Assembly: GCA_009712635.1 (NCBI GenBank)
Contig: WASS01000004.1
Location: forward strand, 1 to 64,000
Origin: Hungatella sp.
GTDB taxonomy: Bacteria; Bacillota; Clostridia; Lachnospirales; Lachnospiraceae
Length of the DNA: 64,000 nucleotides
Direction: 5' to 3'
Made by a program: the position numbers and the translations under genes. The first letter of the stretch is position 1; each line of letters starts with the position of its first letter. The notes under the pieces are model-generated. The model was not told the DNA's origin and searched no databases. It was given only the letters and a program-made list of their open reading frames with translations. Positions 1 to 64,000 of the stretch are shown one piece after another.

Positions 1-237
1 AGGGTTTTACATACTGTTCAATCTTCTGTTTTCAAAGTGCTTTTTGTTGTTATCTTTCTCAACAGCAACCCGTTTAGTATATCATGTTGCCGTTTCTTTG
101 TCAACAACTTTTTTTATTTTCTTTTTTTGATTTCTTTCACTGTTTTTCGACAGCTGGTATATAATACCATGGTTTCTTTTACCTGTCAACCACTTTTTTC
201 ACTGCCTAAGAGAAAAAAATAATCATTTGGATTTGAG
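1..237. other. AT-rich flank without a recognisable gene
   Basis: This stretch lies downstream of the tRNA-Ser gene and is T-rich on the plus strand. It has a short open frame made of low-complexity Phe/Leu codons with no ribosome binding site or family resemblance, which I do not accept as a gene. On the minus strand, directly after the tRNA, there is a run of T residues (near 211-217) that could aid termination, but no GC-rich stem precedes it. Confidence 0.5.
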
Positions 238-325
238 CGGAGAAAGAGGGATTTGAACCCTCGCGCCGGTCACCCGACCTACACCCTTAGCAGGGGCGCC
301 TCTTCGGCCTCTTGAGTATTTCTCC
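238..325 (-). tRNA. tRNA-Ser (anticodon GCU)
   Basis: The reverse complement folds as a class II tRNA of 88 nt. The acceptor arm GGAGAAA pairs with TTTCTCC, the T arm contains GGTTCAAATCC, and a long variable arm is present as in tRNA-Ser and tRNA-Leu. The anticodon loop CTGCTAAGG gives anticodon GCU, reading AGC/AGU serine codons. The discriminator is G, as expected for serine. The 3' CCA is not encoded, so it must be added after transcription. A consensus promoter lies upstream (386-414). Confidence 0.95.
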
Positions 326-385
326 GTAGTTCTTAATCTCCATATGATTCGTCTATCAAGTATATCTTTTCCAGACGCATTGACA

Positions 386-414
386 ATTATACAAAATATA
401 ATTCGACTTGTCAA
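386..414 (-). promoter_or_regulatory. Consensus SigA-type promoter of tRNA-Ser
   Basis: On the minus strand TTGACA (409-414) and TATAAT (386-391) are separated by exactly 17 bp, a perfect vegetative promoter. It drives the tRNA gene and overlaps the stop codon of the acyltransferase gene, so the tRNA is transcribed independently of the fumarase operon. Confidence 0.85.
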
Positions 415-1124
415 CCCATTTTTTGATTTATTTCTTCCTGTATTTTATCATGCACTAATTCTGCAATCTGAGTAGTCTTTAACTTCTGATAATCCTCGTA
501 ATACAGTGGTTTTAGAAAGCAGACTTCCACCTTCTGTTTTCTGGAGGAATTCTCATCAAAGGGTTTAAAACTGTCAATTAATGCAACTGGTACAATGGGA
601 CAGCATGCATTTACCGCACTTTTAAATGTACCTCCCTTAAATGGCAGCAATTGGTTTCCTTCCCTGCTGCGGGTCCCCTCTGCAAAGATAACAAAGTTCT
701 TCTTCTCTTTTACCCCTGCGGTCATTCTGGATATAATCTCTAATGAAGCTTTAATGTCCTGGCGGTCTATATAGAAACCATCCAGAGCCTTCACCACTTC
801 CTTAACCAAAATGAGATTGGCAGCCTCTTTTTTAACAACCACACTTAATGGTTTTGGACAGGCTTCCATAATTGCCAGCATATCAAACAATCCCTGATGA
901 TTGGGGAAGAGTATAAAACCGTTCTCAGATGGTATATTCTCAACACCATGGACGATGACTTCCACACGTCCTGATTTATTTACTTTCCTTACTACATTAC
1001 GAATATATTCATAACGTTCTTTGTGAGGGTAATATTCTTCCTTAATCCCCATCTTCCTTATCTTATAAAACCATAGGGGCACACGTAAAAAATTTCTTAC
1101 TACCATATAAAAAATTCGGTTCAT
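411..1124 (-). CDS. plsC: 1-acyl-sn-glycerol-3-phosphate acyltransferase (PlsC family)
   Basis: The 237-residue protein belongs to the PlsC/LPLAT acyltransferases, which make phosphatidic acid from lysophosphatidic acid at the inner face of the membrane. The catalytic NHxxxxD motif is seen as NHQGLFD, about residue 76, and the FxEGTRS substrate-binding motif as FAEGTRS, about residue 146. The first 20 residues are hydrophobic and basic, fitting membrane association. It starts 8 bp after the fumarase beta subunit stop and is probably the last gene of that operon; the SD-like AGAGAGG lies rather far (13 nt) from the ATG. Assignment to the family is firm; the exact acyl acceptor is inferred. Confidence 0.85.
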   Translation of the reverse strand: MNRIFYMVVRNFLRVPLWFYKIRKMGIKEEYYPHKERYEYIRNVVRKVNKSGRVEVIVHGVENIPSENGFILFPNHQGLFDMLAIMEACPKPLSVVVKKEAANLILVKEVVKALDGFYIDRQDIKASLEIISRMTAGVKEKKNFVIFAEGTRSREGNQLLPFKGGTFKSAVNACCPIVPVALIDSFKPFDENSSRKQKVEVCFLKPLYYEDYQKLKTTQIAELVHDKIQEEINQKMG

Positions 1125-1132
1125 GGACTGGT

Positions 1133-1684
1133 CTATTCCTCTCTGTATTGTGTAAGTGCAGTTTCATATAGATTATTGCCTTCGCTGTCAATTACTACGA
1201 TTACGGGGAAATCTTTAATTTCCAGACATCTGATTGCCTCTGTTCCCAGATCTTCATAAGCAATTACATTGGATGAAACAATACATTTGGAAAGGAGAGC
1301 GCCTGCCCCGCCTACGGCAGCAAAATAAACAGACTGATTTCTTATAATTGCATCAATTACTTCTTTGCTCCTTTTCCCTTTTCCGATCATGGCTCCAAGT
1401 CCCAGATCCAGTAACTGAGGAGTATATCGATCCATCCGGCTGGCTGTTGTGGGACCTGCTGATCCGATGGGGCGCCCTTCTCTTGCCGGAGATGGTCCCA
1501 TATAGTAAATTACATTTCCTTTTATATTGAAAGGAAGATTTTCTTTCTTGTCAAGAGCTTCTTTCATTCTTTTATGTGCAGCATCTCTGGCTGTATAGAT
1601 GGTGCCAGTAAGATAGACGTAATCCCCTGCTTTCAATTTTTGTGCATCTTCCTTACTGACTGGTGCATTTATATGATATTCCAT
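1133..1684 (-). CDS. Fumarate hydratase beta subunit (Fe-S class I, two-subunit type)
   Basis: This 183-residue protein matches the C-terminal (beta) half of class I fumarases and tartrate dehydratases. The signature GPTTASRMD lies around residues 77-85 and the chain ends in the usual small swivelling domain. The alpha subunit is encoded 21 bp upstream, so the two form an alpha-beta enzyme interconverting fumarate and malate. GGGAG lies 6 nt before the ATG. The close relative L(+)-tartrate dehydratase cannot be excluded from sequence alone, but without a tartrate transporter nearby fumarase is more likely. Confidence 0.88.
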   Translation of the reverse strand: MEYHINAPVSKEDAQKLKAGDYVYLTGTIYTARDAAHKRMKEALDKKENLPFNIKGNVIYYMGPSPAREGRPIGSAGPTTASRMDRYTPQLLDLGLGAMIGKGKRSKEVIDAIIRNQSVYFAAVGGAGALLSKCIVSSNVIAYEDLGTEAIRCLEIKDFPVIVVIDSEGNNLYETALTQYREE

Positions 1685-1705
1685 GGTTTTCTCCCTTATA
1701 TGATC

Positions 1706-2548
1706 CTATATGATTCTGTGAGCATGCCGGTTTACATGACAACAGATGTTAACTGCAACTGGAAGACCCGCTATGTGGGTAGGATAGGTTTCAATATTGA
1801 CTGCAAGCGCAGTAACGGTTCCTCCTAACCCTCCTGGTCCGATTCCCAGTTTATTAATTTTATCAAGCATCTCTTTTTCCAGTTCTCTTACATATGGAAT
1901 GGATGGCTCTTCATTTAAGTCTCTGGTAAGTGCATGCTTTGCCATCTGCGCACATTTTTCAAATGTACCTCCAATACCAACACCTACAACCATGGGGGGA
2001 CATGCATTGGGGCCTGCATCGTTTACAGCGGTTAAAATAGATTCTTTTACCCCTTCCAGTCCATCTGCAGGCTTTAACATAAATATGCGGCTCATATTCT
2101 CGCTTCCAAATCCTTTTGGTGCTACAGTTATATCAATCTGATCTCCAGGCACAATCTCATAATGGATGATTGCAGGCGTATTATCCTTTGTATTTATTCG
2201 TTCAATTGGTTCAACTACGGATTTTCTTAAATATCCTTCTGTATAGCCTTCCCTCACTCCCTGATTCACTGCATCAGACAATCCAGCTCCTTCTATATGT
2301 ACATCCTGTCCTATTTTTAAAAATATGACCGCCATTCCCGTATCCTGACAAATGGGAATCAAATCTTCTCTTGCTATGTCTAAATTCTCCTTCAGCTGAC
2401 AAAGAATTTGTTTTCCTAATGCCGATTTTTCTTTCTGGGCTGATTGTAAAAATACTTCTTCCATGTCCTTTGACAGGATATGATTCGCTTCTATACACAT
2501 TTCCTTAATATTCTCTGTTATTTCTTCTGCTCTTATGGTTCTGATCAT
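1706..2548 (-). CDS. Fumarate hydratase alpha subunit (Fe-S class I, two-subunit type)
   Basis: The 280-residue protein is the catalytic, [4Fe-4S]-carrying half of a split class I fumarase. Cys67 in CQDTGM, Cys183 in NACPPM and Cys199 in EKCAQM are the candidate cluster ligands. GGAGG sits 5 nt ahead of the start codon. It leads an operon alpha-beta-plsC. In an anaerobe the enzyme would serve the reductive branch from malate to fumarate or aspartate-derived fumarate. The same family includes L(+)-tartrate dehydratase, which I rate less likely. The Rrf2 regulator just upstream is on the same strand but separated by its own terminator. Confidence 0.9.
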   Translation of the reverse strand: MIRTIRAEEITENIKEMCIEANHILSKDMEEVFLQSAQKEKSALGKQILCQLKENLDIAREDLIPICQDTGMAVIFLKIGQDVHIEGAGLSDAVNQGVREGYTEGYLRKSVVEPIERINTKDNTPAIIHYEIVPGDQIDITVAPKGFGSENMSRIFMLKPADGLEGVKESILTAVNDAGPNACPPMVVGVGIGGTFEKCAQMAKHALTRDLNEEPSIPYVRELEKEMLDKINKLGIGPGGLGGTVTALAVNIETYPTHIAGLPVAVNICCHVNRHAHRII

Positions 2549-2620
2549 GATCTCCTCCAGATAAACGGTTACTACCTTTCCTTACTTAATCATATACGAA
2601 TCAAATGATGAAATCAAGAT

Positions 2621-2650
2621 AAAAAAAGGGGAATGGCATTCACCATTCCC
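2621..2650 (-). terminator. Rho-independent terminator after the Rrf2 gene
   Basis: On the minus strand an 8-bp stem GGGAATGG/CCATTCCC with a short loop is followed by a C and seven T residues. It separates the rrf2 transcript from the fumarase operon. Confidence 0.85.
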
Positions 2651-2665
2651 ACTAACTTTCTTTCA

Positions 2666-3091
2666 CTATATTATAAGCCGGCTCCGGATTAATTTTTCAC
2701 GAATATCCTTTATCGTTATCTGCTCCATTCTCTCTCTGCATAACTCATTCAGTTCACCGTAAATTTCATCCATCACTCCCGCCATACCGGAAGCAACCAT
2801 GCAGGGATTGTTTTCATCTCCTGATTTCCAGGAAGATGAGACAAATGCCACATCAAGTGCATCGCTTATTTGTTTCAGACTTATTGTGTCCGGATCACCA
2901 ATCAAATGATAGCCTCCCTCCAGACCTTCTTTCGTCGCAATAATACCTGCCTTTTTTAACTTCGCCATAACTTTTCTAACGCGGGCAGGATTGGTGCAGA
3001 CATTGGAAGCCAGTTCTTCGCTGGATGTAGTAATCTTCCTTTGATCCAGATATACCAGTCCGTGAACGGCAACTGCAAATTCACTTGTCAT
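2666..3091 (-). CDS. Rrf2 family transcriptional regulator
   Basis: The protein is 141 residues from the ATG at 3091, preceded by GGGGGATTAGC; a longer frame reaching 3163 lacks such a site and its extra residues are outside the family. Rrf2 features are the N-terminal winged helix starting EFAVAVHGLVYL, the segment VCTNPARVRKVMAKL, and a C-terminal dimerisation helix. Members sense Fe-S state, NO, redox or cysteine status. Cysteines are present in VCTNP, NPCMVAS and ELCRER, but their spacing does not match the tight three-cysteine cluster of IscR, so an Fe-S ligand role is uncertain. It could control the neighbouring Fe-S fumarase operon or only itself. Confidence 0.88.
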   Translation of the reverse strand: MTSEFAVAVHGLVYLDQRKITTSSEELASNVCTNPARVRKVMAKLKKAGIIATKEGLEGGYHLIGDPDTISLKQISDALDVAFVSSSWKSGDENNPCMVASGMAGVMDEIYGELNELCRERMEQITIKDIREKLIRSRLII

Positions 3092-3153
3092 GCTAATCCC
3101 CCATTCTGCTAAATCTTGCATCATCATCTGTAATAATTGTTGTTTCAGTTTGT

Positions 3154-3182
3154 ATCTTACCAATTTGTATGCTGAATGTCAA
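3154..3182 (-). promoter_or_regulatory. Promoter of the Rrf2 regulator
   Basis: Minus-strand TTGACA (3177-3182) and TAAGAT (3154-3159) are 17 bp apart, 62 bp upstream of the regulator's start codon. Confidence 0.75.
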
Positions 3183-3205
3183 GGGTATGAAGGGGAAATA
3201 GATAC

Positions 3206-4528
3206 CTATTCATTCTTATCTTTTATACGGATTATTACTTTTTTTATTACCCTGTCTTCTACTTCGAGAATGGAATAGTGATTTGCGTCATCCTCAAGCT
3301 CCATGGGGATCTGGGATTTCATAGGAATAAAGCTAAGCAATTCAATTAAATATCCGGACAATGTATCACAGGAACTGTCGATTTTTTCATGAAGAACCTC
3401 ATCAAGATCGTAGAGAGAAATTCCGCCTGAAGCCTGAAACACAAAAGGTTCCAGTTCTGTTAGCATCGGCTCAGATTCTTCATATTCATCATGTATATCT
3501 CCCACAATCTCTTCAATCAGATCTTCCAGAGTGATCAGGCCTGAAACCCCTCCGTATTCATCAATTAATATTGCCATCTTCAGCTTATTTTTCTGCATCT
3601 CAAGAAACAGATTATCCGTTTTTTTATTTTCCGGTATATAATACGGTTTTTGAAGGATTGCTTTAATATCGATGGCCTCAGGTTCCATCTTGCTCATTTC
3701 AATTGAAAAATCCTTCATGGATAATATTCCGATTATATTATCTATATCACCCTCATAAACAGGAATTCTGGAATGTCTCGTATTTAGAATATCATTCAGT
3801 ACCTGTTCTACAGGCTGCTCAATATTGATGGTTACCATGTCCTGTCTTGGAGTCATTATTTCTCTTGCTCTTTTATCATCAAAGAGGAAAATAGACTTGA
3901 TCATTTCCTCCTCTATTTTATTAAATACGCCGCTTTCCCTACCGGTCTGCAGCATGGATCTTATTTCTTCCTCGGAAACCTCTTCTTCCAGATTTTCCGT
4001 CTTCATACCAAGTAACTTTAATATACCGTTTGTGGATACAGATAGAAGTTTGATAAATGGACCCAGCACTTTTGAAATCGCATAAATGGGACTGACTGCA
4101 AACAGACTGAATTTTTCCGCCTTTTGCAAAGCAATCCGCTTGGGAACCAATTCACCAAAGACCAGATTAAAATAAGAGAGTAGGATGGTTACTGCCACCA
4201 TGGCTAAACTTTTGCTATAAGGTACTCCAAGTAAGTAAAGCTTCTCCCCCAGAACCTGGGAAATTCCAGTTGCCGCTGAAGCACTTGAAAAGAATCCAGC
4301 AAATGTAATTGCTACCTGGATGGTTGATAAAAATCCTGTAGAGTCTTCTGAAAGCTTTTGAATCAAAATTGCTTTTTTGTTTCCGCTGTCTGCTAACATA
4401 CGGATCCTGTTTTTATTAACTGATACAACAGCCATTTCTGCCCCTGAAAAAAATGCGTTCATTATGGTAAGGGCTATGAGCAATAAAATCTGTGCGGATA
4501 TCTGCGCCGCGCCTGGGTCAGTTTCCAA
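3206..4528 (-). CDS. CorC/HlyC-type CNNM transporter family protein (DUF21, CBS pair, CorC_HlyC)
   Basis: This 440-residue membrane protein has an N-terminal DUF21/CNNM domain with about four hydrophobic segments (residues 10-190), then two CBS domains (roughly 210-335) with the family sequence EIMTPRQDMV, and a C-terminal CorC_HlyC transporter-associated domain. Relatives are implicated in magnesium or cobalt homeostasis; the older name haemolysin is not a safe function. The start is TTG, preceded by AGGAGG at 9 nt; no better ATG with a ribosome site is nearby. It is transcribed after gyrA but beyond that gene's terminator. Confidence 0.88.
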   Translation of the reverse strand: METDPGAAQISAQILLLIALTIMNAFFSGAEMAVVSVNKNRIRMLADSGNKKAILIQKLSEDSTGFLSTIQVAITFAGFFSSASAATGISQVLGEKLYLLGVPYSKSLAMVAVTILLSYFNLVFGELVPKRIALQKAEKFSLFAVSPIYAISKVLGPFIKLLSVSTNGILKLLGMKTENLEEEVSEEEIRSMLQTGRESGVFNKIEEEMIKSIFLFDDKRAREIMTPRQDMVTINIEQPVEQVLNDILNTRHSRIPVYEGDIDNIIGILSMKDFSIEMSKMEPEAIDIKAILQKPYYIPENKKTDNLFLEMQKNKLKMAILIDEYGGVSGLITLEDLIEEIVGDIHDEYEESEPMLTELEPFVFQASGGISLYDLDEVLHEKIDSSCDTLSGYLIELLSFIPMKSQIPMELEDDANHYSILEVEDRVIKKVIIRIKDKNE

Positions 4529-4560
4529 GCTTAATTTCCTCCTTTAATATGGATCAAAGA

Positions 4561-4606
4561 AAAAGTCTCAGGAAGCAGTAGAATAAAAATTGCTGCAGCC
4601 TGAGCC
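4561..4606 (-). terminator. Terminator after gyrA
   Basis: Minus strand: CTCAGG pairs with CCTGAG, with additional GCAG/CTGC pairing inside, followed by ACTTTTT. It lies 76 bp beyond the gyrA stop and probably ends the dnaN-gyrA transcript. Confidence 0.7.
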
Positions 4607-4681
4607 TTTTCACTGTCCTTTATTGTTGATTGGTATTATAAAATAAAGAACAATATTTTGCTATATCGTTTGTGTTAAGAT

Positions 4682-7255
4682 TTATTCTTCGGTCTCTGTT
4701 ATATCTTCCGTCTCCGGTGCATCTTCCGATTCAACAGGTTCTTCTACATCCTCAAGATCCAGTTCATCCAAACCTTCTCCTTCAGATTTGCTTCCGTCAT
4801 CCCGGACTTTTGCAATACTTGCAACCATGATATCAGAATCCTGATCAATGTTCATTAATTTTACACCAGAAGTATTTCTTCCAATAACGGAGATATCATT
4901 AACAGAAATTCTGATTACAATTCCTTCTGTTGTGATAAGAAGAAGATCATGATCATCCTGAACCAGCTTGGCTCCTACTATGTCACCGGTTTTTTCAGTG
5001 ATCTTATAACACAGAACACCTTTACCGCCTCTTCTTTGAGGTGTAAATTCTTCAATAGGAGTTCTTTTGCCCATTCCGTTTTCAGAAACGATTAAAAGCT
5101 TGGGTCCCTGAGAATCCATCTGCATTCCTACTACCTGATCATCATCATTTAACTTCATACCAATTACACCGATGGAGACACGCCCTGTAACACGTACGTC
5201 CTTTTCATGGAAACGGATACACTGTCCTTTCTTTGTCACCAGGAATATATCATTGGTGTCATCGGTAGCTTTTACTTCAATCAGTTCATCACTTTCACGC
5301 AGAACAATTGCCTGAAGACCGTTCTTTCTCACATTGGCATATTCCATCATCGGTGTTTTCTTAACCATACCGTTTTTGGTTGCCATAAATAAGAACTTGT
5401 CATCATCGTATTCTTTCATTGGAATAATGGCTGTAATGTTTTCACCTGGAAGCATCTGAAGAAGATTTACAATCGCAGTACCCCTGGAGGTCCGGCTTCC
5501 TTCTGGTATCATATAAGTCTTTAACCGGTAAACACGTCCTGTATTGGTAAAGAACATAAGATAGTGGTGGGTCGTTGTCATCATCAGATCTTCAATGTAG
5601 TCCTGATCAATGGTCTGCATCCCCTTAATTCCTCTGCCGCCACGATTCTGGTTCTTGAAATTGTCCACGGACATTCTCTTGATGTAACCAAGCTTTGTCA
5701 TGGCAACGATAGTACTTTCATCAGGAATTAAGTCTTCCATTGACATATCAAATTCATCAAATCCAATGGAGGTTCTTCTATCATCTCCAAATTTTGCAGA
5801 AATGATACTGATTTCCTCTTTGATTACTCCAAGAAGCTTCTTTTCATCTGCAAGAATGGCCTTTAATTCTGCAATTCTCATTTCCAGTTCTTTGTATTCG
5901 TTTTCCAGCTTCTCTCTTTCCAAACCAGTAAGAGCTCTTAAACGCATATCAACGATTGCCTGGGATTGAGGATCACTTAAACCGAACCGGCTCATAAGTT
6001 CTGCTTTTGCAATCTGAACATTTTGGGATGCTCTGATGATGTGAATCACTTCATCAATATTATCCAGAGCAATGAGCAATCCTTCCAAAATATGAGCCCG
6101 CTCCTCTGCCTTGTTCAAATCGTAACGGGTTCTCCTGGTTACAACCTCTTTCTGGTGCTCCAGGTAATAGTTTAACATCTGTACCAGATTTAACACTTTT
6201 GGTTCCAGAACGCCAGATTGATTCTTAACAAGTGCTATCATGATAACACCAAAAGTATCCTGGAGCTGGGTATGTTTAAGCAGCTGGTTTAAAATTACGT
6301 TGGCATTGGCATCACGGCGAAGTTCAATGCAGATTCTCATACCGGTACGGTCTGATTCATCCCGCAGGTCCGTAATTCCGTCGATTTTTTTATCTTTTAC
6401 CAGTTCTGCAATTTTTTCAATCAGGCGGGCTTTATTAACCATGTAAGGAAGCTCCGTAACAATAATACGGCTCTTTCCATTGGGCATAGATTCAATATCA
6501 CTGACAGCTCTTACACGGATCTTGCCTCTTCCTGTACGGTAAGCTTCTTCTATTCCACGTTTTCCAAGTATGGTTGCACCTGTAGGAAAATCTGGTCCTT
6601 TTATAATTTCCAGAATTTCTTCCATGGTAGTTTCTCTGTCTTCATCAACCTGATTATCTATGATCTTCAGAACGGCTCCAATTACTTCTCTTAAGTTATG
6701 AGGAGGAATATTGGTTGCCATACCTACTGCAATGCCTGACGTACCATTTACCAGAAGATTGGGATAACGGGCCGGAAGCACATCGGGCTCCCTCTCTGTC
6801 TCATCAAAGTTCGGACTGAAATCAACGGTATCTTTATTAATATCTGCAAGCATTTCCATGGAGATCTTGCTTAAACGGGCTTCTGTATACCTCATGGCAG
6901 CTGCGCCGTCACCATCCACAGAACCGAAGTTTCCGTGCCCGTCTACCAGAGGATATCTGGTTGACCATTCCTGTGCTAAATTTACCAGGGCTCCGTAAAT
7001 AGAGCTGTCACCATGAGGGTGATACTTACCCATGGTATCACCAACGATACGGGCACATTTACGATGTGGCTTATCCGGACCGTTGTTGAGCTCTATCATG
7101 GAATACAGGACTCTTCTCTGAACCGGTTTTAATCCGTCTCGGACATCCGGCAGTGCCCTGGAAGCAATGACGCTCATGGCATAATCGATATACGATTTTT
7201 CCATGGTCTTTTTTAAGTCCACGTCATGAACTTTATCAAAGATATTTGGTTCCAT
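4682..7255 (-). CDS. gyrA: DNA gyrase subunit A
   Basis: The 857-residue protein is GyrA. The winged-helix breakage-reunion domain has catalytic Tyr123 in [10 protein letters not shown], followed by the coiled-coil region and a C-terminal beta-pinwheel with the GyrA-box-like QRRGGKG around residue 740. The last 35 residues form a strongly acidic tail, as in many gyrases. In the quinolone-determining region, [10 protein letters not shown] has Ser84 (E. coli Ser83) but Gly88 where E. coli has Asp87. It follows gyrB by 14 bp with a GGAGG ribosome site. Together with GyrB it forms the A2B2 enzyme that introduces negative supercoils. Confidence 0.98.
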
Positions 7256-7269
7256 TTTATTTCCTCCAA

Positions 7270-9207
<1,938 letters not shown>

Positions 9208-10293
9208 TTAATTTTCATTGTCTACGGTACCGTTTATTACCTTAAATATTTTATCAATATGGAACCGGTCATTTACAAAATCTTCCAGTCCCGTACAGGT
9301 AATTACAGTCTGTATATGATTAATTCCTGCCAGTAATTGATTCTGCCTGCTGTTATCCAGTTCAGACAGTACATCATCCAGCAAAAGAATGGGGTAATCA
9401 TGCACAATGTTTTCTACCAGTTCTATTTCTGCCAGTTTTAAAGATAAAGCTGCAGTCCGTTGTTGTCCCTGAGAACCGAACCGCCTGATATCAATGCCAT
9501 TCACCATGAAACTTAAATCGTCCCGATGGGGGCCTGTCAGAGTGGTTCTCTGCTTCAGATCCTGACTTCTGCTTCGTCTTAAGGTTTCTTCAAAAGAATC
9601 TGCCTCCACATCTGGTTCATAAAGAATATGCAAGGATTCTTTATCCCCGGATAACTTACGATGGATGGGTTCAATAATCATTCCAAGTCTCTCTACAAAT
9701 TCTTTTCTGTACAGAATGATTTCTTTCCCATACTGTACCAGCTGCATGTCCCAGATATCCAGTGTTTCCTCGTAATCCGGGCGAAATGCAAGATCTTTTA
9801 ATAATTTATTACGCTGTGTCACAATCCGATTATACTGAACTAATGAGTGTACATACAGCTTATTAAGTTGACATAATTCCATGTCAACGAACCGACGCCT
9901 TTCTGCCGGTCCGTTTTTTATGAGATTTAAGTCTTCCGGAGAAAAAAATACAACGTTGACAATTCCAAATAATTCGCTGGCTTTACGGATGGGCACACCA
10001 TTAACCGCTACGCCTTTGGCTTTATTCTTTTTCAAATGCATGTCAATCCGGTATGGAATGTCATTCTTTCTGACGTTTAGCTTGATATGCGACTCATCCC
10101 TGTCAAACTGTATGATTTCCTTGTCCTTGCTGCCTCTGTGGGATTTTGTCGTAGCACAGACATAGATAGCTTCTAAGACATTTGTTTTCCCCTGGGCATT
10201 GTCCCCATAGAGTATATTGGTTCCCTGACTAAAATCCATATGTAATTCATCATAGTTGCGATAATTCTTAAGCTCTATCGATTCAATGATCAT
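9208..10293 (-). CDS. recF: DNA replication and repair protein RecF
   Basis: RecF is an SMC-like ATPase that helps load RecA at gaps through RecFOR. I place the start at the ATG at 10293, giving 361 residues beginning MIIESIELKNYRNY, the normal N-terminus of the family. The Walker A GDNAQGKTN, the signature LTGPHRDDLSF and the Walker B ILLLDDVLSELD are all present. The frame stays open upstream to a GTG at 10425 because three 51-bp repeat units are a multiple of three long; that 44-residue extension is repetitive and is probably not translated. The SD-like GAGAGG is contributed by the last repeat unit, 14 nt from the ATG. Confidence 0.95.
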   Translation of the reverse strand: MIIESIELKNYRNYDELHMDFSQGTNILYGDNAQGKTNVLEAIYVCATTKSHRGSKDKEIIQFDRDESHIKLNVRKNDIPYRIDMHLKKNKAKGVAVNGVPIRKASELFGIVNVVFFSPEDLNLIKNGPAERRRFVDMELCQLNKLYVHSLVQYNRIVTQRNKLLKDLAFRPDYEETLDIWDMQLVQYGKEIILYRKEFVERLGMIIEPIHRKLSGDKESLHILYEPDVEADSFEETLRRSRSQDLKQRTTLTGPHRDDLSFMVNGIDIRRFGSQGQQRTAALSLKLAEIELVENIVHDYPILLLDDVLSELDNSRQNQLLAGINHIQTVITCTGLEDFVNDRFHIDKIFKVINGTVDNEN

Positions 10294-10306
10294 GGATGTT
10301 GTGATT

Positions 10307-10446
10307 TCCTCTCTACTGTCCACGCTTTTTGGACATAAAGGTATGCCCACAGGGCGTTCCTCTCTATTGTCCACGCTTTCTGGACATAAAGGTATGCCCA
10401 CAGGGCGTTCCTCTCTATTGTCCACGCTTTTTGGACATAAAGGTAT
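10307..10446 (-). repeat. Tandem 51-bp hairpin repeat (array 1) between the S4 gene and recF
   Basis: Three head-to-tail units begin at 10318, 10369 and 10420, exactly 51 bp apart. Each plus-strand unit has GTCCACGCTTTTTGGAC (5-bp stem GTCCA/TGGAC), then CATAAAGGTATG (stem CATA/TATG), then GCCCACAGGGC (4-bp stem GCCC/GGGC) and a TTCCTCTCTA spacer. The third unit is cut short after TATG. Units differ at only a few bases. On the transcribed minus strand each spacer reads as a purine-rich SD-like AGAGAGG. No protein family is recognisable in the 17-residue reading. Confidence 0.92.
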
Positions 10447-10458
10447 GGCTGTTTAGTA

Positions 10459-10665
10459 TCACTCAATTTTAATGCTCTTACCATCGAATGTAACCATATC
10501 TCCGCTTCTTAATTTCTTCCCTCTCTGATACTCAGGCTGTCCATTTACGGAAACAAGACCATCCTCGATAACAAACTTGGCATCAACACCGGATCCTACC
10601 AAACCGGCAGCTTTTAAGGCCTGTCCTAACTTAATATACTCATCCCTTAATTTTATTGTTTCCAT
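10459..10665 (-). CDS. yaaA: S4-domain RNA-binding protein (YaaA/RlbA-like)
   Basis: This small protein of 68 residues begins METIKLRDEYIKLGQALKAA and carries one S4 RNA-binding domain with the motif VNGQPEYQRGKKLRSGD. The conserved place between dnaN and recF in Firmicutes supports the assignment to the YaaA/RlbA family, thought to act in ribosome assembly. The start at 10665 is favoured by AAGAGG 5 nt upstream; a longer reading frame would begin inside repeat array 2. It is flanked on both sides by repeat arrays. Confidence 0.92.
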   Translation of the reverse strand: METIKLRDEYIKLGQALKAAGLVGSGVDAKFVIEDGLVSVNGQPEYQRGKKLRSGDMVTFDGKSIKIE

Positions 10666-10668
10666 GGT

Positions 10669-10829
10669 TTCCTCTTTCTTGTCCACGCTTTTTGGACATA
10701 AAGGTATGTCCGTAAGGACGCTCCTCTTTCTTGTCCACGCTTTTTGGACATAAAGGTATGTCCGTAAGGACGCTCCTCTTTCTTGTCCATGCTTTCTGGA
10801 CATAAAGGTATGTCCGTAAGGACGCTCCT
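10669..10829 (-). repeat. Tandem 52-bp hairpin repeat (array 2) between dnaN and the S4 gene
   Basis: Three units begin at 10681, 10733 and 10785, exactly 52 bp apart. They share the GTCCACGCTTTTTGGAC core and the CATAAAGGTATG element with array 1, but the third hairpin is GTCCGTAAGGAC instead of GCCCACAGGGC: both arms changed together. This also creates an alternative 7-bp stem GGACATA-AAGG-TATGTCC that would compete with its neighbours. One unit has a T for C (GTCCATGC) and C for T in the loop. The unit nearest the S4 gene supplies that gene's SD sequence. Confidence 0.92.
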
Positions 10830-10838
10830 GCAGTTAGT

Positions 10839-11960
10839 TTAAACAGATGCCGCGTTAAAGTTTACAGGAAGAATCAAATAAATGTATTTTCCTTCCTCAT
10901 CCCGGATAAAGCAGGGGGATTTTGGATTTAACATATAAATTGTCACTTCTTCGTCATCAATGATTCTTAATGCATCAATGAGGAATTTGGGATTAAACCC
11001 AATCATGATGTCACTTCCGGTTTTATGGGTTGGAACCTGGGCATTCATAGATCCAAAACTGGAATTCATACGAAGTTCCATCTCCTGATCTTCAATATTG
11101 ATGATCAGAGGTTTTTTGTCATTTTCTCTCACCAGGATGGTTGCCCGGTCAAGACAGTCTAAAAGCTCTTTCTTATTTACACTGACTTTTGTTTCGTAAT
11201 CACTGGACAGCATCTGGTCAATACGGAAATAATCTCCTTCAATCAGACGGGATACAACGATTGTATGATCAAATTCAAAGAGGATGTGGTTTGTGCTGAA
11301 GAAAATAAGAACCTCTTTTTCGTTATCTCCGCCAAGTATCTTGCTGATTTCATTTAGAGTCTTGCCAGGAACAATGACTTTTATATCACGATAGGTATCT
11401 TTTAATTCAATATTTCGAATGGAGATTCTGTGACCATCCAGAGAAACCACTTTTAACTGGTTTCCTGTAACCTGAAACAGTTCTCCTGTCATCATCTTAT
11501 TACTGTCATTGGGTGCGATGGAAAAAATGGTCTGCCTGATGACTTCTTTTAAGGAAAACTGGGATAAGCAGATATAGTGATCACGCTCAATATAAGGTAA
11601 GTATGCAAATTCTTCCCCATCCCGGCCCTGTATATGGAAAATAGAGTTGTCACAGGAAATTGTTGTTGTAAATTTTTCATCGCTTTCAATTGTTACCATG
11701 GAATCACCGGAAGAGGACAGCTTTCTTACAATTTCTGAAAGTAGCTTGGCTTCTAAAGCAATCTTTCCCCGCTCCAGGATGGTTCCTTCCACCTTTGTTT
11801 CAATACCGAGCTCCATATCATTGGCAGTGAGTTTAATTTCAGAGCCGCTGGCATCGATAAAGATGCATTCCAGGATGGACATGGTTGTTTTGCTGGGAAC
11901 TGCTTTTAATACAATATTAATACCATTTAAAATGGCATCCTGCTTAAATGTCAGTTTCAT
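10839..11960 (-). CDS. dnaN: DNA polymerase III beta subunit (sliding clamp)
   Basis: The 373-residue protein begins MKLTFKQDAILNGINIV and shows the three-fold repeated clamp architecture. Family segments include FHIQGRDGEEFAYLP, QTIFSIAPNDSN and the C-terminal LILPVNF. It encircles DNA and tethers the replicative polymerase. The ATG at 11960 is preferred to one 27 bp upstream because AAAGGAG lies 12 nt before it. Its promoter region coincides with the AT-rich part of the origin between dnaA and dnaN. Confidence 0.97.
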   Translation of the reverse strand: MKLTFKQDAILNGINIVLKAVPSKTTMSILECIFIDASGSEIKLTANDMELGIETKVEGTILERGKIALEAKLLSEIVRKLSSSGDSMVTIESDEKFTTTISCDNSIFHIQGRDGEEFAYLPYIERDHYICLSQFSLKEVIRQTIFSIAPNDSNKMMTGELFQVTGNQLKVVSLDGHRISIRNIELKDTYRDIKVIVPGKTLNEISKILGGDNEKEVLIFFSTNHILFEFDHTIVVSRLIEGDYFRIDQMLSSDYETKVSVNKKELLDCLDRATILVRENDKKPLIINIEDQEMELRMNSSFGSMNAQVPTHKTGSDIMIGFNPKFLIDALRIIDDEEVTIYMLNPKSPCFIRDEEGKYIYLILPVNFNAASV

Positions 11961-11984
11961 AATTGTTGATAACTCCTTTGCTCT

Positions 11985-12194
11985 CAAAATAACAATAAAT
12001 AGATAAATAATATAGATTAATTTCGTCGTATTAGTAGTAGGGGCTGTGGGTTTGTGTAAAAGCCCTGATAACCGTTATAAAGCCTAAAGTTGTCCTGTTC
12101 ATAACAATGTGAATAACGTCCACAAAACGTGAGGAAAAATGAAAGGTTATCCACAGACTAATCAGAACCCTTTTGAGCCGCTTAATTATCCACA
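11985..12194. other. oriC, dnaA-dnaN spacer: AT-rich unwinding element, DnaA-trio, GC cluster and DnaA boxes
   Basis: From left to right there is an AT-rich stretch (about 11985-12022), TAGTAGTAG at 12032-12040, the GC cluster GGGCTGTGGG at 12041-12050, a degenerate box at 12053-12061, and DnaA boxes at 12108-12116 (TGTGAATAA), 12147-12155 (TTATCCACA) and 12186-12194 (TTATCCACA). Reading from the boxes, the TAG repeats run 3'-GATGATGAT-5', the polarity described for the Bacillus subtilis DnaA-trio. The three strong boxes are each 39 bp apart. This resembles the unwinding half (incC side) of a bipartite Firmicute origin. Confidence 0.8.
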
Positions 12195-12218
12195 TGAGAT
12201 TAACAGGTGATTCACACC

Positions 12219-13595
12219 CTATTGTGGATTAATTTTCTTCTTTAATATCTCAATGGTATTGTTTAAGGTTTCGTTCTTGTTAACCTCCCCTGAGATCTTC
12301 TCAATACCATGAATAATGGTGGTATGATCTCTTCCGCCAAGGAATTTACCAATCATCTGCAGTGGAGTCCCAACCATCTCACGGCAAAGGTACATCACAA
12401 TCTGGCGTGGATATACGATTTCCTTGTTGCGCTTTTGAGAACAGATGTCAAGAGGTGTAAGACCATAATGATCAGCAACAACCTGAATCACCAGTTCCGG
12501 GGTTACTTCCCGTTTATCATTGGGTGAAATAATATCTTTTAAGGCTTCTTCAGCCAGCTCAACGGTGATTTCCTTATTATCAAGGCGTGAGAGTGCAACG
12601 ATTTTTGTCAGGGCGCCTTCCAGCTCCCGGATGTTGGATTTGATGTTGGTAGCTATGTATTTAATAACTTCGTTGTCGATATTGTAGCCTTCCATTTCTT
12701 CTTTTTTGCGAAGAATGGCCATTCTGGTTTCGTAATCGGGAGACTGTATGTCCACTGTTAACCCCCACTCGAAACGGGATCGGAGACGTTCTTCCAATGT
12801 CTCAATTTCTTTTGGCGGTTTATCAGATGAAATAATAATCTGCTTTTTCAATTCATATAATGCGTTAAATGTATGGAAGAATTCTTCCTGTGTACTTTCT
12901 TTACCAATGATAAACTGGATATCATCGATTAAAAGAACATCGTTATTTCTGTACTTTTCCCTGAATTCAGTAGGAGAGAAGTTGTTCTTGTTTCGGATCG
13001 CATCGATCAGCTCGTTGGTGAACTTCTCACTGGTCACGTAGAGAACCTTTGCATTCGGATTATTCTTTAATATGAAATGACCGATGGAATGCATTAAGTG
13101 AGTTTTCCCCAGTCCCACACCTCCATAGATGAAAAGAGGGTTGTAAATTTCACCAGGGGATTCTGCAACTGCCAGGGATGCTGCATGTGCCAGATTATTA
13201 TTGGCACCTACAACAAAGGTATCAAATATGTACTTCGGATTTAAATTCGCGTTTATGATTGCGGACTGACTGACCGAATTTACCGTATTGGTTATCAGTG
13301 TATTACCTGCAGGAGCGGGAGCTGCTTCTTTTTGAATCTGATTTTCCACAACAAAATCGACGCTGCATTCAAAACCAGTCACTTCTTCTATGGTTATTTT
13401 TAGAAGAAACCCGTATTTTTTGCGGATGTATCCCAGAAATTCTACATCCGGTACCGAGACGATTACCTTTTCACCGTCAACGGCATGAACTTTTAGCGGG
13501 AGAAGCCAGGTTTTGAAAGAAACTTCTGTAATTTCGTGTTCTTCTTTTAAATTCAATAAGATTTCGTCCCATTTTTCTTTTAACTTTTCTAACAT
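12219..13595 (-). CDS. dnaA: Chromosomal replication initiator DnaA
   Basis: The 458-residue protein starts MLEKLKEKWDEILLNL at 13595, with AGGAG 7 nt upstream; the frame extends 10 codons further without a ribosome site. Domain I (1-90) precedes a short variable domain II. The AAA+ domain III has Walker A GGVGLGKTH and Walker B LLIDDIQF, and domain IV has the DnaA signature with GGRDHTTIIHG, which contacts DnaA boxes. Its own promoter (13654-13682) lies beside the upstream box cluster, so autoregulation is likely. Confidence 0.98.
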   Translation of the reverse strand: MLEKLKEKWDEILLNLKEEHEITEVSFKTWLLPLKVHAVDGEKVIVSVPDVEFLGYIRKKYGFLLKITIEEVTGFECSVDFVVENQIQKEAAPAPAGNTLITNTVNSVSQSAIINANLNPKYIFDTFVVGANNNLAHAASLAVAESPGEIYNPLFIYGGVGLGKTHLMHSIGHFILKNNPNAKVLYVTSEKFTNELIDAIRNKNNFSPTEFREKYRNNDVLLIDDIQFIIGKESTQEEFFHTFNALYELKKQIIISSDKPPKEIETLEERLRSRFEWGLTVDIQSPDYETRMAILRKKEEMEGYNIDNEVIKYIATNIKSNIRELEGALTKIVALSRLDNKEITVELAEEALKDIISPNDKREVTPELVIQVVADHYGLTPLDICSQKRNKEIVYPRQIVMYLCREMVGTPLQMIGKFLGGRDHTTIIHGIEKISGEVNKNETLNNTIEILKKKINPQ

Positions 13596-13653
13596 TGTAT
13601 GTCTCCTACATCTATTAAAATGCAAATATGCGCATTAGCCCAATCTACTGTTC

Positions 13654-13682
13654 ATTCTATACTATTTTGTAATAATTTTCAA
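13654..13682 (-). promoter_or_regulatory. Promoter of dnaA
   Basis: Minus-strand TTGAAA (13677-13682) and TAGAAT (13654-13659) are separated by 17 bp and lie 59 bp upstream of the dnaA start codon. The perfect DnaA box at 13700-13708 is only 18 bp upstream of the -35, in a position suited to autoregulation. Confidence 0.7.
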
Positions 13683-13699
13683 TGATAATAGTAAAAAAT

Positions 13700-13923
13700 T
13701 GTGGATAAGTGTGTGAAAGGGCTGTGAATTAGCTGTGTATGGATTGTTGATAAGCATCCAGAGGAAAAGTTGTCCACAAAAAACCCGATTTTAAAACTCT
13801 GGTTATTCACATCCGGGAAATATTGATTTTATCAAAATCTTTCGGACAGGCATGTGTACAAAAAAAGGTTATCAAGATACTATCCAGAGAGTTTTCCACA
13901 AGTTATCCCCATAATGTTGATAA
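13700..13923. other. oriC, upstream DnaA-box cluster
   Basis: The gene-free stretch upstream of dnaA holds a perfect DnaA box TGTGGATAA (13700-13708) and several one- or two-mismatch boxes: TGTTGATAA (13745-13753), TTGTCCACA (13770-13778), TTATTCACA (13803-13811), TTTTCCACA (13892-13900), TTATCCCCA (13903-13911) and TGTTGATAA (13915-13923). This matches the incAB-type half of a bipartite origin. The two halves flank dnaA. Confidence 0.85.
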
Positions 13924-13966
13924 CTTTATGTAAATTAACAAAGAAATGTCGATTTAATAGACAGGA

Positions 13967-13995
13967 TTGACGGATAAAGTTCAGTTATGTATAAT
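13967..13995 (+). promoter_or_regulatory. Promoter of the ECF S-component gene
   Basis: TTGACG (13967-13972) and TATAAT (13990-13995) are 17 bp apart. The leader to the start codon at 14054 is only about 50 nt, too short for a typical riboswitch. Confidence 0.8.
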
Positions 13996-14053
13996 GCAGT
14001 TGTAACCAGATGCATTGTATCTTATAAAAGAACAGTAGCACAGGAGGAAAAAT

Positions 14054-14683
14054 ATGAATACTGGAAACAAAACACGCGACATGGTACTGGCAGCTATCTT
14101 CGTTGCCCTTATCATCATCCTGGCGTTTACGCCCTTTGGATATATTCCTTTGGGATTTATGAACGCCACCATCATTCACGTTCCGGTCATTATTGGAGCC
14201 ATTATACTTGGACCAAAATATGGTGGATTTCTGGGAATGATTTTTGGGCTGACAAGTCTGTGGAAAAACACCAACATGCCCAATGCAACCTCATTTGTAT
14301 TTTCACCATTTGTAAAGATGGGAGAGTACGGAGGCAATTTAGGAAGCCTGATTATCTGTATGGTGCCAAGAATTCTCATTGGAATCGTGGCATATTATGT
14401 ATTCAGGGGAGTATTAAAAGCTTTAAAGGGAAGTAAGATGAAAACGACTGTGGCACTTGCAGCGGCAGGAGTTGCCGGATCATTAACCAACACATTGCTG
14501 GTAATGAATCTGATTTATTTTCTTTTTGGCAAAGAGTACGGTCAGGCGGCTAAGGGACTGACTGAGGGAATCTATTCCGTAATTATTGGTATCATCTGTA
14601 TGAACGGGATTCCAGAGGCGATTGTAGCAGGAATTTTAACGGTTGCCATCACTCAGGCACTTTTTAAGGTTATGAGAAATTAA
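14054..14683 (+). CDS. ECF transporter S component (possibly pantothenate-type, PanT-like)
   Basis: The 209-residue protein is almost entirely hydrophobic with about six membrane segments, the size and pattern of substrate-binding S components of group II ECF vitamin importers. Family-like stretches are the N-terminal MVLAAIFVALIIILAF and the loop GPKYGGFLGMIFGLTS. No A, A' or T component is encoded nearby, so it would use a shared energising module. The general resemblance is to the COG4684/PanT group; this substrate guess is weak and rests on memory of that family, with only the distant type II pantothenate kinase as circumstantial support. AGGAGG lies 6 nt before the ATG. Confidence 0.75.
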   Translation: MNTGNKTRDMVLAAIFVALIIILAFTPFGYIPLGFMNATIIHVPVIIGAIILGPKYGGFLGMIFGLTSLWKNTNMPNATSFVFSPFVKMGEYGGNLGSLIICMVPRILIGIVAYYVFRGVLKALKGSKMKTTVALAAAGVAGSLTNTLLVMNLIYFLFGKEYGQAAKGLTEGIYSVIIGIICMNGIPEAIVAGILTVAITQALFKVMRN

Positions 14684-14722
14684 ATAGATTACATTCGTAT
14701 GCTTTTTAATATATGAAGATAT

Positions 14723-14762
14723 AAGTCTCCGGTAATTGTATGATGCCGGAGACTTTATTTTT
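14723..14762 (+). terminator. Terminator between the ECF gene and the convergent glycosidase gene
   Basis: A 10-bp perfect stem AAGTCTCCGG/CCGGAGACTT (14723-14732 with 14746-14755) is followed by TTATTTTTTT. It serves the plus-strand ECF gene and may also act for the convergent gene ending at 14763. Confidence 0.88.
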
Positions 14763-16208
14763 TTAAAGGGATTTTTTGAATGTTTTTATGCTTTTGATAT
14801 CAGCGTCAGCAGTAAATTGCTTAATATAAAGAAGATTACCGGAAAGATCCGTTATAATTTTTAAGTCTTTTCCTGATTCGAAAACTTTTTTTCCGTCAAT
14901 GAAGGCCTCGGCTGTTTTTTCATTATTTGTAATTTTAAATGAATGATTCCCCCAGATCTGTTCATAGTCACTTTCATATCCGTTGCATGTTCCCCAATAG
15001 ATGTGGTTCTGCTCTATATGGATTCCCAACATACGGGAGGTATATTCCATAACAGATAACATGGCAGGTCCATAGGAATCCTGGAGACCATCCAGAGATA
15101 TCAGGGAAGGTGAGCCTGTAAAAGGATCATATTGCTGCACAAATACGCAGGAATCTCCAATGGCGTGAAACAATTTTTTACCCAGTTTGGGAATCAGATC
15201 GTCATAATCATAATTTTCAAGAGCCCGTATGGCTCTCTGGTAGGTGAGGGCTTCACATTGTCCGCTCCAGTTATTTGTTTTTATGTTGCGGAAAAGAGGA
15301 TCATTTACCGCAACGGAGGGGAGGGGCATATACGTCCAGAATTCTTCTGGGTTTAATAAGTGTTTTTTTACAAAACGATCTGCCATGGGCTTTGTAAAAC
15401 TATTCCAGTACATTGCTCTTAAATTGTTGTGGAATAAAACATCGATCGTTTTATGGTCTTTATCCCGGTCAAAGCAGGCATTTTTTGATTCGATCCAAAG
15501 ATAATCTTTTATGGTTTTCTGGATGGCCAATGCCTTTCGTTTCCACTGATCTTTACGGTCCTCATTACCTTGTATCGAGCTGATAACGGATAGAGTCTCT
15601 CTGGCAGAGTAGGAAAAACTCATGATATCCAAAGAAGCCATGGGAACTGTTGTGCAATTTGTGGGAGGAGTTTCTTTACTCCAGGAGTCGGGAGCATCCT
15701 GGTATCGAAGTGCATGATCTTCCCCTGTATCATACTTGCACCAGCTTTCCAGACAGCCATCGCCGTCTGAGTCCCTGGTTTTCCATAAATAGGAATCAAA
15801 TTTTTCCAGAGTGAGGTAAAGAAGTGTCAGATATTCTTTATCTTTTCCCATTAAGTAATACATGTTAAGGGCAGAAGAGGGGAAGCAAAAGCCTTGGAAT
15901 TTATCAAACTGGGGAGTGATCCGGTTGTTAATTAAGGCAATGCTTCCGGGCATGCGGCCATCCGCTCTTTGGTGCTCCATAAAAAGAAGCTGGTTATTAA
16001 TTCCGGCCTCCATGTTGCGTTTGGCATACATTTCTCCGCCCATAGGCTGGGTTTCCAGCCATATTTTTTCATATCCGCCTCCTTCTATCAGAACAAGCCG
16101 GTTTTCAAACATTTTTAAGTTGTTTAACGTTTTCCTCTGTGCTGAATCCATTAGTTTTTGCAGAAGTTCGTTAGAAGTCTGAAATGATACACTGGTTTGG
16201 ATATTCAC
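14763..16208 (-). CDS. MGH1-like (alpha/alpha)6-barrel glycoside hydrolase
   Basis: This 481-residue protein lacks a signal peptide and resembles the mannosylglycerate-hydrolase-like/GH63-GH37 group of (alpha/alpha)6-barrel hydrolases. Relevant segments are YEKIWLETQPMGGEMYAKRN near the N-terminus, RDSDGDGCLESWCKYDTGED (about residues 146-165), an acidic stretch likely to include the acid catalyst, and a C-terminal QDSYGPAMLS. The start is GTG with AGAGG 7 nt upstream. It is the last gene of an importer operon, so it most likely acts in the cytosol on the imported oligosaccharide. The bond cleaved is not predictable from sequence. Confidence 0.7.
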   Translation of the reverse strand: MNIQTSVSFQTSNELLQKLMDSAQRKTLNNLKMFENRLVLIEGGGYEKIWLETQPMGGEMYAKRNMEAGINNQLLFMEHQRADGRMPGSIALINNRITPQFDKFQGFCFPSSALNMYYLMGKDKEYLTLLYLTLEKFDSYLWKTRDSDGDGCLESWCKYDTGEDHALRYQDAPDSWSKETPPTNCTTVPMASLDIMSFSYSARETLSVISSIQGNEDRKDQWKRKALAIQKTIKDYLWIESKNACFDRDKDHKTIDVLFHNNLRAMYWNSFTKPMADRFVKKHLLNPEEFWTYMPLPSVAVNDPLFRNIKTNNWSGQCEALTYQRAIRALENYDYDDLIPKLGKKLFHAIGDSCVFVQQYDPFTGSPSLISLDGLQDSYGPAMLSVMEYTSRMLGIHIEQNHIYWGTCNGYESDYEQIWGNHSFKITNNEKTAEAFIDGKKVFESGKDLKIITDLSGNLLYIKQFTADADIKSIKTFKKSL

Positions 16209-16231
16209 GTTTTTTCCTCTCTGTCTGTATA

Positions 16232-17074
16232 TTAACCTTTGATTCCACTTCCACTGATCCCTTCAACCAGATAGCGGTTAAAAAATAAGAAGATCAAAAA
16301 TACTGGTATTAATGAAAGTGTGGACATGGCAAACATTGCTCCATAATCAGTTGTGGAGGTGGAATCTGCAAAATTCTTTATTGCCACAGATGCGGTATAC
16401 ATCCGGGGTTTGCTTAAATAAATCATGGGAGACATGAAATCATCCCATTTCCAGTAAAACTGAATGATGATGGTGGTTACAATGGATGGTTTCAGAAGAG
16501 GTAAAAAAATCCTGGTAAATATTGAATATTTACTGCAACCATCGATAATTGCAGCTTCATCAAGGTCTTTTGGAATTCCGGAACCAAATTGCATCATCTG
16601 ATAGATGAAAAAAGCCTGACCGAAAAAATGGGGCAGTATGAGTGGAAGATAGGTTCCGACTAAACCAAGTTTGTTATATATAATATATTGAGGCACCAGA
16701 ATTATCTGGGATGGGAGCATCATGGTGCAGATCATAGACATAAACCAGATGTTTCGCCCCTTAAAACTCACCCTGGAAAAGGCATAGGCAACACAGGATG
16801 AAGACAGAACCGTTGCAAGCGTGGAGACAGATGCAACAAAAAATGAATTGGAAAAAAAGGTTTGAAAGGTAATGCCCCCAAAACCCTGATAACCAGTGAA
16901 AAAGTTAGAAAATCTCCATTGGGGTGGAATTAAGTTCATACCACCATTTAAGATCTCTGCATTATTCTTAAGTGAGCCGCTGACCATCCAGAGAACCGGA
17001 TAAATCATCATCAATCCAAGAACACAGACGAATAAATGATAGACAGAAGCCTGTATTTTATGTTTGTTTGTCAT
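16232..17074 (-). CDS. Sugar ABC transporter permease (MalG/CUT1 family)
   Basis: The 280-residue protein has six predicted membrane segments and the cytoplasmic EAA loop DEAAIIDGCSKYSIF about residues 187-201, which docks on the ATPase. The C-terminus GISGSGIKG is typical of MalG-like proteins. AAGGAGG precedes the ATG. It pairs with the permease encoded 13 bp upstream. No ATPase gene is present in the locus; in CUT1 systems of clostridia a shared MsmX-type ATPase often serves several importers. Confidence 0.92.
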   Translation of the reverse strand: MTNKHKIQASVYHLFVCVLGLMMIYPVLWMVSGSLKNNAEILNGGMNLIPPQWRFSNFFTGYQGFGGITFQTFFSNSFFVASVSTLATVLSSSCVAYAFSRVSFKGRNIWFMSMICTMMLPSQIILVPQYIIYNKLGLVGTYLPLILPHFFGQAFFIYQMMQFGSGIPKDLDEAAIIDGCSKYSIFTRIFLPLLKPSIVTTIIIQFYWKWDDFMSPMIYLSKPRMYTASVAIKNFADSTSTTDYGAMFAMSTLSLIPVFLIFLFFNRYLVEGISGSGIKG

Positions 17075-17087
17075 GTTATGATCCTCC

Positions 17088-17993
17088 TTATTGGTCGGCT
17101 TCTGTAAAAACCCAGAATTTTGATGTCTTAAAAAGCAGGAATGTAATAATGCTTATTAAAGCCAGCATGACCCAGGACATGGCACTGGCGTATCCCATAT
17201 TGGACCATTTAAAGGCATGATTGTAAACGTAAAGAGCATAGAAATTAGTGGAATCGTTGGGGCCGCCCTGTGTGATGACGAAAGCCTGGGTAAAAGCCAT
17301 GAAGGCAGTTATGGTTTGCATAATCAGATTATATAAAATAATGGGAGAGAGGCAGGGGAGTGTAATTGCTGTAAAACGCTGCCATTTGTTTGCACCATCA
17401 ATTTCAGCAGCTTCGTAATAAGTTGGAGATATTTCTTTTAATCCGGCAGCAAAAATAATCATAGATGATCCGAATTGCCAGACGGACATGAGGACAAGTA
17501 TTCCCATTGCCAGATGGGGTTCCCCAAGCCAGGATAGTTTTGGAACACCAAAAGAGGCGAGAATGGTATTTGCCAGCCCTTTTCTTGAAAATATGGTTTT
17601 CCAGACAAGTGCTACGGCGATGCTTCCTCCAATCAGGGAAGGAACATAATAGAGAGACCGGTAAAATGTTACCCCACTGTGCTTCTGCGTCAGAAGATAT
17701 GCAATAAAAAGGGCAAATATCAGTTTGGATGGAACGGAGGTGATGACATAAATAAGGGTGACTTTTACTGAATTTAAGAAACGGTCATCTGAGAATAGGT
17801 TCCTATAGTTTTCCAGTCCTATAAATACCGGACTCTGACCCAATTTATAATTGGTCATGGAATAATATACGGATACCAGAACTGGAATCAATGTAAATGC
17901 GAAAAATCCAAATAGAAAGGGAAAGGAAAAAATATAACCTACGGTATTGTTATGATAGAGGATTTTTTTCCAGTTAGTTTTTAGTTCGTTCAT
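17088..17993 (-). CDS. Sugar ABC transporter permease (MalF/UgpA, CUT1 family)
   Basis: The 301-residue protein has six membrane segments and the EAA loop YEAAEIDGANKWQRF near residues 194-208. It is the MalF-like partner of the following permease. AAGGAGG lies 9 nt before the ATG. The gene follows the solute-binding protein gene by 69 bp, and the three form the importer of the operon. Confidence 0.92.
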   Translation of the reverse strand: MNELKTNWKKILYHNNTVGYIFSFPFLFGFFAFTLIPVLVSVYYSMTNYKLGQSPVFIGLENYRNLFSDDRFLNSVKVTLIYVITSVPSKLIFALFIAYLLTQKHSGVTFYRSLYYVPSLIGGSIAVALVWKTIFSRKGLANTILASFGVPKLSWLGEPHLAMGILVLMSVWQFGSSMIIFAAGLKEISPTYYEAAEIDGANKWQRFTAITLPCLSPIILYNLIMQTITAFMAFTQAFVITQGGPNDSTNFYALYVYNHAFKWSNMGYASAMSWVMLALISIITFLLFKTSKFWVFTEADQ

Positions 17994-18062
17994 TGCTTAT
18001 TACCTCCTTTTTTCCATAGGAAAGGCAGGCAAAGAGAATCCTTACCTGCCTCTTAATGATCC

Positions 18063-19376
18063 TTAATGCTGAAATTTTGACTTGGAAAAATCCAGCAATT
18101 GTTTTGCAGCATCTTCTGGTGTTACATCACCATATTGTACTTTTTCAATCAGAAGCTTATATTGATCTTCAATTTCAGCTTTTGGATCAGGGCTTATCAC
18201 ATTGCTGTCTTCTTTTGGAAAATTTCCTATTTTATCAACAAAATCGTAAATAATTTTACCGGAGTCATCTGCCTGGGAAACGACAGCTTCTCTTACCTTT
18301 GACATAATAGGAACGCCCCGTTCTCCGTTTAATATTTTATTCGCTTCTATGTCATTGACAAAAAAGTTAATAAATTTGGCGGCTTCTTCCTTTGCTTTTG
18401 AATTACTGGAGATACAAAGCTGCTGGGAAGACTGAACTCCCATTCCATAAGGTCCATTTTTCGTTAATCTTGGTACTGGTGCAATTTTAATATTTCTTCC
18501 AGAGGCATGAACAATGGACGAAACCTGATTGGAGGAAACCCAGGTCATTGCTGCATCCCCGGTAACCAGATAATCCCCTTCTATGTCCTTGATTTCTTTT
18601 ATCGCCCCGGCATCGGGATAGGCGCCATCATCTGTCAGTTCCTTGATCATTTTTAAGTAATCGGCAAAGGGTGCCGGATCTTCTGATTCAATTCCATCAT
18701 TGGTTTTCTTAAAGAAATTTGCATCTTTTTTTGCTTGAGAGGCACGCATGGTTACACCTGCTATAAAATGGTCGATCTTTGAACTTCCGTAGATACCAAG
18801 TTTTTCTTTTATGGTAATACAGTCCTTTTTCCAGTCATCCCACGTCCAGTCATTATCAGGTTCGGCTAAGCCGGCTTTTTGAAATAACTCCGGATCGTAT
18901 GCAATTCCATAGGTGTTAGTGCCAATGGATATTCCAATCTGAGAACCGTTGTTGTCCTTTGTTGTTGCAAGAAAATTTTCGGTGGTATCACTGGTATTAA
19001 TAACTCCGTCTTTTATGTAACCATCCAGTGGTTCTATATTTTTGATGTATTTTGGAAAATTCCCTCCCAGTTGAAAGATATCCCACACATCGTCAGCAGC
19101 TACCAAAGTATCCAGCTTGGTAAAGTAACTGTCAAAATCGTAAAATTCTGCTTCAATATGCACATTGGGGTTTTGTGATTCGTAGAGTTCAATAACTTTG
19201 TTTGTGGCATCATGTCTGGTCTGGGAACCCCACCATGCCATTCGTAGAGTGATCTGTTTTCCTGTATCCTTAGAAACAGTCTCTGCAGAAGCGGCAGGTT
19301 TGCTTCCGGAACAGCCGGCAATAGATAAAGTCATCAGGCCGGATAAAAACAGTGCAGTAAGCTTTTTGATTTTCAT
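18063..19376 (-). CDS. Sugar ABC transporter solute-binding lipoprotein (CUT1)
   Basis: The 437-residue protein starts with a lipoprotein signal peptide ending LSIAGC, so Cys22 is lipidated and the protein is anchored outside the membrane. The rest is a cluster B/family 1 extracellular solute-binding protein, with typical segments such as ITLRMAWWGSQTRHD and GIAYDPELFQKAG. It opens the importer operon, with AGGAGG before the ATG and a promoter at 19460-19488. The ligand is probably an oligosaccharide released from plant cell-wall polymer, judging from the flanking GH43 and MGH1-like enzymes. Confidence 0.92.
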   Translation of the reverse strand: MKIKKLTALFLSGLMTLSIAGCSGSKPAASAETVSKDTGKQITLRMAWWGSQTRHDATNKVIELYESQNPNVHIEAEFYDFDSYFTKLDTLVAADDVWDIFQLGGNFPKYIKNIEPLDGYIKDGVINTSDTTENFLATTKDNNGSQIGISIGTNTYGIAYDPELFQKAGLAEPDNDWTWDDWKKDCITIKEKLGIYGSSKIDHFIAGVTMRASQAKKDANFFKKTNDGIESEDPAPFADYLKMIKELTDDGAYPDAGAIKEIKDIEGDYLVTGDAAMTWVSSNQVSSIVHASGRNIKIAPVPRLTKNGPYGMGVQSSQQLCISSNSKAKEEAAKFINFFVNDIEANKILNGERGVPIMSKVREAVVSQADDSGKIIYDFVDKIGNFPKEDSNVISPDPKAEIEDQYKLLIEKVQYGDVTPEDAAKQLLDFSKSKFQH

Positions 19377-19459
19377 AGTTCCTCCTAATTGTGATTGCTT
19401 TATAAAATATTGTATAAATGTACCAATTATAAAATCCGGATTTGTTTTTGTATGGTTAC

Positions 19460-19488
19460 ATTTTACTATTAATCAAATACAATCACAA
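19460..19488 (-). promoter_or_regulatory. Promoter of the sugar importer operon
   Basis: Minus strand TTGTGA (19483-19488) and TAAAAT (19460-19465) are 17 bp apart, 84 bp upstream of the binding-protein ATG. The weak -35 suits activation by the AraC-type regulator encoded directly upstream; no clear palindromic cre site is visible. Confidence 0.6.
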
Positions 19489-19546
19489 TACATTTGGAAG
19501 AATGCCCCAATACATCAAAAAAAACCTTTAATTTGCACTAAATTGA

Positions 19547-20407
19547 CTAAACGTCATTATATTTCTTGGATTTTCTGTACTGCAGAGGGGATAAACCCGT
19601 ATATTTTTTAAAAACACGGTCAAAGTAAGACAACCGTTCATACCCCAGTTTCTGCGAGATGTCTTCCATGGTAAGTTTCTCGTCAAGAAGAAGAATTCTG
19701 GCTTGTTCGATTCTCTGACAGTTTATAAATTCATTGACAGTAAAATTAGTAACTTCTTTGAATATACGGCTTAAATAGCTTTTATCTAAATAAAATATGT
19801 TGGCCAGATCTTCTAAACCAAAGATTTCTGAATAATGAATCATAATATACTGTATGATTTCTGCGACTTTTACGTAGCGCATCATTTTTCTCTTTGGCAT
19901 ATAATAGACCTCTGGTTTAACACCGGCTCCATTTAGTATCATAAGAAATAAAGACAGCAGCTGATTTTTAACCTCTGACGCGCCGTATGTTTTCTGGTTT
20001 CTCAATGCAGATTCCATACGGAACAGTTTTTTTTCCAGAATGCTTTGCTGCTTTTCGTCCAGCTGCAGAACCCCGTGATTATTTTGAAAAAATTCTAAAA
20101 GGTTAAGTTCCATAGCATTGCCTGCAAGACGAAGCCAGGACTCTTCCAGTTCAATCAGAATCCGTTCATGGTAATTTCCTCCGATTACATTAGTAAAAGG
20201 GATAAGTTTCTTGTCAATAAAGGTTAGCGTGCCTTTTCCCATCCGGTAGCTTTGGTTTCCATAATAAAAAAAACGCTCTCCGTTTAAGATGTAATAAATC
20301 TGATATTCATTTTTATAAAATCCGATGGTTTCAGCCAGATCACAGTCTCTGGATACATGGCTAATTCCAATGCCCTGACATTTTCCTGCAAAAATGACTT
20401 CTTTCAT
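19547..20407 (-). CDS. AraC family transcriptional regulator
   Basis: The 286-residue protein has an N-terminal cupin-like sensor (roughly 1-160; YQIYYILNGERFFYYGNQSYRMGKG is the ligand-binding part) and a C-terminal pair of helix-turn-helices (about 180-280). The second contains the AraC signature ISQKLGYERLSYFDRVFKKY followed by GLSPLQYRKS. Its ATG overlaps the stop of the GH43 gene by 4 nt (ATGA), so the two are co-translated. It probably activates the importer operon that begins 170 bp downstream when the substrate is present. Confidence 0.92.
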   Translation of the reverse strand: MKEVIFAGKCQGIGISHVSRDCDLAETIGFYKNEYQIYYILNGERFFYYGNQSYRMGKGTLTFIDKKLIPFTNVIGGNYHERILIELEESWLRLAGNAMELNLLEFFQNNHGVLQLDEKQQSILEKKLFRMESALRNQKTYGASEVKNQLLSLFLMILNGAGVKPEVYYMPKRKMMRYVKVAEIIQYIMIHYSEIFGLEDLANIFYLDKSYLSRIFKEVTNFTVNEFINCQRIEQARILLLDEKLTMEDISQKLGYERLSYFDRVFKKYTGLSPLQYRKSKKYNDV

Positions 20408-21288
20408 TGATGTAGTCCTTTAACCGTCAGGGTGTCATTTTGTTCTTCCAGCCGATAAAAAACGGGGTGCTCTTTTTTGTGCTCATTGGGTGTGTGAAGG
20501 GTAAGAATCAGCGTTCCTTTTTTATCTTTAAAGATCATGCCGTGACCTCCATCTTTTTCAAAGAGCAATTGATCCTGTTGTATCCAGTTGCCAGTAATAT
20601 CTCCATTATCAGAATAAGCAATGGCCTGGGTATAACCTTCGTTTCCAAAACTTGACCACAGCATAAGAAGACGGCCGTTTGTTGTCCGGTAAAGGAATGG
20701 ACCATCCGTAACATAATGTTTTCCTGGTCTGTTTTTATTTTCAATTGTTACTACCCAGCTTTTGGCTTCCGATGCATGAAACAAAAGTTCAGGCTCTGAT
20801 ACGGCATGGCTTAAATCGCTGCTTAACTTTACTGCACAGATGGAACCATCCGATATCTGAACCCATTCATGAACAAAAACCATATAGGGAGTTCCATCAG
20901 AACTTACATAAAAGGTTCCGTCAATGCACTCCCAATCAGGGGGAGTTATTTGTTTCCGGCTGTATAAGGTGAATGGTCCCAGTGGATGGTCTGCTTTTAA
21001 AATGGCAGTTCCGCCATAATTTTTAGTGTCTTTGAATGTAGCAAACATATAATAGGAATCCTGATAGCAGTGAACTTCAGGGGCCCAGCAGTTTCGGTCG
21101 GCAAAAAAGTTCTCTGGCTTGTGAAAAACTTCATGGGGACCATCCCACTCAGTTAAGTCAGTACTGGTATAACAATCAAAGCCTGTGGCGGCCATCCAGC
21201 AGGTTTCTGCTCTGGTTCCGTACATATAATAGATTCCGTCAGACAGCAGTACGTATGGATCTCTGATATTGATTTGCTCACTTTTCAT
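20404..21288 (-). CDS. Glycoside hydrolase family 43 protein
   Basis: The 294-residue protein has the five-bladed beta-propeller pattern of GH43, with the probable catalytic base in NIRDPYVLL (Asp10) and the pKa-modulating Asp in ECIDGTFYV. The place where many GH43 enzymes have the acid Glu in EGPFLY reads TDGPFLYR here, as seen in some subfamilies. There is no signal peptide, so it acts on imported arabinosides or xylosides in the cytosol. It is the first gene of the two-gene GH43-araC unit, preceded by AAAGGAT. Confidence 0.82.
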   Translation of the reverse strand: MKSEQINIRDPYVLLSDGIYYMYGTRAETCWMAATGFDCYTSTDLTEWDGPHEVFHKPENFFADRNCWAPEVHCYQDSYYMFATFKDTKNYGGTAILKADHPLGPFTLYSRKQITPPDWECIDGTFYVSSDGTPYMVFVHEWVQISDGSICAVKLSSDLSHAVSEPELLFHASEAKSWVVTIENKNRPGKHYVTDGPFLYRTTNGRLLMLWSSFGNEGYTQAIAYSDNGDITGNWIQQDQLLFEKDGGHGMIFKDKKGTLILTLHTPNEHKKEHPVFYRLEEQNDTLTVKGLHQ

Positions 21289-21417
21289 TGTATTAACCCA
21301 TCCTTTTTTATTCTTCCCAGAATCCCCATTGGGAAATTAAATAGTTTTATTTATTATACTGCATAATCCGGGAATGTGGAAAATATTAGAAGTATGATGA
21401 AAACTTATATTTTTCCC

Positions 21418-21446
21418 TTGACTAACCATGGTTTCTTCTATATAAT
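21418..21446 (+). promoter_or_regulatory. Promoter of the rpmH-rnpA operon
   Basis: TTGACT (21418-21423), 17-bp spacer, TATAAT (21441-21446). The spacer contains the palindrome AACCATGGTT. Start of rpmH is about 90 bp downstream. Confidence 0.85.
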
Positions 21447-21535
21447 TGGTTTGATGTTTAATTAAAATAGTCTCAATATGTTTCATCATATTGCCTATGA
21501 TAAGCTATTGTAACAAGAGGAGGTGTCCGTATATT

Positions 21536-21670
21536 ATGAAAATGACGTTCCAGCCAAAAAAGAGACAAAGATCAAAAGTTCATGGTTTCAGAGCCAGAAT
21601 GAGCACTCCCGGCGGAAGAAAAGTTTTAGCTGCCAGAAGAGCAAAAGGAAGAGCAAAATTATCAGCTTAA
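21536..21670 (+). CDS. rpmH: 50S ribosomal protein L34
   Basis: The 44-codon gene encodes a basic protein with the L34 pattern: [18 protein letters not shown] followed by [20 protein letters not shown]. It has a strong ribosome site AGAGGAGGTG 11 nt upstream. It is the first gene of the rpmH-rnpA-yidD-yidC-jag cluster conserved next to bacterial origins. L34 is a structural protein of the large ribosomal subunit. Confidence 0.98.
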
Positions 21671-21676
21671 TGGACC

Positions 21677-21707
21677 AGGCCGCAAGTAATTGTGGCCTTT
21701 TCTTTTC
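21677..21707 (+). terminator. Terminator or attenuator between rpmH and rnpA
   Basis: AGGCCGCAA-GTAA-TTGTGGCCT forms a 9-bp stem (one G-U pair) followed by TTTCTTTTCT. It lies 7 bp after the rpmH stop and 36 bp before rnpA, so partial termination would lower rnpA expression relative to the abundant ribosomal protein. Confidence 0.8.
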
Positions 21708-21742
21708 TCAAATTCCAGAAAAACGGAAAAGGAAAGAGTTGA

Positions 21743-22090
21743 ATGAAACATTTTAATTCGATTAAAAAGAACAGGGATTTCAGGGAAGTATATCAGAGTG
21801 GAAAATCCCTTGCTAACAGACTTCTTGTCATGTATGTTTTAAAGACGGACAGGCCGGATACAAGAATCGGTATCTCGGTGAGCAAGAAGGTAGGAAACAG
21901 TGTTATCAGGCATCATATAACCAGATTAATCAGAGAAAGCTTCAGGCTTCATGAAGATATGCTTGAGACAGGATTAGACATCGTAGTCGTTGTGAGAACA
22001 TCGGCAAAAGAAGAAAAATACAAGACAATCGAAAGTGCATATCTGCACTTGTGCGGACTTCATAACATTTTAAAAAAAGAATCGAAGTGA
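21743..22090 (+). CDS. rnpA: Ribonuclease P protein component
   Basis: The 115-residue basic protein is the RnpA subunit that assists the catalytic RNA in removing 5' leaders from pre-tRNAs. The family signature lies around residues 46-70: [18 protein letters not shown] followed by ITRLIRE. AAGGAAAGAG precedes the ATG. The order rpmH-rnpA-yidD-yidC is the standard one. Confidence 0.97.
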
Positions 22091-22094
22091 TCTT

Positions 22095-22310
22095 ATGGTA
22101 AAAAAAATCATGATTTTGATGATCAGAGGATATCAGAAATATTTATCGCCTCTGAAGATAAGAACTCACTGTATATACACACCTACGTGTTCTCAATACG
22201 CCATTGAGGCACTGCAAAAGTATGGTGTGTTAAAAGGTACGTTTTTGGCTTGCATAAGAATTATTCGTTGTAATCCTTTTGCAAAAGGCGGTTATGATCC
22301 AGTTCCGTAA
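22095..22310 (+). CDS. yidD: Membrane protein insertion efficiency factor YidD
   Basis: The 71-residue protein matches YidD: an N-terminal amphipathic region [13 protein letters not shown], the cysteine-containing [16 protein letters not shown], and a C-terminal [15 protein letters not shown]. YidD assists YidC and Sec in inserting membrane proteins. It begins 4 bp after rnpA with only a weak ribosome site, suggesting translational coupling. Confidence 0.96.
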
Positions 22311-22329
22311 ATGATGAGGAGGTAGTTCA

Positions 22330-23610
22330 TTGGAATTCTTAGTACTCACTAAGGTAGGAGGTTTTCTGGGGCCATTTGCAACTTTTCTGGGTGTAATCAT
22401 GGATTTGCTTTTTCAGATGACATCAGCAGTTGGAATCCAGAATATTGGTTTATGTATTATTTTGTTTACTCTTGTGACAAAGCTTTTAATGTTTCCGCTG
22501 ACATTAAAACAGCAGAAATCATCAAAACTGATGAGCGTTATGCAGCCGGAAATTTCCGCCGTACAGGCAAAGTATAAAGGTAAAACTGACCAGGAATCCA
22601 TGAGAAGACAGAACGTGGAGATGCAGGCAGTTTATGAGAAATACGGAACATCCATGACTGGAGGCTGTGTTCAGCTGGTAATCCAGATGCCAATTCTGTT
22701 CGCTCTTTATCAGGTTATTTATCATATTCCTGCTTACGTACAGAGTGTTAAGGCTGTTTTTGTTAATGTAGTGACTGCAATTACTTCTCTTGGTGGTGAT
22801 CATGTTGCACAGCTGACACAGTTTGCAGCTGATCATAAGATTACGTTATCAAGAATCGGAGATTTAAATACCAGTAATGGAATGGTGGATTTTTTATACC
22901 AGTTAAATCCGGATCAGTGGAATGCTTTAAAGGATCTTTATCCAACCATCCAGGATACCATTACTACCAATGCTGCTCAGATTGAGCATATGAATTCCTT
23001 CCTTGGTATTAACCTGGCGTCAACACCAGCCAGTGTTATTTTCCCAACTGGTGGCGGTTTTCATTTAAGTCTTGCACTCCTGATTCCTATTCTTGCTGGT
23101 GCCAGCCAGTGGTTCAGTACAAAGCTTATGACAGTGAATCAGCCTAAGAGTGGAGCAGATGAGAATAATGCTATGGCACAGTCTATGAAGAGCATGAATA
23201 CAGTGATGCCTTTAATGTCCGTATTCTTCTGCTTTACATTTGCGTCTGGTATTGGTATTTACTGGATTGCTTCCAGTGTATTCCAGATTATTCAGCAGGT
23301 TTTAATTAACCGTCACTTAAACCGCATTGATATGGATGAGATGATTAAGAAGAATCTGGATAAGGCAAATAAAAAGCGTGCGAAAAAAGGTCTTCCGCCT
23401 CAGCGTGTTTCTCAGAATGCTACTGCAAACCTTAAGAATCTTCAGGCAAACAATGAGAAAGCAGAGCAGGAACTGAATGCTAAAATAGAAAAAGCAAAGG
23501 AGCAGGTAAAGGCTTCTAACGATTACTATCAAAGCACAACTTCAGATCCCAACAGCATTTCTGCCAAGGCACGTATGGTTTCGAAGTACAATGAAAAGCA
23601 CAGTAAATAG
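22330..23610 (+). CDS. yidC: Membrane protein insertase YidC/Oxa1
   Basis: The 426-residue protein starts at a TTG with AGGAGG 7 nt upstream; no ATG in the region has a better site. The conserved core includes QPEISAVQAKYKGK, MTGGCVQLVIQMPILFALYQ and the late segments with FASGIGIYWIASS. About 90 polar residues are inserted between the second and third core membrane segments (near residues 145-235), longer than in Bacillus SpoIIIJ. The C-terminal 100 residues are basic and coiled-coil-like (KKRAKKGLPPQR), fitting ribosome contact. No lipobox is seen. Confidence 0.95.
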   Translation: MEFLVLTKVGGFLGPFATFLGVIMDLLFQMTSAVGIQNIGLCIILFTLVTKLLMFPLTLKQQKSSKLMSVMQPEISAVQAKYKGKTDQESMRRQNVEMQAVYEKYGTSMTGGCVQLVIQMPILFALYQVIYHIPAYVQSVKAVFVNVVTAITSLGGDHVAQLTQFAADHKITLSRIGDLNTSNGMVDFLYQLNPDQWNALKDLYPTIQDTITTNAAQIEHMNSFLGINLASTPASVIFPTGGGFHLSLALLIPILAGASQWFSTKLMTVNQPKSGADENNAMAQSMKSMNTVMPLMSVFFCFTFASGIGIYWIASSVFQIIQQVLINRHLNRIDMDEMIKKNLDKANKKRAKKGLPPQRVSQNATANLKNLQANNEKAEQELNAKIEKAKEQVKASNDYYQSTTSDPNSISAKARMVSKYNEKHSK

Positions 23611-23622
23611 GAGGGGTGACCT

Positions 23623-24288
23623 ATGGATATGATTACAGTTTCAGCAAAAACCGTTGATGAGGCGATTACAAAAGCATTAATCCAACTGGAAACAACCAGT
23701 GATAAACTGGAGTATGAGATTGTTGATAAAGGTAGTAATGGTATTCTGGGATTTATCGGTTCAAAGCCTGCTGTCATCCGCGCAAGGAAGAAAGAAACCT
23801 TGGAGGACATGGCAATGACCTTTCTTTCCGATGTATTTGGTGCAATGAATTTAGGAGTTTCTATGGAAGCCGCATTTGATCAGGGAGAGCGTGAGCTTTC
23901 CATCAATATGTCTGGTGATGACATGGGAATCCTGATTGGAAAAAGAGGACAGACTCTGGATTCTTTGCAGTATCTGGTAAGTCTTGTTGTTAATAAGGAA
24001 AGCGAAGATTATATTCGCGTGAAACTGGATACGGAAAATTACAGAGAGCGCAGAAAAGAGACTCTGGAAACACTGGCTAAGAATATTGCTTACAAAGTAA
24101 AGCGTACCAGAAGACCGGTATCTCTGGAGCCTATGAATCCGTATGAAAGAAGAATTATTCATTCCGCACTTCAGAATGACAAATTTGTTGTTACCAGAAG
24201 TGATGGAGAAGAACCATTCAGACATGTAGTAATATCCTTGAAAAAGGAACATGTAAAAAAAGAACGATATCAGGAACGAGATAAATAG
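23623..24288 (+). CDS. jag: RNA-binding protein Jag/KhpB
   Basis: The 221-residue protein has an N-terminal Jag_N domain (MDMITVSAKTVDEAITKAL), a KH domain with GILIGKRGQTLDSLQYL near residues 103-119, and a C-terminal R3H domain with RRPVSLEPMNPYERRIIH. In Firmicutes KhpB works with KhpA as an RNA chaperone in cell elongation. It follows yidC by 12 bp with AGGAGG. Confidence 0.95.
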   Translation: MDMITVSAKTVDEAITKALIQLETTSDKLEYEIVDKGSNGILGFIGSKPAVIRARKKETLEDMAMTFLSDVFGAMNLGVSMEAAFDQGERELSINMSGDDMGILIGKRGQTLDSLQYLVSLVVNKESEDYIRVKLDTENYRERRKETLETLAKNIAYKVKRTRRPVSLEPMNPYERRIIHSALQNDKFVVTRSDGEEPFRHVVISLKKEHVKKERYQERDK

Positions 24289-24301
24289 TCAAACAACAAT
24301 G

Positions 24302-24339
24302 AGGGTTGGGGCTGTCGGAAGGCACCCTCAACCCTTTTC
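24302..24339 (+). terminator. Terminator between jag and mnmE
   Basis: AGGGTTG (24302-24308) pairs with CAACCCT (24329-24335), with an inner GGG/CCC, followed by TTTTC. It probably ends the rpmH-jag transcript or attenuates into mnmE. Confidence 0.7.
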
Positions 24340-24380
24340 TCACGCCAGTATATTGACTGGTGTAAAACAGGTGATAGAAT

Positions 24381-25760
24381 ATGAAGATGAATACAATAGC
24401 GGCGATTGCCACAGCGATGTCCAGTTCCGGGATCGGAATTGTAAGGATCAGCGGCGAGGAGTCATTTCAGATTATAGACAGGATTTTTAAAGGAAAAGGG
24501 AAACGTGTTAAAAAGCTTTCTAATGAGAAATCTCATACGATTCACTACGGATATATTTATGATGGTGAGGAGCTGATTGATGAGGTTCTGGTTCTGCTCA
24601 TGAGAGGACCGGGCAGTTATACGGGAGAAGATACCGTTGAGATTGACTGTCATGGAGGAGTTCTGGTTACTAAAAAGATACTGGAGACTGTGTTAAAGTA
24701 CGGAGCCAGACCAGCTGAACCGGGAGAATTTACCAAGCGGGCATTTTTAAGCGGAAGGATTGATTTAACTCAGGCAGAGGCAGTCATTGATGTGATTAAT
24801 GCGAAAAATCAATATGCTTTAAAGTCTTCCGTCAGTCAGCTGGATGGTGCTGTTTCCAAGCGTGTCCGTACACTACGAGAGACGATAATTTATCATATTG
24901 CCTTTATCGAATCGGCACTTGATGATCCGGAGCATATTTCTCTGGATGGTTATCAGGAAACTCTGCTTCAGGGGATTATGCCTATAAAGGAAGAACTGAA
25001 GCGTCTGATCCGTTCTTCAGAGAATGGAAGAGTGCTTTCAGAAGGAATTGAGACTGTCATTATGGGGAAACCCAATGCTGGTAAATCCTCTCTTCTTAAT
25101 GTTCTTGTGGGTGAGGATCGGGCGATTGTTACAGATATTGCCGGAACAACCCGTGATACATTAAAGGAGCAGATCATGATGGAAGATTTAAGCCTGAATA
25201 TGATAGATACGGCTGGAATCCGTGATACGGAAGATGTAGTTGAAAAAATAGGGGTTGAAAAAGCAAGGCAGGCGGCTGAGGGAGCTGATTTAATCATCTA
25301 TGTAGTGGATGGTTCCTGCCCCCTTGATGAAAATGATGAAGATATATTATCTTTTATTGAAGGCAGGAAAGCAGTGATTGTTTTAAATAAATCGGATTTA
25401 TCCATGGTTGTTACACCGGATTTATTAAATAAAAGAACCAGTCATAAAGTCATTACAATTTCTGCCAGAAACCGTTTTGGCATAGAGGATCTGGAGCATG
25501 AGATTAAGACCATGTTCTATGAGGGTGAGATTGATTTTAATGATCAGGTTTATATCACGAATGTAAGGCAGAAGAATGCACTGGAAGAAGCATTAAAAAG
25601 TCTTTCTATGGTGGAGCAAAGCATTCATGACGGGATGGCTGAGGACTTCTATTCCATTGACTTAATGGATGCGTATGAGCAGCTTGGAATTATACTTGGA
25701 GAATCCATAGAAGATGATCTGGTCAAAGAAATATTCAGTAAATTCTGTATGGGTAAGTAG
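24381..25760 (+). CDS. mnmE: tRNA modification GTPase MnmE
   Basis: The 459-residue protein has the N-terminal tetrahydrofolate-binding domain ([20 protein letters not shown]), the central helical domain and an inserted G domain with GKPNAGKSS (G1), IAGTTRD, DTAG (G3) and NKSD (G4). It ends with the invariant Cys motif as FCMGK. With MnmG it installs the aminomethyl-type group at U34 of certain tRNAs. Two ATG codons lie two codons apart; the second could equally be used. The ribosome site is weak. Confidence 0.97.
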
Positions 25761-25783
25761 GGATCAGAAAAGAGGAGATAAAA

Positions 25784-27685
25784 ATGCAGTATTTAGAGGA
25801 GTCTTATGACGTAGTAGTAGTCGGCGCTGGTCACGCTGGCTGTGAGGCTGCCCTGGCATGCGCCAGGCTGGGCCTTGAGACAATTATGTTTACTGTCAGT
25901 GTAGACAGTATTGCGCTGATGCCTTGTAATCCCAATATTGGCGGAAGCTCAAAAGGTCATCTGGTGAGAGAGCTGGATGCGTTAGGCGGAGAGATGGGAA
26001 AAAACATTGACAAGACTTTTATCCAGTCAAAGATGCTTAACCAGTCTAAGGGTCCGGCTGTCCATTCATTAAGAGCTCAGGCAGACAAACAGGACTATTC
26101 AAGATCTATGAGGAGAATTTTAGAAAATACAGATCATCTGACCATACGGCAGGCAGAAGTGTCTGAAATCATAACAGAAAATGGGATTCTGACTGGGGTT
26201 AAAACTTATTCCGGTGCTGTATACCACTGTAAGGCCGCTGTATTAGCTACAGGTACCTATTTAAGAGCAAGGTGCATTTACGGTGATGTAAGCAATTATA
26301 CAGGCCCCAATGGGCTTCAGGCAGCCAACCACTTAACTGATTCCTTAAAGGCCAATGGAATCGAAATGAGGCGCTTTAAAACAGGTACTCCCGCCAGAGT
26401 GGATAAAAGAAGCATCGATTTTTCTAAAATGGAGGAGCAGCTGGGTGATGAGAGAGTCGTGCCGTTTTCCTTTTCCACGGATCCGGAATCCATCCAGAAG
26501 GAACAGATATCCTGCTGGCTGACTTATACAAATAGCAGCACACATGAGATTATCCGGAATAATCTGGATCGTTCTCCTTTATATTCCGGAGCAATCGAAG
26601 GCACAGGTCCAAGATATTGCCCATCCATTGAGGATAAAGTGGTAAAATTCCCGGATAAAGACCGTCACCAGGTTTTTGTGGAACCGGAAGGACTTTACAC
26701 CAATGAAATGTATCTGGGAGGTATGTCAAGTTCCCTCCCTGAGGATGTCCAGTATGCCATGTACAGAACCGTTCCCGGGCTGGAAAATGTTAAGATTGTG
26801 AGAAATGCATACGCGATTGAATATGACTGTATTAATTCCAGACAGCTGTATGCTACTTTGGAATTTAAAGCAGTCAGTGGTTTATTCAGCGGTGGACAGT
26901 TTAATGGAAGTTCAGGTTATGAGGAAGCAGCGGTTCAGGGATTTATGGCAGGAGTAAATGCTGCCATGAAAATTCTTAATAGAGAGCCGATCATATTAGA
27001 TCGTTCTCAGGCATATATCGGTGTTTTAATTGATGATCTGGTTACCAAGGAGAATCTGGAACCTTACCGTATGATGACATCAAGAGCAGAATACAGGCTT
27101 CTTCTTCGTCAGGACAATGCAGATCTGCGTTTAATGGGAATTGGACATCAGATTGGTCTGATCAGTGATGAAAGATATAAAGAATTATTAAAAAAAATAG
27201 AAGCAATTGAATTAGAAATCAAACGTCTGGAATCAACTAATATCGGAGCATCCAGTAAAGTACAGGAGTTTTTGGAGAATCACGGGAGCACGCCGTTAAA
27301 AACAGGAACAACTTTGGCGGAATTAGTGCGCAGACCAGAACTTGATTATATTATGTTAACTGATATAGATACCAATCGGTTGCTACTTCCAAATGATGTA
27401 ATGGAACAGGTAGATATCAATATAAAGTATGAAGGATATATACGCAGACAGAAGCAGCAGGTCTCACAATATAAAAAACTGGAAAACAGAAAGCTGCAGG
27501 CAGAATTCGATTATGCAGAAGTAAAAGGATTGAGAAGAGAAGCCATCCAGAAACTGAATTTATATAAGCCTTTGTCCATCGGACAGGCATCCAGAATATC
27601 AGGTGTTTCTCCAGCAGACATCTCCGTGCTTCTGGTTTACTTAGAACAGTTGAAGTTCCATAAAAATACAGATCAGAAGGAGTAA
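25784..27685 (+). CDS. mnmG: tRNA uridine-5-carboxymethylaminomethyl synthesis enzyme MnmG
   Basis: The 633-residue protein is the FAD-dependent partner of MnmE. The Rossmann FAD motif [13 protein letters not shown] lies at residues 11-23, followed by the family segments [20 protein letters not shown] and [12 protein letters not shown]. The C-terminal helical domain is complete. It is 23 bp after mnmE and 10 bp before rsmG, as in most Firmicutes. Confidence 0.98.
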
Positions 27686-27695
27686 GGTAGGAAAT

Positions 27696-28427
27696 ATGAC
27701 AGATGCTTTCTATGAGAAGTTCCAAAATGAATTGAGTCTATTATCTATTAATTTAGAAAAGAATCAATTGGAGCAATTTTATAAATATTATGAAATATTA
27801 GTTGAATGGAACAAGGTAATGAATCTTACTACAATTATAGAGATGGAAGAAGTTATATCGAAGCATTTCGTTGATAGCTTATCTCTGATAAAGATCATAG
27901 ATGATTTGGGTACTGAGGATTATACCATAATCGATGTTGGTACAGGTGCTGGTTTTCCTGGAATTCCTTTAAAAATTGCATTTCCACAACTCAAAATTAC
28001 ATTGATGGATTCTTTGAATAAAAGAATAAATTTTCTTAATGAGGTGATTAGTAATTTGGGTTTAGAAGATATCTGTGCAATTCATGGAAGAGCGGAAGAT
28101 TTAGGCCGTGATATTAATCATAGAGAACGATATGATCTTTGTGTTTCCAGAGCAGTAGCTAATTTAAGTACACTATCAGAGTATTGCATGCCCTTCGTGA
28201 AAGTAGGTGGTTGTTTTATACCTTACAAATCTGGCAAGATAGAAGAGGAGTTAGGTGAAGCAAAACATGCAGTTTTTCTCTTAGGTGGAAAAATAGAAGA
28301 TACAGAACGATTTTTGCTGCCAGGTACTGAGGCAGAGAGATCATTGATTAAAATTAATAAAGTAAACGGTATTTCTAAAAAGTATCCGAGAAGAGCAGGG
28401 TTACCATCAAAAGAGCCGTTAAAGTAA
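27696..28427 (+). CDS. rsmG: 16S rRNA (guanine-N7)-methyltransferase RsmG
   Basis: The 243-residue protein is RsmG (GidB), which uses SAM to methylate G527 of 16S rRNA. The N-terminal helix NQLEQFYKYYEILVEWNKVMNLT shows the family pattern and the SAM-binding motif is DVGTGAGFPGIPLKI (about residues 81-95), followed by DSLNKRINFL. Loss of this enzyme is known to give low-level streptomycin resistance. It ends 2 bp before the first parS site. Base composition becomes visibly more AT-rich from here through parB. Confidence 0.97.
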   Translation: MTDAFYEKFQNELSLLSINLEKNQLEQFYKYYEILVEWNKVMNLTTIIEMEEVISKHFVDSLSLIKIIDDLGTEDYTIIDVGTGAGFPGIPLKIAFPQLKITLMDSLNKRINFLNEVISNLGLEDICAIHGRAEDLGRDINHRERYDLCVSRAVANLSTLSEYCMPFVKVGGCFIPYKSGKIEEELGEAKHAVFLLGGKIEDTERFLLPGTEAERSLIKINKVNGISKKYPRRAGLPSKEPLK

Positions 28428-28429
28428 AA

Positions 28430-28445
28430 TGTTTCACGTGAAACA
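28430..28445. promoter_or_regulatory. parS site 1
   Basis: The perfect 16-bp palindrome TGTTTCACGTGAAACA is the canonical ParB-binding site. It lies 2 bp after the rsmG stop. Confidence 0.97.
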
Positions 28446-28474
28446 TCCAGTAGAGAATCTTGTCTCTATAGGAA

Positions 28475-28490
28475 TGTTTCACGTGAAACA
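28475..28490. promoter_or_regulatory. parS site 2
   Basis: A second perfect TGTTTCACGTGAAACA, 45 bp from the first. A 6-bp hairpin TAGAGA/TCTCTA lies between the two sites. It ends 2 bp before the stop codon of the opposing hydrolase gene. Confidence 0.97.
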
Positions 28491-28492
28491 TT

Positions 28493-29443
28493 TTATAGAA
28501 AATACATTTGAATTAATTGGTAAAGACTGTTAGGATTCTCCAATTGTGGAAGATATTTACTTTTTGACACTAGAGAACTTTCAATAGCTGGATTATATTT
28601 TTGATATTCGGAAATAACTTCATTAATGCGATCCATTTCTTCACCACCAGTAATGTAGATGCTGTTGTTGATTTTCTTTAGTGCATTGGTCACATTACAT
28701 TTCGTATAATTACACTTAACACTGGCATACAGCGATTTTGGTGATTCTCCTAAATGAGCCGATTCATAATATGCGTCTATGATTGAGCTCTTTACGGAAT
28801 AAGGATTGAAGTAATAATTTTGGCTAAATTCTTCTGTTATAGATTGCTTGCTCACTGATATATGATATAGAAGAGTACCTAATATTGGCAGATCCAAAAT
28901 AAATTTATATACTTTGGAGTGATTATTGGGTATCTGGCTACATGTCATTAGACTTTCCGGATTAATGAGCATAATCTGATCAAATAATTCCGGAGCGTTA
29001 TTACATGCCATAAGAGCCAGCGCTGATGAAGCACCGGTAGCGATTACATTGGTTCGATGTCCAATTTCTGATTTAATAAAATCGGAGAGCATCTGTACAT
29101 AGAGATAATTAGTATAGGTAAGATCAGGTTTCTCTGAACGACCGCACCCCAAAAGATCAATGGTGTATACGGTATACTGTTCTTTTAATAATGATATCAT
29201 GCTGTTCCACTCATAACCATTGGAGTATGCGGTCAGATCATGGATTAGAAGAAGTGGTTTTCCAGTGCCACATTTCGTATAATGGATATTGCCGAATCTC
29301 CATTTGTAACATAAGGACTTTGCATCTGATAAGATATTTTTTGAAGATGCAGAGAGTTTAACAAATTTATTAATAACTGCAGTTGCGGCAGCTGTACTTG
29401 CTGAAAGGATGAGCAGAGTTAGTAATTTACTCTTAGTTTTCAT
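28493..29443 (-). CDS. Alpha/beta-hydrolase fold protein with N-terminal membrane anchor
   Basis: The 316-residue protein starts at the ATG at 29443, which has AGGAGG 6 nt upstream; a longer frame to 29515 has none. Residues 6-27 are hydrophobic, a signal anchor or uncleaved signal. The alpha/beta-hydrolase core shows LLLIHDLTAYSNGYEW (oxyanion loop), DLLGCGRSEKP, and the nucleophile elbow TGASSALA with Ser as likely nucleophile. Substrate is unknown. It runs against the surrounding genes and sits between parS sites 2 and 3. It may be an esterase or peptidase at the outer membrane face; a more specific call is not supported. Confidence 0.82.
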   Translation of the reverse strand: MKTKSKLLTLLILSASTAAATAVINKFVKLSASSKNILSDAKSLCYKWRFGNIHYTKCGTGKPLLLIHDLTAYSNGYEWNSMISLLKEQYTVYTIDLLGCGRSEKPDLTYTNYLYVQMLSDFIKSEIGHRTNVIATGASSALALMACNNAPELFDQIMLINPESLMTCSQIPNNHSKVYKFILDLPILGTLLYHISVSKQSITEEFSQNYYFNPYSVKSSIIDAYYESAHLGESPKSLYASVKCNYTKCNVTNALKKINNSIYITGGEEMDRINEVISEYQKYNPAIESSLVSKSKYLPQLENPNSLYQLIQMYFL

Positions 29444-29542
29444 TATATACCTCCTGAGTGCGGATAATCTCTTCTTATTATAATATAATCGATATGGACT
29501 TACAACGTCAAACATATTAATTTATTCTTAAACTTGGAAGAA

Positions 29543-29558
29543 TGTTTCACGTGAAACA
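29543..29558. promoter_or_regulatory. parS site 3
   Basis: Third perfect TGTTTCACGTGAAACA, 100 bp upstream of the hydrolase start and 58 bp upstream of the parA promoter. ParB spreading from here could affect both divergent genes. Confidence 0.97.
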
Positions 29559-29615
29559 TTTTTTGTAATTTATGTATTTTTTTTACTTGAAACCATAGGA
29601 AAAAAAAATAAAGTA

Positions 29616-29624
29616 TGTTATACT
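29616..29624 (+). promoter_or_regulatory. Extended -10 promoter of parA
   Basis: TGTTATACT fits an extended -10 element (TGnTATAAT). No good -35 lies at the usual distance. The parA ATG is 48 bp downstream. Confidence 0.5.
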
Positions 29625-29671
29625 CTAATTTGAACTGCATTTCCGGACGTTGTAACAGGAGAAAATTAAAA

Positions 29672-30442
29672 ATGGGAAGAATCATTGCGATAGCAAACCA
29701 GAAGGGCGGAGTTGGTAAAACAACGACCGCAATAAACCTATCAGCTTGTCTTGCAGAGTCAGGACAACGGGTATTAGCTGTGGATTTTGATCCACAGGGA
29801 AACGAAACCAGCGGACTTGGTATGGAAAAGTCAACAATTGAGCGTACAGTTTATGATCTGTTGGTTGGAGAATGTGAGATAGAAGAATGTTTGATACCTA
29901 ACGTTCAGGAAAATCTGGATTTATTGCCATCAAACGTGGATCTGGCAGGAGCTGAAATTGAGCTGCTGGAAATTGAGAATAAGGAGATACTCCTTAAGTC
30001 ATATCTTGAAAAAGTCAAGAAAAACTATGATTTTATTATTATAGATTGTCCTCCGTCATTGAGTCTATTGACAATTAATGCCTTAACAGCAGCAAATACC
30101 GTTCTAGTACCCATCCAGTGTGAATATTATGCTTTGGAAGGTCTTAGTCAGGTATTAAAGACAGTAAATTTAGTAAAAAAGAAATTGAATCCTTCCCTTG
30201 AAATGGAGGGAGTCGTATTTACCATGTATGATGCAAGAACAAATCTTTCATTGGAAGTTGTTGAAAGTGTAAAAAATAATTTAAATCAAAATATCTATAA
30301 AACAATCATACCCAGAAATGTCAGACTGGCAGAGGCTCCCAGCCATGGAATGCCGATCAATTTATATGATTCCAGATCAGCGGGGGCAGAAAGCTACCGG
30401 TTACTGGCGGCAGAAGTTATCAGCAGAGGAGAAGAGATCTAG
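29672..30442 (+). CDS. parA: Chromosome partitioning ATPase ParA/Soj
   Basis: The 256-residue protein starts MGRIIAIANQKGGVGKTTT at 29672, with AGGAG 10 nt upstream; the frame extends 19 codons further without support. The deviant Walker A KGGVGKTTT, DFDPQGN and IDCPPSL identify a Soj/ParA ATPase without an N-terminal DNA-binding domain. In Firmicutes it segregates origins with ParB and regulates DnaA. The stop is 2 bp before parB. Confidence 0.97.
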   Translation: MGRIIAIANQKGGVGKTTTAINLSACLAESGQRVLAVDFDPQGNETSGLGMEKSTIERTVYDLLVGECEIEECLIPNVQENLDLLPSNVDLAGAEIELLEIENKEILLKSYLEKVKKNYDFIIIDCPPSLSLLTINALTAANTVLVPIQCEYYALEGLSQVLKTVNLVKKKLNPSLEMEGVVFTMYDARTNLSLEVVESVKNNLNQNIYKTIIPRNVRLAEAPSHGMPINLYDSRSAGAESYRLLAAEVISRGEEI

Positions 30443-30444
30443 AT

Positions 30445-31389
30445 ATGGCAAAGAGAACAGGTTTAGGGAAAGGCCTTGGCGCAATTTTTGGAGATGAAGT
30501 AATGGAATCTGCAGCAGAAGAGCAGGAAATGAGAAATCATAAAGAGGCAGAACATACCACACCAGTACCTGAAAAAGAGAAAGTTGATTCGGAAACTGGG
30601 AAAGAACTGTTTTTAAAAATTTCAATGGTTGAGCCTAACCATAATCAGCCAAGGAAGGAATTCCGGGAAGAGGCATTAGTAGAATTGGCTGAATCCATGA
30701 AGGAGTATGGTGTATTACAACCACTTTTAGTGCAAAAAAAAGGCGATTACTATGAAATTATCGCTGGTGAACGTAGATGGCGGGCAGCAAAACTGGCTGG
30801 CTTAAAAGAAGTACCGGTAGTGATCCGGGAATATACAAAGCAGCAATCCATGGAAATAGCATTGATTGAAAATGTTCAGAGGGAAGATTTAAATCCCATT
30901 GAAGAAGCCAGAGCTTATTCTATTCTAATGCAGGAATTTGGTTTGAAGCAGGAGGAAATTGCAGCACGTGTAGCTAAAAATCGGGTTACCATAACTAATA
31001 GTATGAGATTATTAAAGCTGGACGAACGAATTCAGGAGATGCTGATACAGGATCAGATTAGCAGCGGTCACGCAAGAGCTTTACTTGCAGTGGAAGACGG
31101 AGATTTGCAATATCAGCTTGCTGGTAAGATCGTGGCTGAAAATATGAGTGTCCGAGAAGTAGAAAAACTTGTAAAATCCTTATCGAAAAAGAAAGAACCA
31201 AAGGAAGTAAGAGAAGAGGATGAAAGTATATCACTGATATTCCGGGAGCTGGAAGATCGAATGAAAACTGCCATGGGTACCAAAGTCAGCATTAACCGAA
31301 AAGATAAAAATAAAGGAAGAGTTGAAATTGAGTACTATTCTGAGGCAGAATTGGAAAGAATAGTAGAGTTATTAGAATCCATAAGATAA
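30445..31389 (+). CDS. parB: Chromosome partitioning protein ParB/Spo0J
   Basis: The 314-residue protein has the N-terminal CTP-binding domain with the ParB box IIAGERRWRAAKLAG and ENVQREDLNP, a central helix-turn-helix (about 160-210) that reads parS, and a C-terminal dimerisation domain. Its N-terminus AKRTGLGKGLGAIFGDE is typical and contacts ParA. Three cognate parS sites are within 2 kb. It is co-transcribed with parA and the DUF4446 gene. Confidence 0.97.
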   Translation: MAKRTGLGKGLGAIFGDEVMESAAEEQEMRNHKEAEHTTPVPEKEKVDSETGKELFLKISMVEPNHNQPRKEFREEALVELAESMKEYGVLQPLLVQKKGDYYEIIAGERRWRAAKLAGLKEVPVVIREYTKQQSMEIALIENVQREDLNPIEEARAYSILMQEFGLKQEEIAARVAKNRVTITNSMRLLKLDERIQEMLIQDQISSGHARALLAVEDGDLQYQLAGKIVAENMSVREVEKLVKSLSKKKEPKEVREEDESISLIFRELEDRMKTAMGTKVSINRKDKNKGRVEIEYYSEAELERIVELLESIR

Positions 31390-31413
31390 CATCATGGAAG
31401 TGAGGACGAAAGA

Positions 31414-31920
31414 ATGGATAACAGTATATTAAATCAGCTGCCGATTGATCCAGCCTTTTTGATCATTGGATTATCCGGGCTTACACTAATATTACTAATT
31501 GTCGTAATTATTTGTATGATACAAATGAGAAAATTGTATCGCAGATATGATTTTTTTATGAGAGGCAAAGATGCGGAGACACTTGAGGGCATTATTATGG
31601 AACAAATGGAAGATATTGCCCAGTTAAAATCAGAGGATCGCGCAAATAAAGACTCTCTGAGAAATACGAATAAAAACTATAGAAGTGCATTCCAGAAGTT
31701 TGGTCTTGTAAAATATAACGCTTTTAAGGGCATGGGAGGTAATTTAAGCTTTGCTATGTCATTATTGGATTATACAAACAGTGGATTTGTGCTGAACTCA
31801 GTTCATAGCAGAGAAGGATGTTATGTATACATTAAAGAAGTAGAAAGAGGAGAAACAGAGGTACTTCTTGGAAGTGAAGAAAAAGAAGCTCTGGAACGGG
31901 CATTGGGATATCATTCATAA
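31414..31920 (+). CDS. DUF4446 family membrane-anchored protein
   Basis: The 168-residue protein has one N-terminal membrane helix (about residues 15-37), a coiled-coil-like linker and a C-terminal domain with the DUF4446 pattern FQKFGLVKYNAFKGMGGNLS and SMALLD-like core. Function is unknown. The gene lies directly after parB, as in many clostridia, which suggests a role linked to the origin-proximal segregation operon, but nothing in the sequence defines it. A terminator follows immediately. Confidence 0.88.
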   Translation: MDNSILNQLPIDPAFLIIGLSGLTLILLIVVIICMIQMRKLYRRYDFFMRGKDAETLEGIIMEQMEDIAQLKSEDRANKDSLRNTNKNYRSAFQKFGLVKYNAFKGMGGNLSFAMSLLDYTNSGFVLNSVHSREGCYVYIKEVERGETEVLLGSEEKEALERALGYHS

Positions 31921-31948
31921 AAAACACGGTTTTTACCGTGTTTTTTAT
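31921..31948 (+). terminator. Terminator of the parA-parB-DUF4446 operon
   Basis: ACACGGT (31924-31930), loop TTTT, ACCGTGT (31935-31941), then six Ts. The A-run on the other side makes it potentially bidirectional. Confidence 0.92.
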
Positions 31949-31993
31949 ATATACGTTTTATGAATCAATATAATAGGAAGAGGAGAAATCAAT

Positions 31994-32389
31994 ATGGAAG
32001 AAGTACTTCAGTATTTAAAGGAATGCAAAACGTTTTATCTGGCTACCTGTGATGGAGATCAGGCAAGAGTACGCCCCTTTGGAGCAGTATGCCAGTTTGA
32101 AGGGAAGATTTATATTATTACCAACAATAAAAAACCGGTATTTGATCAAATGATGAAAAATCCTAAAATTGAAATCAGCGGAATGAACCACGGGACCTGG
32201 ATCCGGCTTCAGTGTGAAGCTGTTTTAGATTCCAGAAGAGAAGCGAGGGTAGCAATGATGGAAGAGTATGGATCAGCTTTAAGCAGAATGTATTCGGTTG
32301 ACGATAACTTAATGGAAGTATTCTATTTACAAAATGCCAAAGCTGTAATCCAGTCCCTTACCAGTGAAAAAAAAGAATTTTCGTTTTAA
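31994..32389 (+). CDS. Pyridoxamine 5'-phosphate oxidase-like flavin-binding protein
   Basis: The 131-residue protein shows the split-barrel PNPOx-like pattern: FYLATCDGDQARVRPFGAV, then KIYIITNNKKPVFDQMMKNP, then a C-terminal strand. Such small proteins bind FMN or F420/haem and are often general reductases of unknown substrate. It has its own ribosome site (AAGAGGAG) and is followed by the convergent coaW gene with no gap. Confidence 0.85.
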   Translation: MEEVLQYLKECKTFYLATCDGDQARVRPFGAVCQFEGKIYIITNNKKPVFDQMMKNPKIEISGMNHGTWIRLQCEAVLDSRREARVAMMEEYGSALSRMYSVDDNLMEVFYLQNAKAVIQSLTSEKKEFSF

Positions 32390-33232
32390 TTAACGGATCT
32401 CTGTCATCTCCAAATGATGCTCTTCTGTGAGAGCAGCACCGATGGCAGTCCCGTATTCAGCCTGTTCAGGAATAATAAAGTGAACATCAAACATGGTCTC
32501 CAGGGATTGAAAGATCTCCCTGCACTGAGGAAACTTAGAAAGATTCCCTGTCATAACAAAGTCATTAATATTGCTGTTTAATGAAGATAGAATGGCGGAC
32601 TTTCCGATTACCTGGAGTACCATATGAATGATTCCGATTGCTATATCTTCATCTGATACAAAACCTCTCACTTTTCCAAAGTTTGATGCTGTCGCAGATA
32701 ATGGCAGCCCTGGAAGAGGAGTTCTTGAAATATCCTGAATCTGTAAGTCAATATTACTTAGAGTTCCTCTGCTGGCCAGATCCATGATATGGGAGATATC
32801 CTGGGTTTTTAATAAAAGGCTTGAAAGTCCCAGGATGGTTCCTCCGCCGATTCCAATACCTCCGGTATGAACAATGGAATCTCCATTCACCTGTACCAGT
32901 GAAGTACCGGTACCCATACTTACCACGATTAAATCCTTTAATCCGGTAAAATACTGACCTCCTAATCCATTGCAGGTAAATTCATTCACCTTAAAAGTTG
33001 GAATCCCATAAAGAGGCTGCTCTACATAAGCACTTCCTACCCCTGTAATCATAATTTTTTCTATTTCATTTAACTGAATGTTGTTATCATAGATAAATTT
33101 ACCCAAAGCACCAAATAGAGAAGCGATGGGATTATCTGCCTTCACAAATGTGGGTATTTTCAATTTATGATCCTGAAATCCTACAATCTTCGTTGTACTT
33201 CCTCCAAGATCAATTCCAATGGTTATTTTCAT
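32390..33232 (-). CDS. coaW: Type II pantothenate kinase
   Basis: The 280-residue protein belongs to the ASKHA-fold type II pantothenate kinases, which catalyse the first step of coenzyme A synthesis and are usually poorly inhibited by CoA. The N-terminal phosphate loop GIDLGGSTTKIVGF, the central SMGTGTSLV and GGIGIGGGTILGL motifs are present. GGGGAC lies ahead of the ATG. It is a single-gene unit, convergent with the flavin-protein gene. The 280-residue length is usual for the family. Confidence 0.88.
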   Translation of the reverse strand: MKITIGIDLGGSTTKIVGFQDHKLKIPTFVKADNPIASLFGALGKFIYDNNIQLNEIEKIMITGVGSAYVEQPLYGIPTFKVNEFTCNGLGGQYFTGLKDLIVVSMGTGTSLVQVNGDSIVHTGGIGIGGGTILGLSSLLLKTQDISHIMDLASRGTLSNIDLQIQDISRTPLPGLPLSATASNFGKVRGFVSDEDIAIGIIHMVLQVIGKSAILSSLNSNINDFVMTGNLSKFPQCREIFQSLETMFDVHFIIPEQAEYGTAIGAALTEEHHLEMTEIR

Positions 33233-33573
33233 ATATGTCCCCTTAAATCATCTTATCTAATTAACCTGCCAGGACCTTTTTATAGCAGGTAGTAAGGCTA
33301 ACTATACCATATTTATAGGTAAATGCCAAGTTCTTAAATGTGTTCATAAAAACAGGGCAGAATCGTGCAAATTCTTTATTGTATATGAGACAAAAATAAG
33401 AAAAAAATAAGATATAGCGGTTTATTGATTATTCTGTATCATTATTAACCCTTATAAACCTTTGTTTTATAAGAATTATAAGATTAAGATTCATTTTTAT
33501 ATAAGTAAAAAAATATTTATAAAAATTAGATAAAAAATATATCGATTGGTGTATATTTTTGTGAGTTATCACA
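33233..33573. other. AT-rich intergenic region between coaW and adhE
   Basis: No gene is visible. The left part carries the ribosome site of coaW. The right part is over 75% A+T, with TGTGA-GTTA-TCACA (33560-33573) abutting the -35 of the adhE promoter as a possible operator. The spacing of this palindrome is 2 bp shorter than the usual Rex or Crp consensus, so the binding protein is unknown. Confidence 0.6.
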
Positions 33574-33602
33574 TTGACAAAAAAATAACGATAGAATATA
33601 AT
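33574..33602 (+). promoter_or_regulatory. Perfect consensus promoter of adhE
   Basis: TTGACA (33574-33579), 17-bp spacer, TATAAT (33597-33602). A 7-bp inverted repeat TAACGAT/ATCGTTA (33586-33592 and 33615-33621) brackets the -10, and could be an operator or a leader hairpin. A perfect promoter normally implies repression. Confidence 0.88.
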
Positions 33603-33680
33603 AAGATCATAAAGATCGTTAAAAAAATATCGATCAAGTAACCAATGGGATTGATACTTATAAAATGGAGGAAATTCAAG

Positions 33681-36296
33681 ATGGCAAAAAAAGAAGAACT
33701 GGTTAAGGTTCCCCAGATAATTGATAGTGTAGATACCCTGATCGCAAAAATGGAGGCAATGAGAGAAGCTCAGAGAGTATTCGCAACCTTCACCCAGGAG
33801 CAGGTTGATAAAATCTTTTATGAGGCAGCCAGTGCTGCAAATAAATTAAGAATCCCTCTTGCAAAGATGGCTGTCGAAGAGACAGGGATGGGCGTTGCAG
33901 AGGATAAAGTAATTAAAAACAATTATGCAGCTGAATATATCTATAATTCCTATAAAGATACAAAAACCTGTGGTGTGATTGAAGAAGATAAAGCGTTTGG
34001 AATAAAGAAAATTGCAGAACCAATCGGACTGGTAGCAGCTGTTATTCCGACTACAAACCCGACTTCAACTGCTATATTCAAAACATTAATCAGCTTAAAA
34101 ACCAGAAATGCAATTATCATTTCCCCACACCCAAGAGCAAAAAACTGTACAATTGCAGCTGCTAAAGTAGTTCTTGATGCAGCTGTCAAAGCAGGAGCTC
34201 CAGAAGGAATTATTGGATGGATTGATGTACCGTCTCTTGAGTTAACCAACGAGGTTATGAGAAGTGCAGATATCATTCTTGCAACAGGCGGACCGGGAAT
34301 GGTAAAAGCAGCTTATTCCTCCGGCAAGCCGGCTCTGGGCGTTGGTGCAGGTAATACACCGGTTATCATTGATGATACAGCAGATGTTAAGATGGCAGTC
34401 AACTCCATCATTCATTCCAAAACATTTGATAACGGTATGATTTGTGCATCTGAGCAGTCTGTTACTGTTCTTGAAAAGGTTTATGACGCGGTTAAGAAGG
34501 AATTTGCAGCAAGAGGATGCTACTTCTTAAAAGGCGATGAGATTGAGAAAGTACGTAAAACCATTATTATCAATGGCGCGTTAAATGCCAAGATTGTTGG
34601 TCAGAAAGCTCATACCATTGCCAAGCTTGCAGGTGTTGAAGTTCCGGAATCAACTAAGATCTTAATTGGTGAAGTGGAAAGCGTACATCTTGAGGAAGAA
34701 TTTGCACATGAAAAGCTGTCTCCAGTTCTGGCTATGTATAAGGCTAAAACTTTTGATGAGGCAATTGAAAAGGCAGAACAGCTGGTTGCAGACGGTGGTT
34801 ATGGCCATACAGCTTCTCTGTATGTGAATGTGAATGAAACTGAAAAAATGGCAAAGCATGCAGCTGCAATGAAAACCTGCCGTATTCTGGTTAATACACC
34901 ATCTTCTCATGGCGGTATCGGTGATATCTATAACTTTAAGTTACAGCCATCTCTTACTCTGGGCTGCGGTTCCTGGGGAGGAAACTCTGTTTCTGAAAAT
35001 GTAGGTGTGAAGCATCTGCTGAATATTAAAACCGTTGCTGAGAGGAGAGAGAACATGCTGTGGTTCAGAAATCCGGAGAAAGTTTATTTCAAAAAAGGCT
35101 GTATGCCAGTTGCACTTAGTGAGTTAAAAGATGTTTATAACAAAAAGAGAGCATTTGTAGTAACAGACTCTTTCCTTTATATGAATGGTTATACCAAGGC
35201 TATTACCGACAAACTCAATGAAATGGGTATTGTTTATACTGTATTCTCAGATGTTCAGCCTGACCCGACTCTTGCAAATGCTGAGGCCGGTGCTGCAGCT
35301 ATGAAAGCATTCCAGCCAGATACAATCATTGCACTGGGTGGAGGTTCCGCTATGGATGCTGCGAAGATCATGTGGGTTATGTATGAGCATCCGGAAGTGG
35401 ATTTCCAGGATATGGCAATGCGCTTTATGGATATCCGTAAGAGAGTTTACACATTCCCGAAAATGGGCGAGAAAGCTTATTTTGTAGCAATCCCAACTTC
35501 TTCCGGTACTGGTTCTGAAGTAACTTCTTTCGCTGTTATTACAGATCAGAATACAGGAGTAAAATATCCGCTTGCAGATTACCAGTTAATGCCCAATATG
35601 TCCATCGTTGATGCAGACAATATGATGAGCCAGCCTAAGGGTCTGACCAGTGCTTCTGGTATTGATGTTATGACACATGCTCTGGAGGCATATGCTTCTG
35701 TTATGGCTTCTGACTACACGGATGGTCTTGCACTGAAAGCAATGAAGAATGTATTTGAATACCTTCCAACCGCTTATAACGATGGAACTAATGTAGAAGC
35801 AAGATGCAAGATGGCTGATGCTTCCTGTATGGCTGGTATGGCATTTAACAATGCATTCTTAGGAGTTTGCCACTCTATGGCTCATAAATTAGGAGCTTAC
35901 CACCATATTCCTCATGGTGTGGCAAATGCACTGTTAATCACTCTGGTTATGGAGTTTAATGCTTCTGAAGTACCGACTAAAATGGGAACATTCCCGCAGT
36001 ATCAGTATCCCCATACTCTTGCAAGATATGCAGAGTGCGCACGCTTCTGTGGAGTGGAAGGTAAGGATGATGCGGAAGTATTCAAAAAATTCCTTGTTAA
36101 GGTTGAGGAATTAAAGAAAGCAGTAGGCATTAAGGCAACTATTAAAGATTACGGCGTAGATGAGAAGTATTTCTTAGATACACTTGACGAGATGGTTGAA
36201 AATGCATTTGATGATCAGTGTACCGGTGCAAACCCAAGATATCCGCTGTTCAGTGAAATTAAGGAAATGTATTTAAAGGCTTACTACGGTAAATAA
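33681..36296 (+). CDS. adhE: Bifunctional acetaldehyde-CoA/alcohol dehydrogenase AdhE
   Basis: The 871-residue protein reduces acetyl-CoA to acetaldehyde and then ethanol, recycling NADH in fermentation. The N-terminal aldehyde dehydrogenase domain (1-440) has the catalytic Cys in MICASEQSV (about residue 255). The C-terminal iron-dependent alcohol dehydrogenase domain has [21 protein letters not shown] and the metal ligands in [17 protein letters not shown]. The start is at 33681, with GGAGG 9 nt upstream. AdhE proteins form spirosomes. It is a monocistronic gene with a terminator. Confidence 0.97.
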
Positions 36297-36343
36297 ATAT
36301 AAACCGGGATAGAGATCATAACAGGATCTTTTGACAGGGCAAT

Positions 36344-36389
36344 AAAAGAGAATGGATTTGGAGTTTTTCAAATCTGTTCTCTTTTTTTA
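36344..36389 (+). terminator. Terminator after adhE
   Basis: AAAGAGAA and GGATTTG pair with CAAATCT and TTCTCTTT around a short loop, followed by a T run. The A-rich left arm makes it usable for the convergent LacI gene as well. Confidence 0.8.
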
Positions 36390-36401
36390 TGCCGCAACAT
36401 A

Positions 36402-37415
36402 TTAAGTAGATTTTCTAAGAACCAGAGTGGTGCTGATTTCAATTTTTACAGGGTATGAAGATTTTGTATGGATAAGTTCTGCCATACGCTTTGCTGCCAT
36501 CATTCCCATATACTGTTTGGGTACATGGATGGTTGTAAGGGGTGGGTCCAGGAACGTACATAAAGGCATATTATCAAAACCAATTACGGCCACATCCTGT
36601 GGGACCCGGTAACCATATTCCTTCAGTGCTTTAATGGCACCAGCTGCAATGAGATCATTGTCTGCAAAATAACAGTCTGCCGGAGTTTCTCCCTGCTCTA
36701 AGACAGCCGCCATGTCAGCATAGGAACCATCCATGGACGGAGATAGTTTATGAACTTTTGAATTGGAAACTGACATACCGTTCTTTCTGACTGCCTGGTA
36801 GAAGCCGTCAGATCTTTGCTCAAAATTCTTAATGGGATAGGAGGACTTTAGATATCCAGGCTGTCTTTTCCTTTTTCTGATCAGATAATTTGCTGCAAAA
36901 AATGCTCCCTGCACATTATCTATTATGACACAGTCAGTGCTTTGGTTTTCAAAGCAGGTATCTACTACCACAACGGGTACGGGAAGATTTAAAAACGGTT
37001 TAAAGTCTTCTTCCGCCATTTCTGTTCCAAGAAGCAGAATTCCCCGGCAGCCTAACCGTACCATTTCGGAAACCTTGGCTGGAATATCATCTTCTTCATA
37101 AAGATAAGAAATGTTCAGATAATAACAGGCTTCTTTGCAGCCGGCATCGATTCCTTCTGATAACTGGGAAAAGAAGGGAGTATCTGAAACAACAGCGCCA
37201 TTTTTCCTATATATAATAAATTGTATCATCCCGTGAGGGCTGGTGCTCAGAGAGGTCTCTTTTATTTTTGAAAAATCAAAATCATGTTCTTTAGCAGTCT
37301 CTATGACCTTCTTCCTTGTCTGAGTGCTGACTCCTGGTTTATGGTTAAGTGCCATGGAGACAGCTGCCTCTGACAGATTAAGCAGTTTAGCAAGTTCCTT
37401 TGCTGTTATGGACAT
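36402..37415 (-). CDS. LacI family transcriptional regulator (sugar locus, first)
   Basis: The 337-residue protein has the N-terminal LacI helix-turn-helix (ITAKELAKLLNLSEAAVSMALNHKPG) and a periplasmic-binding-protein-like sensor domain with PVVVVDTCF and DVAVIGFDNMPLCTFLDPPLTTI. It is divergent from the isomerase gene, and the shared 160-bp region contains four TTAAGT/ACTTAA half sites that are likely operators. AAGGAG lies 9 nt before the ATG. The effector is presumably the sugar or sugar phosphate handled by the divergent operon. Confidence 0.93.
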   Translation of the reverse strand: MSITAKELAKLLNLSEAAVSMALNHKPGVSTQTRKKVIETAKEHDFDFSKIKETSLSTSPHGMIQFIIYRKNGAVVSDTPFFSQLSEGIDAGCKEACYYLNISYLYEEDDIPAKVSEMVRLGCRGILLLGTEMAEEDFKPFLNLPVPVVVVDTCFENQSTDCVIIDNVQGAFFAANYLIRKRKRQPGYLKSSYPIKNFEQRSDGFYQAVRKNGMSVSNSKVHKLSPSMDGSYADMAAVLEQGETPADCYFADNDLIAAGAIKALKEYGYRVPQDVAVIGFDNMPLCTFLDPPLTTIHVPKQYMGMMAAKRMAELIHTKSSYPVKIEISTTLVLRKST

Positions 37416-37467
37416 GGAAATGGGCTCCTTTCTTACTGACAGACTTCTTAATAATCAACGTAACAGA

Positions 37468-37526
37468 TTAAGTGAATTAAGTCAACAAAATACTATATTT
37501 CACTTAACTATTAATTGTAATTAAGT
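37468..37526. promoter_or_regulatory. Probable LacI operators between the divergent regulator and isomerase genes
   Basis: Related half sites occur at 37468-37473 (TTAAGT), 37477-37482 (TTAAGT), 37502-37507 (ACTTAA) and 37521-37526 (TTAAGT), with context (A/G)TTAAGT(G/C). TTAAGTGAA (37468-37476) and its inverse TTCACTTAA (37499-37507) form a 9-bp inverted repeat. No single strong promoter stands out. Confidence 0.55.
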
Positions 37527-37575
37527 CGGCTCCAGTAAATAATATGGGTAGCAGTTAAAAAAAGGAGACATGTGT

Positions 37576-38976
37576 ATGACAAATGTAGTATTGGGATTCG
37601 CACCGACGAGAAGGAGCATTTTCTCCGCGCCGGATGCAGTTAAGTATGCAGATTTGACCAGAAAAAAGCTGGAGGAAATGGGAGTTGCTTTCGTAGATAT
37701 TACAGATATCTCAGAGGATGGTTTGCTGCACAGTGAAAATGACAGAATAAGAATTGCAGAGAAATTTAAGGCAGAAAAAATTGACGGTCTGTTTATTCCA
37801 CACGGTAACTTTGGAACTGAGTATGAGGTAGCAAGACTTAGCAGGGAATGCGGCGTACCAGTACTGCTTTGGGGACCGAGAGATGAACGTCCGGATGAAA
37901 ACGGGATCCGTCTCAGGGACAGTCAGTGCGGGCTATTTGCAACTGGAAAGGTTCTACGAAGATTTAAGATTCCATTTACTTATTTATGCAATTGCCGTCT
38001 GGAGGATGAGGCTTTTTACAGAGGTGTCACTAATTTCCTGGCTGTATGTAATGTGGTAAAGGCATTTAAAAAGACCCGGATCCTTCAGATTGGACCAAGA
38101 CCCTTTGATTTCTGGTCCACTATGTGTAATGAAGGTGAACTTCTTGAGAATTTTAATATTCAGCTGGCACCTATCCCCATGCCGGAGCTGACAAAAGAAA
38201 TGAAGCGGGTAAGAGAAGATGAGGATAAAATTCAGGAGATCGTAAGTTATTGTAAGGAAAATTTTGAGGTGAACATAAAGGATGAGGACCTTAAGACTGT
38301 GGCAGCTCTAAAAGCGGCTATGAGAGCTCTGGCAGACCGTTATGGGTGCAATGCAATTGCCTTACAGTGCTGGAATGCACTCCAGGAAGAAATCGGAATT
38401 ATGCCCTGTGCAGCAAACAGTCTGTTAAACGAGGAGGGACTTCCTGTTGTATGCGAGACTGATATTCATGGTGCGATTACAGCAATTATGTGTGAGGCGG
38501 CAGGGCTTGGGGAAGCAAGGACATTTTTTGCTGACTGGACTGTCCGGCATCCTGATAATGAAAATGGAGAACTTTTGCAGCACTGCGGTCCCTGGCCACT
38601 TTCCTGCGCATCCTGTAAACCGTCAATTGGATATCCTCTTGCGTTTAACCATCCGGGAGCCGTGGAAGCACAGGCAAAACTGGGAGAGATGACCCTTTGC
38701 CGGTTTGATGGTGATAACGGAGAGTACAGTCTGCTTCTTGGTAATGCGAAAGGAATCGAGGGGCCTTACACCAAGGGAACTTACGTATGGGTGGAGGTTG
38801 AAAATTTAAAACGTCTGGAAGCTAAAATTGTGGAAGGACCTTATATCCATCACTGCGTAGGGATTCATAAAAATGTGGTGCCGGTTCTGTATGAAGCATG
38901 TAAGTATATTGGGATTTCACCGGATCTGTATGATAACAATGATGAAGAAGTGAAAGCCTGGATACGGGGAGAATAA
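37576..38976 (+). CDS. L-fucose/L-arabinose isomerase family protein (candidate apiose isomerase)
   Basis: The 466-residue protein belongs to the fucose/arabinose isomerase fold. Segments such as HGNFGTEYEVARL (about residues 75-87), ALQCWNALQEE with IGIMPCAA, and CETDIHGAITAIM with the metal-binding Glu and Asp support aldose-ketose isomerisation. GGAG is 8 nt before the ATG at 37576; an ATG 6 bp upstream is too close. It begins the operon isomerase-transketolase N-transketolase C-kinase-LacI. From context I infer it isomerises the pentose released by the apiosidase-like enzyme, perhaps apiose to apulose; no sequence feature proves that sugar. Confidence 0.8.
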   Translation: MTNVVLGFAPTRRSIFSAPDAVKYADLTRKKLEEMGVAFVDITDISEDGLLHSENDRIRIAEKFKAEKIDGLFIPHGNFGTEYEVARLSRECGVPVLLWGPRDERPDENGIRLRDSQCGLFATGKVLRRFKIPFTYLCNCRLEDEAFYRGVTNFLAVCNVVKAFKKTRILQIGPRPFDFWSTMCNEGELLENFNIQLAPIPMPELTKEMKRVREDEDKIQEIVSYCKENFEVNIKDEDLKTVAALKAAMRALADRYGCNAIALQCWNALQEEIGIMPCAANSLLNEEGLPVVCETDIHGAITAIMCEAAGLGEARTFFADWTVRHPDNENGELLQHCGPWPLSCASCKPSIGYPLAFNHPGAVEAQAKLGEMTLCRFDGDNGEYSLLLGNAKGIEGPYTKGTYVWVEVENLKRLEAKIVEGPYIHHCVGIHKNVVPVLYEACKYIGISPDLYDNNDEEVKAWIRGE

Positions 38977-38994
38977 GAAAGGAAGTGAACGGAC

Positions 38995-39813
38995 ATGGAC
39001 AGACTCACTAGGAAGGCTTATGAACTTCGAAGGGATATAATTGAGGAAGTATATCAGTCGAAAGCCGGTCATATTGGCGGGGATTTAAGTGTGATTGATA
39101 TCTTAACCGTACTTTATTTTGAAGTAATGAATGTAAATCCTGAAAGCTGGAAGTCTGAGGACAGAGACCGCTTTTTGCTTAGTAAGGGACACTGTACTGA
39201 TGCACTCTACATAACTCTTGGAGAGAAGGGCTTTTTTGATAAGCAGGAGGCCATAGAAACATTCAGCAGCTTTGGTTCTGTTTTTATCGGACATCCTAAC
39301 ACAGATGTACCAGGAATTGAGATGAATTCCGGATCATTAGGGCATGGACTTTCTTTAGGAGTAGGGATGGCACTGGCAGCCAGAATGGATGGACGGTCAT
39401 ACAGGACCTATGTTGTTCTGGGAGATGGTGAAATGGCTGAGGGTTCAAATTATGAAGCTATGATGGCAGCCGGACATTACGGTCTGGACCAGTTGTGCGC
39501 GACAGTGGATTTAAATGGTCTCCAAATCAGCGGGACAACTGGGGAGACCATGAAAAGTGATGATCTGGGTGAAAAATTTAAGGCGTTTGGCTGGTATGTT
39601 ATAGAAGTAGAAGATGGAAATAATTGTAAGCAGCTTCTTGCCGCTTACCAGGAAGCTGAGGCTAAAAAAGGTCAGCCTTCCGTCATTCTTGCCCATACTA
39701 CAAAAGGAAAAGGGGTGTCATTTATGGAAAACCAGAAGAAATGGCATCATGGTGTCATGACAGAGGAACAGTACAGGAAGGCAGTAGAAGAATTAGAGGG
39801 GGTGTTGGCATGA
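38995..39813 (+). CDS. Split transketolase, N-terminal (TPP-binding) subunit
   Basis: The 272-residue protein is the N-terminal half of a transketolase: KAGHIGGDLSVIDILTVLYF, LLSKGHCTDALY, GSLGHGLSLGVGMAL and the thiamine-diphosphate motif GDGEMAEGSNYEA are present. Its ATGA overlap with the next gene couples it to the C-terminal subunit. Split transketolases within sugar loci often have specialised substrates; the two-subunit apulose-4-phosphate transketolase of apiose catabolism is one such case. An ordinary pentose phosphate role is less likely because of the operon context. Confidence 0.9.
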   Translation: MDRLTRKAYELRRDIIEEVYQSKAGHIGGDLSVIDILTVLYFEVMNVNPESWKSEDRDRFLLSKGHCTDALYITLGEKGFFDKQEAIETFSSFGSVFIGHPNTDVPGIEMNSGSLGHGLSLGVGMALAARMDGRSYRTYVVLGDGEMAEGSNYEAMMAAGHYGLDQLCATVDLNGLQISGTTGETMKSDDLGEKFKAFGWYVIEVEDGNNCKQLLAAYQEAEAKKGQPSVILAHTTKGKGVSFMENQKKWHHGVMTEEQYRKAVEELEGVLA

Positions 39814-40754
39814 GTCAGATAACCAACCGTCAGGTGATTTGTGATACTCTTTTGGATGCGGCAAAGAAAGACAGGAATATTGTGGTTGTATGTTCTGATT
39901 CCAGAGGCTCCGCCTCCCTGGCACCGTTTGCAGAACAGTACCCGAAACAGTTTGTTGAAGTAGGAATTGCGGAGCAGAATCTGGTATCTGTCTCGGCGGG
40001 TTTAGCTTCCTGCAACAAAAAGGTTTTCGCAGCATCGCCAGCCAGCTTTTTGTCTACCAGAAGCTACGAACAGGTAAAGGTTGATGTGGCTTACTCAAAG
40101 ACCAATGTAACGCTAATCGGAATCAGCGGAGGTGTCAGCTATGGAGCACTGGGTATGACCCATCATTCCTGTCAGGACATAGCCGCCATGGCTAGTCTGC
40201 CTGATATGCGGGTTTATCTGCCTTGTGACCGCTTTCAGACAAGAAAGCTGATTGAGGCACTTCTTAAGGATGAAAAGCCTGCTTACGTAAGAGTCAGCCG
40301 TTCTGCCACTGAGGATGTATATGATGAAAATATGGATTTTAAACTTAATAGCGCCAATGTGATTAAGGAGGGAGCAGATGCCGTTATTATTTCCTGCGGA
40401 GAATTGGTTCCTTATGCTGTGAAAGCAGCTAGGGAGCTGGAACATGAGGGGTATCGTGTTGGAGTTATTGATATGTATTGTTTAAAGCCGATGGATGAGA
40501 AAGCTGTGATTGATGCGGCAGAAAAGGCAGATCTGATTGTGACAGCAGAGGAGCATTCTCCTTACGGGGGACTTGGGAGCATGGTGGCACAGATTGTATC
40601 CGCCAGCTGTCCCAAAAAGGTAGTAAATCTGGCACTCCCTGACGGACATATTATTGCAGGTACAAATCATGAAATATTTCAATATTATGGACTGGATGAT
40701 CAGGGAATAAAAAGGGCTGTTATAGCCAGATTGAGTCAGGGGCTGGTAAAATGA
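39810..40754 (+). CDS. Split transketolase, C-terminal subunit
   Basis: The 314-residue protein carries the pyrimidine-binding and C-terminal domains of transketolase. The glutamate of FVEVGIAEQNLVSVSAGLA activates thiamine diphosphate, and the C-terminal domain contains VTAEEHSPYGGLGSMVAQI. It starts at 39810, overlapping the preceding stop by 4 nt; an upstream in-frame ATG lies deep in the partner gene. It also overlaps the kinase gene start by 4 nt, so the three genes form one translational unit. Confidence 0.9.
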   Translation: MSQITNRQVICDTLLDAAKKDRNIVVVCSDSRGSASLAPFAEQYPKQFVEVGIAEQNLVSVSAGLASCNKKVFAASPASFLSTRSYEQVKVDVAYSKTNVTLIGISGGVSYGALGMTHHSCQDIAAMASLPDMRVYLPCDRFQTRKLIEALLKDEKPAYVRVSRSATEDVYDENMDFKLNSANVIKEGADAVIISCGELVPYAVKAARELEHEGYRVGVIDMYCLKPMDEKAVIDAAEKADLIVTAEEHSPYGGLGSMVAQIVSASCPKKVVNLALPDGHIIAGTNHEIFQYYGLDDQGIKRAVIARLSQGLVK

Positions 40755-42211
40755 CATGTGTAATTGCTATTGATCAGAGTACACAGGGTACGAAGGCAGT
40801 ACTATTCGATGATAAGGGAAAATTAATTGGCAGGTCAGACCGAAAGCATAAACAGATTGTCAATGAGAAGGGGTGGATCTCCCACGACTTAAACGAAATT
40901 TATGAAAATACAATTTTAGCTGTAAGGGAAGTACTGGATTGTTCCGACATAGGAAAAGAGAGCGTGGCAGCGGTAGGAATCAGTAATCAGAGAGAATCAA
41001 CTGCAATATGGAGCCGGAGCGGGGAGCCACTTGCCAATTCTATTGTCTGGCAGTGTAACCGGGCAGCACGGATTGCTGACCGTTTTAAAAACTGCAGCGA
41101 TGATATTTATGAGAAGACAGGGCTTCCTCTTTCTCCTTATTTTCCGGCGGCTAAAATGACATGGCTTTTAGAAAATATCTCGCCAAAGGAATCTTATTGT
41201 CTGGGAACAATGGACAGTTATCTGGTTTACAGGCTTTCAAAGGGAGCCAGTTTTTTTACAGATTACTCCAATGCCTCCAGAACCCAGTTATTTAACCTCC
41301 ATACATTGAAATGGGATGAAGAGCTGTGCCAGATGTTTGGGATACCCGTAAATGCACTGCCTGAAGTCTGTTCCAGTGATGCCTGCTTTGGTTATACTGA
41401 TTTTGATGGATACCTGGATGTGCCGGTACCAGTATACGGAGTAATGGGAGATTCCCATGCTGCCCTGTTTGGGCAGGGCTGCCATATGCCGGGACAGGCA
41501 AAGGCAACCTATGGAACGGGATCCTCCATTATGATGAATGCCGGGGATTCATTTGTAAAAAGCAGTACAGGTCTTGCCACATCTCTTGCCTGGGGAATGG
41601 GAGGCCGTGTAGAATATGTTTTAGAGGGGAATATTAATTATGCAGGAGCAGTTATTTCCTGGCTGAAAAATGAGATGGGTCTTATCGGCTCAGAGGAAGA
41701 AGCGGAAGAACTGGTTTATCATGCAAATCAAAAGGATACAGCTGTATTAATTCCGGCATTTTCCGGGCTTTCTGCTCCTTACTGGATGGATAATGCAAGA
41801 GCCATGATTTTAGGTATGAGCCGGACTACAGGAAAAGCAGAGCTGGTAAAAGCAGCAGTTGAGAGCATTGCCTTCCAGGTGGCGGACATACTGACTGCCA
41901 TGGAAAAGGACAGTAATAAAATGCTAAAGGAATTGTGTGCAGATGGCGGACCGGCTAAAAACCGTTATTTAATGCAGTTTCAGTCTGATATATCAGATAT
42001 CCGTATGCGGGTATCAAAACAGGAAGAGCTTTCTGCAATTGGAGCAGCATACATGGCAGGAATCGCGGCAGGGGTATATGACAGGAGCAAAATATTTACC
42101 AATATAGATTATGAAATTTATAACAGTCACATGGACAGGAATAGCAGAAATGAGAGGAAAAACCGCTGGAAGGAGGGAATTAATCTGGTCTGCTTAAATG
42201 CCGGTGGCTAA
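40751..42211 (+). CDS. FGGY family carbohydrate kinase (xylulokinase-like; candidate apulose kinase)
   Basis: The 486-residue protein is an FGGY sugar kinase, with IDQSTQGTKAVLFD at the N-terminus (ATP-phosphate loop), GISNQREST, and the second-domain motifs YGTGSSIMMN and ADGGPAKNRYLMQFQSDI. It would phosphorylate a ketose made by the isomerase, giving the substrate of the split transketolase. Within the FGGY family it looks nearest to xylulo- and glycerol kinases. Specificity for apulose is an inference from the neighbouring genes only. Confidence 0.88.
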   Translation: MTCVIAIDQSTQGTKAVLFDDKGKLIGRSDRKHKQIVNEKGWISHDLNEIYENTILAVREVLDCSDIGKESVAAVGISNQRESTAIWSRSGEPLANSIVWQCNRAARIADRFKNCSDDIYEKTGLPLSPYFPAAKMTWLLENISPKESYCLGTMDSYLVYRLSKGASFFTDYSNASRTQLFNLHTLKWDEELCQMFGIPVNALPEVCSSDACFGYTDFDGYLDVPVPVYGVMGDSHAALFGQGCHMPGQAKATYGTGSSIMMNAGDSFVKSSTGLATSLAWGMGGRVEYVLEGNINYAGAVISWLKNEMGLIGSEEEAEELVYHANQKDTAVLIPAFSGLSAPYWMDNARAMILGMSRTTGKAELVKAAVESIAFQVADILTAMEKDSNKMLKELCADGGPAKNRYLMQFQSDISDIRMRVSKQEELSAIGAAYMAGIAAGVYDRSKIFTNIDYEIYNSHMDRNSRNERKNRWKEGINLVCLNAGG

Positions 42212-42227
42212 AAGAAAGGATAGGGCT

Positions 42228-43274
42228 ATGCGGCTGAAAGCAAAGGATGTTGCGGCGGCGCTGGGAATTTCACCGGCGACCGTCTCTCTGGCATTAAATA
42301 ATAAGCCCGGGGTTAAACCCTCAACGAGAAAGCGGATTCAGAATTATATTCTGATGGAAGAAGAGAAGAATAACAGCAGGTTAAGGGCAGAGTATTCTGA
42401 AAGTAAGGGAACTGTGCTGATGCTTAACTATATTAAGCATGGAATTATTTTAAAGCAGAGGGAGAATAAACGGAACCCTCTGCTTTTTGATGATTTTGAA
42501 TACATCTGTAATAAAGCGGGTTACCGGTTTGATTACCAGGAGTTTTATGAAAAGACAGGAAGTCTGGAGAAATTGCTGGATAAATGCAGGAACGGAAATG
42601 TAAAGGGAATCTACATGATGGCTGCGGAAATGAATTACAGTGATATTTATCCGTTTGGCCAGCTTAAAATTCCTGTAGTGGTGGGAGACAATCTGTTTTA
42701 TGAACAGGGAATGGACAGCTTTCTGATTGATAATAAAGAAGGAATCTGCAGAGCGGTAGATTATCTGATTGATAAAGGGCACAGTTATATTACCTATCTT
42801 GCAGAAAAGGTTGATATCTTTAATTTTACAGAGCGCAGAGAAGCATTTGCAGAGGAAATGGAGAAACGGCACTGTGGAGACGGAAGCAGCCGCATCATCC
42901 GCTTAGGAAACCAGATTGATGAAGTATATGAAGCTATGAACCGGTATCTGGATGGAGGTCTCAGAAAAACAACCGCGTTTGTTCTGGAAAGCTCCGTGGT
43001 ATCCCTGGGAGTAAGCAAAGCTCTTTTGGAGCGGAATATACGGGTACCAAGAGAAATTTCCTTAATCGGGTTTGATGCACTTCCAAATCTTAGTATACCT
43101 GGAATCAATCTTACACTGATAAAGGGAACCCATACAATGAGGCATAAAGCAGCCATGAGTCATCTGATCAGGCATATCGAAAAAGAAGAAGGGGAGATGG
43201 TCCGTGTTTATTACAAAACCAGACTGCTGGAGGGAGAAAGCGTATTTGATAAAAACAAGTACATTTACAAATAA
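42228..43274 (+). CDS. LacI family transcriptional regulator (sugar locus, second)
   Basis: The 348-residue protein begins MRLKAKDVAAALGISPATV at 42228 with AAAGGA upstream; the in-frame ATG at 42198 overlaps the kinase gene and lacks a ribosome site. The helix-turn-helix SPATVSLALNNKPGVKPSTR is very like that of the divergent regulator, and the sensor domain ends in the usual ISLIGFDALPNLSIPGI form. It is the last gene of the first operon and sits upstream of the PTS gene. Two related LacI proteins in one locus may control the kinase operon and the PTS-hydrolase operon separately. Confidence 0.92.
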   Translation: MRLKAKDVAAALGISPATVSLALNNKPGVKPSTRKRIQNYILMEEEKNNSRLRAEYSESKGTVLMLNYIKHGIILKQRENKRNPLLFDDFEYICNKAGYRFDYQEFYEKTGSLEKLLDKCRNGNVKGIYMMAAEMNYSDIYPFGQLKIPVVVGDNLFYEQGMDSFLIDNKEGICRAVDYLIDKGHSYITYLAEKVDIFNFTERREAFAEEMEKRHCGDGSSRIIRLGNQIDEVYEAMNRYLDGGLRKTTAFVLESSVVSLGVSKALLERNIRVPREISLIGFDALPNLSIPGINLTLIKGTHTMRHKAAMSHLIRHIEKEEGEMVRVYYKTRLLEGESVFDKNKYIYK

Positions 43275-43476
43275 TATTTTTTAAATTAAATTTAAAAATT
43301 TATCATAAATGCATAAAAAACATGGAAAAAAGTGGCGGTTTTCTATAGTGTTTTGATTGATACGGAGAAATGTCCGAAGGGGATTGATTGAGAAAAAAAC
43401 GGGTGTTAGTATGAGCTTACAAAACGTGATACAAAGAAGGTATGAAAGGTATGACTCAATCTCAGGAGGGATAATC

Positions 43477-45330
43477 ATGGCTAAGAAAAATTACGATGAG
43501 CTGGCAAAACAGATTGTGGCCAGCGTAGGGGGAGCGGGTAATGTTAATTCCCTGATACACTGTGCAACCAGACTGCGATTCCAGATTAAAGATCCGGCTA
43601 AAGTTGATAAAAAAAGGCTGAGCCAGACGGAAAAAGTTATAACGGTGGTGGAGGCTGGCGGTCAGCTTCAGGTGGTGATCGGAAATGCAGTAGGGGATGT
43701 GTATGATGCTATATTAGCAACGTCATCCATTAAGGCCGGGGATATGGATACGGATGATAAAAAGAGCAGTGATAAAAATATTATTAACATGTTTATGAGT
43801 ACAGTTTCCGGAATCTTTGCGCCAATACTGGGAGCAATGTCGGGAGCCGGATTATTAAAGGGACTCCTGATTCTGTTTACAACAATGGGCTGGCTGTCAA
43901 CGGATATGGGAACCTACCGGATTTTATTTGCAGCGGCAGATGGGGTATTTACATTTCTTCCGGTTTTCCTTGCCTATACATCAGCCAAAAGATTTAAGGC
44001 AGATCCGTTTGTGTCAGTGGCAATTGCTTCGGCACTGATGTATCCCAACATAACTGCAGCGTTTGCAGCAAAGGAGTCTCTGACATTTTTAAATATTCCG
44101 GTGGTTCTTGTAAGCTATACTTCATCTGTAATTCCAATTATTCTTTCCGTTTATGTTCTTTCTAAGCTGGAAAGAGGCCTTAGAAGTATTCTTCCGGATA
44201 TAGTTAAGAATATTTTTACACCTTTATTATCACTTGTCATTATGGTGCCTTCTACCTTCCTGGTAATCGGCCCGGTTTCTGATTTTGCGGGAAAAATGCT
44301 GGCAGGAGGCTATACAGCTCTGGTTTCTGTCAATCCGATTATTGCAGGCTTTATTCTGGGACTTGTATGGCCGGCTGCAGTTATGTTTGGACTTCACTGG
44401 GGATTTATTCCCATTGTTATTAATAACATCTCACAGTATGGAAGAGATACTCTGTTTACTATAACTGGGCCGAACAATTTTGCTCAGGCGGGAGCTGCGC
44501 TGGGTGTATTTCTAAAGACTAAGAATAAAAAAGTGAAAGATATTGCCGGACCGGCTGCACTTTCAGCAGTACTTGCGGGTATTACAGAACCAGCCATTTA
44601 TGGAGTAACATTAAAATACAAAAAGCCGTTCTTTATCGGGGCATTTTTTTCCGGTATTGCAGGAGCAATCACTGCAGCAGTTGGTGCAGGAGCTCCTACC
44701 GTTTTAGGAACCAGCCTTCTAACCTTAACCGGTTATATCGGAGTGGGATTTGCAGGATTCTGTGCGGCATGCGCGATTGCCTATTTTGGCTCTGCCATAT
44801 GCACCTATCTGTTTGGATTCAGTGATGATATGCTCCTCGATGAAACAACAACAGAGACTTCAGCTGATGTGGTTAAACTGGAAGAAGAATTAGCAGCACC
44901 TGTAAACGGAACGATCCTGTCATTATCTGAGGTAAAGGATCCTGTATTTGCAGGAGGCGGATTAGGAAAAGGCATTGCAATTTTGCCAGATGAGGGCACA
45001 TTTTATGCTCCTTGTGATGGAACAGTTGAGACTGCATATCATCACGCAGTGGGAATCATGACGGATCAGGGGGCTGAGGTTTTTATTCATGTTGGTTTAG
45101 ATACGGTGAAACTGGAAGGTAAATTTTTTGAACTTCTGGTAAAAACTGGTGACAGGGTTAAGAAAGGTGATCTTCTTATCAAGGCGGACTTAAACAGGAT
45201 CAGGCAGGAAGGTTATGATGTAACTACCATGGTTTTGGTAACAAACAGCAATGATTATGCAGATATTTTAACTACAGAGGAAAAAAAGGCTGTGGCAGGA
45301 AATTGTATGATTCGTTGTATTCCCAGGTAA
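43477..45330 (+). CDS. PTS beta-glucoside-family transporter, EIIBCA
   Basis: The 617-residue protein is a complete permease in one chain. The EIIB domain (1-90) has the phosphorylated Cys29 in LIHCATRLRFQ. The EIIC domain (about 105-455) has roughly ten membrane segments, with the family motif GITEPAIYGVTLKYKKPF. The EIIA(Glc)-type domain (480-617) has the phosphorylated His538 in EVFIHVGLDTVKL. AGGAGGG precedes the ATG at 43477; longer frames lack this. It imports and phosphorylates a beta-glucoside, probably the substrate of the apiosidase-like enzyme encoded next. No antiterminator gene or obvious RAT sequence is present. Confidence 0.93.
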   Translation: MAKKNYDELAKQIVASVGGAGNVNSLIHCATRLRFQIKDPAKVDKKRLSQTEKVITVVEAGGQLQVVIGNAVGDVYDAILATSSIKAGDMDTDDKKSSDKNIINMFMSTVSGIFAPILGAMSGAGLLKGLLILFTTMGWLSTDMGTYRILFAAADGVFTFLPVFLAYTSAKRFKADPFVSVAIASALMYPNITAAFAAKESLTFLNIPVVLVSYTSSVIPIILSVYVLSKLERGLRSILPDIVKNIFTPLLSLVIMVPSTFLVIGPVSDFAGKMLAGGYTALVSVNPIIAGFILGLVWPAAVMFGLHWGFIPIVINNISQYGRDTLFTITGPNNFAQAGAALGVFLKTKNKKVKDIAGPAALSAVLAGITEPAIYGVTLKYKKPFFIGAFFSGIAGAITAAVGAGAPTVLGTSLLTLTGYIGVGFAGFCAACAIAYFGSAICTYLFGFSDDMLLDETTTETSADVVKLEEELAAPVNGTILSLSEVKDPVFAGGGLGKGIAILPDEGTFYAPCDGTVETAYHHAVGIMTDQGAEVFIHVGLDTVKLEGKFFELLVKTGDRVKKGDLLIKADLNRIRQEGYDVTTMVLVTNSNDYADILTTEEKKAVAGNCMIRCIPR

Positions 45331-45351
45331 TGAAAGATTTGGAGGTTTTCC

Positions 45352-46629
45352 ATGAGCAGACTTAAGATACATGAAAACAAGAGGGGGTTTACACTGGAGG
45401 GCCGGAATTTCTTTTATCTGGCAGATACGGTATGGAGCGCATTTACCTCAATTACATTGGAGGAGTGGGAAGATTATCTGGAAAGACGCTGGGTTCAGGG
45501 ATTCAATGTGTTGCAGATTAATACACTGCCGCAATGGGACAGATGTATGTCTGATGTAGGGTTATATCCGTTTTACACAGAGGATGGTCAGAAATTTGAT
45601 TTTACCAAGTGGGATGAAGCCTATTATGAAAGAGCACGACAGATGTGCCGCATGGCTGTTGATAAAGGATTTCAGCTGGCACTGGTGGTATTGTGGCTTA
45701 ATTATGTTCCGGGAACCTGGGGAAGCAGACTGGTAGATCTAAATGTGATGCCGGAGGAATTTGTCAGTACTTATGCAGAAAAAATAGTGGATGTATTTGA
45801 TGAGTTTGATCCAATCTATGTTGTCAGCGGAGATACGGATTTTGATACGGCAGAGTCAGTTTCTTATTATGAAGCAGCGCTTAAAACGGTATGTGAGAAA
45901 TCTCCCCAATCATTAAAAACCATGCATATTAAGAGGGGATATGATTATATACCGGAACAGTTTTTAGACCGCCTGGATTTTTATATGTACCAGTCAGGGC
46001 ATTTTGCAGAAGGACAGGATATGGCTTATCTCCTTGCAGAAAAATTCTACAGGGATTATCCGGTAAAACCGATTGTTAACGCAGAACCCTGCTATGAGCA
46101 GATGGGATACAGCCGGAAGATGTACGGACGTTTTCAGCCATATGATTTACGTAAGGCAGCGTGGAGCGGAATTTTGTCTGGAGCGTGTGCCGGGGTTACG
46201 TATGGTGCCCATGGAATCTGGAACTGGAAAAAAACAGGAAAGAAAGCCAATCCTGTAATGGGTGAAGGGTTTGATGAGGCGTTTCCTGCCTGGGAGGCAA
46301 TTCATTTTCCAGGTGCCTGGGATTACGGGTTTATTGCTAACTTTCTGGAAGCCAATGGTATTGAAGAGTTAATTCCTGCACAAGAGCTCTTACTTGAGAA
46401 ATCAGAGCAGATACGGATGGCTGTAACCAATGATGAGCGGTATCTTATTTATGTTCCTTATACAACAAAGCTTGTGATTGGAATGGAGCTTAACGGATAT
46501 TACGGCAAAGCGGTGGATCTGGCTACTGGAAGAATTGCCAGAGTCAGGCTGACGCCTGAGGCTGGAGAAACCTCTGTGTCTATGCATGATTTTAAAGGTG
46601 ACGGGTTAATTGTACTTGAAAGATATTAG
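45352..46629 (+). CDS. Apiosidase-like (DUF4038/GH140-type) glycoside hydrolase, cytosolic
   Basis: The 425-residue protein shows the apiosidase-like domain of DUF4038/GH140: FFYLADTVWSAF (residues 20-31), GFNVLQINTLPQW (50-62), VVSGDTDFD (158-165) and PIVNAEPCYEQMGYS (240-254). By position Asp161 or Asp163 and Glu245 are the likely catalytic pair. GH140 founders cleave apiosyl residues from rhamnogalacturonan II. There is no signal peptide, so this one acts in the cytosol, downstream of the PTS. GGAGG lies 6 nt before the ATG. The family contains other activities, so apiosidase is the best guess rather than a proven one. Confidence 0.8.
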   Translation: MSRLKIHENKRGFTLEGRNFFYLADTVWSAFTSITLEEWEDYLERRWVQGFNVLQINTLPQWDRCMSDVGLYPFYTEDGQKFDFTKWDEAYYERARQMCRMAVDKGFQLALVVLWLNYVPGTWGSRLVDLNVMPEEFVSTYAEKIVDVFDEFDPIYVVSGDTDFDTAESVSYYEAALKTVCEKSPQSLKTMHIKRGYDYIPEQFLDRLDFYMYQSGHFAEGQDMAYLLAEKFYRDYPVKPIVNAEPCYEQMGYSRKMYGRFQPYDLRKAAWSGILSGACAGVTYGAHGIWNWKKTGKKANPVMGEGFDEAFPAWEAIHFPGAWDYGFIANFLEANGIEELIPAQELLLEKSEQIRMAVTNDERYLIYVPYTTKLVIGMELNGYYGKAVDLATGRIARVRLTPEAGETSVSMHDFKGDGLIVLERY

Positions 46630-46647
46630 AACATATTATTTGCTTTG

Positions 46648-47478
46648 TCAGAACCAGGCTGCCGGACGGCTTAGATTGTCCGGCAGCCTGGTGTTTTTGT
46701 TTCCAATTGCAGAGTTGATCTGCATCTGTGTTAAAAATATACTCTCACTTAAATCCGTATCTTTAACGTTGGCATCACGGATGTCGGCACCTAAAAAATT
46801 GGTTTTCTTCAGACTACAGCCTGTAAAATTGGCAGCAATCATAAGTGACATACTGAAATCGTTTCCGTCCAGATTTGCCTTTTTAAAATTTTTGCCCAGA
46901 TACATCCTGTCTGAATGCCTGCCTGCTGATGTATTGGTTGAAATTGTGCTGCTTATTTGTTTTAAAACGGTATTTACTTTTAACCGGTATGCTGAAAGGT
47001 CTGTCTTTAAATCGTTTTCTGGAAGCAGTTCTGCTATCTGTTCATTTTCCTGTATCAGTTCATCTATGGTTGTTTTTAATTTATTATCAGATGTTAACTC
47101 AAATGCTTCCACCAAATACCATAGCATCTGATGAAGCTGAAATACAATCATAAACGTTTGGAATATCGTTTCTGCCTGCTTGGGATTTGTTTTCCAGGTG
47201 CCACTTATGAGACAGAGCTGAGTGGCTCTTTGACCCGCGCCGAAACAGTCATAAGCGATACAACCTTTGTAATTCTTTTCACCTAGTTTGGAATGTATGC
47301 TACATCCATAATCAGAGCCGAGATGTGCGCACGGGATCCCAGCCTCTTTGTTTGCAGGAAATCCATCTGTCTTTGTGCAGTATAAAGAAACACAGCATAA
47401 ACCGCTGCAATTTTTACAATCTATTTTTAGTTTTAACGCGTAATCAGCGTATTTATTTTCTACTTTTTTATTTGTCAA
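46648..47478 (-). CDS. Cysteine-cluster (YkgJ-like) and pentapeptide-repeat protein
   Basis: The 276-residue protein has two parts. Residues 18-80 hold about ten cysteines in the pattern DCKNCSGLCC, YCTKTD, IPCAHLGSDYGCSIH and KGCIAYDCFGAG, typical of YkgJ-like zinc- or iron-chelating domains. Residues about 195-262 are pentapeptide repeats (KANLDGNDFS, AANFTGCSLKKTNFLGADIRD, DANVKDTDLSES) that form a right-handed beta helix. Between them is a helical linker. Function unknown; it is cytosolic. Its 3' end overlaps a strong hairpin serving as terminator of the convergent sugar operon. Confidence 0.8.
   Translation of the reverse strand: MTNKKVENKYADYALKLKIDCKNCSGLCCVSLYCTKTDGFPANKEAGIPCAHLGSDYGCSIHSKLGEKNYKGCIAYDCFGAGQRATQLCLISGTWKTNPKQAETIFQTFMIVFQLHQMLWYLVEAFELTSDNKLKTTIDELIQENEQIAELLPENDLKTDLSAYRLKVNTVLKQISSTISTNTSAGRHSDRMYLGKNFKKANLDGNDFSMSLMIAANFTGCSLKKTNFLGADIRDANVKDTDLSESIFLTQMQINSAIGNKNTRLPDNLSRPAAWF
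46654..46700 (+). terminator. Strong terminator of the PTS-apiosidase operon
   Basis: A perfect 14-bp stem CCAGGCTGCCGGAC/GTCCGGCAGCCTGG (46654-46667 with 46678-46691) is followed by TGTTTTTGTTT. It lies within the last codons of the convergent pentapeptide gene. Confidence 0.95.
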
Positions 47479-47616
47479 TCTGTTGCCGCCTTTAAAATCT
47501 TTTTGTATCTTTGTATTTTTTTACTGTCTTTTGGTGGATATTATATCATAGGTACTGGCCTATTACCATTCTCTTTATTCCATAAACAGAAGAATCACAA
47601 TTTATTAATTTTTTAC

Positions 47617-47645
47617 TTGATTTATATATCAATATGATATATCAT
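47617..47645 (+). promoter_or_regulatory. Promoter and operator of the PadR-flavodoxin pair
   Basis: TTGATT (47617-47622), 17-bp spacer, TATCAT (47640-47645). The palindrome TATATC-AATAT-GATATA (47625-47641) fills the spacer, the expected place for autorepression by the PadR protein encoded just downstream. Confidence 0.6.
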
Positions 47646-47676
47646 TATGTTATATAAATCTGGGAGGAATATACAA

Positions 47677-48237
47677 ATGAAAGAAAACACTGGAAAGTCT
47701 AAATATGTAATACTGGGAATGCTTGCCCGTATGCCACTGACCGGTTACACAATTAAAAAATGGCTGGAAAATGAATACAGTCATTTTTGGCAGGAAAGCT
47801 ATGGACAGATATATCCAACTTTAAAGATATTGGTTGCCCAGGGATTAGCTGTCTGCTCCGACAAGGGAGAACATGGTAACGGACGGGGGCAAATCGTATA
47901 CAGCATTACCGATGCAGGCAGAAAAGAACTTTCGGAATGGATGCGTGAGAAGCCGGAGATCGAAAAGCTACGTTATGAAATACTACTTAAGATCTCTTTT
48001 GGAGAGAATACTGAATCGGAAGTATTAATCGGGCATCTGGATGATTTTATCAGAAGAAATGAAGATCTGATAAAAGAAATGAAAGACTGTATGGAGAATT
48101 TTAGCCAGTTAATGGGTGAGGGGATCGATTGTACTTATAGCCGCCTGACCGCGCTGTGTGGTGAATATGTTTATTCTGCAATGAAGGATTGGGCTGAAGA
48201 GGCAAAGAAAATTATAATTGAGAAAGGGGAATCATAA
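47677..48237 (+). CDS. PadR family transcriptional regulator
   Basis: The 186-residue protein starts at 47677, with GGGAGG upstream. The N-terminal winged helix KYVILGMLARMPLTGYTIKKWLE and YGQIYPTLKILVAQGLA is the PadR pattern, and the C-terminal half is a Vir-type helical dimerisation domain. PadR proteins are repressors that respond to phenolics, antibiotics or other small toxic compounds. Its stop overlaps the flavodoxin start (TAATG), so the two are co-expressed. Confidence 0.92.
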   Translation: MKENTGKSKYVILGMLARMPLTGYTIKKWLENEYSHFWQESYGQIYPTLKILVAQGLAVCSDKGEHGNGRGQIVYSITDAGRKELSEWMREKPEIEKLRYEILLKISFGENTESEVLIGHLDDFIRRNEDLIKEMKDCMENFSQLMGEGIDCTYSRLTALCGEYVYSAMKDWAEEAKKIIIEKGES

Positions 48238-48713
48238 TGAAGAGTGCTTTAGTTGTATATTTTTCATTCGATGGTAATACGAAATTAATAGCGGAAAAAA
48301 TTGGAGAGACATTAAATGCGGATGTAGTTGAGTTAAAGACAAGTAAGAAGTATCCCACAGAGGGAATCGGAAAGTTTTTTTGGGGTGGAAAAAGTGTTGT
48401 TTTTGGAGATAAGCCTACGTTGACAAACGAAAGCATTGATCTGAGCCGTTATGAAACAATCATCATTGGAACTCCGGTTTGGGCGGGATCATTTTCTCCA
48501 CCTATCAGAAGTTTTGTTAACGATTATAAGATTGTTAATAAAAAGATTGCAATATTTGCAAGCCATGGCGGGGGAGGTGCAGCAAAGTGTTTTGCAAAGC
48601 TAAAGGAGGCATTGCCGGAGAATAAATTTATAGGTGAGATTGCATTTGTGGAACCTAAGAAAAATCCTGAGAGCATTGACAGCGCAGCAAAGTGGGCTGC
48701 AACGCTGTCGTAA
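48237..48713 (+). CDS. Flavodoxin family protein
   Basis: The 158-residue protein is a flavodoxin with the phosphate loop YFSFDGNTKLIAEKI (residues 7-21), the FMN ring loops GTPVWAGSFSPPIRSF and ASHGGGGAAKCF. It is a single FMN-domain electron carrier or small quinone reductase. Coupling to a PadR repressor suggests induction by a redox-active or phenolic compound. Confidence 0.92.
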   Translation: MKSALVVYFSFDGNTKLIAEKIGETLNADVVELKTSKKYPTEGIGKFFWGGKSVVFGDKPTLTNESIDLSRYETIIIGTPVWAGSFSPPIRSFVNDYKIVNKKIAIFASHGGGGAAKCFAKLKEALPENKFIGEIAFVEPKKNPESIDSAAKWAATLS

Positions 48714-48842
48714 GTGAGAAAATACTGAATTGTCGCCTGTTTGAAAAAGATGAAAACCTCCAATGGAAATATCATTGTTTAATATTTTCCCAAAGCGATA
48801 TATAATATAAGAACTATTATGCAATAATTGAGGTGATAAACT

Positions 48843-49475
48843 ATGAAATTTATTAAGAAAATACCACTGGAGAATGAAGAAACAACCAAAAAACTGAAAG
48901 AGCAAGGCTGGCTTCGCTTAAAAGAGCCAAGGTCTGTATCGGGAGCAATTTTATGGTCTATGCCAATCAGTTTAATCCTGATGTTATCCGCAGCCGTATG
49001 GTGTTATTGTTTATATCCGCCATTTAAAAATCTGCTTTCCGGACAGCAGGGGTTTTCTCTGGAACTTACCATAGGCATAGAGGTTTTATTTTATCTCTTA
49101 GGAATGATTTTATACCTTCTCATTCATGAGTTAATTCATGCGGCATTTATACCAGGAATAAGAAAGTCAGATAAGACTTATTGGGGATTTAATGGACTGT
49201 TTGGTTTTGTATTTACGGAAGAAATCCTTACCAGAAAAAGAATGGTGGTCATATCACTAATGCCGCTTTTTATTCTCTCATTTGCAGTACCGTTTCTTTT
49301 AGCTGTTTTCGGTCGCTTAAGTGGTTATCTCATTTTTTTAAGTGTATTTAATGCTGGAGGCGCGTGTGTTGATGTGTTAAATGTAATATTAATTCTTTCA
49401 CAGGTTCCTAAAGATGGAATTCTTATTGCAAATGGATATGCAACCTTTTACAGAAACCCAGGAAGGAAAGCCTGA
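48843..49475 (+). CDS. DUF3267 putative zincin membrane protease
   Basis: The 210-residue protein has four predicted membrane segments and the zinc-protease motif HELIH near residue 97, followed by AAFIPG. A second conserved acidic position, Asp in GGACVDVLNVI about residue 178, fits a third metal ligand. Its DUF3267 membership is supported by the loop DKTYWGFNGLFGFVFTEE. Function is unknown. It has AGGTGAT before the start. Its stop codon abuts that of the convergent nudC gene. Confidence 0.85.
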   Translation: MKFIKKIPLENEETTKKLKEQGWLRLKEPRSVSGAILWSMPISLILMLSAAVWCYCLYPPFKNLLSGQQGFSLELTIGIEVLFYLLGMILYLLIHELIHAAFIPGIRKSDKTYWGFNGLFGFVFTEEILTRKRMVVISLMPLFILSFAVPFLLAVFGRLSGYLIFLSVFNAGGACVDVLNVILILSQVPKDGILIANGYATFYRNPGRKA

Positions 49476-49498
49476 TCAGGCTTTTTCCTCCTGGGTTT
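49455..49498. terminator. Shared bidirectional hairpin across two convergent stop codons
   Basis: An almost perfect 20-bp stem runs from AAACCCAGGA (49455-49464) to TCCTGGGTTT (49489-49498). Its apex CCTGATCAGG contains the TGA stop of the DUF3267 gene on the plus strand and the TGA stop of nudC on the minus strand. No long T-run follows on either side, so it may act by stabilising both 3' ends as well as by termination. Confidence 0.8.
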
Positions 49499-50342
49499 CG
49501 TTTATTTTACCATTTTTAAATAACAGAATCATTTCATGGGTCAGGCTGATGTTGGTAAAATCATCGGGGATATCCTCAGGAGCCATCCAGACAGCTGTGG
49601 ATAATTCTGTTTCATCCAGCGTGACTTGTGGAGAACCATCCAGTTCGGCCCAATAGCCCATCAAAATGGAATCTGAAAAGCCCCATGGCTGGTTTTTATA
49701 GTACCGTATATTTTTTACCCGCAGACCAACTTCTTCCATGACTTCCCGATGCACGGTATCCTCTAATGTTTCACCAAACTCTGTGTAACCAGCCAGAAGT
49801 GCATAGCGTGTATATTCCCTGCCTGCATATTTCGTAAGCAGCAGCTTTCCCTCGTGGGTGATGCCAACAATGACTGCGGGTGCAATCTTTGGATAGACGG
49901 TGTTACCGCAGGAGGAACAAACCATAGAGCGTTCTTTTTTGCTTTTAATCATCTCTGATCCGCAGCAGCCGCAGTAGTGGTTAGATGAGTAGAAGCGGTG
50001 AAGCTGGGAGGCACACACAGCTGAGAAAGATACCCACATGGGGGTTAATTCCCGCAATATGCTACTTTTGAAAAGACTGATACCAGGGGTATCCGCCAGT
50101 GATACGCTGGTTTCGTCTACCAGAAAAAAATCCATCTGATCGATGGAAAATAAATAATCACAATGGGACATGAATGAGCTTCGGACATCATCTTCTAATG
50201 CGGAGAACCGGGGAATTATATTGGATTTACCCTCTGTCAGACAGATGCTCCCTTCTGAAAAATAGAGAAAATAGCTGTCTTCAGCAGGTGATTTTACTTC
50301 AAATTCGTTATGAAATACGTGGGGAAAAATATCTTGTATCAT
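49476..50342 (-). CDS. nudC: NAD(+) diphosphatase NudC (zinc-ribbon Nudix hydrolase)
   Basis: The 288-residue protein has an N-terminal NudC-like domain, a four-cysteine zinc ribbon (CGCCGSEM and CSSCGN, about residues 122-144) and the Nudix box GYTEFGETLEDTVHREVMEEVGL, directly followed by the NADH-type motif SQPW-like NQPWGFSDSILMG. Such enzymes hydrolyse NAD(H) and remove NAD caps from RNA. It is a single gene with no close operon partner. Confidence 0.92.
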   Translation of the reverse strand: MIQDIFPHVFHNEFEVKSPAEDSYFLYFSEGSICLTEGKSNIIPRFSALEDDVRSSFMSHCDYLFSIDQMDFFLVDETSVSLADTPGISLFKSSILRELTPMWVSFSAVCASQLHRFYSSNHYCGCCGSEMIKSKKERSMVCSSCGNTVYPKIAPAVIVGITHEGKLLLTKYAGREYTRYALLAGYTEFGETLEDTVHREVMEEVGLRVKNIRYYKNQPWGFSDSILMGYWAELDGSPQVTLDETELSTAVWMAPEDIPDDFTNISLTHEMILLFKNGKINETQEEKA

Positions 50343-50442
50343 ATGTTTAAGACCTTCTTTTTTGTAATTAGAAATTAGTCAGTTGGATCTATTTTAGAAT
50401 TAATCAGGCGTTCTGTCAAGATGGCATCAGAATTAGTAAATA

Positions 50443-50949
50443 TTATCCTAAATTAATTAAAGTTTTACAAAAATCAGTTAAAGCGCCTTCTTTTTTTATT
50501 TCAATGTATTTCTTTAATAAAAGTTTTCCATCTTCACGTAAAATCCCTCCATAACACTTGGGGAGTGTGTAAGATTTTAAAACATCATAATCTGAACTCC
50601 ATTTGTTATTTAATAGTGAAACGGCTCCATCTACAGGTGATTCCATTGAAAAGTATACCTCTCCGATAAAAAAGCCCATGGCGGCACCAAGACACATCAT
50701 GCAAGGTTCTAGTGTAACAAAGAGCTGCATATTTTTTCTTTCTTTCACAGTATAACCTTTTTCATCAACTTCCCAAAGAACTTTCATTTCCGCATGTCTT
50801 AAATAAATTCTATTACTTTCACCAGACGAGTGAGCCTTTCCAACAATATCATTACCATTAAAAATTACAGCACCCACTGGTAATTCGCCATTTTTTAATG
50901 ATTTTGCGCCTTCTTTAATAGCAATTCTCATTTTTTCTTCAACAGTCAT
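50443..50949 (-). CDS. Nucleoside deaminase (CDA/TadA family)
   Basis: The 168-residue protein has the zinc-binding cytidine-deaminase-like signature: HAEMK (about residue 52) with the proton-shuttling Glu, and the PCMMC motif about 82-86. The organisation NGELPVGAVI then HAE then PCMMC is that of TadA/guanine deaminase-like proteins, but the N- and C-terminal tRNA-binding features of TadA are not evident. It may act on a free base or nucleoside. AAGGAG precedes the ATG; a perfect 18-bp palindrome lies 25 bp upstream of the start codon. Confidence 0.87.
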   Translation of the reverse strand: MTVEEKMRIAIKEGAKSLKNGELPVGAVIFNGNDIVGKAHSSGESNRIYLRHAEMKVLWEVDEKGYTVKERKNMQLFVTLEPCMMCLGAAMGFFIGEVYFSMESPVDGAVSLLNNKWSSDYDVLKSYTLPKCYGGILREDGKLLLKKYIEIKKEGALTDFCKTLINLG

Positions 50950-50973
50950 GACATCTCCTTTTAATATCCCCGT

Positions 50974-50991
50974 GTTTGGTAATTACCAAAC
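50974..50991. promoter_or_regulatory. 18-bp perfect palindrome upstream of the deaminase gene
   Basis: GTTTGGTAATTACCAAAC is a perfect inverted repeat without a spacer, centred 33 bp upstream of the deaminase ATG. Its form suits a MarR- or HxlR-type dimer, but no such regulator gene is in the window. Confidence 0.65.
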
Positions 50992-51312
50992 TAAAAGAGC
51001 TTATATATGTTATTTTTATCACACAGAACAATAAATGTAAACAACAAATATATGTTAAGTTAACAGTTAGAATTAAGTTATAATTTTGTGTTAAAAAGTG
51101 ATGAAAAATGTACTTGAATTAAGGGAAAAAGCATACAAAGTAGTGAGAAAACAAGCATAAAAATTAATTGGTTAAAAATGAATATGTAACCAAAAATAAC
51201 TGGCTTGTAACCGGTCTCATGTATACTGAGAAAGAGGGAAATATTGCCATCTCATGGCTTATAAATAGAAGACGAATTTAGAAAGAGAAAAAATATATAG
51301 GAGGGTGTGAAA
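50992..51312. other. AT-rich leader region of the giant surface-protein gene
   Basis: No gene is visible. There is an inverted repeat TTGGTTA/TAACCAA (51168-51174 and 51187-51193), a further TGTAACC copy near 51206, and a possible -10 TATACT at 51222-51227 without a matching -35. A ribosome site TAGGAGGGTG lies just before the start at 51313. I found no match to the cyclic di-GMP riboswitch cores that precede some clostridial adhesins. Confidence 0.5.
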
Positions 51313-54300
51313 ATGAAGGGAGCAATGAAAAAAATACATCGCTTTAAGCGGGTACTTGCCTGGTTGTTAACAATTGCCATTGTCTCGGGAAATGTATCAC
51401 AGCTTACCGCAATTACGGTTTATGCGGGAGAGTATACAGAACGAAATACGGCTAGTCCATCCAATGCGTCCAAAGCATCTCCGTCGGAAGCAACGCCATC
51501 ACAGGCAAAACAGGTTATTGATGTCAAAGTCACCCAGTCTGCCATAGAAAAAGTCCTTAAAAAGGATGCTGACAGAAGACCTGAATTAAAAGAAGATCTG
51601 ATTCCGTTTAAAGGGGAACAAAAAGATCTGGTTACGGAAAAATTGTATGAGGAGCTGGAAGGCAAAACCTTAATTCTTCAGAAAAAAGAAGGAAAGGCCA
51701 TGTACCTTGTGGTTGTTTCCGATGTTCTTGGTGATGAGCCTTTTTCTGAGACTGATGAATCAGACCGTATTAAACAGGAATCTATTCTTCAGAGCGTTCA
51801 GATTATTGGTGTGAATGGTTATAAAGACCGGGAATGCGAATTCCGTCTCAGGATAGTAAGTGACGATTTTTTTGTCACAGATGCCCAGATGGATGAGTAT
51901 GCAGTTGTGGGAGAGAATTCAGAGGAAGCCACATTACAGAATGGTTTGAATCATTCAACCGGAGGCTCTACAGGAGCAGCTGCAGCAGGAACAAAAGCTG
52001 AGACAATAGAAGAAACGGCTGCTGAAACACAGGCTATTGAAACGACTTCCGGTACTAAGGAGGACAGCAGTACTGGAAATTCAGAAACCGGAGCTGCTTC
52101 ATCAACGGAGAATGAATCCGAAGCTGTAGAAACACAGGCAGGTAAAGATGAATCTCTGGAATCCATCTCAGGAGAGACTGGTGAAGAAAAGACAGAGGAT
52201 GTGAAACAGGAAGAGGTAAAAACAGAAAAAGCTGAGCCAGAGGAAGAAAGTAAAGATTCTGGTAATTCCGTATCTGGTAATGAGCTGACAGTTAGCAAAA
52301 ATGAAACAAGTAATTATCAGCTTTCAATCTCAAGACATCAGGTTTCAGTGCTTTCAGAAGCACAGGAGACTGTTGCCACTCCTTCAGAGGCAGTTTCTGA
52401 GCCGGAACAATTTGACAGTGCAGATATTGTGTCTATTGGTGATGGAAAGGTATTATCTGGTGATGAAAAGTCTGCCTTAATGGGAGTTAGCAGTGAAGAA
52501 GACAATGGCTTTAGCCTGACTTCCTTATTTGTTCAACCTTCGTTCTCTATGGTAGTTCCAAGCTATGGTATCACATTGTTGAATATGGAAGTGAGCGATG
52601 AGGCGAAGCTTTCACCCTATGAAACAGCATTAAGCTATTATGGAGAAGATGCCACAGATAAAAAAGATACGGTAGAAATTAATCTTGATCAGAGTATGAC
52701 AGGAGAAATAAAGGCAGGGAAACTTTTTACTTATACCATCACTTATACCATGCAGGCTGCACCTCTTTATGAATATGCGGCAGGCGGAAAACTGTCTTTG
52801 TTTGATACTTATGAAAATGCTGTCATTTATTTTACTGTTCCTGCTGGAATCACCTTGGAGGAGCAGAGCGGGAAAGTGGAACTGGATACCTCAGACAGTG
52901 AGAAAAACGTATATAAAATTCTGGTAGGAGACGAAAATCATTCCATACGTCCTGGTAAATCAGATAATATTATAATTAACGCATACATAGACGGAAATGG
53001 TAAAAGAGCGGTAGGAGAAAACTTTACCCTTCCAGACAACAGCGTTGCATTTCATGCTGATGTTAAGGTAGCGGATAAAACGGATAAAGATAAAGTTACT
53101 TATCCGGGAAATATTCCAACCGTTACTTATGCCACACAGCCGTCACAGACCCAGCTCCAATTAATATCCGATGATCAGTGGCATATTAAAAAGAGAGTTT
53201 ATCCTACGGATCAGTCTTACGATATCATTAATGATAACCAGGGGAATCCTCAATACGTGGACATTACCTACATGATAGAAGTGGGAATGTATGGAAACCA
53301 GGGGGAGATATCAAGACAGCCTGATGGCACTGTTTATCAGACCTATGGACGTACCGGATTTAAAGAAGGTTCCTTCCATATTACGGATAAACTTTCAATA
53401 ACAACACCCAATGCTCCCGCAGAAATGAAGCCCATATCTGTTATAGCAAAATGGGGCGATGGAAACAGCATACCTGTCGTACAAAAGGAAGATGGTTCTA
53501 TTGTAATAAACAGTTATAAGACACAGGGGCAAAATGGGGCTGATCATATTTATGTATCGGATCTGGCACCTACCTACAGTTCCTATCTGGTTACAGCCAG
53601 GTATCCATTTGAACCCTTTGTTTTAAAATACAATGATCCTCGTGTCAATGATTCTACAGTATTTACTGTATTAAACCAGGCACATCTGGAATATGTAAAG
53701 CTGGGAACCAGCCAGATTATGGAAGATAATTCTGAAGCTGCTGTGGCAATTCATAAGGTCAATAAACCAGCAGTCATTCAGTTAACAAAAATGCTGGATG
53801 AAGGTATTGGAGTTTTAAAACCGTATGATCAGATAATGGAAAAAGAATATCCCGGATCTGCTGAATTTGAGATTTATTCCGTAGATGCCCAGGGAAACCA
53901 GACACCTTATGACAACTATACTATATTAGATCCAAACGGTATAAGTATTCAAAAAGGAATCATAGCTGTTAATCCATCCAGTGAAGCTGGTGAGACAATC
54001 TCATATACAACCGGAGACAGAGGATATATTCAGATTCAGGCTGATCCTGGTACCTATGTGATTAAGGAAGGAAAAAAGCCTGCAGGAACAGAATACAGTT
54101 ATGCAGTTGTGGATTCTAAGACCTTTAAAGACAGCCAGGAGATTCAATTTACCATTCAGGCTGGAGAGAATAAAGAAGTTAAAGTCGTTAATAACGTTGT
54201 AGGAAAAGGTGCAATTGAATTTTATAAGAAGGCACGTACCTGGGACAGCGCGGACGCAAAAGAAAACGATTTAAATGCCTTAAAAGGTGGGCAGTTTACA

Positions 54301-57300
54301 CTTTACACAAAGGATAACGGTACATTAACTGAGGTAACAACCGTTCAGTCAGATGAAAATGGTCTGGTACGTTTTAAGCCTGTTACTCCCGGAGAATATG
54401 TAATTAAGGAAAAGAGTGCAAACGGGTATATCATTGATACCAGGGAGTACCCGGTTACTGTTAAAAGAGGGGAAACATCTGTTTTAAAGGAAGGCAGCAA
54501 TTACCTGGTTAATACTTTAAATCAGGCAAAGGTTCAGGTAACAAAACTGCTCCAAAAGGATGATGGGACTTATCAGTCCGTTCCACAGCAGTATAAAGGG
54601 AATTTTGATAACCATTTCTGGTTCGAAACGACTGTGGATGGCAGCAGCTGGACCAGAGTTTCCGTAAATTCAAAAGAAACCTATTCACTGGATGGTAACA
54701 GTGGTTTTGAAGCAGTTCTTCCAGTTTATGACAATGGTAACCGTGTGATCCGTTACCGGGTAGTGGAAGAACTACCGGATGGTTATTCAGATGGAAATCC
54801 TGCAGGAAGCGGTTTTACTACTGAAACAAAAAACAGCAAAACTTATCTCTGTAAAGAATTTACACTGGTACCATTAAAAACAACTTCAGTTGAAATAAAA
54901 AATAACAGACAGGCGATTCTTAAGCTTCAGAAGGAAACCTGGTCCTTTGGCAACCAGTGGGCATCTGGCTGGATTAATACTGGTAATCCCAATGCCGGTT
55001 ACCAGTTTAAGCTGTATGCAGCTGATAAGAATCAGAGTAATTACAGCGAAGTATCTCCTGGAAAAATCTATACCACAGATCAAAATGGTATCATTACTGC
55101 TGGCAATCTGGATATTAACAAAGATTATTACTGGAGTGAGTCAGGAAGTGCAGATCGTCTGGAGGCAGATGAGACAGGGAAAAATATTGATGACGCGGTT
55201 GTAAATGGCATAAAAACACCTCTCATTGGTCCTTATACTGTCAGCCGGGAGTCTGATACCAATGTAAAGGCATATAACATACCTCAGAAAGTGCCCTACT
55301 GGCTTCATAAGTATGACATAACGGATAACAGTAAAAGAATAACGGCAACATTTCGAATTACCAGGGTTACAGATGGTATGGAAGTATTTAAGGGAGACGT
55401 TACTCTGGATGGTACTTTTATCTCTCTGGATCCAGGAACAAAGTACCGGGTAGAAGAAGTAAAGGCGCCGGATAATTATGTTGGATCAGCAATCAGTGAG
55501 TTTACAACTCCCAATGGCCCTATAAACAGGGAACAGCTGAAAGAATGGTTCTGGTATCCGAAAGAGGCCACAACCACTCATTTAAAATTCTATAATAAGC
55601 CTTATAAAACCGTTAATTTAAAAAAGGTAAAATATAATTCAAATGGAAGTGCCGATAATAGTGTAAAGATCACATTTGAAGTGTATCAGAAAGATGGAGG
55701 TCATTTTACAGCGGTTACACTTCCAGACAGTAAAAATACAATCGTATCCAATACAGATACGGTTATGGCACCGGGAACCTATTACTTTAAGGAAATTCTG
55801 GGTTCTGATATTATTAATCCTCTGTTTCTGATGAGCAACAAGGCAGATGGACAGTATGAGGGTTATATTATTCAGAATGGGGCGGTTTACTACGGGCCTG
55901 CGACTGTAACAGCGGCAGAGACGACAACTGAAAAAAACTCAAATATTTATTTGAATGGAAGCAAGTCTCTGGAAAATTATCAGAATTATGGCAGAGTAAT
56001 GGTTACCAAACGGGATGCTTTAAGAAAAACACCGGTAAGTGGTGCTGTTTTTGGAATCTATTTAAGATCTCAGTTCCATGAAGCTGACTGGGCAAACAGT
56101 ATTAAAAACCCCATTCAGACAAAAACATCCGGTACAAATGGTCAGGTCACTTTTGACAGCAGTAATCTGCGTATTTTTGATGACAGCGGCAACCGGATCC
56201 CTTACGTGATTGCCGAAATAACTCCACCTTCAGGATACCTTCCATCTTATGATATTCTGACCACCACTTTAACAGAGGGGAAAACTATTTCCACAGTAAA
56301 CGGAGATCCATCAGGCGCACCTCTTATTATTGAAGATGAGCCCAAATTGACCATTCGAACTCAAAAATATTGGCGTGATGGCTGGAATGATCAGTTCTAT
56401 GAGGTGAACAGGGCGTTAGGAAATGTTAACCTGGCTCTTTATAAAGTGAACCGGGATCAGCCGGGAATTGCAGATTTTGTGCAGACACAGGTAACAAATG
56501 AATTTGATGGTATTGCAACATTCAATGATATTGACCGTAAAGATACGTATTATGTGGTTGAGGTACGGGTTCCCACAAAGAGTGAATCCAAGTTGTCTTT
56601 TGAATTAAACATGGGCAATAAAGAACCGCTTCCACTTGAGAATGGTCAGCCTGCAAAGAGCCTGTCTGTCGCAGATTTACAGACCCGGTATAATGCAGTT
56701 GCATTTAGTGGTAAAGACCTTCCAGCAAATGTAGATTCACTGGTCAGATATACGGATCCTATTTTCAATTATAAATCCTGGGTTCAGTTTAACGTATGGA
56801 AAACCTGTGATGGGATAACGTTTGGCGGAGGAACACATGAAGAGCGCCACATGGTTAACGGTGCAAGATTTACACTCTACAAAATGCTTGATGACACCAA
56901 AAATTTAGCCTCCATCCAGATGAAGGATTTAGCAGATGGAAGCAGATTTGAGACAGAAGGCCAGTATGAGAGCGGAACCCGTATTGATCCCCAGACAGGT
57001 AAGCGTCAGGATGGACAGTTTGATACTACGATTCTGGAAGACGGATATGTATACTGGCTGGTTGAGGATCAGGCCGCACCGGGATATGTTCTGGAAGAAG
57101 GCGGAAAAATCGCTGCCGTATTCGTACCGGATCATTCGGGATATAGCGGATATGATGAAATCCGTCATTCTTATCAGAGCGGAAGAAATGAAAAGATAGC
57201 ACTCATTACCAATCAGCATTCTGGCGGAGGTACGGGATTTGAAAATTATCATTTTCAGGTAGCCTTAAATAAATGGCTGGAAACTGCGGATAAGCAATAT

Positions 57301-60300
57301 AGCCTGCTTGGCGGAGCAAAATTCCAGATATGGCTGCTTAATCCGGAAAATAATGAAAAACTTCTGCCGATTGATGTGGTGGAAACCGGATTGGAATCTG
57401 ATGGCACTCACAAAACTGGTTATGCACTTTCAAAAACAATCAGGCTTGATGAAGTGAGCAATAAGCTGACTGAACTGGGTAAGAATCCGAAAGATATCCT
57501 TCAATATAATACAGAAGGAGACCCGGTTAAGCTGGTTCTGGGACTGGAAGAGATTTATGCACCATCTAAGGTTACGATGGATGCAACGCTTCATGTTTTA
57601 AATGTGACAGTTCCAATTAGCAAGGATTATATTGATGAGCAGTATTTCTGGGATTCCGGGAAAGCACCTGAATTCAGGCTGATTAACAAGGTTTCCAAAG
57701 AATATCCGGTAACTCTTAAGAAATATGGCTATACCCCGGATACAGGAACATTCCAGAAAACAGATGATGAACTGGACGGGATGAATATTCAGAAAACACC
57801 TCTTTCAGGGGTTGGGTTTGAAGTCTGGCAATATCAGTGGAATGCATCTGGATATGATTATAAGAAATACGGCACTTATACAACAGACAGTACCGGTAAG
57901 ATTTTAATACCCGGCGGACTTCCTTCCGGTCTCTATAAAATGAAGGAAACGCTGACTACGGAACAGAACAAACAATATATTACCATGTATACCGGTAGCA
58001 ACGGGCTTTGGAGGTATTTTACCGTAGCCAGTACGTCACTGACAGTACCTGTTTACAATCCGCAAAAGCCAATGCTTGAGATTGAAAAAACAGCATGGAA
58101 CGGAGAGCGGCCAGAAGGACTTTCTGGTATTACATTTACATTAAAGACTCCTTCCGGCAGTCAGGTCACAACTGTCACACAAAAGCAGGGAGACGGAAGA
58201 TATCTTGCTGTATTAAACGGACTTGACAGCGGTACCTATACTCTGCTCAGTGAGAAGCTGGGGAGCAGTGCAGAAAATACGGCGACGGATTATTATTTCC
58301 AACAACATTCCGTATCCGTTGGTTATAAGCCGGTTGCAGACGGTAATAAAGTCACTCTTGTCCCGGTTGCTGATGGCATAACAGGACCTCTGGCTGCATT
58401 GACCGTTAGAAACCCAAGACTTGCACAGCTTACATTACATAAGACAGACGGTGAGGATAAGCAAAGCGGTGTTTCCATGAAAGGAGCAGAGTTCCGTCTG
58501 GAATACATGAAGTTCCGCACTGGTACAGATTTAGACGGAGATGTTCTGCGTAATGTGGAAGATCCTGCTTACGACAAACCGGGGGATGGATTTACAGCTT
58601 TGACAAAAACTTTGGAAGATCAGGGAAATGGATCTTATATCCTTAAGAACTGTCAGCCAGGCTGGTATCGCATTACAGAAACAAAAGCACCTGAGGGATA
58701 TACCGTTGATACCGCACCGTTAGTAGTGGCTGTGACCGGTGATATGACCGGAACGTATCAAAATACGGAAGTAACCTTTGAGAACCGGCAAAAGGTTACC
58801 CTGACAATAACAAAGAAACTTATTTTTGGAGATGGGTTTATAAATGACCAGGATATTAAAGATAAACTTCCATCTCAGGTTGTGTTTGATGTTTATACCT
58901 ACTCTGATGCCCAAAAGGCCTACAAGCCGGTATATGATGAGAAGAACCAGCCAGTTACCGTTACAATTACTAACTTTGCGGCAGCAGATGGCTATTATAC
59001 CGCAGAGGGTAAGATTCAGCTGGCTCAGAATCCGGAAGGCGGAGCTTATTATGTAAAAGAGCGGGAAAACCCAGACTGGATGCTGACTGGAGAAACTGGT
59101 GTAGCCAATGGAAAACTATGGTCTGATGGTTATATCCAGGTAGGAACAAGTTCAGATTTCACCACCAAGACTCCGGTTACCATAGGAGTTGAGAATCAGT
59201 ATGCAAAAGCAAAAATCCGCATAACTAAAGTTGATGCAGCAGATTCTTCAAAGAAGCTGACAGGTGCTGGATTTAGCTTATATTCAGATCAGGCGCTGAC
59301 AACATATGTAGGTGATTTTAAAGAAATCGGAACAAGCGGTGTTTATGAGTTTTTATTATCTACTAAGAAATTCAATCCGGGAACTTATTATGTGAAAGAG
59401 ACAAATGCCCCTCTGGGATATTTAACCATTGGGACAGCAGTTCCGGAACAGGGACTGACAGCTGAGACCGGAAAGACTACGGAGATTACCGTAGAAAATC
59501 AGGGCGGCATTGATTTCCAGATCACCAAATACAGTGGAAACGGTAAAACAGAGGCCGGAAAAGCTGGAATCACCTTTGAGCTTTATAAAAAAGAGGCCGG
59601 CAATACCTGGAACTATGTAACAGAGGGAACCACCGACGCTCAGGGTAAACTTTCTTTCCGGGGCCTGAAACAGGAATCAGAATATTCTTACGGGCTATAT
59701 GAAGTGCCTGTAAAGGATCATGGATTTGATACCTTCCAGCTGGAGGCTTTTGATGGGGGAAGTGGAACCATTCTTCCGGTAACCGCAGATTTAAATAAAA
59801 ATGGCGAGACCATACGGAACCTTGATTTATACGTGCTTTCTGATAGTAATACCAAAGCACCGGGAGTATATCAGTTTACGGCTCATAATCAGGAAGCGCT
59901 GCCATTAAAACTGTTTAAGAATGATGTTAATAAACAGGATAATCCGTCCTCTGCCATAAACGCATTTGTAAAGGTAACAAATAAAGAAACCGGAAAACAG
60001 GCGGGAGATATTGTTGAAGTACCTTATGGTGAAAGCGGAACCACAGTTATGCTGCTTCCAGGAACCTATGAGATAGAAGAGACATCTATTACGCCAAATA
60101 CAGATGGATATGTAATTAATCCGGATGACAACAGAACCGTTTATAAGAAGGAAGTAACCATTGAAAAAGGAAATATTCCGTCGCCCTTAGAATTCACCAA
60201 TGTGAAACAGAAGACGGGAGTAAGTCTTGAAAAGACGACGCAGACCACTTCTTTAAAAGATTTATGGTGGAATGATGGTCAGGTGGTTACCTACACCCTT

Positions 60301-63300
60301 ACACCAGGAGCAGTTAATACCATTCCGCTTGATCAGTATGAAGTCACCGACCAGGGACTGACGATGCTTGATTCAGGTAAAAATGTTCTTGATGAAAACG
60401 AATACAGCAATGAAAAGTATACCATTCTTACTGTTAAGCCAGGAAAGGCCGCTCAGGTAAACCGGCTGAAAGAAGGAAGAACAGGAACCATTATGGCAGA
60501 TGTCACCTTCTATGGATTTGACGGAAGCCAGATTGGTTCGGTGCAGACCGTAAGTGTTTCCGGGGATGGTGAAATTGGTGAGATAAAACCTGTTGGTAAT
60601 AAGAAGGTAAAATCATTTAAAATCAGTTACCGGGATGAGACGTTAAAAGGATCTACCAAAAACGCTTATACACTGGGGCAGGATTTTGTACCTGGTACCA
60701 TTGCTGTTACAGCAAAACTGAATCGTCAGGATGCAACGCTTGCTGACGGAAGCTACAAAAAGGATATTAAATATATCCGTAACAAAGCAGATGTATCTAT
60801 GAAATACCGGAAGTGGGATGTAAATGGAACCTTAAATTCCGGTCAGGATGCCAGCAAGGCAGAAGCACTATGTGATATTTCCGTAGTTCAGAGCCAGGCT
60901 CCAACCCTGTCAGTAAGAAAAAATGTAAGTCCTGATAAAGGAGTACAGCCAGGTGATATACTTACCTATACGCTTACTGTAACCAACGCAACCACTAGCA
61001 GTGATGCTGGAATTGCACCCATCCAGAAGCCGGTTCTTGTTGATCTGGTTCCTTTAGGAGTATCCGTTTCCGGAGAAACATCAGGGGAGGAACGACTGCT
61101 GACTGCGGTTGCACTGGATCGGGCACCGGTTGGTGTAACGATTGATAAGACAATCCGGAAAGTGGACCCTGAAACAGGGCGTGAGACATTGTTTATACGT
61201 CTGAACGGGAATCTGCAAAAAGGCGAGTCTGTTACAGTATCGGTAAAGGCCAAAGTTGCAGGAAATATTATTAATTATGGCAAGAATATTTTAAACACCC
61301 TGTTTGTAACAAGCGATGTGCTACAGCCGGCATTTTCACTAAACCATACCGGTGCCTCCTTTATGATTAATACCAGCTCAGGTATCAAGTGGCCCAGTAA
61401 TGATTTACCGGCTGGAGCGCTGTTGCCGGATGAAAAATACCGTAGCTACGGTTATGCTTCCGATTCTGCAGAAAATACCATGAGCACCGGAACGGGGATC
61501 CAACTTTATAAAGAAGTAAAAGGTAATTTAGATACCAGATATGTTTCTGGATCTACCACAGGTAAGGTTGCAAAATCGGCAGAGGATACCGAGCTTACAC
61601 AGTATGATGGAACTGTATTATACCGGCTTATGGTAAACAATGCATCGGCACAGGATTATGTCACCCAGCTGCAGCTTATGGATATTATGCCGGTTAAGGG
61701 AGATTACGGTAATATTGAAAGACTCAGTGACTTTCGTTTGAAATACGACAGCATTCAGTCCATTGCTATCGAAAACAGAAAAGACACCGGAAGTTCAGGA
61801 AGAAAAATTCAGGGCTTTAATTATGAGATTTTGTATTCAGATAGAGCATTTAGAAATAAGGATGACGCCAATGCTGGAAAGGAGGCAATGTTAAACAATA
61901 ACTCTTCCGGTTTCTGGTCGGTGCGTTCCGGTGATCCTACGGCCATTCGCATTAAAATCACAGATCCTGAATTTTATCTGGCACCAGGTGAAAATCTGGT
62001 TGTTACCTATAAGGCAGTGGTGCCTTACAATACAGCAAAAGAGCTGGAGGATGTTGCTTACGGGTATGCAGTCAATGATTTTGCAACAGCTTTTAGTTAT
62101 AAAGAAGCAGGTCTTGAGAGTATAGAAAAGCAATTTAAATATGTTCAGCCAAGCAATTCTGTTCAGGTGCTTCTGGTCCCCGGAAAAGTAAAGGTATCAG
62201 GACGAATCTGGATTGATGATGACAACAACGGAATACAGAATGAAAGTGTTAACAAGGATCATCTGCTTACTGACCTGTTCCCATTGCTGCAGAGTGGTTA
62301 CTTTAAGGTAAGCCTGCTGATGTTTAGTAAAAATGGTGATGATCAGACCTCTATGGTACCGGGAACTGGAGATGCCAGATTCTTATTTGACAGCCTGACT
62401 CCGGCTAAGCCTTACGATCTTCCCGAGTCAGAAATCACGGAGAGTATACAGGATAAATGGTACAGCGGTACGTCCCTGAAATTAAACAGCTTAAAGGGAG
62501 ATGATCCGGCTCATTATAAGATTGAAGTAAGCGAAGAAACCATGCCAAAAGGCTTTGAAGATCTGATATTAAAGCTTGCAAAGCCAAATATGCTGTCAGA
62601 TGGAGAAAATAAAAAAGCTGGCAGATCCAGAGTTCCAAAGACATTGCTGGAGGGTGGAGTCAATTACGACGAAAGCCGTGACAGCAACTTTAATGAAACC
62701 AAAAACGGATATTCCTCAGAAGATTTCTTCTTATGGTCAACAGCAGGGGAATACGATACAACGAAGGACATAGGCTTTGTACCTTACAGAAGTGTAACAG
62801 TAAAGAAAACAAACAAAGCTCAAAACCCGGTTGAAGGAGCTCATTTTACGGTATATGGTCCTTTTACAAACCAGGAAATGAATTCCTTACGTAATACAAA
62901 AATTACTGATTCAAACGTGTTGAAGACTCCGGCTGGGGAAGGTAAAACAACCCTCACAGACGGTGAAGCAGTGTGGAATGCAGGAGAGCTTCTGTATTAC
63001 ATGAACTATATCATTGTTGAAGATGGCGCTCCCGCAGGTTATCAGCTTTCTGATGCTGTCTCCAGTGATATGGAAGCAATGGATTCCTATCAGGTACAGG
63101 GTCAAAAGGCATGGGTTCTTAAGAGCAAAGAGTTTAAGACAGAGGCTGATCCCATTCCAAGTACGGTTACAGTAGAGGATTCTTATATAGCCGGTTCACT
63201 TGATTTTACTAAGATTGACGGGATCACCAAAGATAAAATTGCCGGTGCTACATTCCAGATTAATAAAAAGAGTGATGTGGTGAAAGATGCATGGGATGCT

Positions 63301-64000
63301 ATGATTGCATCTATGAAGAAAAATTTTGCATCCATGGGAATAACCGATGTGAAAGAAAACAGTCAGGGCGTTAGTTTTAAAGTTACTGACGGATCGGTTC
63401 ATATTACGGGAATACCCCTTGGAAGCTATACTCTTTCAGAAATCCAGGTTCCTGACGGATATGATATCACAAAGAAACTGGAAGAAACTGCATTTGAAAT
63501 CAGTTTGGATGGGCAGCAGGCACAATTAAACAACATAGAAGGAAATGTAATTGAGAATACCAGAACAGAATACAGTTTAAGCATCAGAAAGGCGGATAAC
63601 GCCGGAAATGAAGCAGTAAAGGGTATCTCATTTTCCATCTCAGGGCCAGGTAAGTATGAAAGCAATACCTGGAACCCATTTAGCAGAAACAAGTTTAAAG
63701 TAAATAATCCTGATAATACCGGTTATGAAGTGAAACAGACCGGTGAGGAAGGCGTTGTAACCTGGAATCTGCCTTACGGCGATTATGAGATTACTGAGCT
63801 TCCAGCTCCTGGATATCATGCAATAGAGCCGTTTTATGTCAGAATCGGCCAGGATGGAGCGGTATCACTGCTAAACGCAAAAGACAGACCGGATATTGTT
63901 CTTGATAGTCAGGAACAGAAAAAAATCAATGTGGTTGTAACAAACAACTTACTGACTGCCCCCATTGTAATTGAAAAAATGGATGGGGAAAGTAAGAGTC
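51313..64000 (+). CDS. Giant Cna-B/SpaA-type surface protein (3' end outside window)
   Basis: The frame is open for at least 4,229 codons and runs off the window. AGGAGGG lies 8 nt before the ATG. A signal peptide ends in VYA-GEY (cleavage after Ala38). Residues 45-62 contain the ASPSNASKASPSEATPS motif seen on clostridial surface proteins; residues 210-345 are Ser/Thr/Glu-rich. From about 870 onward come at least 15 Cna-B/SpaA-like units whose end strand gives a Glu motif, for example YVIKEKSANGY (~1027), YVIAEITPPSGY (~1631), YRITETKAPEGY (~2452), YYVKETNAPLGY (~2691), YTLSEIQVPDGY (~4038) and YEITELPAPGY (~4157). A DUF11-like unit (SPDKGVQPGDILTYTLTVTN, ~3208) and an SdrD-B-like strand (VSGRIWIDDDNNG, ~3629) occur late. 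Such domains lock themselves with Lys-Asn isopeptide bonds; the protein is probably a wall-anchored adhesin. The sorting signal is not visible here. Confidence 0.9.
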   Translation, partial: MKGAMKKIHRFKRVLAWLLTIAIVSGNVSQLTAITVYAGEYTERNTASPSNASKASPSEATPSQAKQVIDVKVTQSAIEKVLKKDADRRPELKEDLIPFKGEQKDLVTEKLYEELEGKTLILQKKEGKAMYLVVVSDVLGDEPFSETDESDRIKQESILQSVQIIGVNGYKDRECEFRLRIVSDDFFVTDAQMDEYAVVGENSEEATLQNGLNHSTGGSTGAAAAGTKAETIEETAAETQAIETTSGTKEDSSTGNSETGAASSTENESEAVETQAGKDESLESISGETGEEKTEDVKQEEVKTEKAEPEEESKDSGNSVSGNELTVSKNETSNYQLSISRHQVSVLSEAQETVATPSEAVSEPEQFDSADIVSIGDGKVLSGDEKSALMGVSSEEDNGFSLTSLFVQPSFSMVVPSYGITLLNMEVSDEAKLSPYETALSYYGEDATDKKDTVEINLDQSMTGEIKAGKLFTYTITYTMQAAPLYEYAAGGKLSLFDTYENAVIYFTVPAGITLEEQSGKVELDTSDSEKNVYKILVGDENHSIRPGKSDNIIINAYIDGNGKRAVGENFTLPDNSVAFHADVKVADKTDKDKVTYPGNIPTVTYATQPSQTQLQLISDDQWHIKKRVYPTDQSYDIINDNQGNPQYVDITYMIEVGMYGNQGEISRQPDGTVYQTYGRTGFKEGSFHITDKLSITTPNAPAEMKPISVIAKWGDGNSIPVVQKEDGSIVINSYKTQGQNGADHIYVSDLAPTYSSYLVTARYPFEPFVLKYNDPRVNDSTVFTVLNQAHLEYVKLGTSQIMEDNSEAAVAIHKVNKPAVIQLTKMLDEGIGVLKPYDQIMEKEYPGSAEFEIYSVDAQGNQTPYDNYTILDPNGISIQKGIIAVNPSSEAGETISYTTGDRGYIQIQADPGTYVIKEGKKPAGTEYSYAVVDSKTFKDSQEIQFTIQAGENKEVKVVNNVVGKGAIEFYKKARTWDSADAKENDLNALKGGQFTLYTKDNGTLTEVTTVQSDENGLVRFKPVTPGEYVIKEKSANGYIIDTREYPVTVKRGETSVLKEGSNYLVNTLNQAKVQVTKLLQKDDGTYQSVPQQYKGNFDNHFWFETTVDGSSWTRVSVNSKETYSLDGNSGFEAVLPVYDNGNRVIRYRVVEELPDGYSDGNPAGSGFTTETKNSKTYLCKEFTLVPLKTTSVEIKNNRQAILKLQKETWSFGNQWASGWINTGNPNAGYQFKLYAADKNQSNYSEVSPGKIYTTDQNGIITAGNLDINKDYYWSESGSADRLEADETGKNIDDAVVNGIKTPLIGPYTVSRESDTNVKAYNIPQKVPYWLHKYDITDNSKRITATFRITRVTDGMEVFKGDVTLDGTFISLDPGTKYRVEEVKAPDNYVGSAISEFTTPNGPINREQLKEWFWYPKEATTTHLKFYNKPYKTVNLKKVKYNSNGSADNSVKITFEVYQKDGGHFTAVTLPDSKNTIVSNTDTVMAPGTYYFKEILGSDIINPLFLMSNKADGQYEGYIIQNGAVYYGPATVTAAETTTEKNSNIYLNGSKSLENYQNYGRVMVTKRDALRKTPVSGAVFGIYLRSQFHEADWANSIKNPIQTKTSGTNGQVTFDSSNLRIFDDSGNRIPYVIAEITPPSGYLPSYDILTTTLTEGKTISTVNGDPSGAPLIIEDEPKLTIRTQKYWRDGWNDQFYEVNRALGNVNLALYKVNRDQPGIADFVQTQVTNEFDGIATFNDIDRKDTYYVVEVRVPTKSESKLSFELNMGNKEPLPLENGQPAKSLSVADLQTRYNAVAFSGKDLPANVDSLVRYTDPIFNYKSWVQFNVWKTCDGITFGGGTHEERHMVNGARFTLYKMLDDTKNLASIQMKDLADGSRFETEGQYESGTRIDPQTGKRQDGQFDTTILEDGYVYWLVEDQAAPGYVLEEGGKIAAVFVPDHSGYSGYDEIRHSYQSGRNEKIALITNQHSGGGTGFENYHFQVALNKWLETADKQYSLLGGAKFQIWLLNPENNEKLLPIDVVETGLESDGTHKTGYALSKTIRLDEVSNKLTELGKNPKDILQYNTEGDPVKLVLGLEEIYAPSKVTMDATLHVLNVTVPISKDYIDEQYFWDSGKAPEFRLINKVSKEYPVTLKKYGYTPDTGTFQKTDDELDGMNIQKTPLSGVGFEVWQYQWNASGYDYKKYGTYTTDSTGKILIPGGLPSGLYKMKETLTTEQNKQYITMYTGSNGLWRYFTVASTSLTVPVYNPQKPMLEIEKTAWNGERPEGLSGITFTLKTPSGSQVTTVTQKQGDGRYLAVLNGLDSGTYTLLSEKLGSSAENTATDYYFQQHSVSVGYKPVADGNKVTLVPVADGITGPLAALTVRNPRLAQLTLHKTDGEDKQSGVSMKGAEFRLEYMKFRTGTDLDGDVLRNVEDPAYDKPGDGFTALTKTLEDQGNGSYILKNCQPGWYRITETKAPEGYTVDTAPLVVAVTGDMTGTYQNTEVTFENRQKVTLTITKKLIFGDGFINDQDIKDKLPSQVVFDVYTYSDAQKAYKPVYDEKNQPVTVTITNFAAADGYYTAEGKIQLAQNPEGGAYYVKERENPDWMLTGETGVANGKLWSDGYIQVGTSSDFTTKTPVTIGVENQYAKAKIRITKVDAADSSKKLTGAGFSLYSDQALTTYVGDFKEIGTSGVYEFLLSTKKFNPGTYYVKETNAPLGYLTIGTAVPEQGLTAETGKTTEITVENQGGIDFQITKYSGNGKTEAGKAGITFELYKKEAGNTWNYVTEGTTDAQGKLSFRGLKQESEYSYGLYEVPVKDHGFDTFQLEAFDGGSGTILPVTADLNKNGETIRNLDLYVLSDSNTKAPGVYQFTAHNQEALPLKLFKNDVNKQDNPSSAINAFVKVTNKETGKQAGDIVEVPYGESGTTVMLLPGTYEIEETSITPNTDGYVINPDDNRTVYKKEVTIEKGNIPSPLEFTNVKQKTGVSLEKTTQTTSLKDLWWNDGQVVTYTLTPGAVNTIPLDQYEVTDQGLTMLDSGKNVLDENEYSNEKYTILTVKPGKAAQVNRLKEGRTGTIMADVTFYGFDGSQIGSVQTVSVSGDGEIGEIKPVGNKKVKSFKISYRDETLKGSTKNAYTLGQDFVPGTIAVTAKLNRQDATLADGSYKKDIKYIRNKADVSMKYRKWDVNGTLNSGQDASKAEALCDISVVQSQAPTLSVRKNVSPDKGVQPGDILTYTLTVTNATTSSDAGIAPIQKPVLVDLVPLGVSVSGETSGEERLLTAVALDRAPVGVTIDKTIRKVDPETGRETLFIRLNGNLQKGESVTVSVKAKVAGNIINYGKNILNTLFVTSDVLQPAFSLNHTGASFMINTSSGIKWPSNDLPAGALLPDEKYRSYGYASDSAENTMSTGTGIQLYKEVKGNLDTRYVSGSTTGKVAKSAEDTELTQYDGTVLYRLMVNNASAQDYVTQLQLMDIMPVKGDYGNIERLSDFRLKYDSIQSIAIENRKDTGSSGRKIQGFNYEILYSDRAFRNKDDANAGKEAMLNNNSSGFWSVRSGDPTAIRIKITDPEFYLAPGENLVVTYKAVVPYNTAKELEDVAYGYAVNDFATAFSYKEAGLESIEKQFKYVQPSNSVQVLLVPGKVKVSGRIWIDDDNNGIQNESVNKDHLLTDLFPLLQSGYFKVSLLMFSKNGDDQTSMVPGTGDARFLFDSLTPAKPYDLPESEITESIQDKWYSGTSLKLNSLKGDDPAHYKIEVSEETMPKGFEDLILKLAKPNMLSDGENKKAGRSRVPKTLLEGGVNYDESRDSNFNETKNGYSSEDFFLWSTAGEYDTTKDIGFVPYRSVTVKKTNKAQNPVEGAHFTVYGPFTNQEMNSLRNTKITDSNVLKTPAGEGKTTLTDGEAVWNAGELLYYMNYIIVEDGAPAGYQLSDAVSSDMEAMDSYQVQGQKAWVLKSKEFKTEADPIPSTVTVEDSYIAGSLDFTKIDGITKDKIAGATFQINKKSDVVKDAWDAMIASMKKNFASMGITDVKENSQGVSFKVTDGSVHITGIPLGSYTLSEIQVPDGYDITKKLEETAFEISLDGQQAQLNNIEGNVIENTRTEYSLSIRKADNAGNEAVKGISFSISGPGKYESNTWNPFSRNKFKVNNPDNTGYEVKQTGEEGVVTWNLPYGDYEITELPAPGYHAIEPFYVRIGQDGAVSLLNAKDRPDIVLDSQEQKKINVVVTNNLLTAPIVIEKMDGESKS

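Follow-up and report, generated by a model that had tools for sequence, protein, structure and literature searches.

In the 64-kb window, that is, the whole stretch of source-genome DNA that was analyzed, dnaN (10839..11987, the open reading frame as listed), a yaaA-like gene encoding an S4 domain (PF13275; 10459..10665) and recF (9208..10293) all lie on the minus strand, and both gaps between them are filled by tandem repeats. Three 52-bp units fill the dnaN–yaaA gap (array 2, 10666..10826, minus strand; matches to our covariance model at 10770-10826, 10718-10774 and 10666-10722), and three 51-bp units fill the yaaA–recF gap (array 1, 10303..10454, minus strand; matches at 10405-10454, 10354-10410 and 10303-10359). 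The unit starts (10318, 10369 and 10420, period 51, in array 1; 10681, 10733 and 10785, period 52, in array 2; six units in total) are exactly those given in a preliminary description of this DNA. With up to 3 mismatches allowed, the 17-mer GTCCACGCTTTTTGGAC is present at these six places only in the window, where shuffled sequences lead one to expect 0.10 occurrences.

Read on the transcribed strand, the unit runs from hairpin 1 through a linker to hairpin 2 and then a tail, which ends in a purine run. Hairpin 1 is GTCC-TTAC-GGAC in array 2 (10708..10719, minus strand, in the last unit); two array 1 units have GCCC-TGT-GGGC, and one of the six units, located at 10405-10454 and transcribed first in array 1, lacks this hairpin. 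The linker reads CATACCTTTATG in the window units, and many units elsewhere have GTATCCCTTTATG. Hairpin 2, TGTCCA-loop-TGGACA in the window units, occupies 10681..10697 (minus strand; GTCCAAAAAGCGTGGAC) in the last unit of array 2, and the equivalent hairpins start at 10733, 10785, 10318, 10369 and 10420. The tails that precede yaaA (AAGAAAGAGGAAACC, 10666..10680, minus strand, with the yaaA Shine-Dalgarno) and recF (AGTAGAGAGGAA, 10306..10317, minus strand) were read directly from the sequence. Both arrays fold better than their shuffled counterparts (z -4.67 and -4.62). Across the family, the unit is ∼52 bp long and consists of hairpin 1, a ATACCTTTATG-like linker, hairpin 2 and a ∼10-nt tail with a Shine-Dalgarno-like purine run, followed by the start codon; the unit ends (CACCCT... 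and ...AAGGAAA, by eye) do not form the terminal inverted repeats of a classical MITE. A reading of the unit as an encoded peptide (ATGTCCAAAAAGCATGGACAA...) was considered by eye only, and was dropped because the window units have no stop before the Shine-Dalgarno. As the 51-bp period is a whole number of codons (17), the recF frame continues without a stop across array 1 as far as a GTG at 10425 (9208-10425; 405 aa), which could mislead gene callers on the recF start.

The last unit of each array had been proposed to supply the ribosome site of the gene that follows. This is evident for yaaA, where the nearest unit ends GAGGAAACC-ATG and carries the yaaA Shine-Dalgarno (GAGG, 5 nt, ATG; start at 10665). 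It is less clear for recF, because the distance from the GAGG run to the ATG (14 nt) is nearly the same in G008, a species without units at this site (13 nt).

In order to follow the repeat beyond the window, a covariance model (R1) was built from 22 units at twelve places of the source genome; it identifies at least 31 units there at E≤0.001 and at least 35 at E≤1. These and all other copy counts are lower bounds, as at most 19 to 150 candidates were scored per genome, and distant relatives are under-counted because the model derives from the source genome. Units precede rnc, rsmE and ruvX (identified by Pfam), as well as smc, carA, rhaB, proS, pcrA, clpX and sugar-transport genes (identified by reading the proteins); at proS, a T-box leader precedes them and the start follows. 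Exceptions in the source genome are one array 90 nt from the next start (contig C30) and a hairpin that precedes no same-strand gene (C7:391554). The suspicion that the two arrays belong to a dispersed family is thus borne out, while a role confined to the dnaN-recF operon is too narrow, the repeat preceding many other genes.

All 25 genomes of the genus, which we take to be Lacrimispora, have units (at least 3 to at least 134 each at E≤0.01), as do 15 of 149 further genomes sampled within the same family (E≤0.001). Among 16 genomes that belong to the order but not to the family, one has a weak match (E 0.005), and an order-wide draw yielded matches in 7 of 295 genomes (E≤0.0001), namely the source genome, three congeners, two other members of the family and one member of another family. 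An exact-pattern search of named contigs returned 106 stretches; the 80 that were listed comprise 32 from Lacrimispora, 17 from Clostridium sp. Marseille-P2415, 12 from bins titled Paenibacillaceae, and 19 others. These 12 (metagenome bins SIG286-288: L142, L143, L151, L153, L161, L170, L171, L185, L192, L198, L210 and L211) look mistitled, and in several of the bins the recF, yaaA, rnc, rsmE or ruvX leaders resemble those of the genus studied here. No match to the units was found among 4227 Rfam families (window positions 10200-10950 and nine source-genome loci as queries), in viral contigs (one exact pattern), or, with a single 112-base query for each, in plasmid and phage records. The family is without an Rfam match and undescribed in the literature we searched, a search of the listed titles and abstract openings with most subscription papers outside its reach.

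The position of the repeat relative to genes was determined in G014, a congener chosen for its single complete contig and many units, in which at least 145 listed matches (E≤0.01) form 98 arrays, all of which were read. With gene starts called by simple rules (frames of 70 codons; AGGA, GGAG or GAGG as Shine-Dalgarno), no more than 54 nt separate hairpin 2 from a sense start codon equipped with a Shine-Dalgarno in 84 of the 98 arrays (median distance to the start codon, 23 nt), compared with 4 of 98 on the antisense strand and 433 of 6000 random places (7%). Roughly six of the 14 arrays that fail this rule precede a start codon by eye (L443 at smc, L449, L450, L456, L475 and L479), the remainder being exceptions or ambiguous. 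A same-strand open frame of at least 100 codons ends no more than 200 nt upstream of 72 of the 98 arrays (median gap 26 nt).

A slightly looser rule (60 codons, AAGG also accepted) was applied to two genomes of other genera. Among the 20 best listed places in G130, 19 lie at a ribosome-binding site in sense and 1 in antisense (null 416/4000). The G091 sample comprised 20 of the best places, omitting three that had been sampled before, additional units of arrays that were already represented, and a place close to the end of a contig; 18 of these 20 lie at such a site in sense and none in antisense (null 454/4000). The rule thus fails in 3 of the 40. Under the G014 rule, 27 places from 15 other genera, three of them shared with the G130 and G091 samples, include 21 at ribosome-binding sites, none antisense and six failures; the 27 derive from 33 matches after removal of duplicates of overlapping loci and of upstream units of one array. 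An earlier test of distances, made on a mixed set of contigs, placed a downstream start no more than 120 nt away for 55 of 66 distinct arrays and, on the opposite strand, for 7; it was given no weight because its null was loose (1648/4000). A pattern-based count of stems at orthologous sites was likewise set aside, its matches including many false ones. The repeat therefore sits mostly in sense at the ribosome-binding site of the downstream gene in multiple genera, and the association with ribosome sites that the window had suggested extends well beyond it.

Covariation of the stem arms, initially noticed between the two window arrays, grows as more copies are aligned. Among the 22 source-genome units (alignment A1), both sides of a pair have changed in 15 cells vs. 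6.6 in shuffles, with two of five measures not above shuffles (pairs with a double change, 3 vs. 3.1; further pair types, 9 vs. 10.3). The corresponding numbers of double-changed cells are 111 vs. 33.5 for 122 distinct units from named contigs (A2), 78 vs. 21.8 for 115 distinct units of G014 (A3, with double changes at eight of ten pairs) and 34 vs. 6.7 for 29 distinct units from other genera (A4, with 94.6% of cells paired); the model guided the alignment of A2, A3 and A4, which therefore lean towards the modeled structure. Stems are lineage-specific (GTCC/GGAC and GCCC/GGGC in the genus, GGCC/GGCC at all 20 G130 places, two stem kinds within the G091 genome), whereas the linker is similar across genera. 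Both hairpins are conserved and covary within and between genera, a pattern that may in part be owed to a small number of master subfamilies and not to site-by-site selection.

Hiding of the Shine-Dalgarno by the linker was considered as a separate candidate, and is unsupported by either test applied to it. Linker-to-Shine-Dalgarno pairing is not above that of linker-shuffled controls (0.124 vs. 0.143, n = 84). In A2, a linker C accompanies AAGG tails (13) and not GAGG tails (1; p 0.0003), the opposite of what pairing predicts, and A3 shows no significant association (2 GAGG, 5 AAGG, p 0.41). The linker could not be read in 11 of 122 units of A2 and 37 of 115 of A3, and the test was confined to rows with the linker bases and tails being compared.

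Within the genus, unit number varies by species, from none to several, at recF (two genomes with no call and one truncated where its contig ends), yaaA (five with no call), rnc and smc (G015 and G023 missing from the comparison), and ruvX (G004 missing), and units of one array are often alike. At yaaA, units are decayed or missing in G002, G008 and G012; since this holds at several orthologous sites, the units are inessential there. Empty and filled sites can be compared directly. At smc, the empty site of G012 reads AATATGGAAA-AGAAAGGGCAG, and the filled site of G014 reads AATAATAAGGAAA, a unit ending AATAATAAGGAAA, and then AGAAAGGGCAG; at recF, ATCGAGGAA-TAACACC in G008 corresponds in G011 to ATCGAGGAA, unit material ending GAGGAA, and then ATAACACC. 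In both pairs, the unit begins after a GGAA-like run. Tails are locus-specific, and the left flank of an array matches the array's own tail at 7.88 of 12 positions, compared with 7.20 (sd 0.10) for other tails, and 0 of 5000 permutations reach 7.88. Remnants of earlier tandem units would give the same picture as a target-site duplication, and the tail copy in the left flank is partly such a remnant.

A repeat with many copies, a conserved structure, and both filled and empty sites is a small dispersed bacterial hairpin repeat. It is dispersed in sense orientation at ribosome-binding sites, carries two hairpins, changes in unit number, leaves sites empty in relatives, and tends to be flanked by a copy of its own tail. 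We consider it somewhat probable that this is a tandemly expanding, non-coding ∼52-bp element of ribosome-binding sites, a mobile RNA-hairpin module that alters the use of the downstream cistron. From these features we infer how it might move and act: a new unit would be copied beside an existing Shine-Dalgarno purine run and would renew that run, so that the downstream gene would keep its ribosome site; arrays would then grow or shrink by slippage or unequal crossing-over; and in the transcript, in most cases between genes of the same direction, the hairpins would stand directly 5' of the Shine-Dalgarno, where they could change ribosome access, mRNA processing or the stability of the downstream cistron. 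The position at ribosome-binding sites may stem from insertion preference or from selection. We put forward more tentatively a bolder version, in which the element homes actively and in sense to the Shine-Dalgarno, resupplies it, and rewires operon translation through unit number, with lineage-specific stems matched to each lineage's own dispersal machinery. More generally, a small repeat seated in one orientation at the translation start sites of dozens of genes, its hairpins conserved and its unit number variable, would offer a natural system in which gut and environmental bacteria tune translation heritably, and it raises the question of what targets DNA insertion, or retention, to Shine-Dalgarno sites.

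The repeat might instead be a miniature element that is entirely selfish: its transposition machinery would recognize Shine-Dalgarno-like purine runs, its hairpins would serve transposition only, and ribosome-binding sites would be a safe harbor. This is possible but doubtful: the own-tail copy that tends to flank the first unit of an array, the start of the unit after a GGAA-like run at smc (G012 vs. G014) and recF (G008 vs. G011), the retention of hairpins whose sequence differs by lineage, and the existence of decayed copies would all be expected, yet preference for a single target motif accounts poorly for the position. Of 244 RAGGAAA motifs outside the arrays of G014, the motif covered by this test, 208 lie in called genes, 11 at ribosome-binding sites and 25 elsewhere, so only 11 of the 36 non-genic motifs are at ribosome-binding sites, compared with 84 of the 98 arrays, and a preference for RAGGAAA combined with loss from genes is insufficient. 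Moreover, 12 of the 16 arrays on the lagging strand (assuming an origin at dnaN and a terminus opposite) still follow the orientation of the gene, and no mobilizing gene was found. One candidate would be a Y1 transposase of the IS200/IS605 or RAYT kind acting on a REP-like repeat, and two short hairpins with a fixed flanking motif do recall IS200/IS605 ends. Nevertheless, PF01797 is absent from five of the 25 genomes, including G014 and G008, each with at least 134 units, and G012 has 10 PF01797 matches and at least 7 units. A Y1 transposase is thus not needed now, the distribution of PF01797 relative to that of the units largely refutes it as the present driver, and mobilization of this kind is very unlikely today, although it may have had an ancestral role.

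Two further alternatives place the function in the transcript rather than in the DNA. An RNA-binding protein that recognizes the linker and hairpins could control many genes as a post-transcriptional regulon, in keeping with a linker that is similar across genera while stems vary, and with several units per gene, which may recall protein-binding arrays; this is improbable given the gain and loss of units at orthologous genes and the lack of any functional theme, by eye, among the genes downstream. Alternatively, the 3' arm of hairpin 1 could pair with the 5' arm of hairpin 2 instead of both hairpins forming, producing an attenuator-like switch; the preliminary description had suggested a switch of some kind. 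This alternative stem (GGRCATA/TATGYCC) can indeed form in 84-90% of cells, and double changes exceed shuffles in A1 (7 vs. 0.7) and A2 (20 vs. 9.5), but nearly all of that excess comes from a single pair, subfamilies may account for it, and none is seen in G014 (A3, 2 vs. 1.8) or in other genera (A4, 1 vs. 1.7). The proposed switch is therefore not established, and we rate it least probable among these alternatives. We thus retain the mobile hairpin module of ribosome-binding sites as the preferred reading.

Among known repeats, REP/BIME sequences are likewise dispersed hairpin repeats between operon genes, and go with a Y1 transposase (RAYT); they occupy mostly 3' positions, unlike the 5' position of the present repeat, which has no Y1 gene in two unit-rich genomes. 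ERIC/RU repeats are enterobacterial and longer than 100 bp. The available part of their description presents them as small repeats in operons with a reported orientation-dependent effect on transcripts, and contains no position at ribosome-binding sites (PMC2229807). Nearest in behavior, as far as the accessible portions of the sources extend, are the TAACTGA repeats of Beggiatoaceae (MacGregor 2015, PMC4679880) and the BOX elements of Streptococcus pneumoniae (PMC3049150). The former, like the present units, are direct repeats that mostly face forward and lie immediately before start codons, where the ribosome-binding site is expected, and are described as occurring in many sets of variable copy number, with no gene-function pattern and an unknown origin (PMC4679880, in part). 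They differ in being heptamers (7 bp vs. a 52-bp two-hairpin unit) from a different phylum, and only about 10% of TAACTGA regions are reported in that text also to have a Shine-Dalgarno, whereas the present unit ends in a Shine-Dalgarno-like run. BOX elements are dispersed, structured when transcribed, and possess a tandem core of variable number, and boxA/boxC and boxB are reported to change the expression of neighbors; they are set apart by their description, as far as available, as composite boxA-boxB-boxC elements with terminal inverted repeats and no Shine-Dalgarno lock (PMC3049150). A paper on 104 RNA motifs (PMC2864571), likewise available in part, was also among the comparisons.

Several additional observations concern individual loci. 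Near-identical units with near-identical flanks are present in unrelated gut genomes, Emergencia included (L139, L166, L180 and L207; L145, L157, L165, L179 and L209), and genes for a SpaA/thioester surface protein and a helicase of the SNF2 type are among the neighbors at L207 and L209, which suggests integrative elements on which units may also travel as passengers. A seven-unit array in G006 (L122) precedes a putative sugar-transport ATPase gene, and a unit precedes an rplB-like gene both in this genus and in G154, which belongs to a different one (L474, L156 and L245); settlement there may be ancient or repeated. Finally, the stretch that separates smc from the last unit in smc leaders (L325-L347) contains another inverted repeat (GGGCAG...CTGTC or TTGTC), which is found as well in G012, where smc has no unit, and is absent in G008 and G022.
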